Translations under genes and position numbers: made by a program | Shown: piece by piece, positions 1-64,000 of the stretch | Numbering within the stretch: the first letter of the stretch is position 1 | How the letters are laid out: each line of letters opens with the position of its first letter | Source of the DNA: Luteolibacter ambystomatis | GTDB taxonomy: Bacteria; Verrucomicrobiota; Verrucomicrobiia; Verrucomicrobiales; Akkermansiaceae | Direction of reading: 5' to 3' | Length of the DNA stretch: 64,000 bases | Assembly (NCBI RefSeq): GCF_018137965.1 | Contig: NZ_CP073100.1 | Location: 4,227,754 to 4,291,753 of the forward strand | Notes under the pieces: model-generated | Told to the model about the DNA's origin: nothing | The model's database searches: none | The model's input: only the letters and a program-made list of their open reading frames with translations

Positions 1-356
1 GACTTCAAGTGGCCGGTGAGCTTCGCCGAACCTTCTTCGTTTCCGCCATCGGCCCAGGTCGAGCTCATGTCGATGGTGACCTTGTGATCGTTACCGACCG
101 GCGCGCCGTCCTTCACGGTGAAGTAACCGTTGAAGGTCTTGAAGCCGCCGGGATGGCTGGCGGTGACCTTCGCTCCGATGAAGTCGATCTTCGAATTCGG
201 CGTGAACGTGTACTTCGTGCCGCCGGCGGCACCGGTGTCGGACTTGGCCACGGCATCCTTCACGTCGGCCTTGGCGGTGTTCTTGGCCGGGTCGTTGCAG
301 GAAACGAGGCCGAGTGCGAGGAGGGCGGCGGAGCCCAGGAGCATGGTGGTTTTCAT
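1..356 (-). CDS. YceI-family lipoprotein, partial (3' end outside window)
   Basis: The start is the ATG at 354-356 and the gene runs off the left edge, so about 118 codons are visible. The N-terminus is a lipoprotein signal: a hydrophobic stretch followed by LGLVSC, with Cys20 as the likely lipidated residue. A linker rich in Ala, Lys and Asp follows. From about residue 48 the sequence (KYTFTPNSKIDFIGAKV, then GGFKTFNGYFTV) matches the start of a YceI lipocalin-like barrel, a family of periplasmic proteins thought to bind isoprenoid-type lipids. The C-terminal half of the domain is not visible. The gene lies on the same strand as the pirin gene, 43 bases downstream of it, so the two may be co-transcribed. 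No regulator is evident. Confidence 0.8.
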   Translation of the reverse strand, partial: MKTTMLLGSAALLALGLVSCNDPAKNTAKADVKDAVAKSDTGAAGGTKYTFTPNSKIDFIGAKVTASHPGGFKTFNGYFTVKDGAPVGNDHKVTIDMSSTWADGGNEEGSAKLTGHLK

Positions 357-399
357 ATCAGTGTCTGTTTTGGTTGATCGTTGGTTAGAGAGCACGGTT

Positions 400-1116
400 T
401 CAGCCGATGTCAAAAAGAAGGGCCTCCAAGGGTTCGGTGCCGGCGGCGATGGTGTAGGTGCCGGCGGTTTCCGAAGAGATCGCGTCGCCGCCGTTCAGAT
501 CGACATCTTCGACCTTCGCGGAACCCCGCGCCACATGCAGCCACAGGCCGCGGCCATCCGGCAGCTCGTGGGTGATGGATTGGCCGGGAGCCAGCTTCAC
601 CCGGTAGATGTCCGCGTCCTGGTGGATGGTGGCGGAATTGTCACGGCCGTCCGGCGAGATCACGAGGACCTTGGGATCGTTTTCCGTGCCGGGCGCGGGC
701 TTCCATTCGGTGTAGCCGGGCTCGAGCTGGCGCTCGCGGGGCATGATCCAGATCTGGAGCATGTGGGTCCAGTTCTTGGCCGAGGGATTGAACTCGGAAT
801 GGAGCACGCCCTTGCCGGCGCTCATGAGCTGGATCTCACCGGGATTGAGCACGCGCTTGTTACCCATGGAATCCTGGTGGGCGAGCTGCCCGTCGAGCAC
901 GTAGGAGAAGATCTCCATGTCGCGATGCGGGTGGCTCGGGAATCCTCCCTGCGGGGCGATGCGGTCGTCATTGATGACGCGCAGCGAGCGGAAGGCCATG
1001 TGGGCGGGATCGTAGTAGTCCGCGAAGGAGAAGGTGTGGTAGCTGTCGAGCCAGCCGTGGTCGGCATGGCCTCGTTCTTCACTGCGGCGGACGGTCAGCG
1101 TCGGGTTCGTTTTCAT
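400..1116 (-). CDS. Pirin family protein (YhhW-like bicupin)
   Basis: 238 aa, the usual length for bacterial pirins. The N-terminal cupin carries the family pattern: WLDSYHTFSFADYYDP, then GGFPSHPHRDMEIFSYVLDG with the HxH pair, LAHQDS, and GVLHSEFN. These supply the three His and one Glu that bind iron in YhhW and human pirin. The C-terminal cupin lacks metal ligands, as is normal. Some bacterial pirins have quercetin 2,3-dioxygenase activity and others act in redox sensing, so the physiological substrate cannot be stated. The protein is cytoplasmic, with no signal peptide. It is followed on the same strand by the YceI-like gene. The start is the first ATG before the conserved N-terminus. 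Confidence 0.92.
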   Translation of the reverse strand: MKTNPTLTVRRSEERGHADHGWLDSYHTFSFADYYDPAHMAFRSLRVINDDRIAPQGGFPSHPHRDMEIFSYVLDGQLAHQDSMGNKRVLNPGEIQLMSAGKGVLHSEFNPSAKNWTHMLQIWIMPRERQLEPGYTEWKPAPGTENDPKVLVISPDGRDNSATIHQDADIYRVKLAPGQSITHELPDGRGLWLHVARGSAKVEDVDLNGGDAISSETAGTYTIAAGTEPLEALLFDIG

Positions 1117-1246
1117 GGGTTCATCATGCCAGAAATCCGGATTCTGGATAATGCCCGCTCGTCAGGCTGAGCATATGGTTGAGGCATGGGTTCCCTCGTC
1201 GTGATTTGTCTGGCCACCCCTGAACCACACCGGCAGCGTCCGCTCC

Positions 1247-2524
1247 ATGGCCACGCAAACGATTGGAGACGAAGCCAAAAGTGACGGCATCATGCTCATG
1301 GTGCTCGGAGGCGCCCTTTGCATCTGGCTCGCCTCAGGTCAGCACTGGCTGGTGGCGACCGAAACTGCCACCCTCATCGTCGCGGGGCTGCTGCTCCACC
1401 GGCACAAGATCGCCGGCATCTATCTCACCCTCGGGATGGTTCTTGCAATGAGCGTCTACAACCTCTCGGTCCTCCTCCGGAAAGGCCTCGGCATCAAGAC
1501 CGCCATTGGTCTCCTACTATTCGTGGGCCTCTGGCAGTGCTGGCGGAAATACGGACGCATCCTCCGGAACCAGGCGACCTGGGATGATCCGCTGGTTCCC
1601 CATGAAACCCTTCCGCCCGATTCCGAGGAATCCGACGACACCCCGATGATCTCAATCGTCCTGCTCCGGCGCCACGCCTTGCCACTCGATGAGGACACCC
1701 TTTCCGCCGCCGTTCGCCGGGCCTGGAGCCATCCGCAAAAAGCCGGAGATGACGAGGAGTTGTTCGCGGTGGGTGAGGGCTTCTTGTTCATCGTGCGCAA
1801 TGGAATGGGACTTTGGACGGTGCACAACCGAGCCCACCCTTACTTTGACGACGTCGAACCCGTCATTGCGTCGATTCCTGAAATGCGGCTGCAGAAAGCC
1901 GTTCGGGATCACGGTGCCTGGTTGTCGATCGATCTGACGGCGCCATTCGACAAATCGCTGCCGGCAGAATCGTTCTACCCCCACATTTTCCGGCTACTCC
2001 GCGAACTCGCTGACGGTGATACCTTGGCGATCTTCCGCCCCGAAACCGGGCAGATCAACGTGTGGGACGACGAGGTCGCGGCCAAGCTGTGCGGCCCGGA
2101 ACCGCTTCAAGACTTCACCCAACGGTCCCAGCCGCCGGTGATCCATGTCGAAGACGATGATCCCCTGATGGTGGCCGCGGTCACCGAAGCCCGGGCTTCG
2201 TTCCCCGATTTCAGGAAGCGTTGGCTCGAACGGGACAACGGCGAGAGATTCCTCGTGAAAGGGCCGGTGCGTTCTGGAAACCGACAGGAATACATCTGGT
2301 TCTCCGTGACCGACCTCTCGGAGGAAACTGCCTACGGAACGCTGGAAAACGAACCGGTGGATCTCAACGGGCTGAAGCTCGGGGATCCGGTCGCCCTGGA
2401 TCTCGCCGATCTCAACGACTGGGCCTTTCTGCCAGCCGATGGCACCAAGCCTCTGGGGTTCCACACGGTGAAGGCGGTGGATGCCGTGGGCAAACGGACT
2501 CTTGAGGCCGCCGATGGAAGTTGA
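1247..2524 (+). CDS. Membrane protein with C-terminal DUF2314 domain
   Basis: 425 aa. Three to four hydrophobic segments lie within residues 14-100 (for example MLMVLGGALCIWLA and IGLLLFVGLWQCW), then a long soluble part. Residues about 310-400 resemble DUF2314 (YegJ-like): the pattern EARASFPDF, FLVKGPV, QEYIWFSVTDL, YGTLENEPVDL, LGDPVALDLADLNDWAFL. The middle, residues 130-300, begins with an ISIVLLRRHALPLD motif and resembles nothing I can name. Function is unknown. The stop lies 31 bases before the LysR start at 2556, so the regulator may be co-transcribed with it. Placing the soluble domains on the cytoplasmic side is inference. Confidence 0.75.
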   Translation: MATQTIGDEAKSDGIMLMVLGGALCIWLASGQHWLVATETATLIVAGLLLHRHKIAGIYLTLGMVLAMSVYNLSVLLRKGLGIKTAIGLLLFVGLWQCWRKYGRILRNQATWDDPLVPHETLPPDSEESDDTPMISIVLLRRHALPLDEDTLSAAVRRAWSHPQKAGDDEELFAVGEGFLFIVRNGMGLWTVHNRAHPYFDDVEPVIASIPEMRLQKAVRDHGAWLSIDLTAPFDKSLPAESFYPHIFRLLRELADGDTLAIFRPETGQINVWDDEVAAKLCGPEPLQDFTQRSQPPVIHVEDDDPLMVAAVTEARASFPDFRKRWLERDNGERFLVKGPVRSGNRQEYIWFSVTDLSEETAYGTLENEPVDLNGLKLGDPVALDLADLNDWAFLPADGTKPLGFHTVKAVDAVGKRTLEAADGS

Positions 2525-2555
2525 CCCACGTCTTGCGAGCCGTGACTTTCGGCCC

Positions 2556-3440
2556 ATGGAACTGCGTCAGTTGCGGGCATTTGCGGAGACAGCGGAGGCG
2601 GGTAGCATCACTGCCGCCGCCAAGGTGCTGCGCCTCACGCAACCCGCACTCAGCCGCCAGATCAAGGCGCTGGAGGAGGAACTCGGCGTGAGCTTGTTCG
2701 AGCGCGGCGCACATTCGGTCACACTGACACCGGCCGGTGAAGTGCTGCGCGGCGAGACGGTGAAGCTGCTGAAGTTCACCGATGCGATGGTGCAGAAGGT
2801 GAAAGCCGAGGCCGATGGCGAACCGCTGCGCGTGGGCTATTCCCCTTCCCTTGCTTCCGATTTCCTTTCCATCGCCATCGAGCGCTTCACCCAGCTCCAT
2901 CCGCGGGTGCGGATCACGCTTCACGATTGGTCGAGCGCGGAAATGCGCGATGGCATCGCGGCGGGCAAGCTGGACCTGATGGTCACCGCGCCGTGCCCGG
3001 GTGAGGCGATCCGCTGGGAGCCGCTGCGCCATGTCGGCTGGCGCGTGCTGATTCCCGCCAGCCATCCGCTGGCAAAAAAGAAGCGCATCGACCCCGCGGA
3101 TCTCGATGGCCAGCGCCTGCTGCTGTTCGAGCGCGAGGGCTATCCGGACTACTGGGACCGCGTGATCAAGTTTTTCAAAGAGCGGAACCTTCAGGCGAAG
3201 ATCGCGGGGGAGTTCGATGGCATCGTCAGCCTCAGTGCCGCGGTAGAGGCCGGAATGGGGCTCGCCCTCGCGGCGGAAACCACCCGCATCAGCGGTGGTG
3301 CGGATGCGCGCATGGTGATGCGTCCGCTTTCCGAAGAACCGCTCACCACCAAGGTCAGCGCCGGTGTGGCCGCGACGGGTGAAGTGCCCGCACGGGTGCT
3401 GGCGTTCGTGGAAGAGTTGAAGGTGGCTGCGGGTTCGTGA
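2556..3440 (+). CDS. LysR-family transcriptional regulator
   Basis: 294 aa from the ATG at 2556, which begins the canonical MELRQLRAFAETAEAGSITAAAKVLRLTQPALSRQIKALEEELG winged-helix region (residues 1-60). Upstream in-frame codons add residues that do not belong to the family, so 2556 is preferred. Residues about 88-290 form the two-lobed effector-binding domain. The effector cannot be read from the sequence. LysR regulators commonly control a divergent neighbour, but here the upstream gene is co-directional, so the target is uncertain. A BIME-like repeat follows the stop. Confidence 0.93.
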   Translation: MELRQLRAFAETAEAGSITAAAKVLRLTQPALSRQIKALEEELGVSLFERGAHSVTLTPAGEVLRGETVKLLKFTDAMVQKVKAEADGEPLRVGYSPSLASDFLSIAIERFTQLHPRVRITLHDWSSAEMRDGIAAGKLDLMVTAPCPGEAIRWEPLRHVGWRVLIPASHPLAKKKRIDPADLDGQRLLLFEREGYPDYWDRVIKFFKERNLQAKIAGEFDGIVSLSAAVEAGMGLALAAETTRISGGADARMVMRPLSEEPLTTKVSAGVAATGEVPARVLAFVEELKVAAGS

Positions 3441-3475
3441 GGAGAGCGGAAGGCTCCGGAGTTTCGAAGGCAAAA

Positions 3476-3555
3476 TGTATGTAGTTCCTCCTTCAGGAGG
3501 GTGTCTGACGTATCGTTGCCCAACCCAGCCCTCCTGAAGGAGGAACTACGTACAA
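3476..3555. repeat. GTAG-footed inverted REP pair (BIME-like)
   Basis: GTAG at 3481-3484 is followed by TT and a perfect hairpin, CCTCC (3487-3491), loop TTCA, GGAGG (3496-3500). The mirror copy lies at 3530-3549: CCTCC, loop TGAA, GGAGG, AA, CTAC. The outermost bases (TGTATGTAG against CTACGTACA) pair with one mismatch, so the unit is an about 80-bp large palindrome made of two REP hairpins in inverted orientation. A GTAG tetranucleotide at the hairpin foot is the known hallmark of REP sequences mobilised by RAYT (REP-associated tyrosine) transposases. Copy number elsewhere in the genome cannot be seen. Confidence 0.7.
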
Positions 3556-3624
3556 AGATCGCATCGCGACACGGAAGCCTCAACTCCTTGGAATAAACTC
3601 CGCCCGGTGGTATCAAACGGGATC

Positions 3625-4140
3625 ATGAACCCGTACCTCTCCAAGGTCTGCTCCCGCCTTCACGTCCTTGAGGCACCCGGCCGGGATCTGGTGCTGCTGT
3701 TCCTCCGCCTCACCATCGGTGCGCAGTTTTTCCTCACCGGCAAGGGCAAGCTCGCGCACCTCGACAAGGTCGCCGGCTTCTTCGAAAGCCTGCACATCCC
3801 GGCACCGCATTTCCATGCGGTGCTTGTCTCGAACGTCGAGATGATCGGCGGGCTGTTGCTGGTGCTCGGCCTGGCCACCCGGCTCGCCGCCGTGCCGCTC
3901 ACGATCTCGATGATCGTCGCCTATCTAACAGCGCATCTCAACGACGTGCTCCATCCTGAAGACGCTGCGGATGCCACCGGGTTCAGCGCGTTCATGACCC
4001 ATGTCAGCGCCTTCATTGATCAGAAACCATTTCCGTTCCTGGTCGTCTGTCTGGTCCTGCTGGCTTTTGGCGCGGGACGCGTTTCTCTTGATCACCTGAT
4101 CGGGAAACGGTGCTGCCACCACAAAGCGGCAGCACCCTGA
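3625..4140 (+). CDS. DoxX family membrane protein
   Basis: 171 aa from the ATG at 3625; a GTG at 3607 in the same frame would add six residues. Four hydrophobic helices fit the DoxX topology: LVLLFLRLTIGAQFFLTG near residue 24, VEMIGGLLLVLGLATRLAAVPL near 70, an ISMIVAYLTAHL segment, and FPFLVVCLVLLAFGAG near 140. The family motifs R-L-x-x-G and GK-x-x-L-x-x-L are present at the N-terminus. DoxX proteins are small integral membrane proteins tied loosely to redox or oxidative-stress functions, and no specific reaction can be assigned. The C-terminus ends in a Cys/His cluster (GKRCCHHKAAAP), which could bind metal. It converges with the oxidoreductase gene that ends at 4156. Confidence 0.85.
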   Translation: MNPYLSKVCSRLHVLEAPGRDLVLLFLRLTIGAQFFLTGKGKLAHLDKVAGFFESLHIPAPHFHAVLVSNVEMIGGLLLVLGLATRLAAVPLTISMIVAYLTAHLNDVLHPEDAADATGFSAFMTHVSAFIDQKPFPFLVVCLVLLAFGAGRVSLDHLIGKRCCHHKAAAP

Positions 4141-4155
4141 CAGACACCCAAAAGC

Positions 4156-5580
4156 TTACAAAGGCAGCTCGAAACCCTTGCGGTAATCGCCCTTCAGGAG
4201 GGCATTCGCCGCTTCGGCACCAGGGCCGGTGAAACGCTCCGCCTTCGCATCGACCGCGAGCGCGGCTCCGAGCTTCAGCGGGGTCTTCGCCGGATCGACG
4301 CCGTTCGCTTCCAGGTGCTTCGCCAGACGATCGATCGCTTCCTTCGCCGGATCGGCGAACGCGGAGCGGATCTTGTCCATCGGCGCATCGGCACCGGTGC
4401 GCCACGAGATGTTCCCGATATGCGCGAGGGCCGCGGACAAATGGCCGGACTCGGCGCTGTGGATGGAGCGCTGCTTGCCGGAATGAACCGCATCGATCCA
4501 CTCCTGCATGTGCGACTTCGTCCCTTTGAACTCCTTCACCACCTTGCCGTCCTTGTCGAAGACCTCGCAACCCGCCGAGTGGCCGCCGGCAAGCCAGCCG
4601 CCCTCGCACTCGATGACATTGCCAATGGACTCGCCCTTGAATGCATCGCTGCCGCTCTTGTAGTCGACACCCTTCTTCGGCAGGCCGCGCACTTCGAAGA
4701 GCACCGGCACCGGATCGTAGTCGAGCCACACAAGCTGGGTGTTCGCCCAGTCGCCATCGTCCTCATAACCGACACGGCCGCCCACCGAGAGCACCGCCTT
4801 CGGCAAGGCTGGATCACCAATCGCCCAGCGGCAGACATCGAGCTGATGCGGTCCCTGGTTGCCCAGGTCGCCATTGCCATAGGGGAACTGCCAGTGCCAG
4901 TCGTAGTGGAACTTCGTGCGCTTCACCGGCAGCAGCTCGCGCGGGCCGCTCCACAGATCGTAGTCCACGGTTGCGGGCGGCTTCGCCGGCGCGCCGATCT
5001 TGCCGATGGACGGACGCGGCTTGTAGCAAAAGCCGCGGGCCAGGGTCATCCTGCCGATCTGGCCTTCCTTCAGCCATTCCAGCGCGTCCTCCCAGCAGGT
5101 CTCGGACCGGCGCTGGAAGCCGTGATGGATGTTCACCTTGTACTTCGCCTGCGCCTCCGCCAGCTGGCGGCCTTCCCACACGTTGTGGGACACGGGCTTC
5201 TCGACATAGACGTGCTTGCCATTCGCCGCCGCCGTCATGGCGATCAGCGTGTGGGTGTGGTTCGGCGTGGCGATCACCACCGCGTCCACCTCCTTCGACT
5301 CGCACAATTTACGATAGTCGCCGTACTTCGCCACCACCGTGCCCTTCTTCGCCAGTTCATCGGCGGTCTTGTCGAGCACGGCGGAGTCCGCGTCACAGAG
5401 CGCGACGAGACGGGCACCCTTCGCCTTCAGCAGCGAGTCGATGTGGGCCTTGCCGCGGCTGTTGAAACCGATCACGGCGACCCGCAGGTCTTCGTTCGCC
5501 CCGAGGGCGCGGGCGCGCGGAGACAAAAGGCACCAGGTGCCCGCGAAGGCGGAGGCGGTGAGGAAGTGGCGGCGGTTCAT
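4156..5580 (-). CDS. Tat-exported Gfo/Idh/MocA family oxidoreductase
   Basis: 474 aa from the ATG at 5578-5580. The N-terminus MNRRHFLTASAFAG is a twin-arginine signal with an RRxFL core, so export folded with bound NAD(P) is likely. The Rossmann domain starts at about residue 33 with VAVIGFNSRGKAHIDSL. The family motif EKPVSHNVWEG holds the conserved EKP lysine. The C-terminal half contains GNGDLGNQGPHQLDVCRWAIGD, carrying the substrate-region His and Asp pattern of secreted planctomycete/verrucomicrobial members. These enzymes oxidise or reduce sugars or cyclitols, and the substrate here is unknown. The start lies 7 bases after the stop of the DUF6807 gene, so the pair forms an operon, probably for periplasmic carbohydrate modification. 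Confidence 0.92.
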   Translation of the reverse strand: MNRRHFLTASAFAGTWCLLSPRARALGANEDLRVAVIGFNSRGKAHIDSLLKAKGARLVALCDADSAVLDKTADELAKKGTVVAKYGDYRKLCESKEVDAVVIATPNHTHTLIAMTAAANGKHVYVEKPVSHNVWEGRQLAEAQAKYKVNIHHGFQRRSETCWEDALEWLKEGQIGRMTLARGFCYKPRPSIGKIGAPAKPPATVDYDLWSGPRELLPVKRTKFHYDWHWQFPYGNGDLGNQGPHQLDVCRWAIGDPALPKAVLSVGGRVGYEDDGDWANTQLVWLDYDPVPVLFEVRGLPKKGVDYKSGSDAFKGESIGNVIECEGGWLAGGHSAGCEVFDKDGKVVKEFKGTKSHMQEWIDAVHSGKQRSIHSAESGHLSAALAHIGNISWRTGADAPMDKIRSAFADPAKEAIDRLAKHLEANGVDPAKTPLKLGAALAVDAKAERFTGPGAEAANALLKGDYRKGFELPL

Positions 5581-5587
5581 GGCGGGT

Positions 5588-6523
5588 TTACTTGGAGAAA
5601 GTGCTCCAACGGTCCGCCAGCTTCGCGCTGTCCGCGGTCCCATGATGGAGGACGACGAGATAACGGAACGCCAGCTTGTCTCCTTTCTTCAAGACGTGCT
5701 GCCCGAGTGTCTTGTCCTTCTTGCCCTCGAAATCGTGGATGCCGAAGGGGTTCGCCGCGAGAAGACCGTAGTCGCGGGCGTGCCACCATGACGGGTGGCG
5801 GAAGTTCGAGGGATGATCCATCATCGCGATCACCGCAGGCTCGCCCTTTTCATCCGGGCCGGTGAAGGCGACCCAGTTCGAGCGCTTACCCCAGCAATCC
5901 TGGTCCGTGCGGCCCTCGCTGTCCGCGATGTGGCCCTTGGCGGTTTCGCCCTTGAGGCGCAGCGTGCGATCCACACGCAGGCCGCAGAAGCCTTCCTTGG
6001 TATCGCCGAACAAGGTTTCCGCCCCGGCGGACTCCATCACGGTGGCGAGCTCGATCTCCGTGGTCTCGGCCTCGGCCTTGCGGATCGTATAAGTGCGCTT
6101 TTCCGTGAGGCGGTCGGTGCCATCCGCAGTCCAGACGAGATCCACGGTGAAGGTGGCGGAACGTTCATCCGCCTTCACGCCGGAGAAGCCCTTGTGGACG
6201 ATCTTCGGCTCACCTTTCTTGCTGGTCCACGCCCAGAAGTCGAAGCCATCGACATCCCCGTAGGAAAGCCAGAAGGAACGGTGGTGCGGGTGGTCGCGCT
6301 CCTCGCCGGGAGCGACGTCCTTCTCCATCGGCCAGTGCCGGGAAAGCGTCGCTCCGCCGGGCGAAAGCAGCGGAGCCAGATACGGCGTGCGGGCATCGGT
6401 GCGGTATTCCGTCACCAGTTTGTCGCCGTCGAACACCTTGAGGGAGCCGTTGCCGGCTTCGGTGCGGAACGCCGCCGAAGCAGGCAGGACCGCTGCGAAA
6501 AAGAGGGGTAGCAGGATTTTCAT
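5588..6523 (-). CDS. Secreted DUF6807 (PmoA-type) protein
   Basis: 311 aa, with the start at the ATG at 6521-6523 that opens a signal peptide (MKILLPLFFAAVLPASAAF). The body has the DUF6807 family signature HPHHRSFWLSYGDVDGFDFW and the late motif HPSNFRHPSWWHARDYGLLAANPFG. The family was once called PmoA-like, but it is unrelated to methane monooxygenase. It is common in Planctomycetota and Verrucomicrobiota next to Gfo/Idh/MocA oxidoreductases, as here. A beta-sandwich lectin-like or glycan-processing role is plausible but unproven. It is divergent from the sigma-factor gene at 6637, with about 113 bases between the starts. Confidence 0.85.
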   Translation of the reverse strand: MKILLPLFFAAVLPASAAFRTEAGNGSLKVFDGDKLVTEYRTDARTPYLAPLLSPGGATLSRHWPMEKDVAPGEERDHPHHRSFWLSYGDVDGFDFWAWTSKKGEPKIVHKGFSGVKADERSATFTVDLVWTADGTDRLTEKRTYTIRKAEAETTEIELATVMESAGAETLFGDTKEGFCGLRVDRTLRLKGETAKGHIADSEGRTDQDCWGKRSNWVAFTGPDEKGEPAVIAMMDHPSNFRHPSWWHARDYGLLAANPFGIHDFEGKKDKTLGQHVLKKGDKLAFRYLVVLHHGTADSAKLADRWSTFSK

Positions 6524-6636
6524 AATTGAATGCAATAACAACAGAGCCGTTGGAGAATGAGAGTATTTCTAAACGGAGCGCCAGCATTGATTTTTTCGGG
6601 AATATCCAAAAGCTGGAAATCTCCCATTCCCAGCCG

Positions 6637-7182
6637 ATGAGCGAATTCCAGGAACTGGTCGACGCCCACTACCAACCGTTGTTCCGGTTTGCAGTGTCGC
6701 TGACCCGTGACCCGGACCGGGCGGCCGACTTGGTACAGGAAACCTTCTGCACCTGGGCGGAAAAGGGCGACCAGCTCCGCGACCGCTCGAAGGCCAAGAC
6801 CTGGCTCTTCACCACCCTGCACCGCGAGTTCCTGGCCCAGCGCCGCCGCGCCTCCCGCTACTCGGACGAGCCGGTGGAGTCGCTCCACGGCACCCTGGCC
6901 TCCAGCGAAGACGATGCCGATCGCCAGATGGACGGCCAGCGCGCGCTCGAACTGCTCGGCTCGCTCGATGAAACCTTCCGCGCCCCCCTCGCCCTCTTCT
7001 ACCTCCAGCAGCACAGCTACAAGGACATCGCCGAAATCCTCGAAATCCCCATTGGCACGGTCATGTCGCGCATCTCCCGGGCAAAGGAAATGCTGCGCCG
7101 CCAGATGACCGCGGAACCGGCCAGCGCGCCGAAAAACATCCTCCAACTCAACCCGGAGGCCCTGCGACAGCACCATGGATAA
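6637..7182 (+). CDS. RNA polymerase sigma factor, ECF type
   Basis: 181 aa from the ATG at 6637 (MSEFQELVDAHYQPLFRFAVSLT). Another in-frame ATG at 6526 would add 37 residues unlike the family and would reach into the divergent promoter region. Region 2 is clear: DRAADLVQETFCTWAEKG with RSKAKTWLFTTLHREFLAQRRRA. Region 4 is also clear: LPLALFYLQQHSYKDIAEILEIPIGTVMSRISRAKEMLRR forms the helix-turn-helix that reads the -35 element. The stop overlaps the next gene by 8 bases (ATGGATAA region), which implies translational coupling to the putative anti-sigma protein. The signal it answers is unknown. Confidence 0.93.
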   Translation: MSEFQELVDAHYQPLFRFAVSLTRDPDRAADLVQETFCTWAEKGDQLRDRSKAKTWLFTTLHREFLAQRRRASRYSDEPVESLHGTLASSEDDADRQMDGQRALELLGSLDETFRAPLALFYLQQHSYKDIAEILEIPIGTVMSRISRAKEMLRRQMTAEPASAPKNILQLNPEALRQHHG

Positions 7183-8092
7183 GGAACACGCCCGTTTCGT
7201 TCTACGCAGCTTCCGCCCGGAGGGCGCGGACGCCGGCGATCCGGACTTTGCCGGGGCGCTCCGCCTCGCCGCGGAGGATCGTGAACTGGGCGAGTGGCTG
7301 GCCGGAGAACGTGCCCGCGATGCCGCCTTCTCGGATGCGCTCGGCCGCGTGCCGATCCCCGCCGACCTGCGCGAGGACATCCTTGCCGGATTCGCCGTAG
7401 CCCGTGGCGAACTGCCGCTGCCGCATGACGATCTCGACCGCGCCTTCATTTCCGCACTGGCTGCCGTCCAACCGCCGCCAAACCTGCGCGCGGACATCCT
7501 CGCGGCGATGACCGCACAACCGTCCGCGCCGGTGGTGAGGAAGCCGTTTCCCTGGTTCCGCATCGGCCTGCCGGTGGCCGCGGCCGCCGGGGTGGCGCTG
7601 GCCTTCCTGCTGCCGAAGATCCTTCCCGGCTCTGGATCTGGCAGGAGCCATTCCACCGTCCGCACCGATGCCCGCGTGCCGGTTTCCGCCGTCCAGGCCG
7701 GGTTCTTCAAAACCTTCGAGTCCCCTTCCTTCGATCTGGAGCAGAAGGACTCCAACCATCAGGTGCTGTTCCGCCATCTGGATAAAAAGGACCTCCCCTG
7801 CCCCGGCTGCACCTGCCTGCCGAAGGGTCTGGAAAACGTGCCCGGCATCGGCTGCCGCGAACTCATCATCGATGGCAAGCGCGGCTCGCTGATCTGCTTC
7901 AACCGCGGTGAAGACGGCATCGTCCACTTCATCATCTTCCGCCGCGAGGATATCAAGGACGCCTGCCCCAGCGGTCAGGCACCGAAGTTCTCCCGTGCCG
8001 GCGAATGGTCCGTGGCGACCTGGTCGGACAGCAACGACGTCTATATGCTGGTCGGCAAGACCGACGTGCGGAAGCTCGGCGGGCTGTTTTGA
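7175..8092 (+). CDS. Putative membrane anti-sigma protein with Cys-rich C-terminal domain
   Basis: 305 aa, starting inside the sigma-factor stop region (8-base overlap). There is one transmembrane helix at about residues 126-146 (FRIGLPVAAAAGVALAFLLP). The N-terminal 120 residues are acidic and probably cytoplasmic. They contain two similar helices, VPIPADLREDILAGF and QPPPNLRADILAAM, an internal duplication. The extracytoplasmic part has several cysteines, including CPGCTC at about residues 209-214 with further Cys in GIGCREL, SLICFN and DACPSG. Gene order and coupling point to an anti-sigma role. No ZAS zinc-binding HxxxCxxC motif is present, so it is not a standard zinc anti-sigma factor. 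Redox or metal sensing through the cysteines is inference. Confidence 0.7.
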   Translation: MDKEHARFVLRSFRPEGADAGDPDFAGALRLAAEDRELGEWLAGERARDAAFSDALGRVPIPADLREDILAGFAVARGELPLPHDDLDRAFISALAAVQPPPNLRADILAAMTAQPSAPVVRKPFPWFRIGLPVAAAAGVALAFLLPKILPGSGSGRSHSTVRTDARVPVSAVQAGFFKTFESPSFDLEQKDSNHQVLFRHLDKKDLPCPGCTCLPKGLENVPGIGCRELIIDGKRGSLICFNRGEDGIVHFIIFRREDIKDACPSGQAPKFSRAGEWSVATWSDSNDVYMLVGKTDVRKLGGLF

Positions 8093-8183
8093 CCCCCCTT
8101 GGCGACCGGTTTCAAACGGCGTTCGCCGATTCCGCCCCATACCCCGGCTTGCGCGGCGGCCAAGTCCGTGGTTTCTCCTCTGC

Positions 8184-8951
8184 ATGGCCGACAACGCCGC
8201 CGACACATTCATCAAGATCCGGGGGCTCGAACAACGGTTCGGCAGCCAGCAGATCCTGCGCGGCGTGGACATGGACATCCACCGCGGCGAGACCCTCTGC
8301 CTGCTCGGCGGCTCCGGCGGCGGCAAGTCGGTGCTGGTGAAACACCTGCCCGGCCTGCTCAGACCGCGCAAGGGCACCATCCATGTCGATGGCGTGGAAA
8401 TCGGCTGCCTGAAGGAACGCGAGTTCGGACCGATCCGGAAAAAGATCGGCATGATGTTCCAGGGCGGCGCCCTGTTCGACTCCCTCACCGTCGCCCAGAA
8501 CATCGCCTTCCCGCTGCGGGAACAGGGCATGAAGGATGACAAGGAGATCAACCGCCTCGTCAGCGAGGCGCTGGAGATCGTCCGCCTGCCCGGCCAGGAA
8601 AAAAAGATGCCATCCGATCTCTCCGGCGGCATGCGCAAGCGCGTGGCCCTCGCCCGCGCCGTGGTCTCCCGCCCCGAGTGTGTGCTCTACGACGAGCCGC
8701 ACGCCGGTCTCGACCCCATCACCGGCGACTCGATCGACCACCTCATCAAGGACCTCCAGCACAATTACAACATCACCAACGTGGTCATCACCCACGAAAT
8801 GCGCAGCGTGTTCCGCATTGCCGACCGCATCGTTTTCCTCAAGGAAGGACGCGTCTACTGGACCGGCTTGCCGGATGAACTCCAGAACACCGCCGATCCC
8901 GAGCTGCGCGCCTTCATCGAAGGCGACTCGGGCGAACCCTGGGACAACTGA
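8184..8951 (+). CDS. mlaF: MlaF-type ABC transporter ATP-binding protein
   Basis: 255 aa from the ATG at 8184. Walker A is GGSGGGKS at residues 42-49, then the Q-loop FQGGALFDSLTVAQN, signature LSGGMRKRVALARA, and Walker B CVLYDEPHAGLDP, followed by the H-loop ITHEM. The GALFDS-L-V stretch after the Q-loop is typical of MlaF/TTG2A-type ATPases that drive phospholipid transport between inner and outer membranes. The MCE-domain protein gene follows after 27 bases, which supports this. No MlaE-type permease is adjacent in the window, so the permease must be elsewhere or outside. Confidence 0.88.
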   Translation: MADNAADTFIKIRGLEQRFGSQQILRGVDMDIHRGETLCLLGGSGGGKSVLVKHLPGLLRPRKGTIHVDGVEIGCLKEREFGPIRKKIGMMFQGGALFDSLTVAQNIAFPLREQGMKDDKEINRLVSEALEIVRLPGQEKKMPSDLSGGMRKRVALARAVVSRPECVLYDEPHAGLDPITGDSIDHLIKDLQHNYNITNVVITHEMRSVFRIADRIVFLKEGRVYWTGLPDELQNTADPELRAFIEGDSGEPWDN

Positions 8952-8978
8952 ATCCCTCTCCACCTTTCCCTTTTCGTC

Positions 8979-9980
8979 ATGGCCAGTTCCGAACGCCGCA
9001 CCGAACTCTTCGTCGGGCTCTTCTTCCTTGTCGGCCTGCTCCTGCTGGGCGGGCTCATCATCCAATTCGGCCGCTTCGGCGACCGCATCCGCGGGCACTA
9101 TGAAGTCACCGTGATCTTCGATGACGCGTCCGGCCTGATCAAAGGCTCCGAGGTCCGCATGGGCGGCGCGAAGATCGGCAAGGTCGCTGCGGCGCCTGAA
9201 CTCAATGAGGCAGTGAAGGTCCAGGTGGTTCTGTCCGTCGATGACCGCATCCGCATTCCCAGCGGCTCCAACATCCAGATCGCCTCCGCCAGCCTGCTGG
9301 GCGACAAGCTCGTGGTGATTACCCCGCCGGTGGAAAAAACCGGCGCCTACCTCGAACCCAATCAGACGGTCTTTGGTGGCGCTCCCGGCGGTCTCGATGC
9401 GATCGCCGACCAAGCCACCAAAGTAACGGAAGATGTCCGCCGCCTGATGAAGAACACGGAGGGCACCGTGATCAAAATCGACTCCGCGGTGGACGACCTG
9501 CGCGCCGTCACCGGTCGTCTCGGTGAAACGGTGGAGAAGGTGAATGTCTCGATCCTTTCCGACAAGAACCTCGCGAATGTCGACGACACCATCGCCAACC
9601 TGAAGGACGCCACCGCCGAGTGGAAGAAGGCCAGCACCGAACTCCAGCCGGCCATCGCCGATGCCCGCGAGGCGATCCATTCCATCCAAAAAGCCGCCGA
9701 TGGCGCGGACAAGGCCATCACCGACATCCGCCCCGCCTTCAAGGAAGTGCCGAAGGCCGTCGATGCCATCGCCAATGCCGCCGACAGCATCGGCCACGCG
9801 GTTTCCAAAGCCGAGAAGAGCGAGGGGCTTCTCGGTGCCCTGGCCTACGACAAGGACACCGGCACCGACGCCCGCACCTTCATCCGCAATCTCCGCCAGC
9901 GCGGCATCCTCCGCTACAAGGACGCGGAGATGGAGGACGAGAACGACCCGCGCAACCGCTTTCGCGGCAAGCGCCGCTGA
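8979..9980 (+). CDS. MlaD/MCE family phospholipid-transport protein
   Basis: 333 aa. One N-terminal transmembrane anchor lies at about residues 8-28 (LFVGLFFLVGLLLLGGLIIQFG), followed by an MCE domain at about 36-120 (YEVTVIFDDASGLIKGSEVRMGGAKIGKV ... IQIASASLLGDKLVVITP), then a long Ala-rich amphipathic helical region (residues 130-290) with many heptad-like repeats. The long C-terminal coil is like YebT/LetB or Mce-tail proteins rather than the short E. coli MlaD. Known MCE proteins form hexameric rings or tubes that carry lipids across the periplasm. It sits directly after mlaF and probably forms one transporter with it. Confidence 0.88.
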   Translation: MASSERRTELFVGLFFLVGLLLLGGLIIQFGRFGDRIRGHYEVTVIFDDASGLIKGSEVRMGGAKIGKVAAAPELNEAVKVQVVLSVDDRIRIPSGSNIQIASASLLGDKLVVITPPVEKTGAYLEPNQTVFGGAPGGLDAIADQATKVTEDVRRLMKNTEGTVIKIDSAVDDLRAVTGRLGETVEKVNVSILSDKNLANVDDTIANLKDATAEWKKASTELQPAIADAREAIHSIQKAADGADKAITDIRPAFKEVPKAVDAIANAADSIGHAVSKAEKSEGLLGALAYDKDTGTDARTFIRNLRQRGILRYKDAEMEDENDPRNRFRGKRR

Positions 9981-9989
9981 TGCTGTCAC

Positions 9990-10649
9990 ATGCCGACAGG
10001 CGCCTCTGACAATCCCTACGCCACGCCATCCGCCGGAGCCGAACCGCCGGATGCGCCCGCCTCCCATGGCTGGAAAATGCGGAACGCGCGGCTCTGGGTG
10101 GCGAACGGGGCGCTGCTGCCGATGATCGATCCGCTTACCGGTGGTACCGCGGACCGCATGATCCTGCGCCGCCTCACACTGCGGCTGTATCCCTGGTGGT
10201 TCCACCTGCTGCTGCCGGTGGCTGCCTCATTGGGAGCCGCGGGTTTCTGGGATCAGAATGCACTCATGGGAGCCATCACCGGAGGCATCATGGGTTTGTT
10301 CGCCATGAGCGTGGTCCATTGGTTCCTGCCCTCCTGCCACCTCCACGCCTTTTTCCTGAAGCCCACCATCCTGTCCCGGACGGTTCTCTCGTGCATCATG
10401 ATGCTGTTGGTGGCCGGGTTCGTCTTTTCCCCCTACGAAGACGAGTTGTGGTGGATCAAGGCGGTGTGTGGCGGAACCTGGCTGATCCTGTATCTGCACA
10501 CGCGTTTCATCCGCCGGGATCTTCGCTGCCGGAGAAGGGAAGCGGATCGGTTCGAAATCCGGGGTGTCCATCCCCTCGCCCTCGCACAACTGGTGATTGC
10601 TCCTACCACGTTGGAATCGCTGGTCGTGGAGAGACAGGCCGTTTCGTGA
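9990..10649 (+). CDS. Hypothetical membrane protein with NPYATP N-terminus
   Basis: 219 aa, start ATG at 9990, nine bases after the MlaD-like stop. The N-terminus MPTGASDNPYATPSAGAEPPDAP is Pro/Ala-rich and holds the NPYATP motif, which recurs in the next gene. Three to four hydrophobic segments follow: WFHLLLPVAASLGAAGF, MGAITGGIMGLFAMSVVHWF, VLSCIMMLLVAGFVF and WLILYLHTRFI. The tail is basic (RRDLRCRRREADRF). I recognise no domain. It may be part of the lipid-transport operon by position, but it lacks the MlaE permease fold as far as I can tell. Confidence 0.65.
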   Translation: MPTGASDNPYATPSAGAEPPDAPASHGWKMRNARLWVANGALLPMIDPLTGGTADRMILRRLTLRLYPWWFHLLLPVAASLGAAGFWDQNALMGAITGGIMGLFAMSVVHWFLPSCHLHAFFLKPTILSRTVLSCIMMLLVAGFVFSPYEDELWWIKAVCGGTWLILYLHTRFIRRDLRCRRREADRFEIRGVHPLALAQLVIAPTTLESLVVERQAVS

Positions 10650-10695
10650 CCTGAATTTGATACCTCCCCGGCAGACAATCTGCTAGGCACGGGGC

Positions 10696-11271
10696 ATGTC
10701 CATCGAAGCCAATCCCTACGCCACTCCGGCAGCCGCAGCTCCTGCTCCCGTCACGGTGGTGGCGAGCAACGACCTGGTGCGCCGCGATGGGAAATTCCTG
10801 GTGGTGTGGGATGGGGCGGTGCTGCCGCCGCGCTGCGTGCGGACGAACGCCCCCATCAACCCGGAAGACTGGACGAAATCCAAGAAGATGGTCTTCACCC
10901 CGCCTTGGGTCTGGGCCTTGGTCCTGCTCAGTCCTCTGATCGCCATCATTGTGGCCGCGGTCATCCAAAAGCGTTTCACCCTCACCTACAGCCTGAGCAA
11001 GGCGGAGCGCGCCCGCTTCCGCAACCGCATGATCGGTGGCTGGCTCGGATTTTTCGCAGGCCTCGGCGGCATCGGTGCATCTATCGCTGCCTTTAGTTCC
11101 ACCAATGCCTCTTGGCCGGGTTTTCTCTTGCTGGCCGCCATCGTGGTCATGTTCGGTGGCTTGGTTTTCGTCGCTCTGGCCAACGCCCTGAAACCCGTGC
11201 GCTTCCGGGATGGCTGGTTCGTGATCAAGGGCTGCTCGCCGGAGTTCCTCGATTCCATCGCGCCACAGTAA
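10696..11271 (+). CDS. Hypothetical membrane protein with NPYATP N-terminus
   Basis: 191 aa. The N-terminus MSIEANPYATPAAAAPAP again carries NPYATP. A short domain follows with DGKFLVVWDGAVLPPRCVRTNAPI, recalling a family in which a Cys-containing 'RCVKTN' segment precedes the membrane helices. There are then transmembrane segments at about residues 72-93 (PPWVWALVLLSPLIAIIVAAVI), 115-134, 138-158 and a final soluble strand region (FRDGWFVIKGCSPEFLDS). Function is unknown. It is co-directional with the previous NPYATP gene, 46 bases downstream. Confidence 0.65.
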   Translation: MSIEANPYATPAAAAPAPVTVVASNDLVRRDGKFLVVWDGAVLPPRCVRTNAPINPEDWTKSKKMVFTPPWVWALVLLSPLIAIIVAAVIQKRFTLTYSLSKAERARFRNRMIGGWLGFFAGLGGIGASIAAFSSTNASWPGFLLLAAIVVMFGGLVFVALANALKPVRFRDGWFVIKGCSPEFLDSIAPQ

Positions 11272-11337
11272 GCGTCACCGCAAAAAGAAAGCCGGAGGCC
11301 GCGGAACGGCACTCCGGCTCGAAAAGACCCGGGTCGA

Positions 11338-11811
11338 TCACTTCGGAAGAACCACGCCGAATTCCTTCGGGCTGAGCTCCTCGTTGGCATCGCGGTCGCG
11401 CTGGGCGAAAAGGATCATCACCTTGCGCGTCGGCCAGACCTGCGGCTGGGTCAGGGCGAACTCGGAAGGATCGAGCGCATTGTCATGATCGAGATCCGCG
11501 GTGAGAAAGGTGTTCACCTTCGACGGCCGGCCGCCGTCCTTGCCACCACGGGAGGCGCGGTATTCCAGCTTGTCCAGATAGTTGTCCTGATTCTCGTCAT
11601 TGTACTGGAAACGCCAGGCCACATCGACCCAGCGGGAACCGCGGGGCTGCGTGGCGAGGAATTCATCCAGCGAGAGGAAATTGTCGTGGTTGAGGTCCGC
11701 CCGGTCGAAAAGCTTGTCATACACGCTGGCGCTGATCGCGTGTGCTTCGGTCGGGAAGAGGCCGAGCCACAGCAATGCGGCTCCCAGAGTGGTGCGGAGA
11801 AGTGCCTTCAT
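11338..11811 (-). CDS. Exported EF-hand calcium-binding protein
   Basis: 157 aa with a signal peptide (MKALLRTTLGAALLWLGLFPTEAHA). Four EF-hand-like loops can be read: DLNHDNFLSLDEF, DENQDNYLDKLEY, DLDHDNALDPSEF and DRDANEELSPKEF. The first three keep the D-x-[DN]-x-[DN] pattern with a terminal Glu and should bind Ca2+; the fourth is weaker because it has Glu where a small residue is usual. Secreted EF-hand proteins of this kind are frequent in Verrucomicrobiota/Planctomycetota, with unproven roles in calcium-dependent adhesion or signalling. It is a single gene, convergent with the NPYATP gene upstream. Confidence 0.85.
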   Translation of the reverse strand: MKALLRTTLGAALLWLGLFPTEAHAISASVYDKLFDRADLNHDNFLSLDEFLATQPRGSRWVDVAWRFQYNDENQDNYLDKLEYRASRGGKDGGRPSKVNTFLTADLDHDNALDPSEFALTQPQVWPTRKVMILFAQRDRDANEELSPKEFGVVLPK

Positions 11812-11998
11812 TGTTTAAGAAACCCAAAATATACCCGCTTCCGAACCTGTCAAGGGACCGGCCCCGGCGGCGGGTGGACGCGGCTCCCTACGACCGCTCC
11901 GCCGGTCCGTCAAGGCGCGCCACGTGTACGTGCGTCGACGGCATCGGCCCTCCCCCCGGAAAGCCGACACCGCCTGGGTTGCTGTTCCCAACACTGCC

Positions 11999-12793
11999 CT
12001 ATCGTTTTCGCCTTAGCAGGGCCAAGGCACTGAAACCGACAAGACCGAAAATCGAAGGCTCCGGAACCTGGCTGATGTTCAGCCCGGAGACGGTGGCGAA
12101 GGTGGTGCCCAGACCGAGCACCGAGACATTGGCAATCCCGCTGCCGCTGAAGCGGATCGAGGCCGGATTGGAGTTCACCGTGTTGCCGGTGGTGAAATCA
12201 ATGGTCGCGACTCCCGAGGGAACGCCGCTGCCCAACAGGCCGACGACATCCACCAGCGTGCCGCTGCTGGCCGTGCCGATGTTGGTGCCCGCTCCATCCA
12301 GCAGTTCGACGTGGAACTGCGGCAACACCGCGACGCCGGAGTCCAGCAGGCCGTTGGAACCATCCAGCAGGAAGCTCACCCGGTAGGTGGTGTTCGGCTG
12401 GAGGATCAACTGGCTGCCCACCTTGTCGAAGGTGGCGGTGGAGGACCAATCCACGGTGAGGCCGGTGAGACCGGCATTGAGCAGGTCACCGACCAAACCG
12501 GTATTCACCACTCCGAACTGGAGCGAGGAACCGGTCAGGTTGATGCGCGCGCCGCTTTCCGAAGCACCGAGCAGGATGCTGGCGCCACCATTGGCGGTGG
12601 CATCCCAGTAGGTGCCCAGAGGACCGGTGGCGGAGCCGCCGACGGTCAGCAAGAGCGAGTTCGCGGGGTTGACGGTGACATTCGATCCATTGGGACCGAA
12701 GAGGTCGGAGTAGTTGGTCCCATTGACCAAGGATTGGGCTGACAAGAGGGGGGTTAGAGCCAGTCCGCAGAGGAGGGTGAACGCGGATTTCAT
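11999..12793 (-). CDS. PEP-CTERM sorted exported protein
   Basis: 264 aa from the ATG at 12791-12793, which opens a signal peptide (MKSAFTLLCGLALTPLLSAQS). The C-terminus is a textbook PEP-CTERM signal: VPEPS, a hydrophobic helix (IFGLVGFSALALL) and a basic end (RRKR). This predicts recognition by an exosortase (EpsH/XrtA-type) and covalent sorting to the outer surface. The body is rich in Gly, Ser, Thr and Asn and shows a beta-sandwich-like pattern (GSQLILQPNTTYRVSFLLDGSNG), similar to generic carbohydrate-associated PEP-CTERM proteins. The exosortase gene is not in this window. An inverted repeat, TAGTTA (12820-12825) with TAACTA (12839-12844), lies upstream and could be an operator. Confidence 0.88.
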   Translation of the reverse strand: MKSAFTLLCGLALTPLLSAQSLVNGTNYSDLFGPNGSNVTVNPANSLLLTVGGSATGPLGTYWDATANGGASILLGASESGARINLTGSSLQFGVVNTGLVGDLLNAGLTGLTVDWSSTATFDKVGSQLILQPNTTYRVSFLLDGSNGLLDSGVAVLPQFHVELLDGAGTNIGTASSGTLVDVVGLLGSGVPSGVATIDFTTGNTVNSNPASIRFSGSGIANVSVLGLGTTFATVSGLNISQVPEPSIFGLVGFSALALLRRKR

Positions 12794-12915
12794 GGGACAC
12801 GACAAGTCTCATGAATTGATAGTTAAGACAACCTTACCTAACTACCAATCAGTTATGCCTAACCATAAGCAAATGATCGGATCGAAAGCCACCGCCGCAG
12901 CGGATGGACCTGCAA

Positions 12916-13848
12916 TCAGGCCGGGATTTGCTTGTAGGCTTCCACCAGCCAGGAGGCCATTTCAGTCACCGCTTCGTTCTTCTCACCCTCCCGCATATGG
13001 AGGCCGTACGCATAGGCGTTTGGCAGGACCTCGCTGAAGAGAGCCCGTTTCTCCACGGACAGGCCGCTGGAATCAAACGGAGCTTCCGAACTGCCCGGGC
13101 TCAGGCTGATGCCATATCCCGCCTGACAAGCTTGGAAAGCCTCCCGCGCGGTATCGAACTCCAGGATATCGGCCGGGGTGGCGCCATAGGCACGGCGGCA
13201 CCAGTCCTCCACGAAATGCCGGAAGCCCGGAACAAGCCGTTCCGAACCCACGAGCAGGGTGGTGCCGAGCACGTCCGCCAGATTGAATGCCTCCGGGGAC
13301 ATTTGATAGTGATGCGGAGCCCACATGGCGGACAGGCCCGCTTCGCGCCGCAATTCGATCCTCTTGAGTCCCAGCGGAGGATCGCTCTGGAGAAAAACGC
13401 CGGAGAACGCCAGATCGCATTCGAAGTGGCGGAGGCGCTCGGACCACGGGGATCCGGTACGGGAATCCACCCGCTCCACCTGCACGTGATCCGGAATCCG
13501 CTGCTCAAGAGCCGCCGCCAGTTTCTCGCCCTGGGTGGAGTGGTCGATCCACACCCGCACCCGCCCGGCGAAGGACCGCTGCTGCTGGGTGAGCCGCCGC
13601 CCCATGGCCTCGTGGCTCTCCACGCAGCGCCGCGCGCAGTCGAGGACCTTTTCCCCATAGCTGGTCAGCACCGCCCGCTCCGCGGAGCGGGTGAACAACA
13701 TCAGCCCGAAGGTGTTCTCCAATCGGGCGATGCGCTGGCTGACCGCGGGCTGGCTGATGCCGAGGGTTTGGGCGGTTTCGGTGAAGTGGCCGTTTTCCGC
13801 CAGCAGGACGAAGGTCTTCAGCTCGTCGATATCAAACTGAATGCTCAT
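12916..13848 (-). CDS. LysR-family transcriptional regulator (downstream of pair)
   Basis: 310 aa. The N-terminal winged helix is canonical: DIDELKTFVLLAENGHFTETAQTLGISQPAVSQRIARLENTFGLMLFTR. The effector domain spans about residues 95-300. Its start codon lies 17 bases inside the end of the preceding regulator gene (13832-14725), so the two are translationally coupled. The effector domain is divergent, with an Arg/Glu-rich segment (VDSRTGSPWSERLRHFECDLAF), and I cannot assign a ligand. Being in the same operon as another LysR-type protein is unusual and suggests that the two may act as a pair. Confidence 0.9.
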   Translation of the reverse strand: MSIQFDIDELKTFVLLAENGHFTETAQTLGISQPAVSQRIARLENTFGLMLFTRSAERAVLTSYGEKVLDCARRCVESHEAMGRRLTQQQRSFAGRVRVWIDHSTQGEKLAAALEQRIPDHVQVERVDSRTGSPWSERLRHFECDLAFSGVFLQSDPPLGLKRIELRREAGLSAMWAPHHYQMSPEAFNLADVLGTTLLVGSERLVPGFRHFVEDWCRRAYGATPADILEFDTAREAFQACQAGYGISLSPGSSEAPFDSSGLSVEKRALFSEVLPNAYAYGLHMREGEKNEAVTEMASWLVEAYKQIPA

Positions 13849-14725
13849 GCAGCTTCAAGGTCGAGCTGGCTTTGTGAAGAGCGTGTTCCAGGCAGCCATA
13901 CGGGTGCTGGATCAGGAAGCTCGCCCGCACGGGAATAGGCGACAACAGATTGAGGGAATGCCAGTGGATCTCCGGCGAGGAGGTTCCCGCCGCGGGAGCG
14001 GGCGCGATCACCGCCTGGAGGCTTCCATTCGCGGGATCGGTCGTCCACTCGCGGAACTGGGTGGTGGTAACCTGACGGCCTATGCCACCTCCCGCCATCT
14101 CGATGGCCTGCAACCACTCGCGGCTGGCAGCGCGCAAATCCGGAGCGTGCAAGGCCCAGGGGGTCACTTCCGAAAGATCCGAAAGATCCCTTACGGCGAA
14201 GCCCGGTGTCAGGCAACCCAGGCTCAACGCCAGAGGCGCGAGATGCACCGTGGCCACCCTCTTGCTGCCCGGACTGACGAGACCGACGTAAACGTCGCAA
14301 GCCCCGGACTCCACCAGCGTACGCTCCTGGCCGGTGGAAACTTCCATGAACGTCACCCGGAAACGGGCGTCCTGGCGCAGCAGATTGTACAGGCGGACGA
14401 AATAGGCGGTCTCGAAAAACCAGCGCTGGGCTCCGATGCGGAGCAAGCGTCCGGTTTCCCGGATTTCGGAGACGTATTGCTGCAGGGACTCCATCTCCTG
14501 AAGGAATCCCGACATCTCCTCATTCAGGCGATCGGCGTGGGAAGTCGGTTGGAATTTTCCGCGGCTTTCACGGTCGAACAAGGGAACCCCGAGTTCCCCT
14601 TCCAACGCGGTCACGATGCGCTTCACATTGGAAGCGCTGGTCCGCAACCGCATCGCCGCCTGACTCATCGAGCATTCAGTCAGTACGGCTTTGAAGACTT
14701 GGAGGTAGTGAGCATCCAGTGGCAT
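13832..14725 (-). CDS. LysR-like transcriptional regulator (upstream of pair)
   Basis: 297 aa from the ATG at 14723-14725 (MPLDAHYLQVFKAVLTECSMSQAAMRLRTSASNVKRIVTALEGELGVPLFDRESRGKFQPT). The DNA-binding domain follows LysR spacing, but the recognition helix reads TSASNVKRIVTALEGELG instead of the usual SQPAVSRQI pattern, so its DNA target is probably atypical. The rest resembles a periplasmic-binding-type effector domain (RIGAQRWFFETAYFVRLY, VESGACDVYVGLVSPGSKRVATVHLAPLALSLGCL). Two perfect inverted repeats lie 46-93 bases upstream of the start and are good candidates for an autoregulatory operator. The end overlaps the second regulator by 17 bases. Confidence 0.85.
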   Translation of the reverse strand: MPLDAHYLQVFKAVLTECSMSQAAMRLRTSASNVKRIVTALEGELGVPLFDRESRGKFQPTSHADRLNEEMSGFLQEMESLQQYVSEIRETGRLLRIGAQRWFFETAYFVRLYNLLRQDARFRVTFMEVSTGQERTLVESGACDVYVGLVSPGSKRVATVHLAPLALSLGCLTPGFAVRDLSDLSEVTPWALHAPDLRAASREWLQAIEMAGGGIGRQVTTTQFREWTTDPANGSLQAVIAPAPAAGTSSPEIHWHSLNLLSPIPVRASFLIQHPYGCLEHALHKASSTLKLHEHSV

Positions 14726-15303
14726 GGATTGGCTTGGGTTGGGGAGGGAGAGCGGTGGCGAGTAAACAACAAAGATGGAAATACCTCCATCTTTTATCAA
14801 TAAATACGCGATATTTATGATTAGGGATTCTTGGGAGGATGGAGAATGGTTTCAATTTCGGCCATCATGGGCATAAAATCGGCCATAAGTGGGGGTTTGC
14901 GTCCGAATAAGTGGATACGTTGAAAGATCGCCAAGCTTAACAGATTGCTTCCATTTTCAGTCCGGGAGAGCTCTTTTGTCATCGCTACGCACAAGAACAT
15001 CTGCCAAACCTACTCCGGCAGTTAACGTCTCGGAGTTATGGAAAATACGATTCCGCCACAGCAGCTTGAGCAGGATACTTATGCGGCGGAACACGCGTGA
15101 ATACGGAAGATCGAGTCGTTGTCATGAACGGCTTTGGAATGGCTCTGGGGGTCCGATCTCCCGGGGGCTGGAAGAACAAAAAAGTAAAGTTGTCTAAAGC
15201 ATTTTCAGTTGGCAAGGGTGACCTCACCTCCCACCCGATCACGTAGGATGGCAGGCACCGTTCCTTGCCCTTTCGGACGGCATGGCTACGCTGGGCCGTC
15301 CCG
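14726..15303. promoter_or_regulatory. Gene-free intergenic region with two palindromes upstream of the LysR pair
   Basis: 578 bases without a convincing gene, noticeably more AT-rich than the flanks. Two perfect inverted repeats stand near the LysR-like start: AAAGATGG (14771-14778) with CCATCTTT (14787-14794), loop of 8, and ATAAATA (14800-14806) with TATTTAT (14812-14818), loop of 5. Both fit operator or promoter-proximal positions for the leftward gene. The rest (14820-15303) shows no clear repeat. It must hold the dnaE promoter, but no strong -35/-10 pair stands out. A 102-codon frame at 14889-15197 has no family features and is not called. Confidence 0.5.
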
Positions 15304-18300
15304 ATGTCCGATTCGTTCGTCCACCTCCACCTCCACACCGAATATTCCCTCCTTGATGGCATGATCCGCACCAAGGATCTGGCCAAGAAGGCGGTGGACT
15401 ACGGCATGCCGGCGGTGGCGATGACCGACCACGGCAACCTCTACGGAGCGATCGAATTCTACCAGTCCTGCAAGAAGGCCGGGGTGAAGCCGATCTTCGG
15501 CTGCGAGATCTACCTCGCGCCAACCTCCCGCCACGACAAGCGCGATCTGGTGGGCCGCAAGCGCGCCACCCACATGACCCTGCTGGCCCGGGACGAGGAG
15601 GGCTGGCACAATCTCAGCAAGCTGGTCTCACTGGGCCACCTTGACGGTCTCTACTACGGCAAGCCACGGGTGGATTACGAATCCCTCTCCCAATTCTCCA
15701 AGGGCGTGACCTGCCTCTCCGGCTGCATTTCCGGTCCGGTGAACGAATGGCTGCTGGCGGGCGACGAGGACAAGGCCCGCGAGACGCTGGCGACCCTCCG
15801 CGATATCTACGGCCGGGAACATACCTGGGTGGAGATCCACAACCACGGGCTGGAGGCGCAGCAGAAGGTGACCCCCGGGCTGCTGAAGCTGGCGAAAGAC
15901 CTGGAGCTGCGTCCGGTGGCCGCCAATGACGTCCATTTCCTCAATCGCGACGACCATGAGGCGCACGACGTGATGATCTGCATTGGTACCGGCCACCTGC
16001 TGATCGACGAGAACCGCATGCGCTACACGCCGGAGGTCCATTTCAAAACCGCAGCGGAGATGCGCGAGTTGTTCCGCGACATTCCCGGTGCCTGCGATGC
16101 CACGCTGGAGATCGCCGAGCAGTGCAACGTGGCCATCAAGCTGGACTCCACCAGCTCCGAGAAATACCCGCAGTTCCCGACTCCGGATGGCTCCCCGCGC
16201 GAAGAGTATCTGATGCGCGTCTGCCAGCAGGGCATGGTGAAACGCTACGGCGAGGAAGGCGCCACCGATCCGGAGAAGATGACCCGCCTGAAGTACGAGG
16301 TGGACATCATCAACCAGCTCGGATTCGCGTCCTACTTCCTCATCACCGCGGACTTCATCCAGTGGGCCCGCGACCACGACATCCCGGTGGGTCCGGGCCG
16401 TGGTTCGGCCGCCGGTTCGCTGGTGGCGTACTCGATGGGCATCACGGACATCTGCCCGCTCCAGTTCGGCCTGTTGTTCGAACGCTTCCTCAATCCGGAA
16501 CGCGTCAGCCCTCCCGACGTCGACATCGACTTCTGCCAGAGCCGCCGCCCGGAGGTCATCGACTACGTGCGCCACAAATACGGCGAGCGTAGTGTTTCCC
16601 ACATCATCACCTACGGCACGCTCGGCGCGAAGAGCGTGCTGCGGGACGTGGCCCGCGTGATGGGCGTGTCCTACGGTGAGGCCGACCGCATCGCCAAGAT
16701 GATCGAGGCCAAGCCCGGCATCAGCCTCGATGGCGAGTGGAAGGCGAAGCCAGAGATCAAGGAGATGATCGAGAGCTCCTCGACCTACCAGGAGCTGTGG
16801 GGCTATGCGCTGAAGCTGGAAGGCCTGGTCCGCAACGTGGGCGTCCACGCCGCCGGGGTGGTGATCGGCGACCGTCCGCTGGACGAGCACGTCCCGCTCA
16901 CCCGCGCGAGTGAAGGTGAAGTCGTGACCCAGTACGACATGGGCGCGATCACCGAGGTGGGCCTGTTGAAGATGGACTTCCTCGGACTGAAGAACCTTAC
17001 CGTCATCCAGGACGCTGTGGAGCACATCAAGGTGCACACGCCGGATTTCGACATCACCAAGGTGCCGCTGGATGACCAGCCGACCTTCGACCTGCTGAAC
17101 CGCGGCGAGACGATGGGCGTGTTCCAGCTTGAATCCGGCGGCATGGTCGAAACCTGCCGCAAGTATCAGATCGAGAAGATCGATGACATCATCGACCTTC
17201 TCGCGCTCTACCGCCCGGGTGCCATGCAGTTCATCGACCAGATGATCGAGGTGAAGAAGGGCCGCAAGCAGGCGGTCTACGAGCACCCGCTTCTGGAAAA
17301 GGTCTGCGGCAATACCTATGGCGTCATGATCTACCAGGAGCAGGTGCAGAACGCCGCGAAGCTGCTGGCGGGCTACACGCTCGGCGGCGCCGACCTTCTG
17401 CGCCGCGCGATGGGCAAGAAGGACCCGAAGAAAATGGCCGAGGAGCGATCGAAGTTCGTCTCGGGTGCCTTCACCACGAACGGCATCGGCGAGAAGCTGG
17501 CGAACCAGATCTTCGAGAAAATCGAGATGTTCGCGGGCTACGGCTTCAACAAGTCCCACTCCGCGTGCTACGGCCACATTTCCTACTGGACCGCCTACCT
17601 GAAGGCGAACCACCCGGTGGAGTTCCTCTCCGGCCTGCTTTCCAACGAAATCCACAACACCGACAAGATCGGCGTATTCGTGGCGGAGTGCCACCGCATG
17701 GGCATTGAGATCCTGCCACCGAACCTCAATGCCTCGAAGCTGCGCTTCGCTCCCGAAACCACGCCGTCCGGCGGCCGCGGTATCCGCTACGGTCTGGCCG
17801 CGATCAAGAACTGTGGCGAGGGCGCGATGGCCGCAGCGATCGAAGAACGCGAAACGAAAGGCCAGTTCTCATCCCTGGAAGACTTCGCCACCCGTCTGGA
17901 TTCGAAGTCGGTGAACAAGCGCATTCTCGAAAACCTGGTGAAAGCCGGGGCGCTCGATTGGACTGAAGAAACCCGCGCGGGCATGTTCGGTCGCTTGGAG
18001 CAGGTGGTGGCTTCCGCTTCTTCCACCCAGAAGGACCGCGCCGCGGGACAGGTCTCGCTGTTCGATGCGCTCGACTTCGCCGCGCCTGCTCCGGCGGCCA
18101 AGGCTTCGGTCGCGAACGTGCCGGAGTGGTCGAAGGACGACCGCCTCGCACATGAGAAGGAGTTGCTCGGCTTCTACGTCACCGGTCATCCGCTGGACAA
18201 ATTCCGCGGCGTGATCGACTCGGACCGCTATCACCGGTTGGGCTTGGTCGATGAACTGGACACTTCCAATCCGCGCGCGCGTTTCCCCTTCGCCGGGATG

Positions 18301-18780
18301 ATCCGCAGCCTCGAATCAAAGGTCACCAAGACCGGCAAGCCATTCGGCGTGCTGATCCTGGAGGATTTCACCGGCAGCTCGGAAATCATGCTGTGGGGCG
18401 AGACCTTCGTGCCCGCCCGCGACAATGGCATTCTGGAAGCGGGCAAGATCATCAAGCTGAAGTGCTCCGTGCAGGTGGATGACCGCACCGGTGGTTATCG
18501 ACTCACCGGATATGAGCTTAACGAGCTGAAGCCGAAGCGCACCTCCGAAGCCGCTGCTGCGAAAGGCCCGCTGGAGCTGACGCTGTGGACGACCCGCCAC
18601 GGCGAGCGCGACATCGACCAGATCCGCAACGTGCTGGTCGAGCATCCGGGCCAGACGCCGGTGCTGCTGCACTTCCAGAACAGCGCCGGCCGCCGCGTGA
18701 CCGTGGAGGCCGGGGAGAAGTTCCATGTCAAACGCACCCCGGCCTTGGTGGAGGCGCTGGATCGGTGGTTGGAGGAGTGA
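15304..18780 (+). CDS. dnaE: DNA polymerase III alpha subunit
   Basis: 1158 aa, the usual DnaE1 size (E. coli 1160). The start is the ATG at 15304 before SDSFVHLHLHTEYSLLDGM. The N-terminal PHP domain keeps its metal motifs (HLHTEYS, TDHGN, CEIYLA, NDVHFLNRDDHEAHDV). The polymerase active-site acidic residues are D405 and D407 in PDVDIDF and D558 in KMDFLGLKNL. GPGRGSAAGSLVAY and GIMIYQEQV-type motifs are present. The C-terminal part contains the helix-hairpin-helix region, a beta-clamp-binding segment (AGQVSLFDALD) and an OB fold (ARFPFAGMIRSLESKVTKTGKPFGVLILEDFTG). It is the replicative polymerase. A REP pair begins at the base after its stop. Confidence 0.97.
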   Translation: MSDSFVHLHLHTEYSLLDGMIRTKDLAKKAVDYGMPAVAMTDHGNLYGAIEFYQSCKKAGVKPIFGCEIYLAPTSRHDKRDLVGRKRATHMTLLARDEEGWHNLSKLVSLGHLDGLYYGKPRVDYESLSQFSKGVTCLSGCISGPVNEWLLAGDEDKARETLATLRDIYGREHTWVEIHNHGLEAQQKVTPGLLKLAKDLELRPVAANDVHFLNRDDHEAHDVMICIGTGHLLIDENRMRYTPEVHFKTAAEMRELFRDIPGACDATLEIAEQCNVAIKLDSTSSEKYPQFPTPDGSPREEYLMRVCQQGMVKRYGEEGATDPEKMTRLKYEVDIINQLGFASYFLITADFIQWARDHDIPVGPGRGSAAGSLVAYSMGITDICPLQFGLLFERFLNPERVSPPDVDIDFCQSRRPEVIDYVRHKYGERSVSHIITYGTLGAKSVLRDVARVMGVSYGEADRIAKMIEAKPGISLDGEWKAKPEIKEMIESSSTYQELWGYALKLEGLVRNVGVHAAGVVIGDRPLDEHVPLTRASEGEVVTQYDMGAITEVGLLKMDFLGLKNLTVIQDAVEHIKVHTPDFDITKVPLDDQPTFDLLNRGETMGVFQLESGGMVETCRKYQIEKIDDIIDLLALYRPGAMQFIDQMIEVKKGRKQAVYEHPLLEKVCGNTYGVMIYQEQVQNAAKLLAGYTLGGADLLRRAMGKKDPKKMAEERSKFVSGAFTTNGIGEKLANQIFEKIEMFAGYGFNKSHSACYGHISYWTAYLKANHPVEFLSGLLSNEIHNTDKIGVFVAECHRMGIEILPPNLNASKLRFAPETTPSGGRGIRYGLAAIKNCGEGAMAAAIEERETKGQFSSLEDFATRLDSKSVNKRILENLVKAGALDWTEETRAGMFGRLEQVVASASSTQKDRAAGQVSLFDALDFAAPAPAAKASVANVPEWSKDDRLAHEKELLGFYVTGHPLDKFRGVIDSDRYHRLGLVDELDTSNPRARFPFAGMIRSLESKVTKTGKPFGVLILEDFTGSSEIMLWGETFVPARDNGILEAGKIIKLKCSVQVDDRTGGYRLTGYELNELKPKRTSEAAAAKGPLELTLWTTRHGERDIDQIRNVLVEHPGQTPVLLHFQNSAGRRVTVEAGEKFHVKRTPALVEALDRWLEE

Positions 18781-18891
18781 ATGTAGTCGAAAGCTCTGCT
18801 TTCGAATGGTCTCCGCCAGCTCCTGTTGGCGGTGGTTCACCGGCCAGGCGATCTCCAACCCCAATGGGAAAGCTGGAGCTTCCCCCTACAT
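18781..18891. repeat. GTAG-footed inverted REP pair filling a convergent intergenic gap
   Basis: ATGTAG (18781-18786) and its complement CTACAT (18886-18891) bound the element. Next to the left GTAG is a perfect hairpin, TCGAAAGC (18787-18794), loop TCT, GCTTTCGA (18798-18805). A middle hairpin pairs CCGCCA (18813-18818) with TGGCGG (18827-18832). Next to the right CTAC is a stem of GGGAAAGCT with AGCTTCCC that has one bulged A. This is a REP-hairpin-REP layout like the 3476-3555 element, with the same GTAG feet but different stems. It abuts the dnaE stop directly, and its right GTAG supplies the TAG stop of the AAA+ ATPase gene. It may also act as a bidirectional terminator. Confidence 0.7.
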
Positions 18892-20535
18892 CCGGAACCG
18901 CTCGGGCACGAAGCTGAGGTCCGTGGCTTCCGCGACGGCTAGACCGATCTGTTGTTCCAAGATCACCGGTGACACCGGTGGCTGGTAGTCCTTCAACGCT
19001 TCGGCGAGTGCCGCGCATTCGGTGAGATCCGTGGTCTTGGTGACACGGTACGCTTTCACCGCGAGCGCCTCCGCGGCACCGGGCGTGAGCAGATCCGGAA
19101 TTTTCGCACGCAGATCTTCGGGCAAGCCTTCCGGCAGCACCAATCCCCGGCGTTTCGACAGAGCACGGATCAAACCATAGCCTTCCTCCGGCGTGCCGGT
19201 CGGGAAGAGCGGGATCTTCACGTCCACACGCCCGGGACGTTTCAGGTCCACCTCGACCAGATCGGGCCGGCTGGTGGCGAGCGCCCACAACAGGCGGCCA
19301 CGATTCCGGCTCTGGCTCATCTGCTCCGCCATCATCCCATACACTCGGCCGGAGATGCCGGAGTCTCCGGATTCCGCGGAGCGTCGGCCAAGCGCCTGAT
19401 CCGCTTCATCAATAAAGACGATGCAGCGGCCGAGCGCTTCCAGCAGCCGGAAGATCTTCTCCAGGTTCGCCTCGGTGGAGCCCACCCAACGGTCGCGGAA
19501 ATTCTTGATCTTCACCACCGGCGCCCCGGCTTCACCCGCGAGGCATTCGACGAGGAAGGTCTTGCCGGTGCCGACGGGACCGCAGAACAGGTAGCCCATC
19601 GGCAGGGCCTGCAGGTCGTTCTTCCGCCACAGCGCGATGTCCTGCCGCAGCCATTTCTTCACGCCTTCCTGACCGTGGAGGTCATCGAGCGTGCGGCCGG
19701 ATTGGATGAACTCGATCAGGCCCTGTGCATCCTCCTCCACAAGCTGCTTCTTCAACTCCACCAGATCGGCATCCGTGATCGGAGCTGCCGCATGCTGGCG
19801 GCGCTGGAGCAGCGAGGCCACGGCATGAAGCGTGGAACCCACCAAGGCTGCGGCCGGTTCACCCAGTCGACCACTGAAAGGAGCAAGCGCTTTCGGACAG
19901 GCGGGCTCCAGGATCTCCAACGCAGCCTCCACCGCCCCCGCATCCGGCAACGGCACCGTGAGTCTTGCGGCGCGGGCGTTCTGTGCGACCAAACGATGGA
20001 GATCGCTGAAGTTCTCCGTGATCAGGAAGCTGGCACAATGGTGGCCGGTGATCATCGGATCGGTGGACCACTCGCGGATCTGCAAGGCCATCGCGCTGGT
20101 TTCGGGATTGCTGCCACCGGCGGACGCGGGCACCACCAGATCGGCGGCGCGCACGATGACCGCCACGCGGATCGCGCGTTCCGGCTTCATCGCCGCGAGG
20201 TTCGCGCAGAACCGCAGGTAATGGGTGATCACGTGCACCGCCTCACGCGGCGCGGACGGCAACTCGCGTTCGCCGAACGACGGCCACTTCGCGAACGTCT
20301 CGCCGCCCTTTTCGACCCGCATCCCGTTGCCGAGATCGTAGCTGAGAATGACATCGAAGCGCTGGAGCAGCGTGTCCTTCAAAAAGCCTTCCAAGGGCAC
20401 CAGCCGCGGCGTGCCCGCAACCGTGGCCACCAAGCGGTCGCCGATGTTGCCATGAAGGATGAACTGCGAGGCCGCTCCCGATTCATAGAGGGAGATCAGT
20501 TCCTGCGCCCATGAGGGCATTCCGGGAGCGGGCAT
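18886..20535 (-). CDS. Classical AAA+ ATPase, Vps4/FtsH-like core
   Basis: 549 aa. Residues 1-250 form an N-terminal domain without a P-loop (ELISLYESGAASQFILHGNIGD ... LRLV), possibly a degenerate AAA fold. The AAA+ core has Walker A GPVGTGKT at 319-326, a pore-loop-1-like WVG at 350-352 in DRWVGSTEANLEKIF (compare KWMGESE in Vps4), Walker B CIVFIDEAD near 371-379 and an arginine-finger-type RPGR at 431-434. The sensor-1 position reads ATSRPD, with Ser where classical AAA proteins have Asn. It is the last gene of a seven-gene same-strand cluster that holds a PspA/IM30 homologue. By analogy with Vps4 and ESCRT-III it may remodel or disassemble PspA polymers; this is inference. Its TAG stop lies in the REP element. 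Confidence 0.85.
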   Translation of the reverse strand: MPAPGMPSWAQELISLYESGAASQFILHGNIGDRLVATVAGTPRLVPLEGFLKDTLLQRFDVILSYDLGNGMRVEKGGETFAKWPSFGERELPSAPREAVHVITHYLRFCANLAAMKPERAIRVAVIVRAADLVVPASAGGSNPETSAMALQIREWSTDPMITGHHCASFLITENFSDLHRLVAQNARAARLTVPLPDAGAVEAALEILEPACPKALAPFSGRLGEPAAALVGSTLHAVASLLQRRQHAAAPITDADLVELKKQLVEEDAQGLIEFIQSGRTLDDLHGQEGVKKWLRQDIALWRKNDLQALPMGYLFCGPVGTGKTFLVECLAGEAGAPVVKIKNFRDRWVGSTEANLEKIFRLLEALGRCIVFIDEADQALGRRSAESGDSGISGRVYGMMAEQMSQSRNRGRLLWALATSRPDLVEVDLKRPGRVDVKIPLFPTGTPEEGYGLIRALSKRRGLVLPEGLPEDLRAKIPDLLTPGAAEALAVKAYRVTKTTDLTECAALAEALKDYQPPVSPVILEQQIGLAVAEATDLSFVPERFRM

Positions 20536-20562
20536 GAAAAATGGGTATTGAGGGGTTTTCGA

Positions 20563-21069
20563 TCAAACAATCCGATCTTGATCTTCGGTCAAACCATGGG
20601 CGTCGGAATGGGTCAAATGGCCATCATATCCGCTGACACGTGAAAGCTGCCGCCCCCTTCGATAGATCATTTGCAGCCCGTGTTCCGCATCCCAATCGCA
20701 TCCGCCGCAGATCTGGACGTAGATCAAATCGTCTTCCTCCCGCTTTGTCAGCGTGAGGGAACACGGGTGAATGTGCTGCCAGACATCATCGGGAGAATCG
20801 ATGTGGCATTCCAGTTGGTCTCCAAACAGCTTTGCGATGCGGAGGTAGTGCTGGTAGACGTACGGTTGTGCTTCGCGCCGCCCATCGGTGCCAAGTGCGA
20901 GAAACGCCTGAAGCGCGGCATTCGCTTCCCCCGCATCCGCTTCGTCGATTCCTTCAATGTTGGCATCCAGATCGAGCCCTTCATAAAGGGGTACTGAGAT
21001 TGGGGCACAAGCCATCCAACCAGAACCATCCGGCTCGGGACGAAGTCTTCCGAGCAAGGGCACGTTCAT
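20563..21069 (-). CDS. Small soluble protein, DUF6985-like
   Basis: 168 aa, acidic, with no signal peptide or membrane helix. The C-terminal half has ICGGCDWDAEHGLQMIYRRGRQLSRVSGYDGHLT, which resembles the C-W-D/E-x-EHGL-x-G-x-L-x-x-V-x-x-x-DGH pattern of DUF6985 proteins. The N-terminal part begins with PLLGRLRPEPDGSGWMACAPISVPLYEGLDL, also like DUF6985. Its function is unknown; such proteins are sometimes annotated near toxin or immunity loci. Here it lies between the pspA-like gene (32 bases upstream) and the AAA+ gene (27 bases downstream), so it is likely co-transcribed and may be an accessory factor of that cluster. Confidence 0.65.
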   Translation of the reverse strand: MNVPLLGRLRPEPDGSGWMACAPISVPLYEGLDLDANIEGIDEADAGEANAALQAFLALGTDGRREAQPYVYQHYLRIAKLFGDQLECHIDSPDDVWQHIHPCSLTLTKREEDDLIYVQICGGCDWDAEHGLQMIYRRGRQLSRVSGYDGHLTHSDAHGLTEDQDRIV

Positions 21070-21101
21070 GTCCGGACCGGCGTTGAGGCGACCAAAGACC
21101 G

Positions 21102-21854
21102 TTAGAGCTGCTGCTGTTCCGGAGCCATCTGCTTCTCAACCGGCGCTGACGCGGCGGCCGGGGTACTGGGAGTCGGGGTCGCCATGCCGAGCTCGGCGGC
21201 AAGGTCGGCGAGGGCGAGGTCTTCGAGGGCCTCGCGCTCGGCCTGCTTGGCTTGGAACTGGGTGGTATCGATGCTGTCGCGGGCGACGCGGGCGCGGCCT
21301 GCGGCTTCGGTCTTCTGCTCCTCCACCATCTCATGGAGACGCGACAATGTATCGCCGCTGCCACCGATGGAGGACAGCATGCCGGACGCCATCTCGTTCA
21401 TCTCGGCGAGAGCCTTCTGCATCTTGAGGCCATCGAGATCGCGGCGCAGGGACTCGATTTTCTCGCGGGCGGTTTTGATCGCGGAATCGCGGGCGGCGAC
21501 GAGTTCCTTGTAGGTCTTCTCGGCATCGCCGAGCTGGCCGCGGTTGTCGGCGAGCTCCTTGCGGAGGTTCTGAAGCTGGAGGGCGATTTCACCGGCGAGG
21601 CGCTGGTTGCCCGCGCGGAGGTTGGCGGCGGCGCGGGCACGCAGGTCCTGCTCGTCCCGCTCCTGGCGCTTCACCTGGGCGATGAGCTTCTCACACAGCC
21701 CGGCGTGCGCGGCGAGGCCTTGGTTGAACTGCGCGATCTGCGTGCGGAGGTTTTCCTTCTCCAGTTCGAGCAAGGCCTCGGGATTGCGCTTCTCCATGCC
21801 GGAGACGAACAGGCCGATGAAGCCGCGGAAGAGATTGGCGATGCGTTTGAACAT
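21102..21854 (-). CDS. PspA/IM30 family protein
   Basis: 250 aa from the ATG at 21852-21854 (MFKRIANLFRGFIGLFVSGMEKRNPEALLELEKENLRTQIAQFNQGLAAHAGL). The N-terminal amphipathic helix followed by an almost continuous coiled coil (residues 25-215) is characteristic of PspA/Vipp1, which belong to the ESCRT-III superfamily and polymerise on stressed membranes. The heptad pattern, MEKRNPEALLE segment and ALAEMNEMASGMLSSIGGSGDTLSRLHEMVEEQKTEAAGRARVA stretch fit the family. The tail is a Pro/Ala/Gln-rich unstructured extension. No PspB, PspC or PspF is nearby; the neighbours are instead a coiled-coil membrane protein and a classical AAA+ ATPase. Confidence 0.88.
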   Translation of the reverse strand: MFKRIANLFRGFIGLFVSGMEKRNPEALLELEKENLRTQIAQFNQGLAAHAGLCEKLIAQVKRQERDEQDLRARAAANLRAGNQRLAGEIALQLQNLRKELADNRGQLGDAEKTYKELVAARDSAIKTAREKIESLRRDLDGLKMQKALAEMNEMASGMLSSIGGSGDTLSRLHEMVEEQKTEAAGRARVARDSIDTTQFQAKQAEREALEDLALADLAAELGMATPTPSTPAAASAPVEKQMAPEQQQL

Positions 21855-21970
21855 GGCGGTATGGGAGAGGATGTTAGAGGAAAGGCGGGTGTTTGCAGAT
21901 TCCAAAAAGCACCGGCGATTACACGGATAGGCTCATGGGAACATGAAACGGGCGGGTATGGCGAGGCGGA

Positions 21971-22873
21971 TCATTCGCTCTGAGCGACACGGCTGGTGAG
22001 AGGCGGCGGGCCGCTTCGGACCGGCAGCGCGGCGGAGAGCAGTGGCGGCGGCACTTCATCGAGCAACAGACCACCCACCGAGGCATCGGCGAAGGCGCGC
22101 TCGGAGGATTGGAGCGAGGAAGAAATGCTGTCCACCTGGGCGGCGAGTTCGCCGGAATCACGCAGGGTCATGCCGACTTCGCAGAGGCGGTTGATCTGTT
22201 GCTCGGTCTTGTCGATCTCCGCGCAAACCAGTTCCCAGTTCTCTCCGGCCTGCTGGTGGTTTTCCAAACGCTCGCGGACGGTGGCGATGCGTTCGCGGAT
22301 CGAAGTGACAAGGCGGCTCTCCGGGCCATCCGCGCCACCGGGCTGCTTGCCCTGCGCTTCCTTGAGCTGGGTTTCGGAACGGGAAAGCTCGGCGATGATC
22401 GATTCGCGGCTGGTGGTGGCGAGGAAGCGTTCCAGGCCGGACTTCTGGTGCAGGAGTTTCAGGAACAACCACAGCATGCGGTCGAGGCCCTCGCCGCGGA
22501 ACTGGTCGGCCATGCCGGGTTCCTTCGAGTCCATGTTGCGGCGCAGTTCCAGCAGATCGGAACAACGCTGGCGCAACGCGGCGAAACGCTGGGTATCCGC
22601 GGTGGAGAGGAAGGACATCAGTTGCTCAAGCTGGGCGGACGAGGCCACGGACTGCGGGCGCGGCACCATCTTCTGGCCGCGCAGCACCCGCTGGAACCGC
22701 GGGTTCAGGCCGAGGAAGCCGAGGTAGGCCAGTTCCAGTCCACCGAGAATCGCGAGCACGCCAAGCGGCACGCCGCTGAGCAGAGCGAAGACTCCGCCCG
22801 CCCCCACGCCGAGGAGATTCCAATGCCATTTGGCAGCCCGCGCGAGGGACGCTCCCAAACCTTCTTCACTCAT
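21971..22873 (-). CDS. Membrane protein with long coiled coil, PspA-cluster component
   Basis: 300 aa. Two hydrophobic segments at the N-terminus (about residues 19-56: LLGVGAGGVFALLSGVPLGVLAILGGLELAYLGFLGL) form a hairpin in the membrane, followed by a cytoplasmic helical region of about 230 residues (SSAQLEQLMSFLSTADTQRFAALRQRCSDLLELRR ... RERIATVRERLENHQQAGENWELVCAEIDKTEQQINRLCEVG). The tail is Pro-rich. No named family is recognised. Position between the ABC ATPase gene (17 bases upstream) and the PspA gene (116 bases downstream) makes it a candidate membrane tether that links the transporter to PspA polymers; that role is inference. Confidence 0.7.
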   Translation of the reverse strand: MSEEGLGASLARAAKWHWNLLGVGAGGVFALLSGVPLGVLAILGGLELAYLGFLGLNPRFQRVLRGQKMVPRPQSVASSAQLEQLMSFLSTADTQRFAALRQRCSDLLELRRNMDSKEPGMADQFRGEGLDRMLWLFLKLLHQKSGLERFLATTSRESIIAELSRSETQLKEAQGKQPGGADGPESRLVTSIRERIATVRERLENHQQAGENWELVCAEIDKTEQQINRLCEVGMTLRDSGELAAQVDSISSSLQSSERAFADASVGGLLLDEVPPPLLSAALPVRSGPPPLTSRVAQSE

Positions 22874-22890
22874 GACTCCATCTCTCCATT

Positions 22891-23763
22891 CTACAGCGCT
22901 GGTTTACCAGCCTGATCGAGCAGGCGGCGCACTTCCTTCACCGAGGACAGGAAGGCGGGCTCCACCTGCATTTCCGCCGCCGGACGATCCGGCGGCATGA
23001 CCGCCAGCTGGTGGACGATCGTCCCCGGCGACGGACTGAAGATAAACACGCGGTCACCGAGATAGACGGCTTCCGATACATCATGTGTCACGAAAAACAC
23101 GGTGGCCTCCAGCTCGCGCCACAGTTTCACCAACAGGTCCTGCATGTTCTGGCGGGTGCCGGGATCGAGCGCGCCGAAGGGTTCGTCCATCAGGATGATC
23201 CGTGGATGCATGATCAGGGTGCGGGCGATGGCCACACGCTGGTTCATGCCGCCGCTGAGCTGGTGCGGATACTTGCCGCCGTCCTTCTTCGGATCGAGGC
23301 CGACCTTGGCGATCCACTCATTGGCCCGCTCGATGCGTTCCTTGTCCGGCACATGCGCGCATTCGAGACCGAAGCCGACGTTCTCCAACACCGTGCGGTG
23401 AGGGAAGTTCGCGTAGTCCTGGAACACGAACCCGCGGTCCGGGCCGGGGCCCTCCACCGGCTGGCCATGCACCAGCACCTCGCCGGTGGTGGCGGGGAAA
23501 TGCGGAGCCAGCCCGGCGATCAGGCGCAACACGGTGCTCTTGCCGCAACCGCTCGGGCCGAGAATCCCGATGAACTCACCGACATCCGGCGTGTCCTCGA
23601 TGTGGAAGCTGATGTCGCGTATCGAAGTGAATTCATTCCGCGTGCCGGGGTGGTACACCTTCGACACGTTCTTGAAGTCGACGATGCGCGGCAGCGTCGG
23701 ATCGGATGCCACCGGCTTGAGTTCGCACGGGGCGTCACCGGTCTGGAGTTCAGTCCTGGCCAT
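22891..23763 (-). CDS. ABC transporter ATP-binding protein, nitrate/taurine type
   Basis: 290 aa. Walker A is GPSGCGKST at residues 69-77, Q-loop VFQDYANFPHRTVLENV, signature LSGGMNQRVAIARTL starting at 169, Walker B RIILMDEPFGALD at 188-200, and H-loop FVTHDVSEAVYLGDRVF. It is closest in layout to SsuB/TauB/NrtD ATPases, which energise uptake of sulfonates, nitrate or related anions. An N-terminal extension of about 25 residues precedes the domain. The start overlaps the end of the permease gene by 14 bases, so the two are translationally coupled. Confidence 0.92.
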   Translation of the reverse strand: MARTELQTGDAPCELKPVASDPTLPRIVDFKNVSKVYHPGTRNEFTSIRDISFHIEDTPDVGEFIGILGPSGCGKSTVLRLIAGLAPHFPATTGEVLVHGQPVEGPGPDRGFVFQDYANFPHRTVLENVGFGLECAHVPDKERIERANEWIAKVGLDPKKDGGKYPHQLSGGMNQRVAIARTLIMHPRIILMDEPFGALDPGTRQNMQDLLVKLWRELEATVFFVTHDVSEAVYLGDRVFIFSPSPGTIVHQLAVMPPDRPAAEMQVEPAFLSSVKEVRRLLDQAGKPAL

Positions 23764-24856
23764 GTTTCAAGTGAGGGAATGCCTGGCGCTGGATCCACAG
23801 GATCAGCTTGTCGATGGCCCATGCGAGAAGGGCGATGGCGATCAGGCAAAGGTAGATGTGTTCCCGGGGCCCTTGGCGCTGGCTGAGGTTGATCAGCGCG
23901 CCGAGGCCCCGCTTCGCATTGATGACCTCGGCGAGCATGATGTAGCCGAAAGCCAGGCCGAAGAGCAGGCGCAGGCTGTTCACCACGTCCGGCATGGCCA
24001 TTGGCATGATCACCTTCCGCAATGTTTGATGGCTGAGGATCGGAAACCACAGGCCGAAGCCGAGAACGAAACCGATGGTGGCACGGATCCAGAATTTGCC
24101 GGTGGCCATGGCCTCAAGGAATGGATTCGGCTCGGGAGCGCCGGGGATCGCTTCCACCACCACGTTCATGCTGCCCTGTTCCTGGAGGAACTGCCAGCCG
24201 AGCGAGGCGATGAGGGCATAGATCAATCCTACCAGACACGAAAGGCGCAGGCCCTTCGACCAGTTCCGTTTCGCCCCCAGCGTGTAGGCGGTTTCCAGAA
24301 AGCGGTCCGGAACCGCGCGGGCAGCCGAGGTAGTGTCGAACAATACGAAAGTCACCGCGGCGAGAAAGATGAACATCACTTTCTGAACCTCGCCCAGACC
24401 GAACCAGATGAGCGTGAGCGGGATCAACGCGGCGATGGGAATATTGCGGCCGAAGATGCTGATCGGCTTCAACATCGCGCCGATGCGGAAATAGCTGCCC
24501 GCGAGCAACCCGAGCGGCACGGCGATGGCCGCCGCGATCAGGAAGCCTGCAAGCACGCGACCCAGACTGACCATCGCGCTGATGGAGAGACCGCGCTCGA
24601 ACCACAGAGACGGGAAAGTCGAGAATGTCTCCTTGATGCTGGGCAGCGTGTAGGGATCGAGAATGCGGGCATCGCTCTCGCCACGGGTGAGAATCCACCA
24701 CACGAAGAACACCAGCCCGATCATCGCCACGCCGAGCAGGCTGCCCTCGAGCAACGAAGGCTCGTCACGCAGCGTGCCGAAACGCTTCAGCCATGCGGCC
24801 AGCGGATGGCGCTTCTTCGGCACGAGGGAGCCGGATTCCTTGGTGCGATCGGACAT
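23750..24856 (-). CDS. ABC transporter permease with interrupted EAA loop
   Basis: 368 aa, with about seven to eight hydrophobic segments. The inner-membrane-component fold is clear: VSLGRVLAGFLIAAAIAVPLGLLAGSY, then PIAALIPLTLIWFGLGEVQKVMFIFLAAVTFVLFDTT. The cytoplasmic EAA loop begins at residues 187-199 (LETAYTLGAKRNW), but the expected continuation, VIMPMAMPDVVNSLRLLFG, appears only at residues 282-300. In SsuC-type permeases these are separated by fewer than ten residues, so about 80 residues with two hydrophobic stretches are inserted here. It pairs with the ATPase gene, which it overlaps. The substrate is unknown. Confidence 0.88.
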   Translation of the reverse strand: MSDRTKESGSLVPKKRHPLAAWLKRFGTLRDEPSLLEGSLLGVAMIGLVFFVWWILTRGESDARILDPYTLPSIKETFSTFPSLWFERGLSISAMVSLGRVLAGFLIAAAIAVPLGLLAGSYFRIGAMLKPISIFGRNIPIAALIPLTLIWFGLGEVQKVMFIFLAAVTFVLFDTTSAARAVPDRFLETAYTLGAKRNWSKGLRLSCLVGLIYALIASLGWQFLQEQGSMNVVVEAIPGAPEPNPFLEAMATGKFWIRATIGFVLGFGLWFPILSHQTLRKVIMPMAMPDVVNSLRLLFGLAFGYIMLAEVINAKRGLGALINLSQRQGPREHIYLCLIAIALLAWAIDKLILWIQRQAFPHLKHGQD

Positions 24857-24919
24857 GGCGTCAGGAGTGGATGAGGAGCGTGGCGGCCATCTCGCTCCGC
24901 TCGATGGCGGCCACGTTTT

Positions 24920-26665
24920 TCACTCGGTCGGATTCTCCAAGGCGATAACCTTGATCTCCACGCGGCGGTTCTTGGCGTGGTTCATCGGATCTTCGGCATC
25001 GAAGGGGCGGTCCCAACCGATGCCATCGACCACGAACTGGTTCGGGTTGAAGTTCGGGAACTTCTTCACCAGTTCGGTCTTCACCGCGGCGGCGCGGTTC
25101 GAGGACAGCTCCTTCACCATCTGGGCGCTGACCTGACCCTTCATGCTGGCATCGGTGTGACCTTCCACCACGATGTTCGCGGCACCGTACTGGGCGGCGA
25201 GCTTGCCGACTTCCTCCAGCACCGGATCGACGTTCGGCTCGTAGGGCTTCTCGATGTCCTTGCCGTTCTCACGCACGGTCACCGTTTTCCGGAGCTCCCA
25301 GGAGTTCGGATAGAAGTGGAGCGTGATGACCTTGGTGAGGATCTCGCTGCCTTCGACCTTCAGCGTCTGGACCGACTTCGGCGCGAAGTTGATCTGGTAT
25401 TCGTTGCGGCTCGATTTGAAAGGCTCCTCGTTCTCCAGCTTCTGGAGGATCGAGAAATCCATGACCTGGTCGAAGGGCACCTGCTGCTGGATGCGGTTCA
25501 TCTTGCGATACAGCAGGTAGGCGGTGTTCCAGGTGCGCTCGAAGTTGGCGGGGTTGTTCTGGTTGAGGAAGAACTCGCGGTTCTCGGCGTAGTTGGTCGA
25601 ATGGGCGTCGCCCAGCATGCCGAGCGTGTCGGCCTCCGGGATGCTGTAGAGCTTCGACATGTGGGAGGCGGCCTGCTTGCGGCCTTCCTCGGTCTTCATC
25701 TTCTCCATGCCGGCGAAGACGCCGCGGACGAGGCCTTCGCAGATGTCCGGATTGTCACGGGCGAAGTCGGAGCGGGCGAACCACACGTCCGCGATCAGCT
25801 TGTTCGCGGTGGCGGTGCTGACGAGGAGGTGGTTGTCCGCGATCTTGGACAGGTTGTAGATGTCCGGAGCCCATGACACGCAGGCGGCGATGCTCTTGTC
25901 CGCGCTGAAAGCAGCCGCGGCCTGGAACGCGTCCTCGGTGTAGATGAACTGGACTTCGGACGGCTGCACGCCGCCGTTCACCAGCGCATTGAGAAGGAAG
26001 TACTCGGACGGCGAGTTCTGGGCGAGCACGACCTTCTTGCCGCGCAGGTCGGAAACCGTCGGCTTGGCGGGGTCCTTCGCGGCCTTGCGGCGGATCACGA
26101 TGCCGTCACCCCCGTTGGAGAAGTCCACCTGCTGATAGATGCGCGGCATCAGGCGCGGGTCCTTCTTCAGCTCGTCCATGAACAACGGCACCATGTCCAG
26201 CGTGGCCCAGCCGATGTGGACCTTGCCGGCGGCATACGCATCACGCATCGCCACGGGATTGTCGATGAGCACCAGTTCGACCTTGAACGGCTGGCCGGAC
26301 GGAGTGGTCCAGATCTTGCCGGGGGCACCGCCCTCGTTCTGGAGGATGATGGGAGCCCAGCCCGCCCACACATTGAGGGCGAACTTCACAGTGCGCGCCT
26401 GCAGCGGTTCATAGGCGCTGGTGGCCTTCACCGGCGGCAGCTTCTCGCTGGGCTTGAAGGTGTATTCCTTGACGGTGGTCGGGACGTTCGAGTCCGCGGC
26501 TTCCACGCCCGACGCTTGTTTCAGGTCGTCGGCGCTGATGGTCGTCGGCGCATGTTCCCTGCCCTTCGGAAAGAGCACGTTCCGGAATCCATACGCGAGC
26601 AGGCCGGCGACAACGCAGGCGAGCACGACGAAGAACAGCGGTTTCGGTTTGGGCGATTCATTCAT
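24920..26665 (-). CDS. Periplasmic substrate-binding protein fused to OmpA peptidoglycan-binding domain
   Basis: 581 aa. A single N-terminal membrane anchor is at about residues 8-30 (LFFVVLACVVAGLLAYGFRNVLF). Residues about 90-400 form an NMT1/SsuA-like solute-binding domain (VKFALNVWAGWAPIILQNEGG, AYAAGKVHIGWATLDMVPLFM, VSDLRGKKVVLAQNSPSEYFLLNALV). Residues about 470-575 are an OmpA/MotB C-terminal domain with VEGHTD at 500-505 and NRRVEIKV near 566-573, the motifs that bind diaminopimelate in peptidoglycan. The binding protein should thus be held between inner membrane and cell wall. It begins the seven-gene cluster, with the permease 63 bases downstream. Confidence 0.9.
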   Translation of the reverse strand: MNESPKPKPLFFVVLACVVAGLLAYGFRNVLFPKGREHAPTTISADDLKQASGVEAADSNVPTTVKEYTFKPSEKLPPVKATSAYEPLQARTVKFALNVWAGWAPIILQNEGGAPGKIWTTPSGQPFKVELVLIDNPVAMRDAYAAGKVHIGWATLDMVPLFMDELKKDPRLMPRIYQQVDFSNGGDGIVIRRKAAKDPAKPTVSDLRGKKVVLAQNSPSEYFLLNALVNGGVQPSEVQFIYTEDAFQAAAAFSADKSIAACVSWAPDIYNLSKIADNHLLVSTATANKLIADVWFARSDFARDNPDICEGLVRGVFAGMEKMKTEEGRKQAASHMSKLYSIPEADTLGMLGDAHSTNYAENREFFLNQNNPANFERTWNTAYLLYRKMNRIQQQVPFDQVMDFSILQKLENEEPFKSSRNEYQINFAPKSVQTLKVEGSEILTKVITLHFYPNSWELRKTVTVRENGKDIEKPYEPNVDPVLEEVGKLAAQYGAANIVVEGHTDASMKGQVSAQMVKELSSNRAAAVKTELVKKFPNFNPNQFVVDGIGWDRPFDAEDPMNHAKNRRVEIKVIALENPTE

Positions 26666-26892
26666 AGTCGTTGTGATAGGCGCGGGCCCTCATGCCGCGC
26701 GGTTTTCCATGGGGTCTTTCGTCCGCTCTGCGGGTTCCAACAGATCCCCGGAGGACCGGGTGGCCGGCGGAAGGCAAAACGGACGTCCGCTGTCCTATGA
26801 ATTGTGAACAACCCCATCAATCCTTTTCGGGTTCCAAAGAGGAACCTCTTTTCCATAAGGCGGGCATCCCGGAATGATGTTCTCTATCCATC

Positions 26893-27285
26893 ATGTCCAT
26901 TCCGACTCACAGCAAGGCCATCGGCTACCTGCTCTGGATCTTCGGCTTCACCGGCGCACACCGTTTCTACTACGGCCGCACCGCGACCGGCATCCTGTGG
27001 TTCCTCACCGCGGGCCTGCTCGGCATCGGCTGGCTCATCGACCTGTTCCTCATCCCCTCGATGGAACGTGAAGCCGCCCGCACCTACACGGCAGGACGTT
27101 ATGATTATACGGCCGCCTGGCTCCTCCAGACCTTCCTGGGATATTTCGGCATCCACCGCTTCTATCTCGGCAAGACCGGCACCGGTATCCTCTGGCTGCT
27201 GACCGGCGGTCTTCTTGGCATCGGCTGGTTGTACGACTTCTGCACGCTCAACGAGCAGGTGGACGAGCGCAACCGAGCCGCGTGA
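26893..27285 (+). CDS. Double TM2-domain membrane protein
   Basis: 130 aa made of two TM2 domains in tandem. The repeats are [46 protein letters not shown] (about 9-54) and [44 protein letters not shown] (about 75-117). Each has the conserved G-x-HRFY-x-G-x-x-x-TGI core and the G-x-G-x-x-W-x-x-D end, and each gives two membrane helices. The TM2 function in bacteria is unknown. Its stop (27283-27285) touches the stop of the convergent regulator gene with no base between. Upstream, at 26830-26846, GGTTCC and GGAACC form a small hairpin followed by TCTTTT. Confidence 0.88.
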
Positions 27286-28383
27286 CTAACGGGGCAGCTT
27301 CCCGACATACGGGGGTGCGAGGCTTGCCTCCGGCAGGAATGAGGATGGCAGGAGCTTCACCAGCGGTTCGCGTCCTTCGCGGGATGGATGCTTCAACCAA
27401 TCCATCGCTGCGGAAACAAGCTCCGCGCACGGCGCGATGCGGATCATGGCCAGCTTCGGCCGGAACCACTGGACGCTCAGGGAACTCTCCAGCACCACCA
27501 GCGAGAGATGCTCGGGAATGCGGAGGCCGCACCGGTTGCAGAAGGACATCAATCCCGCGAGGGCCAGCGAGCTTCCTACGATGATTGCCGTAGGTGGCGT
27601 GATCCGGAACAGCTCCTCCAGAACCTCCTGCAGGCCCTCCACGGATTCGTCCCAGGCCGGATGATTGTAGGGGGAAGCCTCGACCCCCGCATCGGCCAGC
27701 GCGTCGATGAATGCCCTGAGTATCCTTCCCGGTGTCGGTGCCTCCCGGATATAGCGGTGGCAGATGAAGGCGATCCGGCGATGGCCGAGCCGGGTCAGGG
27801 TGCGCACCGCGTCACCCACCGCCAGGCTGGTGTCGATCCCGATGCTGTCCAGGTTCAGGCCCAAGGAGCGGCCTCCCAGGGCCAACACCGGCTCCGGTCG
27901 CTCCGCGAACCAGCGCAGGCTTTCCCAGGCTCCGCCGTAGATGATCCGCACATCCGCGGCGCGGTCTTTGACGAACCGCTCGAACCCACCCGCCGTCGGC
28001 TTGATCGTGCTCAGATTCGGAAAGTCCTGCGCCATCCGATGCCCGGCTTTCATGATCGCCTCCGAGAGGCCGGTCAGAACCTGCCGGTCATCCTGATCGA
28101 GAAAATGGAAATCACGGCCGATCAGGAGATCCACCCGCAGGCCATCGCGCGATGCTTCCACCGGCAGCGCGCGCACGGACCGCTTGTGTCCCTGGCTGGG
28201 TGACGAGAGGTGGCCCATCTCCGTGAGCAGCGCCAGCGCGTTGCGCACCGTCGCACGGCTCACTCCCAGTTCGGTCGCCAGATGACGTTCTCCGGGCAGG
28301 CTCGGCCATCGTCGTGTCTGCAGTCCCGTTTTGATGACTTCGGCCGTGGATTCACTGATGGAGATGGCACGCGGGAGTTGCAT
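27286..28383 (-). CDS. GntR-LacI hybrid transcriptional regulator
   Basis: 365 aa from the ATG at 28381-28383. The N-terminal GntR winged helix (ISISESTAEVIKTGLQTRRWPSLPGERHLATELGVSRATVRNALALLTEMGHL, residues 5-60) is joined to a LacI/GalR-type sugar-binding domain (residues about 90-360: GLSEAIMKAGHRMAQDFP, LGHRRIAFICHRYIREAPTPGRILRAFIDAL, PTAIIVGSSLALAGLMSFCNRCGLRIPEHLSLVVLESS). This architecture is that of AraR-type sugar repressors. It is divergent from the giant secreted protein gene at 28778, which is a plausible target. A perfect 8-bp inverted repeat between the two genes (28579-28599) is the best operator candidate. The ligand is probably a sugar released by the secreted protein. Confidence 0.88.
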   Translation of the reverse strand: MQLPRAISISESTAEVIKTGLQTRRWPSLPGERHLATELGVSRATVRNALALLTEMGHLSSPSQGHKRSVRALPVEASRDGLRVDLLIGRDFHFLDQDDRQVLTGLSEAIMKAGHRMAQDFPNLSTIKPTAGGFERFVKDRAADVRIIYGGAWESLRWFAERPEPVLALGGRSLGLNLDSIGIDTSLAVGDAVRTLTRLGHRRIAFICHRYIREAPTPGRILRAFIDALADAGVEASPYNHPAWDESVEGLQEVLEELFRITPPTAIIVGSSLALAGLMSFCNRCGLRIPEHLSLVVLESSLSVQWFRPKLAMIRIAPCAELVSAAMDWLKHPSREGREPLVKLLPSSFLPEASLAPPYVGKLPR

Positions 28384-33625
<5,242 letters not shown>

Positions 33626-33688
33626 GATCCGCAACGCTTGTTCTTCCCAAGCCTTCCCCGCCTCATGTGCGGGGAAGGTTTTTTCATT

Positions 33689-34108
33689 TCAACTCCCCTC
33701 CGTCTTTCCCTTCTTTTCCTTCCGCCCGTCCATTTCATTCCGCGCCTCGGCGGCGAGCTTGAGGAACTTCTCCCGGATCTCATCGAGCTCCTTGTCCTCC
33801 AGTTCTTCAAGATCGAGCAGTCCGTTGTTCGCGCCTTCCACCACGCGGATGATCTCGTCGAGCTTGATCTGGAGGGCTTCCGAGTCGCGGTTCTGGGTGT
33901 TCTGGATCAGGAACACCATCAGGAAGGTGACGATGGTGGTGCTGGTGTTGATCACGAGCTGCCAGGTATCGTTGTATTTGCAAGCCGGTCCGAAGCAGGC
34001 CCAGACGACGAGCAGGAGTACCGCTCCGGCGAAGGTGGCCGGCTTGCCCGCGTAGCCGGACGTTTTCTTGGCAAAACGGGTGAACCAGGAGTTTTTGCGG
34101 GTGACCAT
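33689..34108 (-). CDS. Low-affinity iron permease family membrane protein
   Basis: 139 aa from the ATG at 34106-34108. Longer upstream frames add unrelated sequence that runs into the next promoter. It matches the bacterial family named low-affinity iron permease: FAKKTSGYAGKPATFAGAVLLLVVWACFGP, then DTWQLVINTSTTIVTFLMVFLIQNTQNRDSEALQIKLDEIIRVVEGANNGLLDLEELEDKELDEI. Two membrane helices are followed by a charged cytoplasmic helix. The family name comes from fungal Fet4, and iron transport by the short bacterial versions is not established. It is convergent with the giant secreted protein gene and divergent from the peptidase at 34223. Confidence 0.88.
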   Translation of the reverse strand: MVTRKNSWFTRFAKKTSGYAGKPATFAGAVLLLVVWACFGPACKYNDTWQLVINTSTTIVTFLMVFLIQNTQNRDSEALQIKLDEIIRVVEGANNGLLDLEELEDKELDEIREKFLKLAAEARNEMDGRKEKKGKTEGS

Positions 34109-34222
34109 GGCAGGTGAATGAAGTTCCAACCTGCACACTAACGGCATCCCTATGGGAATCAAATGACGGCGCGAAGGATTCTCTGGTGCCACCGCCACAG
34201 GTCCGCCATGGTGCGGACAGCC

Positions 34223-36337
34223 ATGAAGTTTCCGGCCCCGCGTTCCTGGATCTGCCTGCTCGCCCTTTCCTCTCCGCTCCATGCCGCACCGGCCTACCCC
34301 GTCGCGCGCGAGGTGGACGTTTCCGACGACTACCACGGCACCAGGGTTGCGGACCCGTACCGCTGGCTGGAAGATGACAATTCGAAGGAAACCAAGGCCT
34401 GGGCCGCGGCGGAAAACAAGGTGACCCGTGCCTGGCTGGATGCCAACCCGCGCCGGGAAACAATCCGCAAGCGCCTCCGCGAACTCTGGAACTACCAGCG
34501 CGTGGGCACGCCGTTCCGCTATGGCAGCAAGTGGTTCACCTACCGCAACAGCGGCCTCCAGAACCACGGCGTACTGTATGTATCGGACTCGCCCGAAGGC
34601 GAGGCGAAGGTACTGCTCGATCCCAACAAGCTCTCGAAGGACGGCACCGTTTCGGTAGAGAACGAGTCCGCCAGTACCGATGGCAAGCTGCTGGCCTACG
34701 CGGTTTCCTCCGCCGGCAGCGATTGGCAGGAGATCCGGGTCCGCGACACGACCACCACCAAGGATCTCAAGGACGTGGTGAAGTGGGTGAAGTTCAGCGG
34801 CATTTCATGGGCAAAGGACGGCAGCGGCTTCTATTACAGCCGCTACGACGAACCGAAGAAGGGCGCGGCGCTGACCGACAAGAATGAGTTCCAAAAGCTC
34901 TATTTCCACAAGCTCGGTACTCCGCAATCGGCGGACCCGCTGGTGTATGAGCGCAAGGATCATCCCGAATGGGGCATCGGAGGTGATGTCACGGAGGACG
35001 GAAGTTATCTCATCATCACCTCCAGCGAGGGCACGGAGGAAAAGACCCGCGTGTTCTACAAGGATCTGTCGCAGCCGGATGCCAAGGTGGTGGACCTGCT
35101 GCCGGAGGGCGATGCGGAGTTCAGCTTCATCGACAACGACGGGCCGGTGTTCCTTTTCAAAACCGACTTGAATGGGCCCCGTGGACGCGTGGTCGCCATC
35201 GACACCCGCGAGCCCGGCCGCGACAAGTGGAAGGAGATCATTCCGGAATCGAAGGACCTGCTGCAGGGCATCTCCACCGTCGGCGGAGTGCTGACCTGCC
35301 ACTACCTTCAGGATGCGAAGTCGGCGCTGAAGACCTACGACCGCCAGGGGAAATTCCTCCGTGATGTGGCGTTGCCCGGAATCGGCAGCATCTACGGCCT
35401 GGAGGGCCGCCGGGAACACGAGGAAACCTACTATAACTTTAGTGGATTCACCCAGCCGGGCGCGGTCTATCGCCTCGATCCCGCCACCGGCGAAAGCACG
35501 CTGTGGAAGCAGCCGAAGGTGGGATTCAATCCGGACGACTACGAGACGAAGCAGGTCTTCTACCCGAGCAAGGACGGCACCAGGGTGCCGATGTTCATCG
35601 TCCACAAGAAGGGCCTGAAGCTCGATGGCACCAACCCGACGCTGCTCTATGGCTACGGCGGCTTCGCGATCAGCAGCCCGCCGGATTTCTCGATTCCGCG
35701 GATCGTGTGGATGGAGATGGGCGGCATCTACGCGCAGGCGAATATCCGCGGTGGCGGTGAATATGGCCGCGACTGGCATGAAGCGAGTTTCAAGACGAAG
35801 AAGCAGAACGGATTCGATGACTTCATCGGCGCGGGCGAATGGCTGATCGCGAACAAGTACACCTCGTCACCAAAACTGGCGATCCAGGGCGGCAGCAACG
35901 GCGGCCTGCTCGTCGGTGCCTGCATGGTGCAGCGGCCGGAGCTGTTCGGTGCGGCGATCCCGCAGGTGGGCGTGATGGACATGCTGCGTTTCCCGAAATT
36001 CACCATCGGCTGGGCATGGGAGGCGGAATACGGAGATCCTCAGAAGCCGGATGACTTCAAGGCCCTGTTCGCCTACTCGCCCTATCACAACCTGAAACCC
36101 GGCACGCGCTATCCGGCCACGCTGGTGATGACCGCGGACCACGATGACCGCGTGGTGCCCGCCCACAGCTTCAAGTTCGGAGCCCGCCTCCAGGAGTGCC
36201 AGCCAGAGGACGGCCCTCCGGTGCTCATCCGCGTGGAATCCAGCGCCGGCCATGGCGCGGGAACCTCGTTGACCAAGGCCATCGACCAAGCCGCGGACGA
36301 GTGGACCTTCCTGAGCAAGACACTCGGGATGGAATGA
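34223..36337 (+). CDS. Prolyl oligopeptidase, S9A family, exported (copy 1)
   Basis: 704 aa from the ATG at 34223 with a signal peptide (MKFPAPRSWICLLALSSPLHA). The N-terminal propeller begins with YHGTRVADPYRWLEDDNSKETKAW, the standard start of prolyl endopeptidases. The catalytic Ser558 is in IQGGSNGGLLVGA, the Asp is in TADHDDRVVPAHS and the His is in ESSAGHGAGTS. It is expected to cleave after proline in short peptides in the periplasm. It is followed after 67 bases by a second copy of the same length. An ATG at 34208 would add five residues before the signal peptide and is less likely. Confidence 0.94.
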   Translation: MKFPAPRSWICLLALSSPLHAAPAYPVAREVDVSDDYHGTRVADPYRWLEDDNSKETKAWAAAENKVTRAWLDANPRRETIRKRLRELWNYQRVGTPFRYGSKWFTYRNSGLQNHGVLYVSDSPEGEAKVLLDPNKLSKDGTVSVENESASTDGKLLAYAVSSAGSDWQEIRVRDTTTTKDLKDVVKWVKFSGISWAKDGSGFYYSRYDEPKKGAALTDKNEFQKLYFHKLGTPQSADPLVYERKDHPEWGIGGDVTEDGSYLIITSSEGTEEKTRVFYKDLSQPDAKVVDLLPEGDAEFSFIDNDGPVFLFKTDLNGPRGRVVAIDTREPGRDKWKEIIPESKDLLQGISTVGGVLTCHYLQDAKSALKTYDRQGKFLRDVALPGIGSIYGLEGRREHEETYYNFSGFTQPGAVYRLDPATGESTLWKQPKVGFNPDDYETKQVFYPSKDGTRVPMFIVHKKGLKLDGTNPTLLYGYGGFAISSPPDFSIPRIVWMEMGGIYAQANIRGGGEYGRDWHEASFKTKKQNGFDDFIGAGEWLIANKYTSSPKLAIQGGSNGGLLVGACMVQRPELFGAAIPQVGVMDMLRFPKFTIGWAWEAEYGDPQKPDDFKALFAYSPYHNLKPGTRYPATLVMTADHDDRVVPAHSFKFGARLQECQPEDGPPVLIRVESSAGHGAGTSLTKAIDQAADEWTFLSKTLGME

Positions 36338-36404
36338 GGAAACCCGACGCCGACAAATCCGCTGGCCAGCGGACGTAGGGACGGCCAGTTCTAATTTGTC
36401 GCGT
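36338..36404. repeat. Nested palindromes between the two peptidase genes
   Basis: An outer perfect inverted repeat, CGACAAAT (36351-36358) with ATTTGTCG (36394-36401), encloses a 16-bp perfect palindrome, TCCGCTGGCCAGCGGA (36358-36373). The outer right arm ends three bases before the ATG of the second peptidase, where the ribosome binding site should be. If transcribed through, the fold would hide the initiation region of the second gene. It could equally be a terminator remnant or a mobile repeat. Confidence 0.5.
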
Positions 36405-38519
36405 ATGAAAATTCCGTCCCCGCTGGTCTGCCTGTCCGCCATCACCTGCCTCATTCATGCCGCGCCGGGCTACCCCGCCGCCCGCAAGGAAACCGTCACC
36501 GATGACTACCACAGCACCAAGGTGGCCGATCCCTATCGCTGGCTGGAGGATGACAACGCCGCGGACACCAAGGCCTGGGTGCAGGAGGAAAACAAAGTCA
36601 CGCACGCTTTCCTGGATGGCATCCCGCGCCGCGAGGCGATCCGCGAGCGCCTGCGCACTCTCTGGAACTACGAACGCATCGGCGCGCCGACCGAGTACGG
36701 CGGCAAGTGGTTCTTCAGCCGCAACAGCGGCCTCCAGAACCAAGCCGTACTGATGGTCGCGGATGCCCCGGAGGCCGAGGGCAGGATCCTGCTCGACCCC
36801 AACACGCTCTCGAAGGATGGCACGGTTTCGCTCGGCGGCCAGCGCCCGAGCGAAGACGGCAAGCTGCTCGCCTATTCACTCTCCACCGGTGGCAGCGACT
36901 GGCAGGAAATCCGGGTCCGTGATGTCACCACCGGCAAGGATCTGGAAGATCATCTCAAGTGGGTGAAGTTCAGCGGCACATCCTGGAAGAAGGACGGCAG
37001 CGGCTTCTACTACAGCCGCTACGATGAGCCCAAAAAAGGCGCGGCACTGACCCAGAAGAACGAGTTCCAGAAGCTGTGCTTCCACAAGATCGGCACGCCG
37101 CAGGAACAGGACGTGATCGTCTATGAGCGCAAGGACCACGCCAACTGGGGCATCCACGGCGGAGTCACGGAAGACGGCCGCTACCTCATCATCAGCATCA
37201 GCCAGGGCACGGATCCAAAAAACCGCGTGTTCTACAAGGATCTCTCCGACGAGAACGCCAAGGTCGTCGAGCTGCTGCCGGACGCGGACGCGGAGTATGA
37301 CTTCATCGACAACCAGGGGCCGGTATTCTTCTTCAAAACCGATCTCGATGCGCCGCGCGGCCGCGTGATCGCCATCGATACCCGCGAGCCCGCGCGCGCG
37401 AAGTGGAAGCAGATCATTCCGGAGAGCAAGGACCTGCTCAAAGGCATCTCGTCCGTGGGCGGGCAACTCGTCTGCCAATACCTGCAGGACGCGAAGAGCG
37501 CGGTGAAGTGCATGGATTTCGAGGGCAGGTTGATCCGCGATCTCACGCTGCCGGGCCTCGGCAGCGCGGGCGGATTCGGCGGCAAGAAGGAGGACAAGCA
37601 GACGTTCTACGGTTTCTCCACCTTCACCGAACCGGGATCGATCTACCGCCTCGATCTCGCCACCGGCGAAAGCAAGTTGTGGCGGAAACCGAAGGTCGGC
37701 TTCGACAGCGATGCTTATGAAAGCGAACAGGTCTTCTATCCGAGCAAGGATGGCACCAAGGTGCCGATGTTCATCGTCCACAAGAAGGGCCTGAAGCTGG
37801 ACGGCACGAACCCGACGCTGCTCTACGGCTACGGTGGTTTCGACACCAGTCTCACGCCGGGCTTCTCGATCCCGCGCGCGGTGTGGCTGGAGATGGGTGG
37901 CGTGCTCGCGGTGGCAAACCTGCGCGGTGGCGGTGAATACGGCCGCGAGTGGCACGAAGCCGGCACCAAGCTGCGGAAGCAGAATGTCTTCGATGACTTC
38001 ATCGCCGCCGGTGAATGGCTGATCTCCAACAAGTACACCTCCACACCCAAGCTCGCGATCCAAGGCGGCAGCAATGGCGGCCTGCTCGTGGGTGCCTGCC
38101 TCGTGCAGCGTCCGGATCTCTTCGGCGCGGCGATCCCGCACGTGGGCGTGATGGACATGCTGCGCTTCCACAAGTTCACCATCGGCTGGGCGTGGCAGAG
38201 CGACTACGGCAGCTCGGACAATCCGCTCGAGTTCAAGGCGCTCTACGCCTACTCCCCTTACCACAACCTCAAGCCCGGCACGCGCTATCCGGCCACGCTG
38301 GTGATGACCGCGGACCACGATGACCGCGTGGTGCCCGCACACAGCTTCAAGTTCGCCGCACGATTGCAGGAGTGCCAGCCGAAGGACGGCCCTCCGGTGC
38401 TCATCCGGATCGAATCCAGCGCCGGTCATGGCGCGGGCACGGCGCTCAACAAGAGCATCGAACAGTCCGCCGACGAGTGGACCTTCCTCTCGAAGGCACT
38501 CGACATGAAACGGGATTGA
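36405..38519 (+). CDS. Prolyl oligopeptidase, S9A family, exported (copy 2)
   Basis: 704 aa from the ATG at 36405 with a signal peptide (MKIPSPLVCLSAITCLIHAAPGYPA). A TTG at 36396 could add three residues. It has the same fold and motifs as copy 1: DDYHSTKVADPYRWLEDDNAADTKAW, the nucleophile Ser556 in IQGGSNGGLLVGA, TADHDDRVVPAHS and ESSAGHGAGTA. The two proteins are collinear, equal in length, and similar along most of the chain, so they come from a tandem duplication. They differ most in the propeller, where substrate access is set, which may mean different specificities. Translation may be affected by the palindrome just upstream. Confidence 0.94.
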   Translation: MKIPSPLVCLSAITCLIHAAPGYPAARKETVTDDYHSTKVADPYRWLEDDNAADTKAWVQEENKVTHAFLDGIPRREAIRERLRTLWNYERIGAPTEYGGKWFFSRNSGLQNQAVLMVADAPEAEGRILLDPNTLSKDGTVSLGGQRPSEDGKLLAYSLSTGGSDWQEIRVRDVTTGKDLEDHLKWVKFSGTSWKKDGSGFYYSRYDEPKKGAALTQKNEFQKLCFHKIGTPQEQDVIVYERKDHANWGIHGGVTEDGRYLIISISQGTDPKNRVFYKDLSDENAKVVELLPDADAEYDFIDNQGPVFFFKTDLDAPRGRVIAIDTREPARAKWKQIIPESKDLLKGISSVGGQLVCQYLQDAKSAVKCMDFEGRLIRDLTLPGLGSAGGFGGKKEDKQTFYGFSTFTEPGSIYRLDLATGESKLWRKPKVGFDSDAYESEQVFYPSKDGTKVPMFIVHKKGLKLDGTNPTLLYGYGGFDTSLTPGFSIPRAVWLEMGGVLAVANLRGGGEYGREWHEAGTKLRKQNVFDDFIAAGEWLISNKYTSTPKLAIQGGSNGGLLVGACLVQRPDLFGAAIPHVGVMDMLRFHKFTIGWAWQSDYGSSDNPLEFKALYAYSPYHNLKPGTRYPATLVMTADHDDRVVPAHSFKFAARLQECQPKDGPPVLIRIESSAGHGAGTALNKSIEQSADEWTFLSKALDMKRD

Positions 38520-38538
38520 TGGCCCGTTGGCGGTGGCG

Positions 38539-39003
38539 ATGAACCTCCACACGCTCACGCAGGTCCAGGATCTCCCGATTTCCGTCGCGGAGGCCTGGAC
38601 CTTTTTTTCGACGCCGGCGAACCTCCAGTCGATCACGCCGCCGGACATCGATTTCCAATTCATCGGCGATCATTCGGGGCCGATGTATGAGTGCCGCATC
38701 CTGCGTTATCGCATCGGCATCGCACCGCTTGTACGAGTGAACTGGAATACCGGGATCAAGGCCGTGCGCGAGGGACATTCGTTCGTGGACGAGCAGATCT
38801 CGGGCCCTTACCGGTTCTGGCACCACCGCCATGTGTTTGAAGCTATCGAAGACGGCACGCGCATGACGGATGAAATCCACTACGCCGTGCCTTTTGGGTT
38901 CATCGGCGATCTGCTTCACCCTTTCCTGGTGCGGAAGGAACTGGAGCGCATCTTCCAATTCCGCCGCGAGGAACTGGTGCGGCGGTTCGGGACGGTGAAG
39001 TGA
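38539..39003 (+). CDS. SRPBCC family protein (START/Bet v1-like)
   Basis: 154 aa from the ATG at 38539; a TTG at 38527 in frame could add four residues. The sequence HTLTQVQDLPISVAEAWTFFSTPANLQSITPPDIDFQF, then ISGPYRFWHHRHVFEAIEDGTRMTDEIHYAVPFG, is typical of small SRPBCC proteins, often annotated as cell-division inhibitor-like or ligand-binding. The fold has a hydrophobic pocket. The ligand and role are unknown. It lies 19 bases after the second peptidase, same strand. Confidence 0.88.
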   Translation: MNLHTLTQVQDLPISVAEAWTFFSTPANLQSITPPDIDFQFIGDHSGPMYECRILRYRIGIAPLVRVNWNTGIKAVREGHSFVDEQISGPYRFWHHRHVFEAIEDGTRMTDEIHYAVPFGFIGDLLHPFLVRKELERIFQFRREELVRRFGTVK

Positions 39004-39083
39004 TCATGCTTCCCAGCAGGCGCTCTCGCACCTCTCCTCTTTGCCCTGGCAGGGGCAAAGAGATGGCAGGCGAACCGCTAGCT

Positions 39084-40352
39084 TCACGGGTGATCTGCGA
39101 TCCACCGCTCGATGGCGAGGCGGATGCCTGCGGCCTTGTGGAGGGTTTCCTCGTATTCCTTCTGCGGATCGGAATCGGCGACAATGCCGCCACCAACATC
39201 GTAACTCAACCGCTCTCCCTCGCGAACCAGAGTGCGGATGGCGATATTGAACTGGCTCTCGCCATTGAAACCGAACCACCCGATGGCACCACAGTAGATA
39301 CCGCGCTCGCGTTGCTCCAATTCAGAGATGATCTCCATCGCCCGCTTCTTCGGTGCACCCGTGATGCTGCCGCCGGGGAAACAAGCGGCCAACGCATCCA
39401 CCGCCGTGACGCCTCCCCGCAATGTGCCGGTGACCGTGGACACCAGATGATGCACCTGTTCCAATGTTTCGAGCTTCAGCATTTCCGCGACATGCACGCT
39501 GCCGAACTCGCAGACCTGCCCGATGTCGTTGCGCAGAAGGTCGGTGATCATCACCAGTTCGGAAATCTCCTTGGCTGATGTCTGGAGCTCGTAGGCGCTG
39601 CGGCGGTCGTCATCCGGATCCGCGAAGCGCGGGCGCGTGCCCTTGATCGGACGGGTTTCAATACCACTGCCGGAAATGCGCAGGAACGTCTCGGGCGAAG
39701 AACTCAGCACCTCGGTTCCACCCAGCGACAACCACGCCGCCATCGGCGCGGGCGTGGCCTCGCGAAGATGGCCATACAGCGGAAACAACGATCCTCCTTC
39801 GATGGTGGCACGGAACGATTGCGAGAGATTGACCTGATAGATGTCCCCCGCCGCGATCCATTCCTGCACACGACGGACATTCGCCAGATAGGCCTCACGC
39901 GGCGTGCAGGAAGAAAACTCCCCCACCCGCACCGGCTCATCCGGCATCTCACGCAGCTCGGAGGAAAGCGCTCCGATCTCCCACCACTCGCCGCTCTCGT
40001 GGACGAAGACCAGCATCTCCGGAAACTCCCCGAAGACGAAATCCCCCTCATAGCCTACCCAGCCACACAGCCCTCCCAGCGGAAATCCACGATCCGCGGT
40101 TTCAGTTCGTGAGGCATCGAGAATCGCCTGCAAGCGAGCGCGATCCGCCGCCGCGTGAATGTTCCCCTCGATCAACCGCGCCGGGCGCGCCGCGATCACG
40201 GACACCGGCATCGGCGCACTGGAGGGCTGGTTGCCCGCGGTATCGAAAAACACCAGCCCGCCAAGATGGCGCAACCGGGCCGCCACATCGGCAGGCAGGA
40301 AACCTCCGAGGCGTGGCTGGCGGATGGCGGAACGCGTCAGCGGGTCGGCCAT
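39084..40352 (-). CDS. pabB: Aminodeoxychorismate synthase component I
   Basis: 422 aa from the ATG at 40350-40352 (MADPLTRSAIRQPRLGGFLPADVAARLRHLGGLVFFDTAG). The chorismate-binding domain is complete: IAAGDIYQVNLSQSF, SSSPETFLRI, PIKGTRPR, ELVMITDLLRNDIGQVCEFGSV, FPGGSITGAPKKRAMEII, GIYCGAIGW and DVGGGIVADSDPQKEYEET. The lysine in PIKGT is the known marker of PabB, since TrpE has PIAGT. It converts chorismate to 4-amino-4-deoxychorismate with a glutaminase partner for folate synthesis. The partner gene pabA is not seen here. It follows the EEP-fold gene by 52 bases on the same strand. Confidence 0.92.
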   Translation of the reverse strand: MADPLTRSAIRQPRLGGFLPADVAARLRHLGGLVFFDTAGNQPSSAPMPVSVIAARPARLIEGNIHAAADRARLQAILDASRTETADRGFPLGGLCGWVGYEGDFVFGEFPEMLVFVHESGEWWEIGALSSELREMPDEPVRVGEFSSCTPREAYLANVRRVQEWIAAGDIYQVNLSQSFRATIEGGSLFPLYGHLREATPAPMAAWLSLGGTEVLSSSPETFLRISGSGIETRPIKGTRPRFADPDDDRRSAYELQTSAKEISELVMITDLLRNDIGQVCEFGSVHVAEMLKLETLEQVHHLVSTVTGTLRGGVTAVDALAACFPGGSITGAPKKRAMEIISELEQRERGIYCGAIGWFGFNGESQFNIAIRTLVREGERLSYDVGGGIVADSDPQKEYEETLHKAAGIRLAIERWIADHP

Positions 40353-40404
40353 GATGGGCGGCAGGAAACTACCCTCCGCCCCGGCTGGCAAGGCGGAAGA
40401 CCGC

Positions 40405-41340
40405 TCAAGGCCGCGGAAACTCCACCCGCGCGGCCACCGGGAAATGATCCGAGGGATAGGGCTCCGGGTCGACCACGATGTCCGCCTCCAGCACCCGCGC
40501 TCCCTTCGAGACGAGGATGTGATCCACATTCCGCGTGCCCGCGCGCTTGCCATCCCAGAAGTGGAGCGTGGTGCGGTTGCCCTCGCCGCGGTGGCGGCTG
40601 TCGAAGGCATCCACAAGGCCGCTCTTCCAAACCTCCTGACGCGCGGACAGCACCGAGTTCTGGCCAAGCAGATAGGTCACGGCCGGATTGCCTTCCACCG
40701 CATTGAAATCCCCGAGCAGCACCACCGGTTCATCGCCATGCCGGCGGGTGTCGATCCGCCGCGCGATCAAGCGCGCCGCCTGCTCGCGCGAAGGCTGGTT
40801 GCGGTGGTCCCAGTGGGTGGCGAAGACGTAGAAGGAGCGGTCCGTGGCGCGGTCGGTGAGGCGCGTCCAGCAGGCGATGCGCGGGATCTCATTTCCCCAG
40901 TTCTTGGAGCCGGGAATTTCCGGCGTATCGGAGAGCCAGAACGTGCCCGCATCCGAGGTGTCCTTCACAAAGCGGTCACGGCGGAAGAAAATGCCGGTGT
41001 ATTCCCCCAGGGTGCGACCGTCGTCTCGGCCCACGCCGGTGAAATCGTAGTCCGGCAGCGAGGCCCACAGGTCCGCCACCTGGCCGTGGAGCGCCTCCTG
41101 CACGCCGAAGACATCCGGCTTCATCCGGCACAGGCTGCGGACAGCCGCCACCGAGCGTTGGTGCCAGTTGCGCGGGCCGCGGTCACCATCATTCTCGTAG
41201 CGGAGGTTGAAGGTGACCAGGCGCAGCGCGATCACGCCGTCCTCCCGCACGGCCACGGCTTTCGGAGGAGGCAGGACCTGGCGCCGGCCACAGCCGCACA
41301 ACAGCACGGCCATCATCGGCAGGATCCATCCGGGACGCAT
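40405..41340 (-). CDS. Lipoprotein with endonuclease/exonuclease/phosphatase fold
   Basis: 311 aa from the ATG at 41338-41340 (MRPGWILPMMAVLLCGCGRRQ); LLCGC is a lipobox, so it is probably anchored to the outer membrane. The EEP-family motifs are present: LVTFNLRYEND, DVFGVQEALHGQV, FATHWDHRNQPSREQAA, VVLLGDFNAVEGNP, RNVDHILVS and YPSDHFPVAARV. Metal-dependent hydrolases of this fold cleave phosphodiesters or phosphoesters in nucleic acids, lipids or inositol phosphates; the substrate here cannot be told. It is divergent from the hexosaminidase gene. Confidence 0.9.
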   Translation of the reverse strand: MRPGWILPMMAVLLCGCGRRQVLPPPKAVAVREDGVIALRLVTFNLRYENDGDRGPRNWHQRSVAAVRSLCRMKPDVFGVQEALHGQVADLWASLPDYDFTGVGRDDGRTLGEYTGIFFRRDRFVKDTSDAGTFWLSDTPEIPGSKNWGNEIPRIACWTRLTDRATDRSFYVFATHWDHRNQPSREQAARLIARRIDTRRHGDEPVVLLGDFNAVEGNPAVTYLLGQNSVLSARQEVWKSGLVDAFDSRHRGEGNRTTLHFWDGKRAGTRNVDHILVSKGARVLEADIVVDPEPYPSDHFPVAARVEFPRP

Positions 41341-41460
41341 CGGCGGGACTTTCCGTGGGCTGGGACGGATGTCAATTCCGGCGGCGGATTCGACATTGAA
41401 AGAAATCCCCGGTTTTCCCACGTTATCGGCCGACTCTTTTGTCCATACCCAATTGATTTC

Positions 41461-43092
41461 ATGAAACATCCGATTCTCGCCTCCCTGCTGGCGCTCTCCG
41501 GCCTCGCCGCCGCCGACAGCCTGCCGCTCATTCCCCAACCGGTGAACTTGAAAACCGGCGAAGGCTCCTTCGATTTCAGCGCCGCCACCGGCATCCGCTA
41601 CGACCGGACCCTCAAGGCCGAGGCCGGCCTCTTCGCCGCCGACCTGAAGGCCCTCACCGGCAGCGAGCCGAAGGCCGTGACGGAGGAAATGCGGATCATG
41701 CTTCCCAGCGAAATCCGCCTCGATGTGGATACGACAGCGGACCTGCCCGCGGGCGGCTACAAGCTGGAGATCACGCCGAAGACCGTGGTGATCACTGGCA
41801 AGGATTCCGCCGGTGCCTACTACGGTACCCGTACTTTACTCCAGCTCCTGCCGGTCGCCAACGACCCGGCGTGGAAGGACCAGGCTCCGGAGAAACTGCC
41901 CGCGGTCTCCATCAGCGACTACCCGCGCTTCGCCTGGCGCGGCATGATGCTCGATTGCGGCCGCCATTTCTTCGAGGTGAAGGACATCAAGCGCTTCATC
42001 GATGAACTGGCGTATCACAAGCTCAACGTCTTCCACTGGCACCTCACGGAGGACCAGGGTTGGCGCATCGAGATCAAGAAGTACCCGAAGCTCACCGAGG
42101 TCGGCGCGTGGCGCGAGTCCAGCCCGCCCTATGGCAACCGCAATGGCAGCGACGGCAAGCGCCACGGCGGCTTCTATACCCAGGAGCAGGTGAAGGACAT
42201 CGTCGCCTACGCCACCGCGCGCCACATCACCGTGGTGCCGGAAATCGAGATGCCCGGCCACGCCGCCGCCGCCATCGCCTCCTATCCGAAGCTGGGCAAC
42301 GATGACATCCCCGGCTACGCGCCGAAGGTCATCACGCTGTGGGGTGTTCACCCCTACACCTATGCTCCCACGGAGGACACCTTCCGCTTCATTGACGATG
42401 TCTTCACCGAAGTTTGCGCGCTGTTCCCCTCGAAGTACATCCACATCGGCGGCGACGAGGCTCCGAAGACCCAGTGGGAGAAATCCCCACGGGTGCAGGA
42501 GCTGATGAAGAAGGAGAAACTCAAGGACGGCCACGACGTGCAGAGCTATTTCGTGAAGCGCGTGGAGAAGATCCTGGCGAAGAAAGGCCGCAAGCTGATC
42601 GGCTGGGATGAGATCCGCGAGGGCGGCCTGTCCCCGGAAGCCACCGTCATGTCCTGGCGCGGCGAAAAGGGCGGCATCGACTCCGCCAAGGAAGGTCATG
42701 ACGTGGTGATGGCTCCGAATTCCCACCTCTATCTCGACCACTATCAGGAGCCCAAGGAAGCGGCGCTGGCGAAAGGCCAGGACAAGGAGGCCATCGGCGG
42801 CTTCCTGCCGATCTCGAAGGTTTATTCCTACAATCCGGTTCCCGCCGCGCTCACTCCCGCCGAGGCGAAGCACGTGCTCGGCGTGCAAGCCCAGCTCTGG
42901 TCGGAATACTTCCACGATTTTCCGAAGGTGGAATACATGGCCTTCCCGCGCATGGCGGCGCTCGCCGAGGTCGCGTGGACACCCTTGGAGAAGAAAAACT
43001 TCGAGGACTTCCGCAGCCGCCTCAACAGCGTGCTAAAACACTACGATGCCGTGGGCCTGAAGCACGGCGACCCGGACCAACCGGCCAAGTGA
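41461..43092 (+). CDS. Beta-N-acetylhexosaminidase, GH20, exported
   Basis: 543 aa from the ATG at 41461, which opens a signal peptide (MKHPILASLLALSGLAAADS). An N-terminal GH20b-type domain (LPLIPQPVNLKTGEGSF, residues 20-140) precedes the TIM barrel. The barrel has RFAWRGMMLDCGRHFFEVKDIKRFIDELAYHKLNVFHWHLTEDQGWRIEIKKYPKLTEVGAWR and HIGGDEAPKTQWEKSP with the catalytic Asp-Glu pair, then GWDEIREGG and MSWRGEKGG. It removes terminal GlcNAc or GalNAc from glycans or chitin oligomers. The longer frame that begins at 40159 crosses the divergent gene and is not real. A 9-bp hairpin, GGCACCGGG/CCCGGTGCC (43126-43148), follows the gene. Confidence 0.95.
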   Translation: MKHPILASLLALSGLAAADSLPLIPQPVNLKTGEGSFDFSAATGIRYDRTLKAEAGLFAADLKALTGSEPKAVTEEMRIMLPSEIRLDVDTTADLPAGGYKLEITPKTVVITGKDSAGAYYGTRTLLQLLPVANDPAWKDQAPEKLPAVSISDYPRFAWRGMMLDCGRHFFEVKDIKRFIDELAYHKLNVFHWHLTEDQGWRIEIKKYPKLTEVGAWRESSPPYGNRNGSDGKRHGGFYTQEQVKDIVAYATARHITVVPEIEMPGHAAAAIASYPKLGNDDIPGYAPKVITLWGVHPYTYAPTEDTFRFIDDVFTEVCALFPSKYIHIGGDEAPKTQWEKSPRVQELMKKEKLKDGHDVQSYFVKRVEKILAKKGRKLIGWDEIREGGLSPEATVMSWRGEKGGIDSAKEGHDVVMAPNSHLYLDHYQEPKEAALAKGQDKEAIGGFLPISKVYSYNPVPAALTPAEAKHVLGVQAQLWSEYFHDFPKVEYMAFPRMAALAEVAWTPLEKKNFEDFRSRLNSVLKHYDAVGLKHGDPDQPAK

Positions 43093-43232
43093 TTTGAATT
43101 CCGGGCCTTCGCGCCACGTCGAAGCGGCACCGGGTGAATCCCGGTGCCTGATTGATGAAGCGACCAGCCCGACAATTTTACACGAGTCCTTGCAATGCCC
43201 CGCATCCGGGTGAAGCTCATGCTCCGCATCCC

Positions 43233-44117
43233 ATGACCTCACGTGACCTCGTTCTGCCCGCCTTTTTCGGTGACGCCCTCGCCCTTGGTGCCCACTGGAT
43301 CTACGACGATGCGGAGATCGCGGAGGCCTTTCCGGCGGGCATCACCAACTACTCCGATCCACGCAGCGACTACCACCCGGGCAAGCAGGCCGGCGATTTC
43401 ACCCACTATGGCGATCAGACGCTGATGCTGCTGGAATCGCTGGACCGCCATCGTGGCTTCGATCCCGCGGCGTGGCGGAAGGACTGGCTGGCCTTCTGGC
43501 GCGGCAAGCCGAATTCCTATCTGGATGGCGCGACCCGCCGCACCTTGGAAAACTCCACTGCGGGCTTGGACCGGCCTTCTGACAGCCACGATCTCGGGGG
43601 AGCTTCGCGCATCGCCGCGTTGTTCGCGCTGCATTTCGCCAGCGATGAAGAAGCGGTCACTGCCGCGCGGGCGCAAACCACTCTCACCCACGGTGATCCA
43701 CGGGTGGCCGCCGTAGCGGAATTCCTGACTCTCGCCACCCGCCGGGTGCTGGAGGGTGCTTCCTTTTCCCAAGCCTTCGAAGCCGCGGCGGCCACTGGCA
43801 TGCCGGACCTGGATGCCGCCATGGAAGCCTCCCGGGGAACAAACGAAGACCTGGTCGATCTCGGCCTGAGTTGTGACGTGGCCAAGGCCTTCCCGCTGAT
43901 GGTGGCGCTGGCCTTGAAGTATGAGAACGAGCCGGTCACCGCTCTGCGTGAAAACGCCCGCCTGGGTGGCGATTCCGCCGCGCGCGGGATTCCACTCGGT
44001 CTGTTGATGGGCGCGAAGCATGGATTGTCGGCTTTTCCAGCTGCGTGGTCGTCGGAATTGACGAAGTTCGAGCGGATTTCGTCGGTTTTGGAGCGGCTGG
44101 CATTGTTGCCTGCGTGA
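43233..44117 (+). CDS. ADP-ribosylglycohydrolase-fold protein
   Basis: 294 aa from the ATG at 43233. The all-helical fold of the ADP-ribosylglycohydrolase/DraG family is suggested by FFGDALALGAHWIYD, HYGDQTLMLLESL, AFPLMVALALKYENEPVTALRENARLGGDSAARGIPLGLLMGA. In active DraG-type enzymes the last motif reads GGDTDT-like and supplies metal ligands; here it is GGDSAARG, with two ligands apparently lost. The protein may therefore have changed substrate or lost activity. Cytoplasmic. It lies between the hexosaminidase and phosphofructokinase genes, all in the same direction. Confidence 0.85.
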   Translation: MTSRDLVLPAFFGDALALGAHWIYDDAEIAEAFPAGITNYSDPRSDYHPGKQAGDFTHYGDQTLMLLESLDRHRGFDPAAWRKDWLAFWRGKPNSYLDGATRRTLENSTAGLDRPSDSHDLGGASRIAALFALHFASDEEAVTAARAQTTLTHGDPRVAAVAEFLTLATRRVLEGASFSQAFEAAAATGMPDLDAAMEASRGTNEDLVDLGLSCDVAKAFPLMVALALKYENEPVTALRENARLGGDSAARGIPLGLLMGAKHGLSAFPAAWSSELTKFERISSVLERLALLPA

Positions 44118-44187
44118 ATTTTCGCACGAGACCGGCATTTCTCGTGCTTGCCAGCCCTCGCAGGAATGATTTCCCTGCGCGCGCGAC

Positions 44188-45156
44188 ATGGCTGAAGGAC
44201 TCGCTATCATGACCTCGGGCGGCGACGCCGCCGGGATGAACCCCGCGATCAAGTGCGCGGTCGAATATGCGGCGGCGAAGGGCTACAAGCCCTTCCTCGT
44301 CTATGACGGCCTCCGTGGCCTGATCGACGACCGGATCGTGGAAGCAAACCGCGAACTGGTTTCCGGCATCCTCCACCGTGGCGGCACGATCCTGCGCTCG
44401 TCCCGCTCGCAGCGTTTCTTCGACATCAATTTCCGCCGTCAAGCGTACGAGAACCTCAAGCGCCGCGGCATCAGCAAGCTGATCGTGATCGGCGGCGACG
44501 GTTCCTTCCGCGCCCTCAACCAGTTCTACGCGGACTTCGGCGTGCCCTTCGCCGGCATCCCGGCCACGATCGACAACGACATCGCCGGTACCGACTACTG
44601 CCTCGGCGTGGACACCGCGCTGAACATGATCCGCCAGTCGGTGGACTCAATCCGCGATACGGCGAGCTCGTTCTCCCGCGCCTTCGTCATCGAGGTGATG
44701 GGCCGCCACTGCGGCTACCTCGCCCTGACCAGCGCCCTTTCCTGCGGTGCGGAGATCTGCCTCGTGCCGGAGCTGGAATACGACCTCAATGCCATCGGCG
44801 CGCGTCTCAAGCATGAGATCGATAACGAGGGCCGCGGCTACATCATCGCGATCGTGGCCGAGGGCGTGAAAATGTCCGACTACCTCACGCGCTGGATCAA
44901 GGACTCGCTGGAGATGGACGCCCGCCTCACGGTGCTCGGCCACGTCCAGCGCGGCGGCTCGCCGACCGTGCTCGACCGCATCATGGCCTACAAGTTCGCG
45001 GTCGCCGCGGTGGAAGCCCTGGATGCCGGGGAAACGAACGCCATCATGGTTTACCGGGACGGCACCTACGGTCATCTGCCGATCCACACGGTGGTGGATT
45101 CGAAGTACAAGCTCGATCCCGCCCTGATCCGTCTCGGCGCTCCGCTGGGCCGCTGA
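44188..45156 (+). CDS. pfkA: 6-phosphofructokinase
   Basis: 322 aa, the usual length of bacterial PfkA. Motifs: LAIMTSGGDAAGMNPAIK for nucleotide binding, LIVIGGDGSFRAL, IPATIDNDIAGTDYCLGVDTALN with the catalytic TIDND, VEVMGRHCGYLAL-type substrate loop and LGHVQRGGSPTVLDR. The Gly in GGDGS predicts ATP use, since pyrophosphate enzymes have GGDDS there. The residue before TIDND is Ala rather than the Gly of classical ATP enzymes or the Lys of PPi enzymes. It phosphorylates fructose 6-phosphate in glycolysis. Confidence 0.95.
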   Translation: MAEGLAIMTSGGDAAGMNPAIKCAVEYAAAKGYKPFLVYDGLRGLIDDRIVEANRELVSGILHRGGTILRSSRSQRFFDINFRRQAYENLKRRGISKLIVIGGDGSFRALNQFYADFGVPFAGIPATIDNDIAGTDYCLGVDTALNMIRQSVDSIRDTASSFSRAFVIEVMGRHCGYLALTSALSCGAEICLVPELEYDLNAIGARLKHEIDNEGRGYIIAIVAEGVKMSDYLTRWIKDSLEMDARLTVLGHVQRGGSPTVLDRIMAYKFAVAAVEALDAGETNAIMVYRDGTYGHLPIHTVVDSKYKLDPALIRLGAPLGR

Positions 45157-45276
45157 GGGCTGCAGCGATTCCGTGCCTTCGGAACCCGGAGGAACGTGCG
45201 GAAAAGACCCCCGCCCGAGCTCGTCACACAGGTCATGCGGAGCGCCCGGACGGAGGCGTTTTTTGGGGGGAAAAAT

Positions 45277-45480
45277 TCAGGAACGTATCCGCCTTTCGAT
45301 CTCGGCAAGCCGCTGGTTCAATTCACCCACGCAGCCGAAGAGCCCGCGGAGAATCCCCAGAAGCTTGTCGGTCTGGTCCGGAGTGAGGCGCAGCAGTTCG
45401 CCTTCAAGCGGCTGCCGCGGATCCTGATCGGGAAGAGGAGGAGGCGCGTCCTGATTCACGGGGTTGGCGTGGTATGGCAT
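45277..45480 (-). CDS. Small helical protein, third gene of sigma operon
   Basis: 67 aa from the ATG at 45478-45480 (MPYHANPVNQDAPPPLPDQDPRQPLEGELLRLTPDQTDKLLGILRGLFGCVGELNQRLAEIERRIRS). The N-terminal half is Pro-rich and disordered-looking; the C-terminal half is one amphipathic helix with a heptad pattern, likely a coiled coil. Its start lies 25 bases inside the end of the membrane-protein gene, so the three genes look translationally coupled. No family is recognised. Confidence 0.6.
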   Translation of the reverse strand: MPYHANPVNQDAPPPLPDQDPRQPLEGELLRLTPDQTDKLLGILRGLFGCVGELNQRLAEIERRIRS

Positions 45481-45755
45481 GGTTGGTAGGTCGGCTCCTG
45501 ATTGACATGGCTGGCAGGCACGATGCAGGGAGCGGTTTGGTCTCTGTGGCGCTCGGTCGTGGCTCCTCTGGCGGAAAACCAGAGCAACAGGCCGGCGATC
45601 AGCAACACGGTCATCAAGGCGGCACCCGCCCAAGCCAGTTCAGGCCTGTGCGGGTGGGGATTCAGCAATCGCGCGAGCAACCGCCCCAGGCGGGGCGGCA
45701 GATCCCGCGGCGCGGCGCGGCGGATCAAGTCTTCAAGTTCGGGGTCGGACAGCAT
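45456..45755 (-). CDS. Small single-pass membrane protein, putative anti-sigma
   Basis: 99 aa (MLSDPELEDLIRRAAPRDLPPRLGRLLARLLNPHPHRPELAWAGAALMTVLLIAGLLLWFSARG...). The N-terminal 40 residues are cytoplasmic in appearance and contain the LPPRLGRLL-type helix common near sigma factors; one membrane helix is at about residues 42-62; the tail is short and hydrophilic. Its ATG overlaps the TAA of the sigma-factor gene by one base (TAATG), a strong translational coupling signal. Together with topology this supports an anti-sigma or regulatory partner role, but no ZAS motif is present. Confidence 0.65.
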   Translation of the reverse strand: MLSDPELEDLIRRAAPRDLPPRLGRLLARLLNPHPHRPELAWAGAALMTVLLIAGLLLWFSARGATTERHRDQTAPCIVPASHVNQEPTYQPCHTTPTP

Positions 45756-46324
45756 TATTCAGAGGGACTGAGAAGAGGGCGCAGCTTTTCCAAAGCGAGC
45801 CGGTAACGGGAGGCAGCGGTATTCCTGGAAATTTCGAGAAGGGAGGCGATCTGGTCGAAGGTGAGATCCGACCACAGCTTGAGGCTGACCACCTCGCGGA
45901 ACATCAGCGGGAGTTGGTCGAGCGCGGCCTGCACACGCTGCCGGTCATGCTCCGTGTCCGAGGGAAACTCGGCCCCGCGTTCCTCGGAGTGATGGTTTTC
46001 CCGGTGCCAGTCGCTTTCGCGACGGCTGCGTGAGCTTTCCGAGCGGAGGTGATCGATCGCCCGGTGGCGGATGCGGGACAGGGCGAAGGGAAGCTCGAGC
46101 GTGGAAGCATCCGCGCCGGAATTCCACAACTCCGCTACCACCGCTTGGACGAGATCCTCCGCATCATGTTGCAGCGGGCAGAACTGGCGGGCATGGGCAT
46201 ACAGTTTCCAAGCGTATTCCTTGATCCAGGATTCCCACTCATCGGGGATAGGATCGGGAAGTGCATCAGGATCTGGTTCGTCATTCTCAGAATCAGAAAA
46301 ATTGGTCATCCTTGGGTAGCACAT
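45755..46324 (-). CDS. RNA polymerase sigma factor, ECF type (second)
   Basis: 189 aa. Region 2: WIKEYAWKLYAHARQFCPLQHDAEDLVQAVVAELWNSGADASTLELPFALSRIRHRAIDHLRSESSR. Region 4: LPLMFREVVSLKLWSDLTFDQIASLLEISRNTAASRYRLALEKLRPLL. The family is the planctomycete/verrucomicrobial ECF type with an acidic N-terminus (SENDEPDPDALPDPIPDEWESW). It leads a three-gene operon with a membrane protein and a small helical protein. The first residues are uncertain, because the ATG at 46322-46324 is the most upstream option and MTNFSDSEN at 46309 is also possible. Confidence 0.9.
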   Translation of the reverse strand: MCYPRMTNFSDSENDEPDPDALPDPIPDEWESWIKEYAWKLYAHARQFCPLQHDAEDLVQAVVAELWNSGADASTLELPFALSRIRHRAIDHLRSESSRSRRESDWHRENHHSEERGAEFPSDTEHDRQRVQAALDQLPLMFREVVSLKLWSDLTFDQIASLLEISRNTAASRYRLALEKLRPLLSPSE

Positions 46325-46437
46325 AGCAAACGGAGACCTTGTCGTTCCGTGTCACGCGTTCAGGCAGAAAATCACAGATTTTGTTCCAATCATGCACCTT
46401 GCACCTGCCGGAACACAGCTAACCGCTAGAGGACGCC

Positions 46438-47655
46438 CTATTCCGTGCGTTTCACACCCTCCACACGGGTGGCCAACATCAGGAGGGCGGACACCCACGC
46501 CAGCAGCAGGGTGATCAACCAGAGCACGACCGGACTGCGCTCATAAATCGCCAGACCCGCCGCGGGTCCAAACAACGTTGCAGCGCTCCAGGTCATGGAC
46601 ATCACGCCCTGATAGCGGCCGCGCATGTCATCCGGCGAAAGCGCGGCAAGATAACTGTTACTGATCGGGAAGGAACAAATCTCCCCCAGCGTGAGTACCA
46701 CCATGCTGGACACCAGCAACGGCACGCTGGCACCGAGCATGTTGATGCCGAGGCCCACCCCCACCACGGCATAGCCCGCCGCCATGATCCGCGAGGGGGA
46801 GAACCGGCGCGTGACAGACGTGAGCGGCAGTTCGAACAACACCACCAGCAGCCCGTTGAGCGAAAGCAGATAGCCATACGCGTGCTCGTCCAGGCCCGCC
46901 TGCTTCGTCGCCTGGAGGCTGAAGCAACTGCCGATCTGGGTGAAGGTCAGCGCGATGAGAAAAGAGGCCGCCACCGCCAACAGGAACGGCCGGTTGCCAC
47001 GCATATGGGAAACGGCGGGCAGCCAACCCTGGCGCTCGGACTTGGGAACGACCACGTTCTTCAATCCGAACCACGCCACGAACCCCATGATCAGAGTCGT
47101 GAGCGCGTCCCCGATGAACAGCGGCGCAAAGCCGAAACGCACCATGAAACCCGCAGCCGCCATCCCGGCCGCAAAGCCCGTATTCACCGCCCAGCGTTGG
47201 CACGAATACGCGCGCGTACGCAGCTCCGGCGGAACGAGATCCGCGATCAGCGCGCCCACCGCCGGATTGTAGAGCGCGGTGAGCACCGCCATGATGAAGA
47301 TGCAGCTCGTCAATGCGGCCATGCCGTGGGCCTGCGACAGCAACAGCATGAACACCGAACTGCCGAAGCAGGACAGCATCACCACCGGCTTGCGGCCCAG
47401 CTTGTCCGTGAGGTGCCCGCCGACCAGCCCCGCCAGCATCGAACCCGCACCATACGCACCCAGCACGATGCCGATCTTCGCCTCGGAATAATCCCCGTGC
47501 CCCGCTTCGCGCTCGTGGCGCAGGTAGAGGGTCATGAACGGCATCACGAAATTACCGAAGCGGTTGATGAGCGTGCCGCCGAAAAGGATCCAATACTGCG
47601 AGGGCAGGGCCCGCAGGTCCTGCCACAGCGTGGTATCGTGTCGTGACGCGTCCAT
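46438..47655 (-). CDS. MFS transporter
   Basis: 405 aa from the ATG at 47653-47655 (MDASRHDTTLWQDLRALPSQYWILFGGTLINRFGNFVMPFMTLYL); longer frames upstream add hydrophilic sequence unlike the family. Twelve hydrophobic segments are readable. The family A-motif between helices 2 and 3 is GGHLTDKLGRKPVVML. RTRAYSCQRWAVNTGFAAGMAAAGF is like the MdtH/YceL-type drug or metabolite exporters. Substrate unknown. It is a single gene transcribed leftward. Confidence 0.88.
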   Translation of the reverse strand: MDASRHDTTLWQDLRALPSQYWILFGGTLINRFGNFVMPFMTLYLRHEREAGHGDYSEAKIGIVLGAYGAGSMLAGLVGGHLTDKLGRKPVVMLSCFGSSVFMLLLSQAHGMAALTSCIFIMAVLTALYNPAVGALIADLVPPELRTRAYSCQRWAVNTGFAAGMAAAGFMVRFGFAPLFIGDALTTLIMGFVAWFGLKNVVVPKSERQGWLPAVSHMRGNRPFLLAVAASFLIALTFTQIGSCFSLQATKQAGLDEHAYGYLLSLNGLLVVLFELPLTSVTRRFSPSRIMAAGYAVVGVGLGINMLGASVPLLVSSMVVLTLGEICSFPISNSYLAALSPDDMRGRYQGVMSMTWSAATLFGPAAGLAIYERSPVVLWLITLLLAWVSALLMLATRVEGVKRTE

Positions 47656-47944
47656 TCCAACCGGAACGGCAAGCACCCGTCCGCTCGCCGCGAGTGGGGC
47701 GGAAATCGCGATGAAGTTCCATGTTATTTCGCCGCGATTTTCGGCGATTCCCTCTCCGGTCCTTTCGCTTGGATTGCAGAGCCGGAGAGCCCCTCCCACG
47801 CGAGAAGGTCGTGACTGGATCAGGGCCATGCAAAGCCGCGCGTCCGCCATGCTTTGATGTATCCCCAGATCATGGGAACGCGATCACGTGATATCATCGC
47901 GGCCGATTTTGTGACAGTCTTTATTTGTCAGCGCGAGGTCCCCG
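47656..47944. promoter_or_regulatory. Intergenic region with small palindromes upstream of candidate sRNA
   Basis: About 290 bases with no convincing gene. ATCACGTGAT (47883-47892) is a perfect 10-bp palindrome, and TGACA (47912-47916) with TGTCA (47926-47930) forms an inverted repeat just before the candidate small RNA. These could be operators for the RNA or for the leftward MFS gene. A promoter could not be assigned with confidence. Confidence 0.35.
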
Positions 47945-48050
47945 CCGGACGCCGACCTTTCTCCCCCCGGAAAGCACTACTCCCCCCGACCCCTTTAGAT
48001 CGGCGGATGCCGGAATCCCCCCGTTCCGGCATCCGCCGATCGGCTTTTCA
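47945..48050 (+). ncRNA. Candidate C-rich-loop small RNA with terminator hairpin
   Basis: The octamer TCCCCCCG occurs three times: 47962-47969, 47981-47988 and 48016-48023. The first is exactly the loop of a hairpin CTTTC (47957-47961)/GAAAG (47970-47974). The third is exactly the loop of a perfect 18-bp stem (47998-48015 with 48024-48041), followed by GGCTTTTC like a terminator. The middle copy is in an unpaired linker. C-rich loops of this kind are known in small RNAs that pair with Shine-Dalgarno sequences. The 5' end is not defined and the U-tract is short. No ORF covers it convincingly. Confidence 0.5.
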
Positions 48051-48116
48051 GACCCAGCAACCAAACTCGGTATGAACCTGCCGATGTCTGCGAAAAAGTC
48101 GGAATGATCCAATCCG

Positions 48117-48318
48117 ATGGAAATCCGCCACCTGACAACGTTGGTGTGCGCCCTGATCACCAGCTCCCCGTTGTGCGCCGGGGAATTCCGACAGGATACC
48201 CTGCTGGCCGCATTTGACACCCGTGAAACTCTAGAGACTTTGGCTGCCAGACTTGAAAGAGCACGCCGACGTGATTCGTCCCCATCTGGCGGCCATTCCG
48301 GATGCCGACGAAAAATAA
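48117..48318 (+). pseudogene. Possible frameshifted small exported protein
   Basis: From the ATG at 48117 the frame encodes MEIRHLTTLVCALITSSPLCAGEF, a signal-peptide-like start, then RQDTLLAAFDTRETLET. At about 48235-48240 the better-looking frame shifts by one base and continues LWLPDLKEHADVIRPHLAAIPDADEK to a TAA at 48316-48318, just before the terminator of the atp operon. Read together the product is about 67 aa. Without a shift the frame runs on into the antisense of atpC. It could be a true frameshift, a sequencing error or chance, and no family is recognised. Confidence 0.3.
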
Positions 48319-48345
48319 AGCCGCACCGGTTTCCCGGTACGGCCC
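48311..48345 (-). terminator. Rho-independent terminator of the atp operon
   Basis: On the minus strand a stem of GCCGTACCGG with CCGGTGCGGC (one central mismatch pair, loop GAAA; 48320-48343) is followed by TTTATTTTT (48311-48319). It lies 45 bases past the atpC stop. The position and T-run fit an intrinsic terminator for the leftward operon. Confidence 0.8.
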
Positions 48346-48387
48346 TTAAAGGTAGAATAAGAACGGGACGATGTCCCTGCTCCTTGT

Positions 48388-48801
48388 TCAGGAATGGTTG
48401 CGGCGCTTGAGGCGGAGCTGCGCGAGGTTCTTCGCGATGACGCCCTGGAGGTGGGCGACTTCCTCGGCATCATCCGCGTGGTCGAGGGACTTGAGGGCCT
48501 CTTCAGCGCGATGGATGGCGGCTTCGGCCTTCGCTTCGTCGATCTCGGCTTCACCCAAGGCGTTGTCGGTGAGGACAACGACCTTCTGGTCGGTGACTTC
48601 GGCGAAGCCGGAACCGATGGCGAGGTGGACGGTCTGGCCAGCCTTCTGATAGCGCAGTTCGCCGGGCTTCAGGCCGGTCACGAGAGCGGCGTGATGTTCG
48701 AGGATGCCCAGTTCGCCATCTTCACCGGGAAGGTAGACGTTCTCGACGGTGTCCGAGAACACCTTCTTTTCCGGAGTGACGACTTCGAGATGGAGGGCCA
48801 T
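48388..48801 (-). CDS. atpC: ATP synthase F1 epsilon subunit
   Basis: 137 aa. The N-terminal beta domain is canonical (MALHLEVVTPEKKVFSDTVENVYLPGEDGELGILEHHAALVTGLKPGELRYQK), with the conserved GELGIL and H-A-x-L/V motifs. The C-terminal helical hairpin (EIDEAKAEAAIHRAEEALKSL ... LAQLRLKRRN) is present, so inhibitory control by the epsilon C-terminus is possible. It is the last gene of the operon, 88 bases downstream of atpD, and is followed by a terminator. Confidence 0.96.
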   Translation of the reverse strand: MALHLEVVTPEKKVFSDTVENVYLPGEDGELGILEHHAALVTGLKPGELRYQKAGQTVHLAIGSGFAEVTDQKVVVLTDNALGEAEIDEAKAEAAIHRAEEALKSLDHADDAEEVAHLQGVIAKNLAQLRLKRRNHS

Positions 48802-48889
48802 GGGAAGGTTATGGGTTGGAGGTTAGAGGTTATTGGGGTTCTGGTTCTACCCAATAACCCTTAACAAATAACCTCTAACTTGAAGCCGA

Positions 48890-51312
<2,423 letters not shown>

Positions 51313-51413
51313 TGGTGGGAAACGTTACGTGTTAAGAGTTATTTGTTAGAGGGGAAGAGGCCGGAGTTGGACCGTGGCCCCCTCCCATAACCTCCAACCC
51401 ATAACCATTAACT

Positions 51414-52955
<1,542 letters not shown>

Positions 52956-53006
52956 GGGAGTGGCGGGTTGAGAGTGGGAAGTTGGTGGACGTGGGAAACG
53001 GGCGGA

Positions 53007-53399
53007 TCAGAAGACTTGGGCGAGACGGTCGAGGCGGCCCTTCACGGAGCCGTCGAAGACGTCGCTGCCGACGCGGACCTTGAGACCGCCGAGGAGGGCG
53101 GGATTGACGCGGTATTCGAAGGTGAGGCCGTGGCCGTATTTGTCGGTGAGACCGGCTTCGACACGGGCGCGGGAGGCGGCATCGAGATCGGTGGCGCTTT
53201 CGACGGTCACCTGGCGGCGCTCCACCTCAAGGCGCACGAGGCGCTTGAGGCCGTGGAGGATGCCGCGGTAGTCGCGCGGCTGAGTCGCCACGAGCTCACG
53301 GATCGCCGCGGAGAGCTTCGGCTCGTCCAGACCGGCGGCGGTCTGACAGGAGCGGAAAATCCGGCGGGCGGCGATGGTGGCGGTCTTGGAGATCTTCAT
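53007..53399 (-). CDS. atpH: ATP synthase delta subunit, short form
   Basis: 130 aa from the ATG at 53397-53399 (MKISKTATIAARRIFRSCQTAAGLDEPKLSAAIRELVATQPRDYRGILHGLKRLVRLEVERRQVTVESA). The C-terminal part, EYRVNPALLGGLKVRVGSDVFDGSVKGRLDRLAQVF, is the conserved AtpH motif. Typical delta subunits have about 175-180 aa, so the N-terminal helical domain that binds the alpha subunits is reduced. Short versions of this kind are known from Verrucomicrobiota and Acidobacteriota. It is the peripheral-stalk connector, in standard order between atpF and atpA. Confidence 0.9.
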   Translation of the reverse strand: MKISKTATIAARRIFRSCQTAAGLDEPKLSAAIRELVATQPRDYRGILHGLKRLVRLEVERRQVTVESATDLDAASRARVEAGLTDKYGHGLTFEYRVNPALLGGLKVRVGSDVFDGSVKGRLDRLAQVF

Positions 53400-53427
53400 G
53401 GCGACGCGGCGGGAAAAAGGGAGGGGA

Positions 53428-54009
53428 TCAGGCTTCGACGGTGGCGAGCGCTTCGTCGTTGATGCGCTTCTGGTCGTCGGCATTGAGCACCTTGCCGGTG
53501 ACCTGGGCGGTCGTGGCGGTGACGAGGCGGCCGAACTCGCGCTTCAGGTCGGCGGCGATCTGCTCGCGCTCGGCGCGGGCGGCGGCCTCGGCCTTGACGA
53601 GAATCTGCTGGGCGGAGGCGATGGCTTCCTGCGACTTCTGCTCGGAGAAGGCGGCGGCGCTTTCCTTGGCCTCGTTCACAAGGCGCTGGGCCTCGGAGTT
53701 GGCCTTGGCGATGGCCTCGGCGGTGTGCTTCTCGGAATCCGCGAGCTGCTGCTGGATGCGGACGAGATTGGCCTCACCCTCGGCGATGCGGGACTTGCGC
53801 TGCTCGAGCATGGCCTGGATCGGGCCGAAGGCGAACTTCTTGAGCAGGAAGGCGACGATCAGGAAGCTGACGACCTGGCTGACAAAGAAGGGGGTTTCGA
53901 CGTGGAACGTCTTGAAGATTTCACCCACGCCACCACCACCAGCGGCACCGTGCGCTTCGGCTTCGGCATGAGGAGCGACCTCCGCAAGGATGTGAATGAA
54001 GGACATCAT
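53428..54009 (-). CDS. atpF: ATP synthase Fo b subunit
   Basis: 193 aa. The start is ATGATG at 54007-54009 (either Met is possible). A short Ala/His-rich N-terminus precedes one membrane helix at about residues 40-58 (PFFVSQVVSFLIVAFLLKKF) and a long charged helix (PIQAMLEQRKSRIAEGEANLVRIQQQLADSEKHTAEAIAKANSEAQRLVNEAKESA ...). The FAFGPIQAMLEQRKSRI segment is the standard b-subunit start of the stalk. Dimers link the a subunit to delta. Located between atpE and atpH. Confidence 0.95.
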   Translation of the reverse strand: MMSFIHILAEVAPHAEAEAHGAAGGGGVGEIFKTFHVETPFFVSQVVSFLIVAFLLKKFAFGPIQAMLEQRKSRIAEGEANLVRIQQQLADSEKHTAEAIAKANSEAQRLVNEAKESAAAFSEQKSQEAIASAQQILVKAEAAARAEREQIAADLKREFGRLVTATTAQVTGKVLNADDQKRINDEALATVEA

Positions 54010-54093
54010 GGAATCAGAGTGGTGGGATGAAGAGGGAAAATCAGAAGAGGAATTGGCGCGGGAGTTGCTGGAACTCCCGCGCCGGTGCGAAAC

Positions 54094-54324
54094 TTACTGC
54101 GCGCTGTTGGCGAGGAAGATCGAGAAGAACACGATACCTTCGATGAGCGCGGCGAGAATGATCGACAGCGTCAGGATGTTACCGGCGGCACCCGGGTTGC
54201 GGCCGGTGGCTTCAGCGGCCTTGGAGCCGAGGAGGCCGATACCGATGGCGGCACCGATGGCGGCGAGAGCGACGTGGAAGTTGCCGCGAAGGCCGACTTC
54301 AGCAAGGAGGTTGAGGATTTCCAT
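54094..54324 (-). CDS. atpE: ATP synthase Fo c subunit
   Basis: 76 aa forming a helical hairpin: GNFHVALAAIGAAIGIGLLGSKAAEATGRNPGAAGNILTLSIILAALIEGIVFFSIFLAN. The loop GRNPGA is the conserved polar turn. Glu62 in ALIEGI is the ion-binding carboxylate. The next residue is Gly and no Gln is at the matching place on helix 1, so the Na+-binding pattern is missing and proton coupling is expected. Located between atpB and atpF. Confidence 0.96.
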   Translation of the reverse strand: MEILNLLAEVGLRGNFHVALAAIGAAIGIGLLGSKAAEATGRNPGAAGNILTLSIILAALIEGIVFFSIFLANSAQ

Positions 54325-54397
54325 GGTCTTGGATCGTTTGTGTTGTGGTTTCTCCCGGCCCCCACGGTCTTTGCCATGGTCAGGCCGGAAAAGGGGG

Positions 54398-55291
54398 TCA
54401 GTGGGCGTGCTCCTCGTCGTGATCGCAGATCAGCTTGAGGAAGACGGCGGTGAGAAGCATGAACACGAGGGCCTGGATCAGGCCGACGAGCAGCTCCATG
54501 AAGTAAAAGGGAAGCGGCGGCAGCCAGGCGAGATAGGTCTTGTCACCCACCACCTGCATCATGTTTTCGAGGATGTTTTCACCCGCGAAGATGTTGCCGT
54601 AGAGACGGAAGGTCAGCGCCACCGGGCGGAAGAGGATCGAAACGACTTCCAGCACACCGACGAAGGCGAACACCAGAATCATGAACGCCGCCATGATGCC
54701 GCCGAACTTGCCCTTCGGCGCGAAGATGTGGGCGAAGAAACCCTTAAGACCGTTTTCGGTGATCGCCCAGTAGAACCAGAGCAGCGCGAAGGTGAAGGCC
54801 ATCGCCGCAGTCATGTTCAGGTCGGCATTGCCGCCGCGCAGGAACGGGCGGAAGGTATCGTGCGGATCCGCGCCCGGACCGGAAAGCTCCCAACCCACGG
54901 TGCCGACGCCCGGAATCAAACCGAACCAGTTGGAGGCGAGAATCAGGATGAAAATCGTGCCGAAGAACCAGAAGGTGCGTTTCACCAGGTGCTTGCCGAG
55001 GATCCCTTCGAGGAAGTTGTAGAGGCTTTCGACCACCCACTCGACACCGTTCTGAAGGCCGGATGGCACCAGCGAGAGCTTCTTCGTGGCAAGCTGGGCC
55101 ACGAGAATCAGCACCGCGGCCACGATCCAGATCATCAGCATCGAGTTCGTGATGATGAACGGCCCGATGTTGAAAATCTGCTCGGCATGCGCCGGTAGAT
55201 GATCGTGCCCCTGATGAGCGGCCTCAGGTGCCGCAAGGGCGGAACCGAGTGCAAGGAGCCAGACGGACAGGGTGGAAGTGAGAAAGCGCAT
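54398..55291 (-). CDS. atpB: ATP synthase Fo a subunit
   Basis: 297 aa from the ATG at 55289-55291 (MRFLTSTLSVWLLALGSALAAPEAAHQGHDHLP); longer frames upstream pass through the promoter. The N-terminus looks like a signal sequence followed by a His-rich stretch. The diagnostic helix FRPVALTFRLYGNIFAGENILENM contains the essential Arg facing the c-ring, and the last helix, MELLVGLIQALVFMLLTAVFLKLICDHDEEHAH, completes the ion path. It is the first gene of the operon. No atpI is found upstream. Confidence 0.96.
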   Translation of the reverse strand: MRFLTSTLSVWLLALGSALAAPEAAHQGHDHLPAHAEQIFNIGPFIITNSMLMIWIVAAVLILVAQLATKKLSLVPSGLQNGVEWVVESLYNFLEGILGKHLVKRTFWFFGTIFILILASNWFGLIPGVGTVGWELSGPGADPHDTFRPFLRGGNADLNMTAAMAFTFALLWFYWAITENGLKGFFAHIFAPKGKFGGIMAAFMILVFAFVGVLEVVSILFRPVALTFRLYGNIFAGENILENMMQVVGDKTYLAWLPPLPFYFMELLVGLIQALVFMLLTAVFLKLICDHDEEHAH

Positions 55292-55358
55292 GCGGAATGG
55301 CCCGTTTGCGGCGGGCGCCCGGGTGCATAGGTAGGGCTGACGCGCCATGCAAGTTCTA

Positions 55359-55388
55359 ATTGTAACGCATTTGTGAAAAATTTCACAA
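55359..55388 (-). promoter_or_regulatory. atp operon promoter with CRP/FNR-type site
   Basis: Read on the minus strand, TTGTGA (55383-55388) and TACAAT (55359-55364) are separated by 18 bases and make a good sigma-70-type promoter about 60 bases from the atpB start. The 18-base palindrome TTGTGAAAAATTTCACAA at 55371-55388 is TGTGA-N6-TCACA, the consensus for CRP/FNR-family dimers, and overlaps the -35 and spacer. A regulator bound there would most likely repress, or it could serve a promoter further upstream. Confidence 0.65.
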
Positions 55389-55428
55389 GCTCCGCAGGTG
55401 GCTTGATAATCCGTGGCTTGCGACGGAA

Positions 55429-56766
55429 TCAGGAGGCCCTCCGGGAGGCCCGGAACGCCCGCTCCGCAGGGTCGCCCAGCAGCAGCGGATTTTCCCCGAT
55501 TCCACAGACCGCCACGACCTGGAAACCGCATTCCAGAGCCTGATCGAGGAGGTCTTCCGCAGGCAGGCAGAGCCGTCCGGAGACCTCTTTCAAACGGAAC
55601 GCCACCGGTCCGATGCCATCGAATCCGCGGTAGATGACCCCGGTGCAGGCCAGCCGGTCGGCGGAGCGGAAATCGAAAAGGAAGTCATACAATTTCCCCT
55701 CGTGGGACATGGCGCGGCGGAGCGCAGTTGCCACCGCATCGCCCTCCAATGGCGGGCGGATCACCACGCAGGCGTCCACCGCCAGGGTTTCGTCCATGGG
55801 TCGGAACCGGACGCCGTCTTTCTTGGATTCCAAAAACCGGACCGTGCCGCCGCCGTGAGCGGGCGATTCCACGCCGAGAGCAGCGCGTTCCTCGGCGCTG
55901 CCGAGGTAGAGAACGGCGTGGGGCCAGAATCCGGGGAGGAACAGGTTGCTCACCGCGTCATCATGGCGGGTGACGATCACATCTCCGGGGCGGAGGTGGG
56001 GCGCGAGGACGGCGCGCAGTTCCGGGCCGAGGCGCTTCGGCGCACCCGCGGGCTTGATGCCGGGCATGTGCAGATCGGCGATGGCGGTGCCCGCGGCCTC
56101 GAACATCCCGAACATGACCTTCCGCCACGCCGAGCGATGGCGGCGGCGGAACGAGAAAATCCGGTAGAGGAAGTGCCTCCGGACCGCGGCGCGGCGGCCG
56201 GACTCGATCCACGGTTCTTCCGATTCGAGGAGATCGATCACAGGCGCGAGCAGCGGATCGGAACGCAGGGCATGGATCCTGGTACGATGGATGCCGTGGA
56301 ACTCCACCGCTGCCTGGAAACGCGCGAGCGTGAGCGGCAAGACGGATTCCTTGTAGGCACGCGTGAAGGTCTTCCGCGGCAGGCCGAGGCACAGGTCGTC
56401 CTCGTCCAGCTTCTTCCACAGCACCGGGTGGCGGTTCGCGAGATCGCTGGTGAACTTCGCCGCCCGCGCCAGCACGCAGGCCGCCGCGAAGGCGGTGGCG
56501 AACGCGGGCAATCCCTCCTCCCAGCCGCGGTGGTCCGCGGCGGCGGACACCTCCGCCAGCGATGCCAGCAGGGCGGAGCGCACCGCCAAGTACTGCATGT
56601 ATCGTAGTCGTACCGCCTCGTCCTCGGCCGGCAGGAAGTAGCCGCGCTCCGAAGCGGCGCGCACCTGCCCCAGTTCCGCGGACAAACCCTCCTCATCCGG
56701 CAATGCGCGGGCCGCCGCGAGGATCACCGGCACGTGGCGGCGGATGATTTCGTCCATCGGTTCCAT
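55429..56766 (-). CDS. YiiX/YebB-like permuted papain-fold protein
   Basis: 445 aa, soluble. The C-terminal half fits the NlpC/P60-superfamily YiiX clan: LRPGDVIVTRHDDAVSNLFLPGFWPHAVLYLGS with the candidate catalytic His, then GVRFRPMDETLAVDACVVIRPPL, EGKLYDFLFDFRSADRLACTGVIYRGFDGI with the candidate Cys. Such proteins are amidase-like peptidases or lipid-related thiol enzymes. The N-terminal half (residues 1-230) is helical and not recognised. The start MEPMDEII is at 56764-56766, with a second Met nine bases later. It is a single gene between the atp promoter and the HU gene. Confidence 0.8.
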   Translation of the reverse strand: MEPMDEIIRRHVPVILAAARALPDEEGLSAELGQVRAASERGYFLPAEDEAVRLRYMQYLAVRSALLASLAEVSAAADHRGWEEGLPAFATAFAAACVLARAAKFTSDLANRHPVLWKKLDEDDLCLGLPRKTFTRAYKESVLPLTLARFQAAVEFHGIHRTRIHALRSDPLLAPVIDLLESEEPWIESGRRAAVRRHFLYRIFSFRRRHRSAWRKVMFGMFEAAGTAIADLHMPGIKPAGAPKRLGPELRAVLAPHLRPGDVIVTRHDDAVSNLFLPGFWPHAVLYLGSAEERAALGVESPAHGGGTVRFLESKKDGVRFRPMDETLAVDACVVIRPPLEGDAVATALRRAMSHEGKLYDFLFDFRSADRLACTGVIYRGFDGIGPVAFRLKEVSGRLCLPAEDLLDQALECGFQVVAVCGIGENPLLLGDPAERAFRASRRAS

Positions 56767-56983
56767 CGTCCGCCGTTCTGCACGCTCCCGTCCCGGAGGT
56801 CAACAGGCCGCATTTCTAACAGAATCTAACAGGTCCGCCTAACGTTCTCCGGCCCGCCCGGCACGGGCATCCGCGGGCATGTCCGCGGAGCCGTCCGGCC
56901 CGGAAGTCAAGCCGCCCGTAGGGAATTTTTAAACCGGAATTCTCTTGCAAACATTCGACAAGGTTCGCAGAAAAAGCGTCGCC

Positions 56984-57259
56984 ATGAATAAAGCTGAACT
57001 CGTTGAAGCCATCCAGAAAGCCCTCGGAAAAGACGCGACCAAGCGCGCCGCTGACGAAGCCCTCGACGCCGTTCTCGGTGCCATCGAAAAAGGCATCAAG
57101 AAGGACAAGAAGGTCCAGATCATCGGTTTCGGCACCTTCGAAGTGAAGAAGCGCGCCGCGCGTCTCGGCCGCAACCCGAAGACCGGCGAGTCCATGAAGA
57201 TCGCCGCCTCCAAAACCGTTGGCTTCAAGGCTTCCTCCACTCTCAAGAGTGGTCTGTAA
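56984..57259 (+). CDS. HU/IHF family DNA-binding protein
   Basis: 91 aa (MNKAELVEAIQKALGKDATKRAADEALDAVLGAIEKGIKKDKKVQIIGFGTFEVKKRAARLGRNPKTGESMKIAASKTVGFKASSTLKSGL). The family signature GFGTFEVKKRAARLGRNPKTGE and the dimer helices are complete. It is a nucleoid-bending protein that binds DNA as a dimer. The start is the ATG at 56984. A perfect intrinsic terminator follows. Upstream, TCTAACAG is repeated at 56815-56822 and 56825-56832, ten bases apart. Confidence 0.96.
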   Translation: MNKAELVEAIQKALGKDATKRAADEALDAVLGAIEKGIKKDKKVQIIGFGTFEVKKRAARLGRNPKTGESMKIAASKTVGFKASSTLKSGL

Positions 57260-57310
57260 TTCCGGCCATCAGGCCTGCCCTATATAATTCCTGATAAAAA
57301 CCCGACATGA

Positions 57311-57344
57311 AAGACCCCGGCCTCACGGCCGGGGTCTTCTTTTT
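57311..57344 (+). terminator. Rho-independent terminator after the HU gene
   Basis: A perfect 12-bp stem, AAGACCCCGGCC (57311-57322) and GGCCGGGGTCTT (57327-57338), loop TCAC, followed by CTTTTT. It lies about 50 bases past the HU stop. Confidence 0.93.
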
Positions 57345-57395
57345 GGAATCGGAATGAGCGGATGGTGCCGGATCACGGAATCCCGCATTCCGCGA

Positions 57396-57686
57396 TCAGA
57401 ACCAAGGCTTGCGGCCTTTGATGTAGGTATCGACGAATTCCTGGTCGGACTTCGTGAGATAGATGATGCCCTCGATGATACCGACGATGCCGCCGATGCC
57501 GCAGGTCACCACACTGCCGATGAGCTGGATGATGCCTTCTTTCTGGTAACCCAGCACGAACTTGTGCGCGCCGGTCCAGCCCAGCAGGATGCCAAGCAGG
57601 CCTGCCAGCAGTTTCTTGTCCGCACCGGGAATGGGAGCCTGGGTCGGAGCCGGCGACGGCTCGGGAGAGGAAGGGTCGTTTGACAT
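57396..57686 (-). CDS. TM2-domain membrane protein
   Basis: 96 aa. A Pro/Ser-rich N-terminus (MSNDPSSPEPSPAPTQAPIPGADKK) precedes one TM2 domain: LLAGLLGILLGWTGAHKFVLGYQKEGIIQLIGSVVTCGIGGIVGIIEGIIYLTKSDQEF. The G-x-HKF-x-LG and end-of-helix D/E pattern are typical. It is on the same strand as the DUF4870 gene, 40 bases downstream, and both have Pro-rich leaders. Function is unknown. Confidence 0.88.
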   Translation of the reverse strand: MSNDPSSPEPSPAPTQAPIPGADKKLLAGLLGILLGWTGAHKFVLGYQKEGIIQLIGSVVTCGIGGIVGIIEGIIYLTKSDQEFVDTYIKGRKPWF

Positions 57687-57726
57687 ACGATCGCGTTTCT
57701 AACGATTCGAGGAGAGCACGGCAAGA

Positions 57727-58251
57727 TCAGGCGGAGAAAAGTCCCTTGAGCTTGTCCTGGATGATCGGCCCCAGCACCGGGATGGACTTCTGCTGGCTGT
57801 TGATGGCTCCGATGAAGCCAATGAGCCAGAGGACGAACAGCGCGAGGCTGTAACCAAGATTCGCCAGCCCCACCAGCATGGAGAGGACGGTGCTGCTGTG
57901 GACCGCCACGGCGATGATCTGGAAAACAACCCAGCCGCCGATCGAAAGAATCAGCAGGCCAGCCATCTGCCGAAGATGGAAAGTCGCGAGACCGGGCTTC
58001 TTGTTATCCTTGTTCATCACGATGGCGATGACGAAGCCGACGATCCAGAGATAGCTGACGATCGCGATGGTTTTCTCATCCGTGGGAGCTGCGACGGCAG
58101 CAGCGGGCGCCACGGGAGCAGGGGTCTCCGGAGCGCCCGGCGCGGCCGGCGGGGCATCGGCTGGAGCCGCCTCGGAGGCGGCGGTGGGCGGCGGCACCGC
58201 GGGAATGGACGGCGGTGGCGTGGGTGGTGGAATGGAAGGATCAATGGACAT
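57727..58251 (-). CDS. DUF4870 membrane protein with Pro/Ala-rich leader
   Basis: 174 aa from the ATG at 58249-58251 (MSIDPS); an in-frame ATG at 58257 adds two residues. Residues 1-55 are a Pro/Ala-rich disordered leader. From residue 57, TDEKTIAIVSYLWIVGFVIAIVMNKDNKKPGLATFHLRQMAGLLILSIGGWVVFQII ... LANLGYSLALFVLWLIGFIGAINSQQKSIPVLG matches DUF4870 (four membrane helices, F-H-x-RQ motif). Function is unknown. Confidence 0.88.
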   Translation of the reverse strand: MSIDPSIPPPTPPPSIPAVPPPTAASEAAPADAPPAAPGAPETPAPVAPAAAVAAPTDEKTIAIVSYLWIVGFVIAIVMNKDNKKPGLATFHLRQMAGLLILSIGGWVVFQIIAVAVHSSTVLSMLVGLANLGYSLALFVLWLIGFIGAINSQQKSIPVLGPIIQDKLKGLFSA

Positions 58252-58300
58252 ACGCATTTTCTTCTACTATCGCCTGCGGGCAGCCGCAAGTCTCCTCGCC

Positions 58301-58975
58301 ATGAAACCACGCATCATTCTCGCCACGGCCACGCTCGCGGACGGCACCCCGCTCGAGCTCCAGGAACACGACGGCCGTCACGCACTGGTGGTGCATGGCC
58401 AACAAATCGCCGGAGCCTCCACCCGCACCGCGGAGGAAGAATGCGCCCGTCTCGCCTGCGCGCCCTTCCGTCCGGTCCGCCAGCCGAAGATCTGGCTCGG
58501 TGGCCTCGGACTGGGACAGGCGCTCGCCGCCGCCTGTGACTCGCTGCTCCAGAAGCGCGCCACCTTCTTCGTGGCCGAACCCCAGCAGGAATTGGTCGAA
58601 TGGCAGAAGGCCTATTTCCCGGATGGAGCGTTCATGAAGGACACCCGCGTCCAACAGGAAACCGACGCCAGCGCCTCCGGCCTCGGAACGCACCGCGGCA
58701 CCCTCCATGCGATCATCGTCCACACCGAAACCGCTCCGATCGGTGCCGATGGAAAATCCGTGGTGGAAAACAAGCGCTGGCTCACCGCCGCCTACGATGC
58801 GCTGCAACCCGGCGGCCTGCTCGCGGTCGCTTCATCGCGTCAGCTGGCCTCGCTGGGCCGCACGCTGGAACGCACCGGTTTCACCGTGATCGAGCACCGC
58901 GTCCCCTCCTCCACCACCGCCAAGCGCCCGCGGCTCCTGCCGGTCTGGCTGGCGCGGAAGGGAAAACCGGAGTAA
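58301..58975 (+). CDS. Spermidine-synthase-like methyltransferase-fold protein
   Basis: 224 aa from the ATG at 58301 (MKPRIILATATLADGTPLELQEHDGRHALVVHGQQIAGASTRTAEEECARLACAPF). The Rossmann motif I reads IWLGGLGLGQALAAAC, and the acidic end of strand 2 is FFVAEPQQELVEWQKAYFP. It resembles the spermine/spermidine synthase superfamily but lacks the usual GGG(D/E)G and the catalytic D-x-x-(D) set, so the reaction may differ. Cytoplasmic. It lies 42 bases before the adaptor-like gene, possibly in one transcript. Confidence 0.75.
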   Translation: MKPRIILATATLADGTPLELQEHDGRHALVVHGQQIAGASTRTAEEECARLACAPFRPVRQPKIWLGGLGLGQALAAACDSLLQKRATFFVAEPQQELVEWQKAYFPDGAFMKDTRVQQETDASASGLGTHRGTLHAIIVHTETAPIGADGKSVVENKRWLTAAYDALQPGGLLAVASSRQLASLGRTLERTGFTVIEHRVPSSTTAKRPRLLPVWLARKGKPE

Positions 58976-59017
58976 GGAGAGGAGAACACGTCTGCGAAAA
59001 TCCAACATCCCGCGACC

Positions 59018-60415
59018 ATGCGATTGCTCACCACCGCCGCCCTGCTTCCGTCCCTCGTTGCTGCGGCTCCACCGCCGGGTGAAATCACGATTGAGCTGAA
59101 GCCGTTCACCATCGAGCGCACGCTGGCCGCCACCGCGCTGCCCGCCGCACCCGTGGTTCTCAAGCTGGAGGCCGAGGGCTGGGCCGCATTCGAGATCAAA
59201 TCGATCGCCGCCCACGGCAGCCGCGTGAATGCGGGTGACGTGCTGGTGGAATTCGACAATGACAGCCTCGACCGCAAGCTGGAGGACAGCCGCAAGGCCT
59301 TCGACAGCGCCACGCTCACGCTCGCGCAATCGGAGAGCGACCTGCGTTCGCTGAAGGACAACTACCTGTTGAAACTGGATGCGGCCAAACGCGGCGCGCG
59401 CAATGCCACGGACGACCTCGCGTACTTCAGCCAGATCAGCCGCAAGGCCCAGGAGGAGCGCTCCAATGAAACGCTGAAGCGCAGCAGGCAGCAGCTCGAA
59501 AACGCCCGCGAGGAACTGCGCCAGCTCGAGAAGATGTACAAGGCGGATGATCTCACCGAGGAAACGGAGGAGATCATCCTGGTGCGCCAGCGCGATGCGG
59601 TGGCCAGCGCCGAGTTCGCCACACGGATGGCGGAGATGGACAACAAGCGCGTGCTGGAAACCACCCTCCCCCGCCAGGCCGAGGAATACGATGCCGCGGC
59701 GAAGTCTTCCACGCTGACCCTCGCGAAGACCGAGGCCGATCTTCCCCGCCAGATCCAACTCAAGGAGATCGAGGTCGCCAACGCGAGGACCGCTCTCGGC
59801 CGCCAGAAGGACGACCTCGCCAAACTGGAGGAAGCCCGCAAGGCCACCGTGCCAATCAAGGCTCCCGCCGCCGGATGGTTCTACTACGGCTCCATCGAGG
59901 ATGGCCGCTGGACCACCGGTGACTCGGTGAAAGCGCTGGTACCCCACGGTTCCATCGCGCCCCGGAAAGCTTTCGCCACCTTCATTCCCGCAGGGGCGCC
60001 GCTGGGTCTCATCGCCTTCGCCGATGAAGCCACCGCCCGTTCCCTACCAAAGGACGCCACCGGCTCCGCCACCCTGCCCGGTCGCGAGGATCTCGCCGCC
60101 ACCGCCACCGTGAAACACGTGGCGGACACCCCCGGCACCGATGGCCGCTACCGCGTGGACCTTTCCGCGAACTGGCCCGCCGAAGCTCCTCCCGTTCCCG
60201 GTACCACCGCTCAAGTACGAGTGATCTCGTACGAAAATCCTTCCACGGTCGTCCTTCCCGCATCCGCGGTCAAACCGTCCAAAGAAGGCTGGACCGTCAC
60301 GGTGAAGCTCGCCGACGGCAAGACCGCTCCGCGCCCGGTGAAACGCGGCCGCCTCTCCGGCGACCAAACCGAGATCCTGTCCGGCCTCGAAGCCGGACAA
60401 GTCGTGATCCCGTGA
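59018..60415 (+). CDS. Exported HlyD/RND-adaptor-like coiled-coil protein
   Basis: 465 aa with a signal peptide (MRLLTTAALLPSLVAAAPP). A biotinyl-lipoyl-like half motif (FEIKSIAAHGSRVNAGDVLVEFDNDSLDRKLEDSRKAFDSA, residues 57-97) leads into a long coiled-coil hairpin (100-280), then KAPAAGWFYYGSIEDGRWTTGDSV, beta-barrel segments and a C-terminal VVLPASAVKPSKEGWTVTVKLADGKTAPRPVKRGRLSGDQTEILSGLEAGQVVIP typical of membrane fusion proteins. No pump gene is adjacent. Its stop overlaps the GTG of the next gene by four bases (GTGA), so the two are coupled. Confidence 0.85.
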   Translation: MRLLTTAALLPSLVAAAPPPGEITIELKPFTIERTLAATALPAAPVVLKLEAEGWAAFEIKSIAAHGSRVNAGDVLVEFDNDSLDRKLEDSRKAFDSATLTLAQSESDLRSLKDNYLLKLDAAKRGARNATDDLAYFSQISRKAQEERSNETLKRSRQQLENAREELRQLEKMYKADDLTEETEEIILVRQRDAVASAEFATRMAEMDNKRVLETTLPRQAEEYDAAAKSSTLTLAKTEADLPRQIQLKEIEVANARTALGRQKDDLAKLEEARKATVPIKAPAAGWFYYGSIEDGRWTTGDSVKALVPHGSIAPRKAFATFIPAGAPLGLIAFADEATARSLPKDATGSATLPGREDLAATATVKHVADTPGTDGRYRVDLSANWPAEAPPVPGTTAQVRVISYENPSTVVLPASAVKPSKEGWTVTVKLADGKTAPRPVKRGRLSGDQTEILSGLEAGQVVIP

Positions 60416-61593
60416 TCCGCCCGCTGGTCATCTCCGCCCTGCTGCTCGCCGCCGTCCGCGGTGAGGACGAACCGTCGCGCGACAAGGTGCGGGAACTCAC
60501 ACCCGTTCCCGCCACCGAGGAAAACATCGACGCCGCCATCCGCCGCGGTGTCGACTTCCTGGTGGCGAACCAGAACCCGAACGGTTCCTGGGGCGGTCCC
60601 ACCCTGACCAAGGATCTCAACATCTATGCGCCGCTTCCCGGTGCCCACCACGCGTTCCGCGCCGGAGCCTCCGGCCTCGCGATGTCCGGCCTGCTCGACA
60701 GCCATGACGACCGCCCGGAGGTGAAAGCCTCACTCGACAGGGCCGCCGCATGGACGCGCGAAAATCTGCCGAAGCTGCGCCGCGCCGATCAGACCACGAC
60801 TTACAATGTCTGGGGCCACGCCTACGGCCTGCGCGCGATGACGCGCTTCTGGGAACATGAGACCGATCCGGCGAAGAAAGCGGAGTGGCAGAAGCTCGGC
60901 CAGGAACAGATCGAACTGGTCGGACGCTCCGAGGACGTCAACGGCGGCTGGGGTTATCTCGATCTCTTCGACGACCTGACGACAAAGAAGCCGTCCGGCA
61001 CCCCGACCTCATTTACGACGGCCACCGTACTTCTCTCGATGGCCGAGGCGAAGCGTGTGATGAACGTGAAACTGGATGACAAGCTGGTCGAGCACGCGCT
61101 GGTATCGCTGCGCCGCCAGCGGACGCCGGACTTCTCCTACCTCTACTCGCTCAGCTTCGTGTACCATCCGCGGGCGCCGATCAACCGCCCAGCGGGATCG
61201 CTCGGCCGTTCGCAGGCCTGCAATGCCGCTCTGCGGACCTACGATGGCGACAAGCTGGTGACCAATGAAGTGCTGGATACCTGGGCCGGGCGTTTCCTCG
61301 ACCGCCAGGGCTTCCTCGACAACGGCCGCGAGCGCCCGGTGCCGCATGAAGCGCCGTTCCAGATCGCAGGCTACTTCTACTACTACGGCATCTACTATTT
61401 CACGGAGTCCGCGAAGTTCCTGCCGAAGGAAAAGCAGGCGGCCTATGCGAAGCGCCTCTCGGGATTGCTCCTCACCCGCCAGCAGAAGGACGGCTCGTGG
61501 TGGGACTATCCGCTCTACAACTACCACCGCTCCTACGGCACCGGCTACGCGCTGATGAGCCTCGCCTGGTGCCGCGAGGCGATGAAGCCGTAG
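60412..61593 (+). CDS. Exported prenyltransferase/squalene-cyclase-repeat protein
   Basis: 393 aa, start GTG at 60412 that overlaps the preceding stop (GTGA). A short signal peptide (MIRPLVISALLLAAVRG) is followed by repeats of the alpha/alpha barrel type: AIRRGVDFLVANQNPNGSWGG, SLDRAAAWTRENLPKL, VNGGWGYLDLF, TATVLLSMAEAK and LLLTRQQKDGSWWDYP. The QxxDGSW motif is the QW repeat of terpene cyclases and related proteins. The catalytic DxDD motif of squalene-hopene cyclases is not seen, so it is more likely a structural or binding protein. It is tightly coupled with the adaptor-like protein. Confidence 0.85.
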   Translation: MIRPLVISALLLAAVRGEDEPSRDKVRELTPVPATEENIDAAIRRGVDFLVANQNPNGSWGGPTLTKDLNIYAPLPGAHHAFRAGASGLAMSGLLDSHDDRPEVKASLDRAAAWTRENLPKLRRADQTTTYNVWGHAYGLRAMTRFWEHETDPAKKAEWQKLGQEQIELVGRSEDVNGGWGYLDLFDDLTTKKPSGTPTSFTTATVLLSMAEAKRVMNVKLDDKLVEHALVSLRRQRTPDFSYLYSLSFVYHPRAPINRPAGSLGRSQACNAALRTYDGDKLVTNEVLDTWAGRFLDRQGFLDNGRERPVPHEAPFQIAGYFYYYGIYYFTESAKFLPKEKQAAYAKRLSGLLLTRQQKDGSWWDYPLYNYHRSYGTGYALMSLAWCREAMKP

Positions 61594-61605
61594 CGCGGGT
61601 TTCCG

Positions 61606-62577
61606 TTACGGGACAAATAGTACTTTGCCCGAGCGTCCGCCTTCGTTCGCCCGGACCAGCGCCGACTGGTAGTCCTCCAGCGGATACACCGCGTCCACCG
61701 GCTGGACGAGCCCACCGGACAACGTCATCTCCGCGAGACGGCCGTACACCTCCGCGATCTCCGCATCCGACGCCTGCTCGATCCACTTGGTGATCCACAG
61801 GCCGCGGAACCGGAGATCCTTGAAAATGAGCAGACCGTTCGGAATCGTCAGCGGCCGCCGCGCCATCGCGCCATAGGTGATGTGGATCGCATGCGACGCC
61901 AACAGGTTCATCACGCGCAGCGCGCTTTCTCCTCCGACCGCATTGAAACCGAGCGCCGCGCCGGGTTTCCCCATCACCTGCTTCGCTTCCCGAAGGCCTT
62001 CCTCGCCATCGACCACGACATGATCGGCACCCAGTTCCTTCAGTTCCTCCACCAGTTCGGGACGACGTACGAAGTTCATCGTACGAACACCGATGGACTC
62101 CGCCAGCCGGATCACGCAGCGGCCCACCCCGGAGTTCGCCGCATTCTGGACGATCCACGAACCGGGCTCCGGCCGTTGGAAGCCGGTGAGTAGCTGCCAT
62201 GCGGTGGCCGGATTCACCTTCAGCATCGCCGCCTGCTTTGGATCGATCCCGGCGGGCACCTTGAACAGAACATCCCCCGGGACCTGCACGTGGCTGGCCC
62301 AGGTGGCGGAACGCCGCAGGAAAATCGCATGGTCCCCCGGCGCGAACCGTGCATCACGGCTCTCCACCACTTCCCCGCAGCCCTCGATGCCGGACACCGC
62401 GGGCAGCTCCGGCTTGATACCATAGGTGCCCTCGATGAAATTCAGGTCCGCGGGATTCACCGGCGCGGCCAGAATCTTCAACCGCACCCCGCCTTCCGCC
62501 AGTGTTGGCAGTTCCAGCGACTGGAGTTCCAGTACTTCCGGAGGCGGTCCGAAACGGGAGAAGGCGAGACGCTTCAT
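61606..62577 (-). CDS. Zinc-independent quinone-oxidoreductase-like MDR family protein
   Basis: 323 aa. The N-terminal GroES-like domain (MKRLAFSRFGPPPEVLELQSLELPTLAEGGVRLKILAAPVNPADLNFIEGTYGIKPELPAVSGIEGCGEVVESRD) and the Rossmann domain (GSWIVQNAANSGVGRCVIRLAESIGVRTMNFVRRPELVEELKELGADHVVVD) fit the medium-chain dehydrogenase/reductase family, mitochondrial trans-2-enoyl-CoA reductase/quinone reductase branch. It uses NADPH, and the true substrate is unknown. It converges with the squalene-cyclase-repeat gene, 12 bases away. Confidence 0.93.
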   Translation of the reverse strand: MKRLAFSRFGPPPEVLELQSLELPTLAEGGVRLKILAAPVNPADLNFIEGTYGIKPELPAVSGIEGCGEVVESRDARFAPGDHAIFLRRSATWASHVQVPGDVLFKVPAGIDPKQAAMLKVNPATAWQLLTGFQRPEPGSWIVQNAANSGVGRCVIRLAESIGVRTMNFVRRPELVEELKELGADHVVVDGEEGLREAKQVMGKPGAALGFNAVGGESALRVMNLLASHAIHITYGAMARRPLTIPNGLLIFKDLRFRGLWITKWIEQASDAEIAEVYGRLAEMTLSGGLVQPVDAVYPLEDYQSALVRANEGGRSGKVLFVP

Positions 62578-62900
62578 GGTAGGAAGCTAGGCGGAATCGA
62601 CATCTGGGCAAACCCCGATTGACCACTCTTTCGCACCAACGGTGCGGCCCATACCAGCCAGGGGTCGGAGACCCCTGGTCGAGCCGGTGTATGACCCGCG
62701 TCCTGAAAGGACGCCCCATATGGGTGGATTGCGTTGGATCGCCAACGCTCATAGTTCAAACTGTGCCCTCCCCTCATGGAGCGTCCCTACAGGACGCAGA
62801 AATCCGGGCCACACTTGCCAGGGGTTTGCACCCCTGGCTGGTATAGGTCGCACCGTTGGTGCGAAGATTCCATTACGCCAGTCAGCACAGAATGGTAAAA
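62578..62900. other. Gene-free region holding the multi-hairpin element
   Basis: 323 bases without a gene. Most of it (62629-62866) is the multi-hairpin repeat described separately. The remainder, up to the dehydrogenase stop at 62901, shows nothing else of note. Confidence 0.6.
62629..62866. repeat. Mirror-symmetric seven-hairpin repeat element
   Basis: Seven hairpins stand in a palindromic order. H1: CGCACC/GGTGCG (62632-62646) and H7 (62849-62863) share the same stem. H2: CCAGGGGTC/GACCCCTGG (62658-62678) matches H6 CCAGGGGT/ACCCCTGG (62818-62837). H3: GCGTCCT/AGGACGC (62698-62714) matches H5 GCGTCC/GGACGC (62781-62797). H4 in the centre is GCGTTGG/CCAACGC (62731-62748). The sides are also complementary to each other (for example ATACCAGCCAGGGGT against ACCCCTGGCTGGTAT), so the DNA could also fold into one long stem. 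It looks like a non-autonomous mobile repeat or large BIME. No ORF is inside. Confidence 0.75.
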
Positions 62901-64000
62901 TCACGGGAACATCCCGCGCTGCGCCTTGGCATCGGCCACCGTCTTGATCGCGATCGACTGCGCCGCCACACGCTGGGACACGCCTTGCCGCGCGGCAAAG
63001 GACGTCACCTTCTCGAAGGAGCGCTGGAGCATCGTCTCCAGCTTCGAGAGCACCTCGCGCTCGGTCCACTGGAAGTGCTGGAAGTTCTGCACCCACTCGA
63101 AGTACGACACCGTCACACCGCCGGCATTGCAAAGGATGTCCGGGATCACGTGAATGTCACCGCGCTGGTCGAGCACCGCATCCGCTTCCGGAGTGGTCGG
63201 ACCGTTCGCGCCTTCGGCGAGGATCTTGCACTGGAGCTTGCCCGCATTGTCGCCGGTGATCACGCGGTCGAGCGCACAAGGCGCAAGAACGTCGCAGGGC
63301 TGGCACAGAAGCTGGTCCGGATCGATCGGCTCCGCATTCGCAAAGCCGACCACCGTGCCGGTTTTCGCCACATGCTCGCGCAACGCGTGGACATCGAGGC
63401 CGCGGTCGTGCCAGATCGCGCCCTGCACATCGGAAATGCCGCGGATCTTCACACCGTAGCTGGCCAGCGTGTAGGCTGTGTGCGAGCCCACGTTGCCAAA
63501 GCCTTGAATCACCGCGCTGGCTCCCTCCACCGGCAGGTTGTTCTTGTGCAGCGCGCTGGAGGCCAGGAACGCCACGCCATGACCGGTCGCCTGCGCGCGA
63601 CCCGCGGACCCTTGCAGGCCGAGCGGCTTCCCGGTGACGATGGATGGCACAAGGTAGCCCGCATGCGTGGAATAGGTGTCGGTGATCCACGCCATCGTCT
63701 GCTCGTTGGTGCCCATGTCCGGCGCCATCACATCGATCTCGGGTCCGATGAATGGCAGGATCTCCATGGTGAACCGACGCGTCAGCCGCTCCAGCTCGCC
63801 GATGCTCATCGAGCGCGGATCGCAGGTGATGCCGCCCTTGCCACCACCGTATGGCAAATCCATCAGCGCGCACTTCCAGTTCATCCACATCGCCAGCGCC
63901 GCGACCTCGCCGAGATCGACCGCCGGATGGTAGCGCAGGCCGCCTTTCACCGGGCCGCGGGTGAGGTGGTGCTGCACGCGGTGGCCGAAGAACACCTTCA
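62901..64000 (-). CDS. Glu/Leu/Phe/Val dehydrogenase, partial (5' end outside window)
   Basis: About 366 codons are visible; the N-terminus lies beyond 64000. KVFFGHRVQHHLTRGPVKGGLRYHPAVDLGEVAALAMWMNWKCALMDLPYGGGKGGITCDPRSMSIGELERLTRRF is the diagnostic N-terminal domain, with the catalytic lysine in GGGKGG. The Rossmann domain follows with ASAVIQGFGNVGSHTAYTLASYGVKIRGISDVQGAIW. The reaction is NAD(P)-dependent oxidative deamination of an amino acid, most likely glutamate; specificity cannot be told with the N-terminus missing. Only about 40-60 residues should be absent. Confidence 0.95.
   Translation of the reverse strand, partial: KVFFGHRVQHHLTRGPVKGGLRYHPAVDLGEVAALAMWMNWKCALMDLPYGGGKGGITCDPRSMSIGELERLTRRFTMEILPFIGPEIDVMAPDMGTNEQTMAWITDTYSTHAGYLVPSIVTGKPLGLQGSAGRAQATGHGVAFLASSALHKNNLPVEGASAVIQGFGNVGSHTAYTLASYGVKIRGISDVQGAIWHDRGLDVHALREHVAKTGTVVGFANAEPIDPDQLLCQPCDVLAPCALDRVITGDNAGKLQCKILAEGANGPTTPEADAVLDQRGDIHVIPDILCNAGGVTVSYFEWVQNFQHFQWTEREVLSKLETMLQRSFEKVTSFAARQGVSQRVAAQSIAIKTVADAKAQRGMFP

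Follow-up and report, generated by a model that had tools for sequence, protein, structure and literature searches.

Predicted C6 small RNA genes in Luteolibacter

We find by sequence comparison that the site at 47945-48050 of the window (the whole 64,000-nucleotide stretch of Luteolibacter ambystomatis DNA analyzed here) is one copy of a real and previously uncatalogued family of small-RNA genes, the products of which, herein termed C6 RNAs, are probably regulators. We infer their transcription, start site, co-regulation and base-pairing targets from the DNA.

The octamer TCCCCCCG starts at 47962, 47981 and 48016, exactly where the original prediction had placed it, and both hairpins and the tail GGCTTTTC are also as it described them. 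There is no overall excess of this octamer in the window (four matches versus 5.96 expected by shuffling), and the non-random aspect is the presence of three copies on one strand within 62 bases (~2e-5 by a rough Poisson estimate); such clustering, with two of the three exactly forming loops, is not due to chance. The first hairpin has a CTTTC/GAAAG stem, in which 47957-47961 pairs with 47970-47974 and to which the predicted fold adds a closing U-G pair, while the second is a perfect 18-bp stem (47998-48015 with 48024-48041) that has the octamer as its loop. The segment 47940-48056 folds far more stably than its shuffled versions (z = -6.5), and the corresponding value for the predicted transcript is z = -4.7. 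There are 77 terminator-like perfect hairpins in 1.26 Mb of the same genome and only that of the window copy has a C6 loop.

The features of the locus are listed in Table 1. The range originally put forward, 47945-48050, marks a real site but leaves out both the promoter block, at 47878-47918, and the stem-loop that forms the 5' part of the RNA, at 47927-47956, the latter containing a degenerate fourth motif at a position where several sister copies carry CCCCCC. Within the core promoter block TGTGACAGT resembles an extended -10 element and may function as one, and a sigma-70 consensus promoter scan found nothing at the window locus. It had also been stated that no open reading frame explains the site. 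Reading frames do overlap it, e.g., 47854-48075 (+) and 47921-48220 (-), but a conserved protein is ruled out because length differences among the homologous copies break the frame.

Table 1. Predicted features of the C6 locus and its neighbors (window positions).
Feature	Positions	Strand	Basis
Operator-like near-palindrome ACGCGATCACGT	47878-47889	+	Conserved 5' of nearly all copies
Core promoter block GGCCGATTTTGTGACAGT	47901-47918	+	Alignment: GGCCG nearly invariant, -10-like TGgGAtA/TGtGACA
C6 small RNA, predicted transcript of ~123 nt	47927-48049	+	Ends set by the conserved GTCAGCG (5') and the tail of the terminator (3'); fold
5' stem-loop; its fourth motif is degenerate, TCCCCG (47939-47944)	47927-47956	+	Fold, sister-copy comparison
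Second hairpin, loop TCCCCCCG (47962-47969)	47957-47974	+	Fold; hairpin also present in sister copies
Linker motif TCCCCCCG	47981-47988	+	Unpaired probability 0.93
Intrinsic terminator: 18-bp stem, loop TCCCCCCG (48016-48023), tail GGCTTTTC	47998-48049	+	Fold, covariation
MFS-type transporter gene, divergent neighbor	46438-47655	-	MFS label read from sequence; same neighbor in G050
atpC-type ATP synthase epsilon gene, convergent neighbor	48388-48801	-	Same neighbor in G050

Distribution of the family

A DNA search of the 5.32-Mb genome from which the window is taken (G000) revealed further copies at 82-85% identity, and other members of the genus also yielded close copies. With a covariance model built from 18 copies of the 3' module, seven family copies are identified in this genome, and a model restricted to the upstream block independently identifies the same seven loci together with one weak extra match. 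Six base pairs of the 3' module are changed on both sides, a level of covariation that none of 500 shuffles reached. A covariance search in relatives, which the original prediction had suggested as a check, gives matches in up to 37 of the 73 genomes of the genus, an upper figure because some of the matches that lack C tracts (e.g., L099 and L098) resemble ordinary GC terminators. The promoter model has about 15 matches in each of two further genomes (G064 and G068) and has matches in two of the 16 genera sampled in the Akkermansiaceae, in the same two of the 50 genera sampled in the order, and only in the genus of the window among the 198 genera sampled in the phylum. Within the samples searched the C6 genes, as the promoter model defines them, are thus confined to two Luteolibacter-like genera of the Akkermansiaceae. 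A cmscan of the whole window against Rfam at the gathering cut-offs gave no match, and 6C RNA was also not among the results of a permissive scan of the locus.

The contigs with matches are labeled as Luteolibacter, Akkermansiaceae and Verrucomicrobiaceae genome assemblies. The contigs L103 and L105 are labeled Prosthecobacter debontii and Akkermansia muciniphila, respectively, and their genomes are placed in the genus of the window, so that the public labels look wrong. Some genomes contain tandem arrays of two or three copies ~160-320 bp apart (L009/L033 in G052:C80, L010/L034 in G020:C696, and L158 in G004:C1:424500-426800), and the units of the last of these are near-identical.

Shared architecture

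The copies are stand-alone intergenic units of ~105-150 nt, with a median RNA length of 122 nt (50 copies). They are preceded by a promoter block with the consensus aCGcGATcaCG-N~10-TGGCCG..aTGgGAtA, the last part of which also occurs as TTGTGACA, and either aTGgGAtA or TTGTGACA would serve as an extended -10 element. The start region is GTCRSCGcGA, with transcription predicted to begin at GTCRSCG, and throughout the family the RNA ends in an intrinsic terminator that has a C tract as its loop. Each RNA contains from two to four, usually three or four, C5+ tracts with the consensus UCCCCCC[G/A]. The total over 50 copies is 162, versus 31 after shuffling, a count that is partly selected because the model used to collect the copies itself includes one linker tract as well as the loop of the terminator, while the internal tracts and the copies found by the promoter model alone (L144-L157, L227 and L245) are free of such selection. 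The mean unpaired probability in the predicted folds of the same 50 copies is 0.88 for the C tracts and 0.34 for other C residues.

The terminator stems are much more variable than their loops. The outer stem 8-mers have 53 distinct sequences among 59 copies, although the hairpin boundaries vary, while a C5+ tract is kept at the terminal loop in 52 of the 59; L098, which looks like an ordinary GC terminator, is still included in these counts of 50 to 59 copies. By this comparison the stems diverge in a compensated manner and the C tracts are retained, which is the opposite of the outcome, loops lost and stems kept, that according to the original prediction would have pointed to a plain palindromic repeat. 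Its proposal of a gene for a small RNA with C-rich loops is therefore supported by the family, the promoter block and the retention of the C tracts.

Translation starts, chaperones and candidate targets

Target statistics were obtained with a home-made gene caller from 1.26 Mb (24%) of the genome, comprising L164-L223 and the window. In this sample there is no enrichment of a Shine-Dalgarno (SD) signal (GGAG/GAGG) at translation starts, GGGG and GGGGG runs show depletion over the 20 nt that precede them, and GGGGGG is found within 24 nt of the start codon in none of 473 genes. The sequences upstream of starts are instead C-rich, with C at position -1 in 63% of genes, and CCCCCC is not enriched at the start codons themselves (two genes observed versus 10.6 expected). 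Hfq, the presence of which defines the Hfq-dependent type of trans-acting sRNA, was found in none of the three genomes searched (G000, G050 and G068), in which positive controls were detected, and CsrA was likewise found in none of the three.

No target mRNA was identified. The G7 tract of the guaB leader, the most attractive candidate, was considered as a target and rejected, as it appears to lie within the promoter spacer and is not conserved (11 of 30 leaders checked). The promoter elements of guaB apparently lie no more than about 35 nt from the ATG, which points to very short leaders.

Proposed function and alternative explanations

We propose, with a probability of about one half, that the locus is one of a set of paralogous, co-regulated genes for trans-acting sRNAs that use repeated C6 seeds to act on selected mRNAs containing G tracts. 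A transcription factor binding to aCGcGATcaCG would switch on all of the siblings together, the C6 RNAs would accumulate, and any of the redundant UCCCCCC[G/A] seeds could then pair with a limited set of mRNAs that have accessible tracts of the [C/U]GGGGGGA type, altering their translation or decay without Hfq, with copy number setting the dosage. Two points weigh against such pairing: G tracts are unenriched at starts in the 1.26-Mb sample and the guaB candidate failed, and repeated identical motifs in many co-regulated copies would fit a protein sponge equally well. A sponge is the strongest rival, and here the single-stranded CCCCCC sites would titrate a C-tract-binding protein by the logic of CsrB/RsmZ with another motif and another protein, possibly a translational regulator given the C-rich mRNA leaders near the start codon. 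This is possible although we rather doubt it. The two to four identical motifs in the loops and linkers of each RNA, the multiple co-regulated copies and the turnover of the stems are all consistent with it, as are the C-rich upstream regions, the lack of G-tract enrichment at starts, and two MarR-family genes of the second genus (see below) that have a similar promoter block and carry CCCCCC directly before the ATG. Against it are the failure to find CsrA in the three genomes or to identify a C-tract-binding protein of this kind, the lack of CCCCCC enrichment at start codons, and the fact that in the characterized C-motif sRNAs of the literature cited herein the motif pairs with mRNA. An extension of the sponge, which we consider unlikely, is that a factor, perhaps of the MarR type, fires the sibling C6 RNAs as decoys for a C-tract-binding protein that also reads C-rich mRNA leaders, in bacteria that lack Hfq, CsrA and evident SD use; if true, this decoy regulon would be a lineage-specific Csr-like system built on cytosine tracts.

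The original prediction envisaged binding of the C-rich loops to the SD regions of many mRNAs. C-rich sRNAs such as LhrC do block SD sites (PMC4132741), but as the 1.26-Mb sample shows no SD enrichment, no GGGGGG near the starts and depletion of the shorter G runs immediately before them, this reading has become very improbable for the C6 RNAs. That the site is merely a dispersed palindromic repeat, of the REP/REPIN type or a terminator repeat, with no RNA function is scarcely credible, even though the family is multicopy, has a perfect palindrome and is arranged in tandem in some genomes (L009 and L010): stems are replaced while C loops stay, there are few copies per genome, and the promoter block is conserved about 100 bp from the palindrome. 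Moreover, G050 contains two family copies at exactly the place of the window copy, between the MFS-type gene and atpC, the neighbors are conserved between G000 and G050 at three further loci, and in the aligned orthologous intergenic regions of these two genomes conservation is concentrated on the promoter block, the tracts and the terminator, all of which argue against a mobile palindrome. That the unit is an attenuator, or the 5' leader of the gene after it, is just as improbable. In relatives a few matches to the promoter model (L238, L243 and L248) are indeed located upstream of protein genes that have C-rich leaders, but those copies in G000 with neighbors called are followed either by a convergent gene or by a further copy, and for the window copy this possibility is refuted by the orientation of the neighboring gene.

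Comparison with known C-rich sRNAs

Our preferred reading, seed pairing by redundant C tracts, has precedents in three systems. The closest match in design is LhrC1-5 of Listeria monocytogenes, which is encoded by several co-regulated genes and has three redundant UCCC motifs in a loop, a linker and the terminator loop (PMC4132741). The C6 family similarly has sibling genes with a shared promoter element (seven in G000) and a C motif that is repeated in loop, linker and terminator loop, but the LhrC motif is UCCC with an SD target, and no sequence relation between the two was detected. The 6C RNA is a stand-alone sRNA of ~100 nt, the hairpin loops of which contain six cytosines (PMC4046766), and as B11/6C it uses either loop to act on a run of six G residues in the 5' UTR of eccB4 in mycobacteria, where no sRNA chaperone has been identified (PMC10470900). 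The C6 RNAs are also stand-alone, and that of the window likewise has two C6-looped hairpins (Table 1), but they differ from 6C/B11 in having no Rfam match, usually three or four motifs including one in the linker, multiple gene copies, their own promoter block, and a location in a phylum other than that of the Actinomycetes. Actinobacterial matches to a C6-hairpin pattern are without the promoter block or repeated C tracts and look coding or due to chance. The sX13 RNA of Xanthomonas is a 115-nt, Hfq-independent sRNA with C-rich loops that targets mRNAs with G-rich 4G motifs (PMC3771888); its loops are 4C, however, and 4G near start codons is common in the Xanthomonas genome, in contrast to the depletion of G tracts just before the starts sampled here.

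The CsrB/RsmZ sponges carry many identical short motifs in their loops and linkers. In this respect the C6 RNAs resemble them, but the CsrB/RsmZ motif is GGA and the protein is CsrA, while the C6 family has a C6 motif and no CsrA gene was found.

Little is known of sRNAs in the Verrucomicrobiota, and our literature search turned up no sRNA paper for this lineage. The C6 family represents a clear and testable example with built-in redundancy. It would extend C-rich-seed regulation, which is well known in Gram-positives and Xanthomonas, to a genome with no SD signal at its sampled starts and no detectable Hfq, one in which the usual explanation of SD blocking cannot apply.

Possible other members of a proposed regulon

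The promoter block and its candidate operator give a handle on the controlling signal. A gene for a MarR-family protein at two loci of the second genus (L238, G185:C47 ~23292, and L243, G143:C9 ~101356) has a promoter block resembling that of the C6 RNAs, and its ATG is immediately preceded by CCCCCC. This protein is a candidate for the operator-reading transcription factor, and the arrangement suggests that the controller may be autoregulated and that C tracts may be linked to translation starts. A weak match to the promoter model occurs at both L246 (G000:4938501 region) and L247 (G050:2233426 region), and the conserved sequence that follows it, a few hundred bases long, has C6 tracts and a long GC-rich hairpin and matches nothing in Rfam. 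It may represent another, longer RNA belonging to this regulon. Another weak match (L248, G050:785701 region) is located 5' of a gene with a signal-peptide-like start, the leader of which has several C5+ tracts. At L153, L239 and L137 (in G068, G011 and G009, respectively), a similar promoter block is followed by CGTAAGGGATAGCACA..CCCCCC.. and a GC hairpin, and this unit, which has no Rfam match, is a different short RNA-like element common to the three genomes.

Follow-up and report, generated by a model that had tools for sequence, protein, structure and literature searches.

An intergenic array of inverted hairpin triplets in Luteolibacter ambystomatis, probably a gene-less derivative of a small single-strand transposon

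The stretch of Luteolibacter ambystomatis DNA analysed here (the window, 64,000 nucleotides of contig NZ_CP073100.1) contains, near its end, an array of hairpins placed between a quinone-reductase-like and a glutamate/leucine-dehydrogenase-like (GDH) gene, both on the minus strand. The question raised by this locus is what kind of genetic object such an array represents and how it came to lie there. It is one copy of a DNA element that is dispersed and probably mobile, and there are good grounds for regarding it as a MITE/REPIN-like offshoot, lacking a gene, of a small HUH-Y1 (single-strand) transposon whose ends are inverted and carry three hairpins each. The array and its neighbours comprise the following features:

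61606-62577, minus strand: neighbouring quinone-reductase-like gene (open reading frame, named by eye from its translation)
62631-62719, plus strand: left half-unit, A-linker-B-spacer-C (H1, H2, H3), scoring 89.0 bits with covariance model R1, of which it is itself a member, and 22 with the triple detector
62632-62646, plus strand: left hairpin A (H1), compensatory changes known for helix 1
62654-62657, plus strand: tetranucleotide CCAG, 5' foot of left hairpin B, read from the sequence (TAG in most relatives)
62658-62678 (62657-62679 in the wider delimitation), plus strand: left hairpin B (H2), found by the detector, compensatory changes for helix 2
62698-62714, plus strand: left hairpin C (H3), found by the detector, compensatory changes for helix 3
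62731-62748, no strand: central hairpin (H4), other copies having different centres
62776-62864, minus strand: right half-unit, inverted (H7, H6, H5), scoring 88.5 bits with R1, of which it is likewise a member, and 21 with the triple detector
62781-62797, minus strand: right hairpin C (H5), found by the detector
62818-62837 (62817-62838 in the wider delimitation), minus strand: right hairpin B (H6), found by the detector
62838-62841, minus strand: foot CCAG of right hairpin B (CTGG on the plus strand), read from the sequence
62848-62864, minus strand: right hairpin A (H7), found by the detector
62901-64000, minus strand: neighbouring GDH-like gene, cut by the window end (open reading frame, named by eye)

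An earlier note on this DNA described seven hairpins with shared stems in a single intergenic region, and these are indeed present at 62632-62864. H1 and H7, H2 and H6, and H3 and H5 are counterparts by reverse complement, and the two halves of the array are near-perfect reverse complements of each other. The long-stretch pairing of the two sides that the note reported is equally borne out, with outer arms of 36 nt (62630-62665 and 62830-62865) that are 94% complementary and inner arms of 27 nt (62698-62724 and 62771-62797) that are 81% complementary. The symmetry is that of an inverted repeat, and the term 'mirror-symmetric' used in the note does not apply in its strict sense. The seven hairpins are real, but their organisation is one of three plus three in inverted units around a 56-bp centre; H4 lies outside the conserved unit because the centres of other copies, which measure 12-71 bp, are unrelated to it. 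RNA folding of the array gives a z score of about -13 for each strand with none of 200 shuffles as stable, and among 1276 stretches of 238 nt sampled in the window two have six strong hairpins, which is the maximum, and 713 have none. Beyond the two half-units R1 has no match above 19 bits in the window, and the three extra tiles in which the detector fires when slid across it (17641, 59481 and 62961) are unsupported by R1.

The half-unit has a fixed order, which is hairpin A, a linker ending in AG, hairpin B, a spacer and hairpin C, and it is inverted on the opposite side. In the clear copies hairpin A is joined to hairpin B by a linker with CCCATACCAG or similar in it, about 20 nt separate B from hairpin C, a CCAT-like motif comes after C, and the whole is inverted on the other side. 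The linker between A and B is mostly 10-13 nt long and ends in (N)TAG, or in CCAG in the window. As the note had held, the array exceeds a single REP or BIME in complexity. A first DNA search of the own genome gave 15 matches, which include places matched on both strands. Nineteen half-units picked by hand from 10 elements were aligned to the three-hairpin structure (alignment A2), in which 91.5% of cells are paired compared with 73.3% in shuffles, and both sides have changed in 11 of 21 pairs and in 78 cells, a cell count that is 28.2 +/- 4.2 in shuffles and at most 16 in slid structures. Compensatory changes are present in all three stems, so that copies of the kind the note proposed to look for do exist; loops and linkers are retained between copies whose stem sequences vary. 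A covariance model derived from A2 (R1) finds 36 half-units in the own genome at E <= 1, 19 of which are members of the model, and these form 11 convergent pairs with the other 14 matches single. Nine of the 11 pairs are gene-less, the window element included, another encloses a transposase gene, and in the last an IS-like ORF, recognised by eye, breaks up the unit. Pattern searches returned 53 matches versus 28 in the control for hairpin A, and an uninformative 147 versus 166 in the control for hairpin B with three mismatches.

The interrupted copy (L088, G000:C1:2020711-2022943) contains, besides the IS-like ORF, other DNA including a metallo-beta-lactamase-fold-like ORF, likewise recognised by eye, and its IS-like pieces are edged by a recurring short sequence.

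The own genome has six matches to the Pfam family Y1_Tnp, of which three are near full-length and score 81-87 bits. Each of these three genes, P0001, P0002 and P0003, is flanked on both sides by an inverted A-B-C triple (six of six flanks) with its own stem sequences; the pair that brackets P0001, an IS200-like Y1 transposase gene, is of the R1 type, and the P0002 and P0003 loci have the same end architecture with other stems. In the full-length element hairpin C of each end faces the gene. All three proteins have the HVH and Y---Q--HH motifs and lie above the cut-off of 55 bits of the NCBIfam IS200 model NF033573 (57.3, 73.4 and 66.4 bits). The note had pointed to a RAYT or other transposase with a matching recognition sequence, and a matching transposase does exist, but it is of the IS200 family: P0003 reaches 19.1 bits with the NCBIfam RAYT model NF047646, whose cut-off is 80, P0001 and P0002 have no listed match to it, and a canonical RAYT is rejected on that one score among the three proteins. 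P0001 contains one in-frame stop codon (TGA), whereas P0003 is free of stops, and since the R1-type gene is seen in this genome only in this stop-bearing form, the element family may have lost its mobility in this strain. Upstream of P0002 (L085:1000-1380; G000:C1:2407500-2407880) the half-unit is tandemly repeated several times, unlike at the other two own loci, and a partial Y1_Tnp match at G000:C1:4123278-4123445 lies within an open frame of 1213 codons.

Dispersal is also observed across the genus, where R1 has matches in 35 of 41 genomes at E <= 0.01 and TnpA is found in 28 of 41 at E <= 1e-12, with 0-6 genes per genome. The 150 best genus matches to R1 include 32 neighbouring half-units at most 120 bp apart, of which 25 are convergent, four divergent and three tandem; three convergent pairs spaced 474-633 bp apart each have a TnpA gene inside. 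Thirty TnpA loci of the genus, less two from the own genome and five with a match shorter than 330 nt, leave 23 that were unused in setting the detector, and the triple is present at 11 of these, at four of them on both sides, compared with 0 of 17 in the control; the detector was applied here in its widened form without further adjustment. Full copies of about 240 bp from G002, G012 and G024 were aligned, truncated and more distant matches being left out, and the resulting 19, of which the query copy is one, are 79-95% identical to it. By their flanks these copies sort into 12 groups, with homology fading just outside the A hairpins.

Presence and absence of the element can be seen directly at one site. 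At G002:C207 a sister copy occupies 289 bp (element with margins) in G002 versus 15 bp in G012, with flanks that are 97% and 92% identical, so that the empty-site comparison suggested in the note has a positive outcome. The site is also filled in G024, where the contig ends within the element. No target duplication and no exact cut site are discernible among these three genomes, the ends being fuzzy and gain versus loss unpolarised. For the window's own site, GDH is found at E <= 1e-100 in 14 of 41 genus genomes including the own one, with 12 relatives at 72-85% identity, and the quinone-reductase neighbour lies within reach of GDH in three other genomes. In a search of 13 of the 14 GDH loci the array is absent in all three relatives that keep both genes, which are possibly one clade. 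The gap between GDH and quinone reductase measures about 46 bp in one relative versus 323 in the window.

The association of such ends with TnpA extends to other phyla. A scan of public contigs with an alignment of the three proteins was limited to the best 80 of 515 relatives and the sample is therefore not random; among these the Y---Q--HH motif is found in 80 of 80 TnpA and the HuH motif in 79. Upstream and downstream flanks are inversely similar at 49 of 77 loci, taking a score of at least 46, which is just above the 99th percentile of mismatched pairs (45.9), and this holds for 45 of 56 non-Bacteroidota and 4 of 21 Bacteroidota loci. The triple detector demands AG before hairpin B, with the base preceding AG free, and was counted at 75 of the 80 loci, the other five having short flanks or runs of N. 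Of the 75, 41 show an oriented triple on one or both sides and 27 on both; these figures are not blind, since the detector had been widened after inspection of the top 30 loci. By phylum, labelled by hand, these are 41 of 54 non-Bacteroidota and 0 of 21 Bacteroidota, so that all 21 of the latter are among the 34 loci in which no triple is detected. The detector is silent in regions shifted by 700, 1200 and 1800 bases (0/54, 0/48 and 0/47), fires once in 375 shuffled flanks, and in the wrong orientation fires at 5 of 75 loci, at one of them on both sides. An earlier, stricter version that limited hairpin B loops to at most 7 detected a triple at 31 of 72 loci, at 15 of them on both sides, with 1/54 and 1/48 in shifted controls.

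The base before AG is T in 60 of the 68 halves, giving feet of hairpin B that read TTAG (27), GTAG (20), ATAG (13) or other (8), compared with CCAG in the window, and the TAG foot is found on hairpin B only and not on A or C. TnpA distance and array distance are correlated across 31 loci (r = 0.68, with none of 5000 permutations as high); for pairs below 60% identity r is 0.26, and the correlation is confounded by host kinship. Some of the Bacteroidota members (L182 and L180) contain many repeats of an A-like hairpin with an adjacent CTACCATAAT-type motif.

Several known systems share parts of this design. REPtrons, with their REPs, BIMEs and REPINs, likewise have a Y1 transposase gene framed by inverted hairpins, copies that lack the gene and a TAG foot at one hairpin, but here there are three ordered hairpins per end, an IS200-type protein, a modest copy number and a 240-bp unit. 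The hairpin foot of RAYT/REPtron systems reads 5' GT[AG]G; here hairpin B has GTAG in 20 of the 68 halves. With IS200/IS605 elements the array shares the transposase family by NCBIfam and a foot tetranucleotide at the place of the guide, whereas its ends are inverted with three hairpins each; IS200 ends have a single subterminal hairpin each and are not inverted copies. The parts of Quentin et al. (2018, PMC6006769) drawn on here describe IS200 hairpins at both ends and give Y---Q--HH as the signature of TnpA-Y1 subclass 1.2, to which the present transposases would belong by motif. In common with that subclass they carry Y---Q--HH in 80 of 80 and occur in few copies per genome (0-6 in the genus). 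The same parts characterise the subclass as "generally without typical terminal IS200 secondary structure features" and as residing mostly in Cyanobacteria and Bacteroidetes, whereas most of the non-Bacteroidota members sampled here have inverted triple-hairpin ends. None of the papers listed in the literature searches describes triple-hairpin ends for subclass 1.2 in its title or abstract opening, which is no proof of their absence from print. In TIRtrons, too, a Y1 transposase lies between inverted repeats at the termini, some of which are self-complementary, and the TIRYT motif is GGGGWSAS in the consulted part of Di Nocera et al. (2013, PMC3733652), while TIRYTs map mostly to subclass 2.1 in that of Quentin et al. 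(PMC6006769). Class 3 of TnpA-Y1, which occurs in Planctomycetes and Acidobacteria, has several atypical hairpins around the gene too, but its Y motif is given there as YV[VI][AENY]EQ and its foot as CnGA, against Y---Q--HH and mostly NTAG here (PMC6006769).

It is proposed that in the full-length relative two inverted ends enclose a Y---Q--HH-type TnpA gene some 145 codons long, and that in the window the gene has been replaced by the 56-bp centre, which would leave an end plus an inverted end. TnpA from a full-length copy would bind the hairpins on one exposed strand, with hairpin B and its foot tetranucleotide putatively taking the place of the REP/IS200 guide, would cut near the outer A hairpins, and would move or copy the gene-less unit in trans. 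The TAG foot of hairpin B occupies the position that GTAG has in REPs and that the guide tetranucleotide has in IS200/IS605. For REP systems, A3-G4 of GTAG is described as able to select a CT cleavage site in the consulted part of PMC8266576. Single-strand recognition and mobilisation in trans by TnpA are what we infer from the sequence comparisons, and the element would then work like a REPIN or MITE, with which it shares dispersed gene-less copies having the ends of a transposase-bearing element as well as presence and absence at one site.

Among the alternatives, a REP/BIME system proper, with canonical RAYT-driven REPs clustering as BIMEs by chance, is unlikely. It would fit that the hairpins are inverted, that 60 of 68 halves have a (G/T/A)TAG foot, that the transposase is low in copy number and that there are copies without the gene, all of them traits described for REPs in the consulted parts of PMC6006769 and PMC8266576; yet the transposases carry Y---Q--HH, lie above the IS200 cut-off and fall far under the RAYT model where reported, and the unit is a fixed ordered triplet rather than one REP, with the TAG foot on B alone. 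It is highly improbable that the array is instead a functional RNA or transcription element, such as a bidirectional terminator, an attenuator or an mRNA stabiliser, whose structure is selected and which has spread by duplication. Its strong folds on both strands, its compensated stems and its location between two same-strand genes could be read in that sense, but a known RNA family is rejected because no Rfam family matches the array at the gathering threshold, and an intrinsic terminator because no G+C stem followed by a T run occurs in 62300-63200, in agreement with the note, which had not found a terminator a sufficient explanation. The association with transposase genes far above controls and the absence at the syntenic site in three of three relatives also speak against it.

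Scarcely probable, too, is that movement of the ends depends mainly on a different transposase, such as that of a carrier IS, and not on the subclass 1.2 TnpA: an IS-like ORF does lie within one copy and the cognate TnpA gene of this genome is interrupted, but that ORF occurs in one of the 11 own pairs only and triple ends stand beside TnpA across phyla. A one-off inverted duplication or replication error, finally, is hardly credible. It would account for halves that are 94% complementary across the outer 36 nt, but it is rejected by the many copies with different stems dispersed in the own genome and its relatives, which equally exclude the sole, unconserved copy that the earlier note had envisaged as a degenerate duplication.

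The derivation from a HUH-Y1 transposon provides candidate DNA partners for a transposase subclass that has been described without any, and an element that combines an IS200-type protein with REP-like inverted hairpins. It would also account for palindromic intergenic arrays of this kind in Verrucomicrobia and related phyla. The wider proposition is evenly balanced, namely that subclass 1.2 TnpA serves a class of single-strand transposons, widespread but hitherto undescribed, that have inverted hairpin triplets as ends, with the middle hairpin bearing a REP-like TAG foot, and whose mobile offspring are the gene-less arrays. If this is true, the group would stand, in its mechanism, between IS200/IS605 elements and REP/RAYT systems. 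With the present element the origin of REPs from IS200-like transposons becomes testable with defined proteins and substrates.

Some minor observations concern the termini. In the window, hairpin A is bordered on its outer side by CT dinucleotides (CACTCTTT and GGAATCTTC), an observation that is no more than a lead. Among the own halves of A2 the A stems agree between the two sides of an element more consistently than the B or C stems, which may point to hairpin A as the site of terminal pairing or cutting. Several copies in relatives (L270, L273, L278, L272 and L280) have an additional inverted repeat (CTCCCCGTTACCCACATCTTG-like, about 25 nt) lying beyond hairpin A, which may represent longer termini or an insertion into another palindrome.
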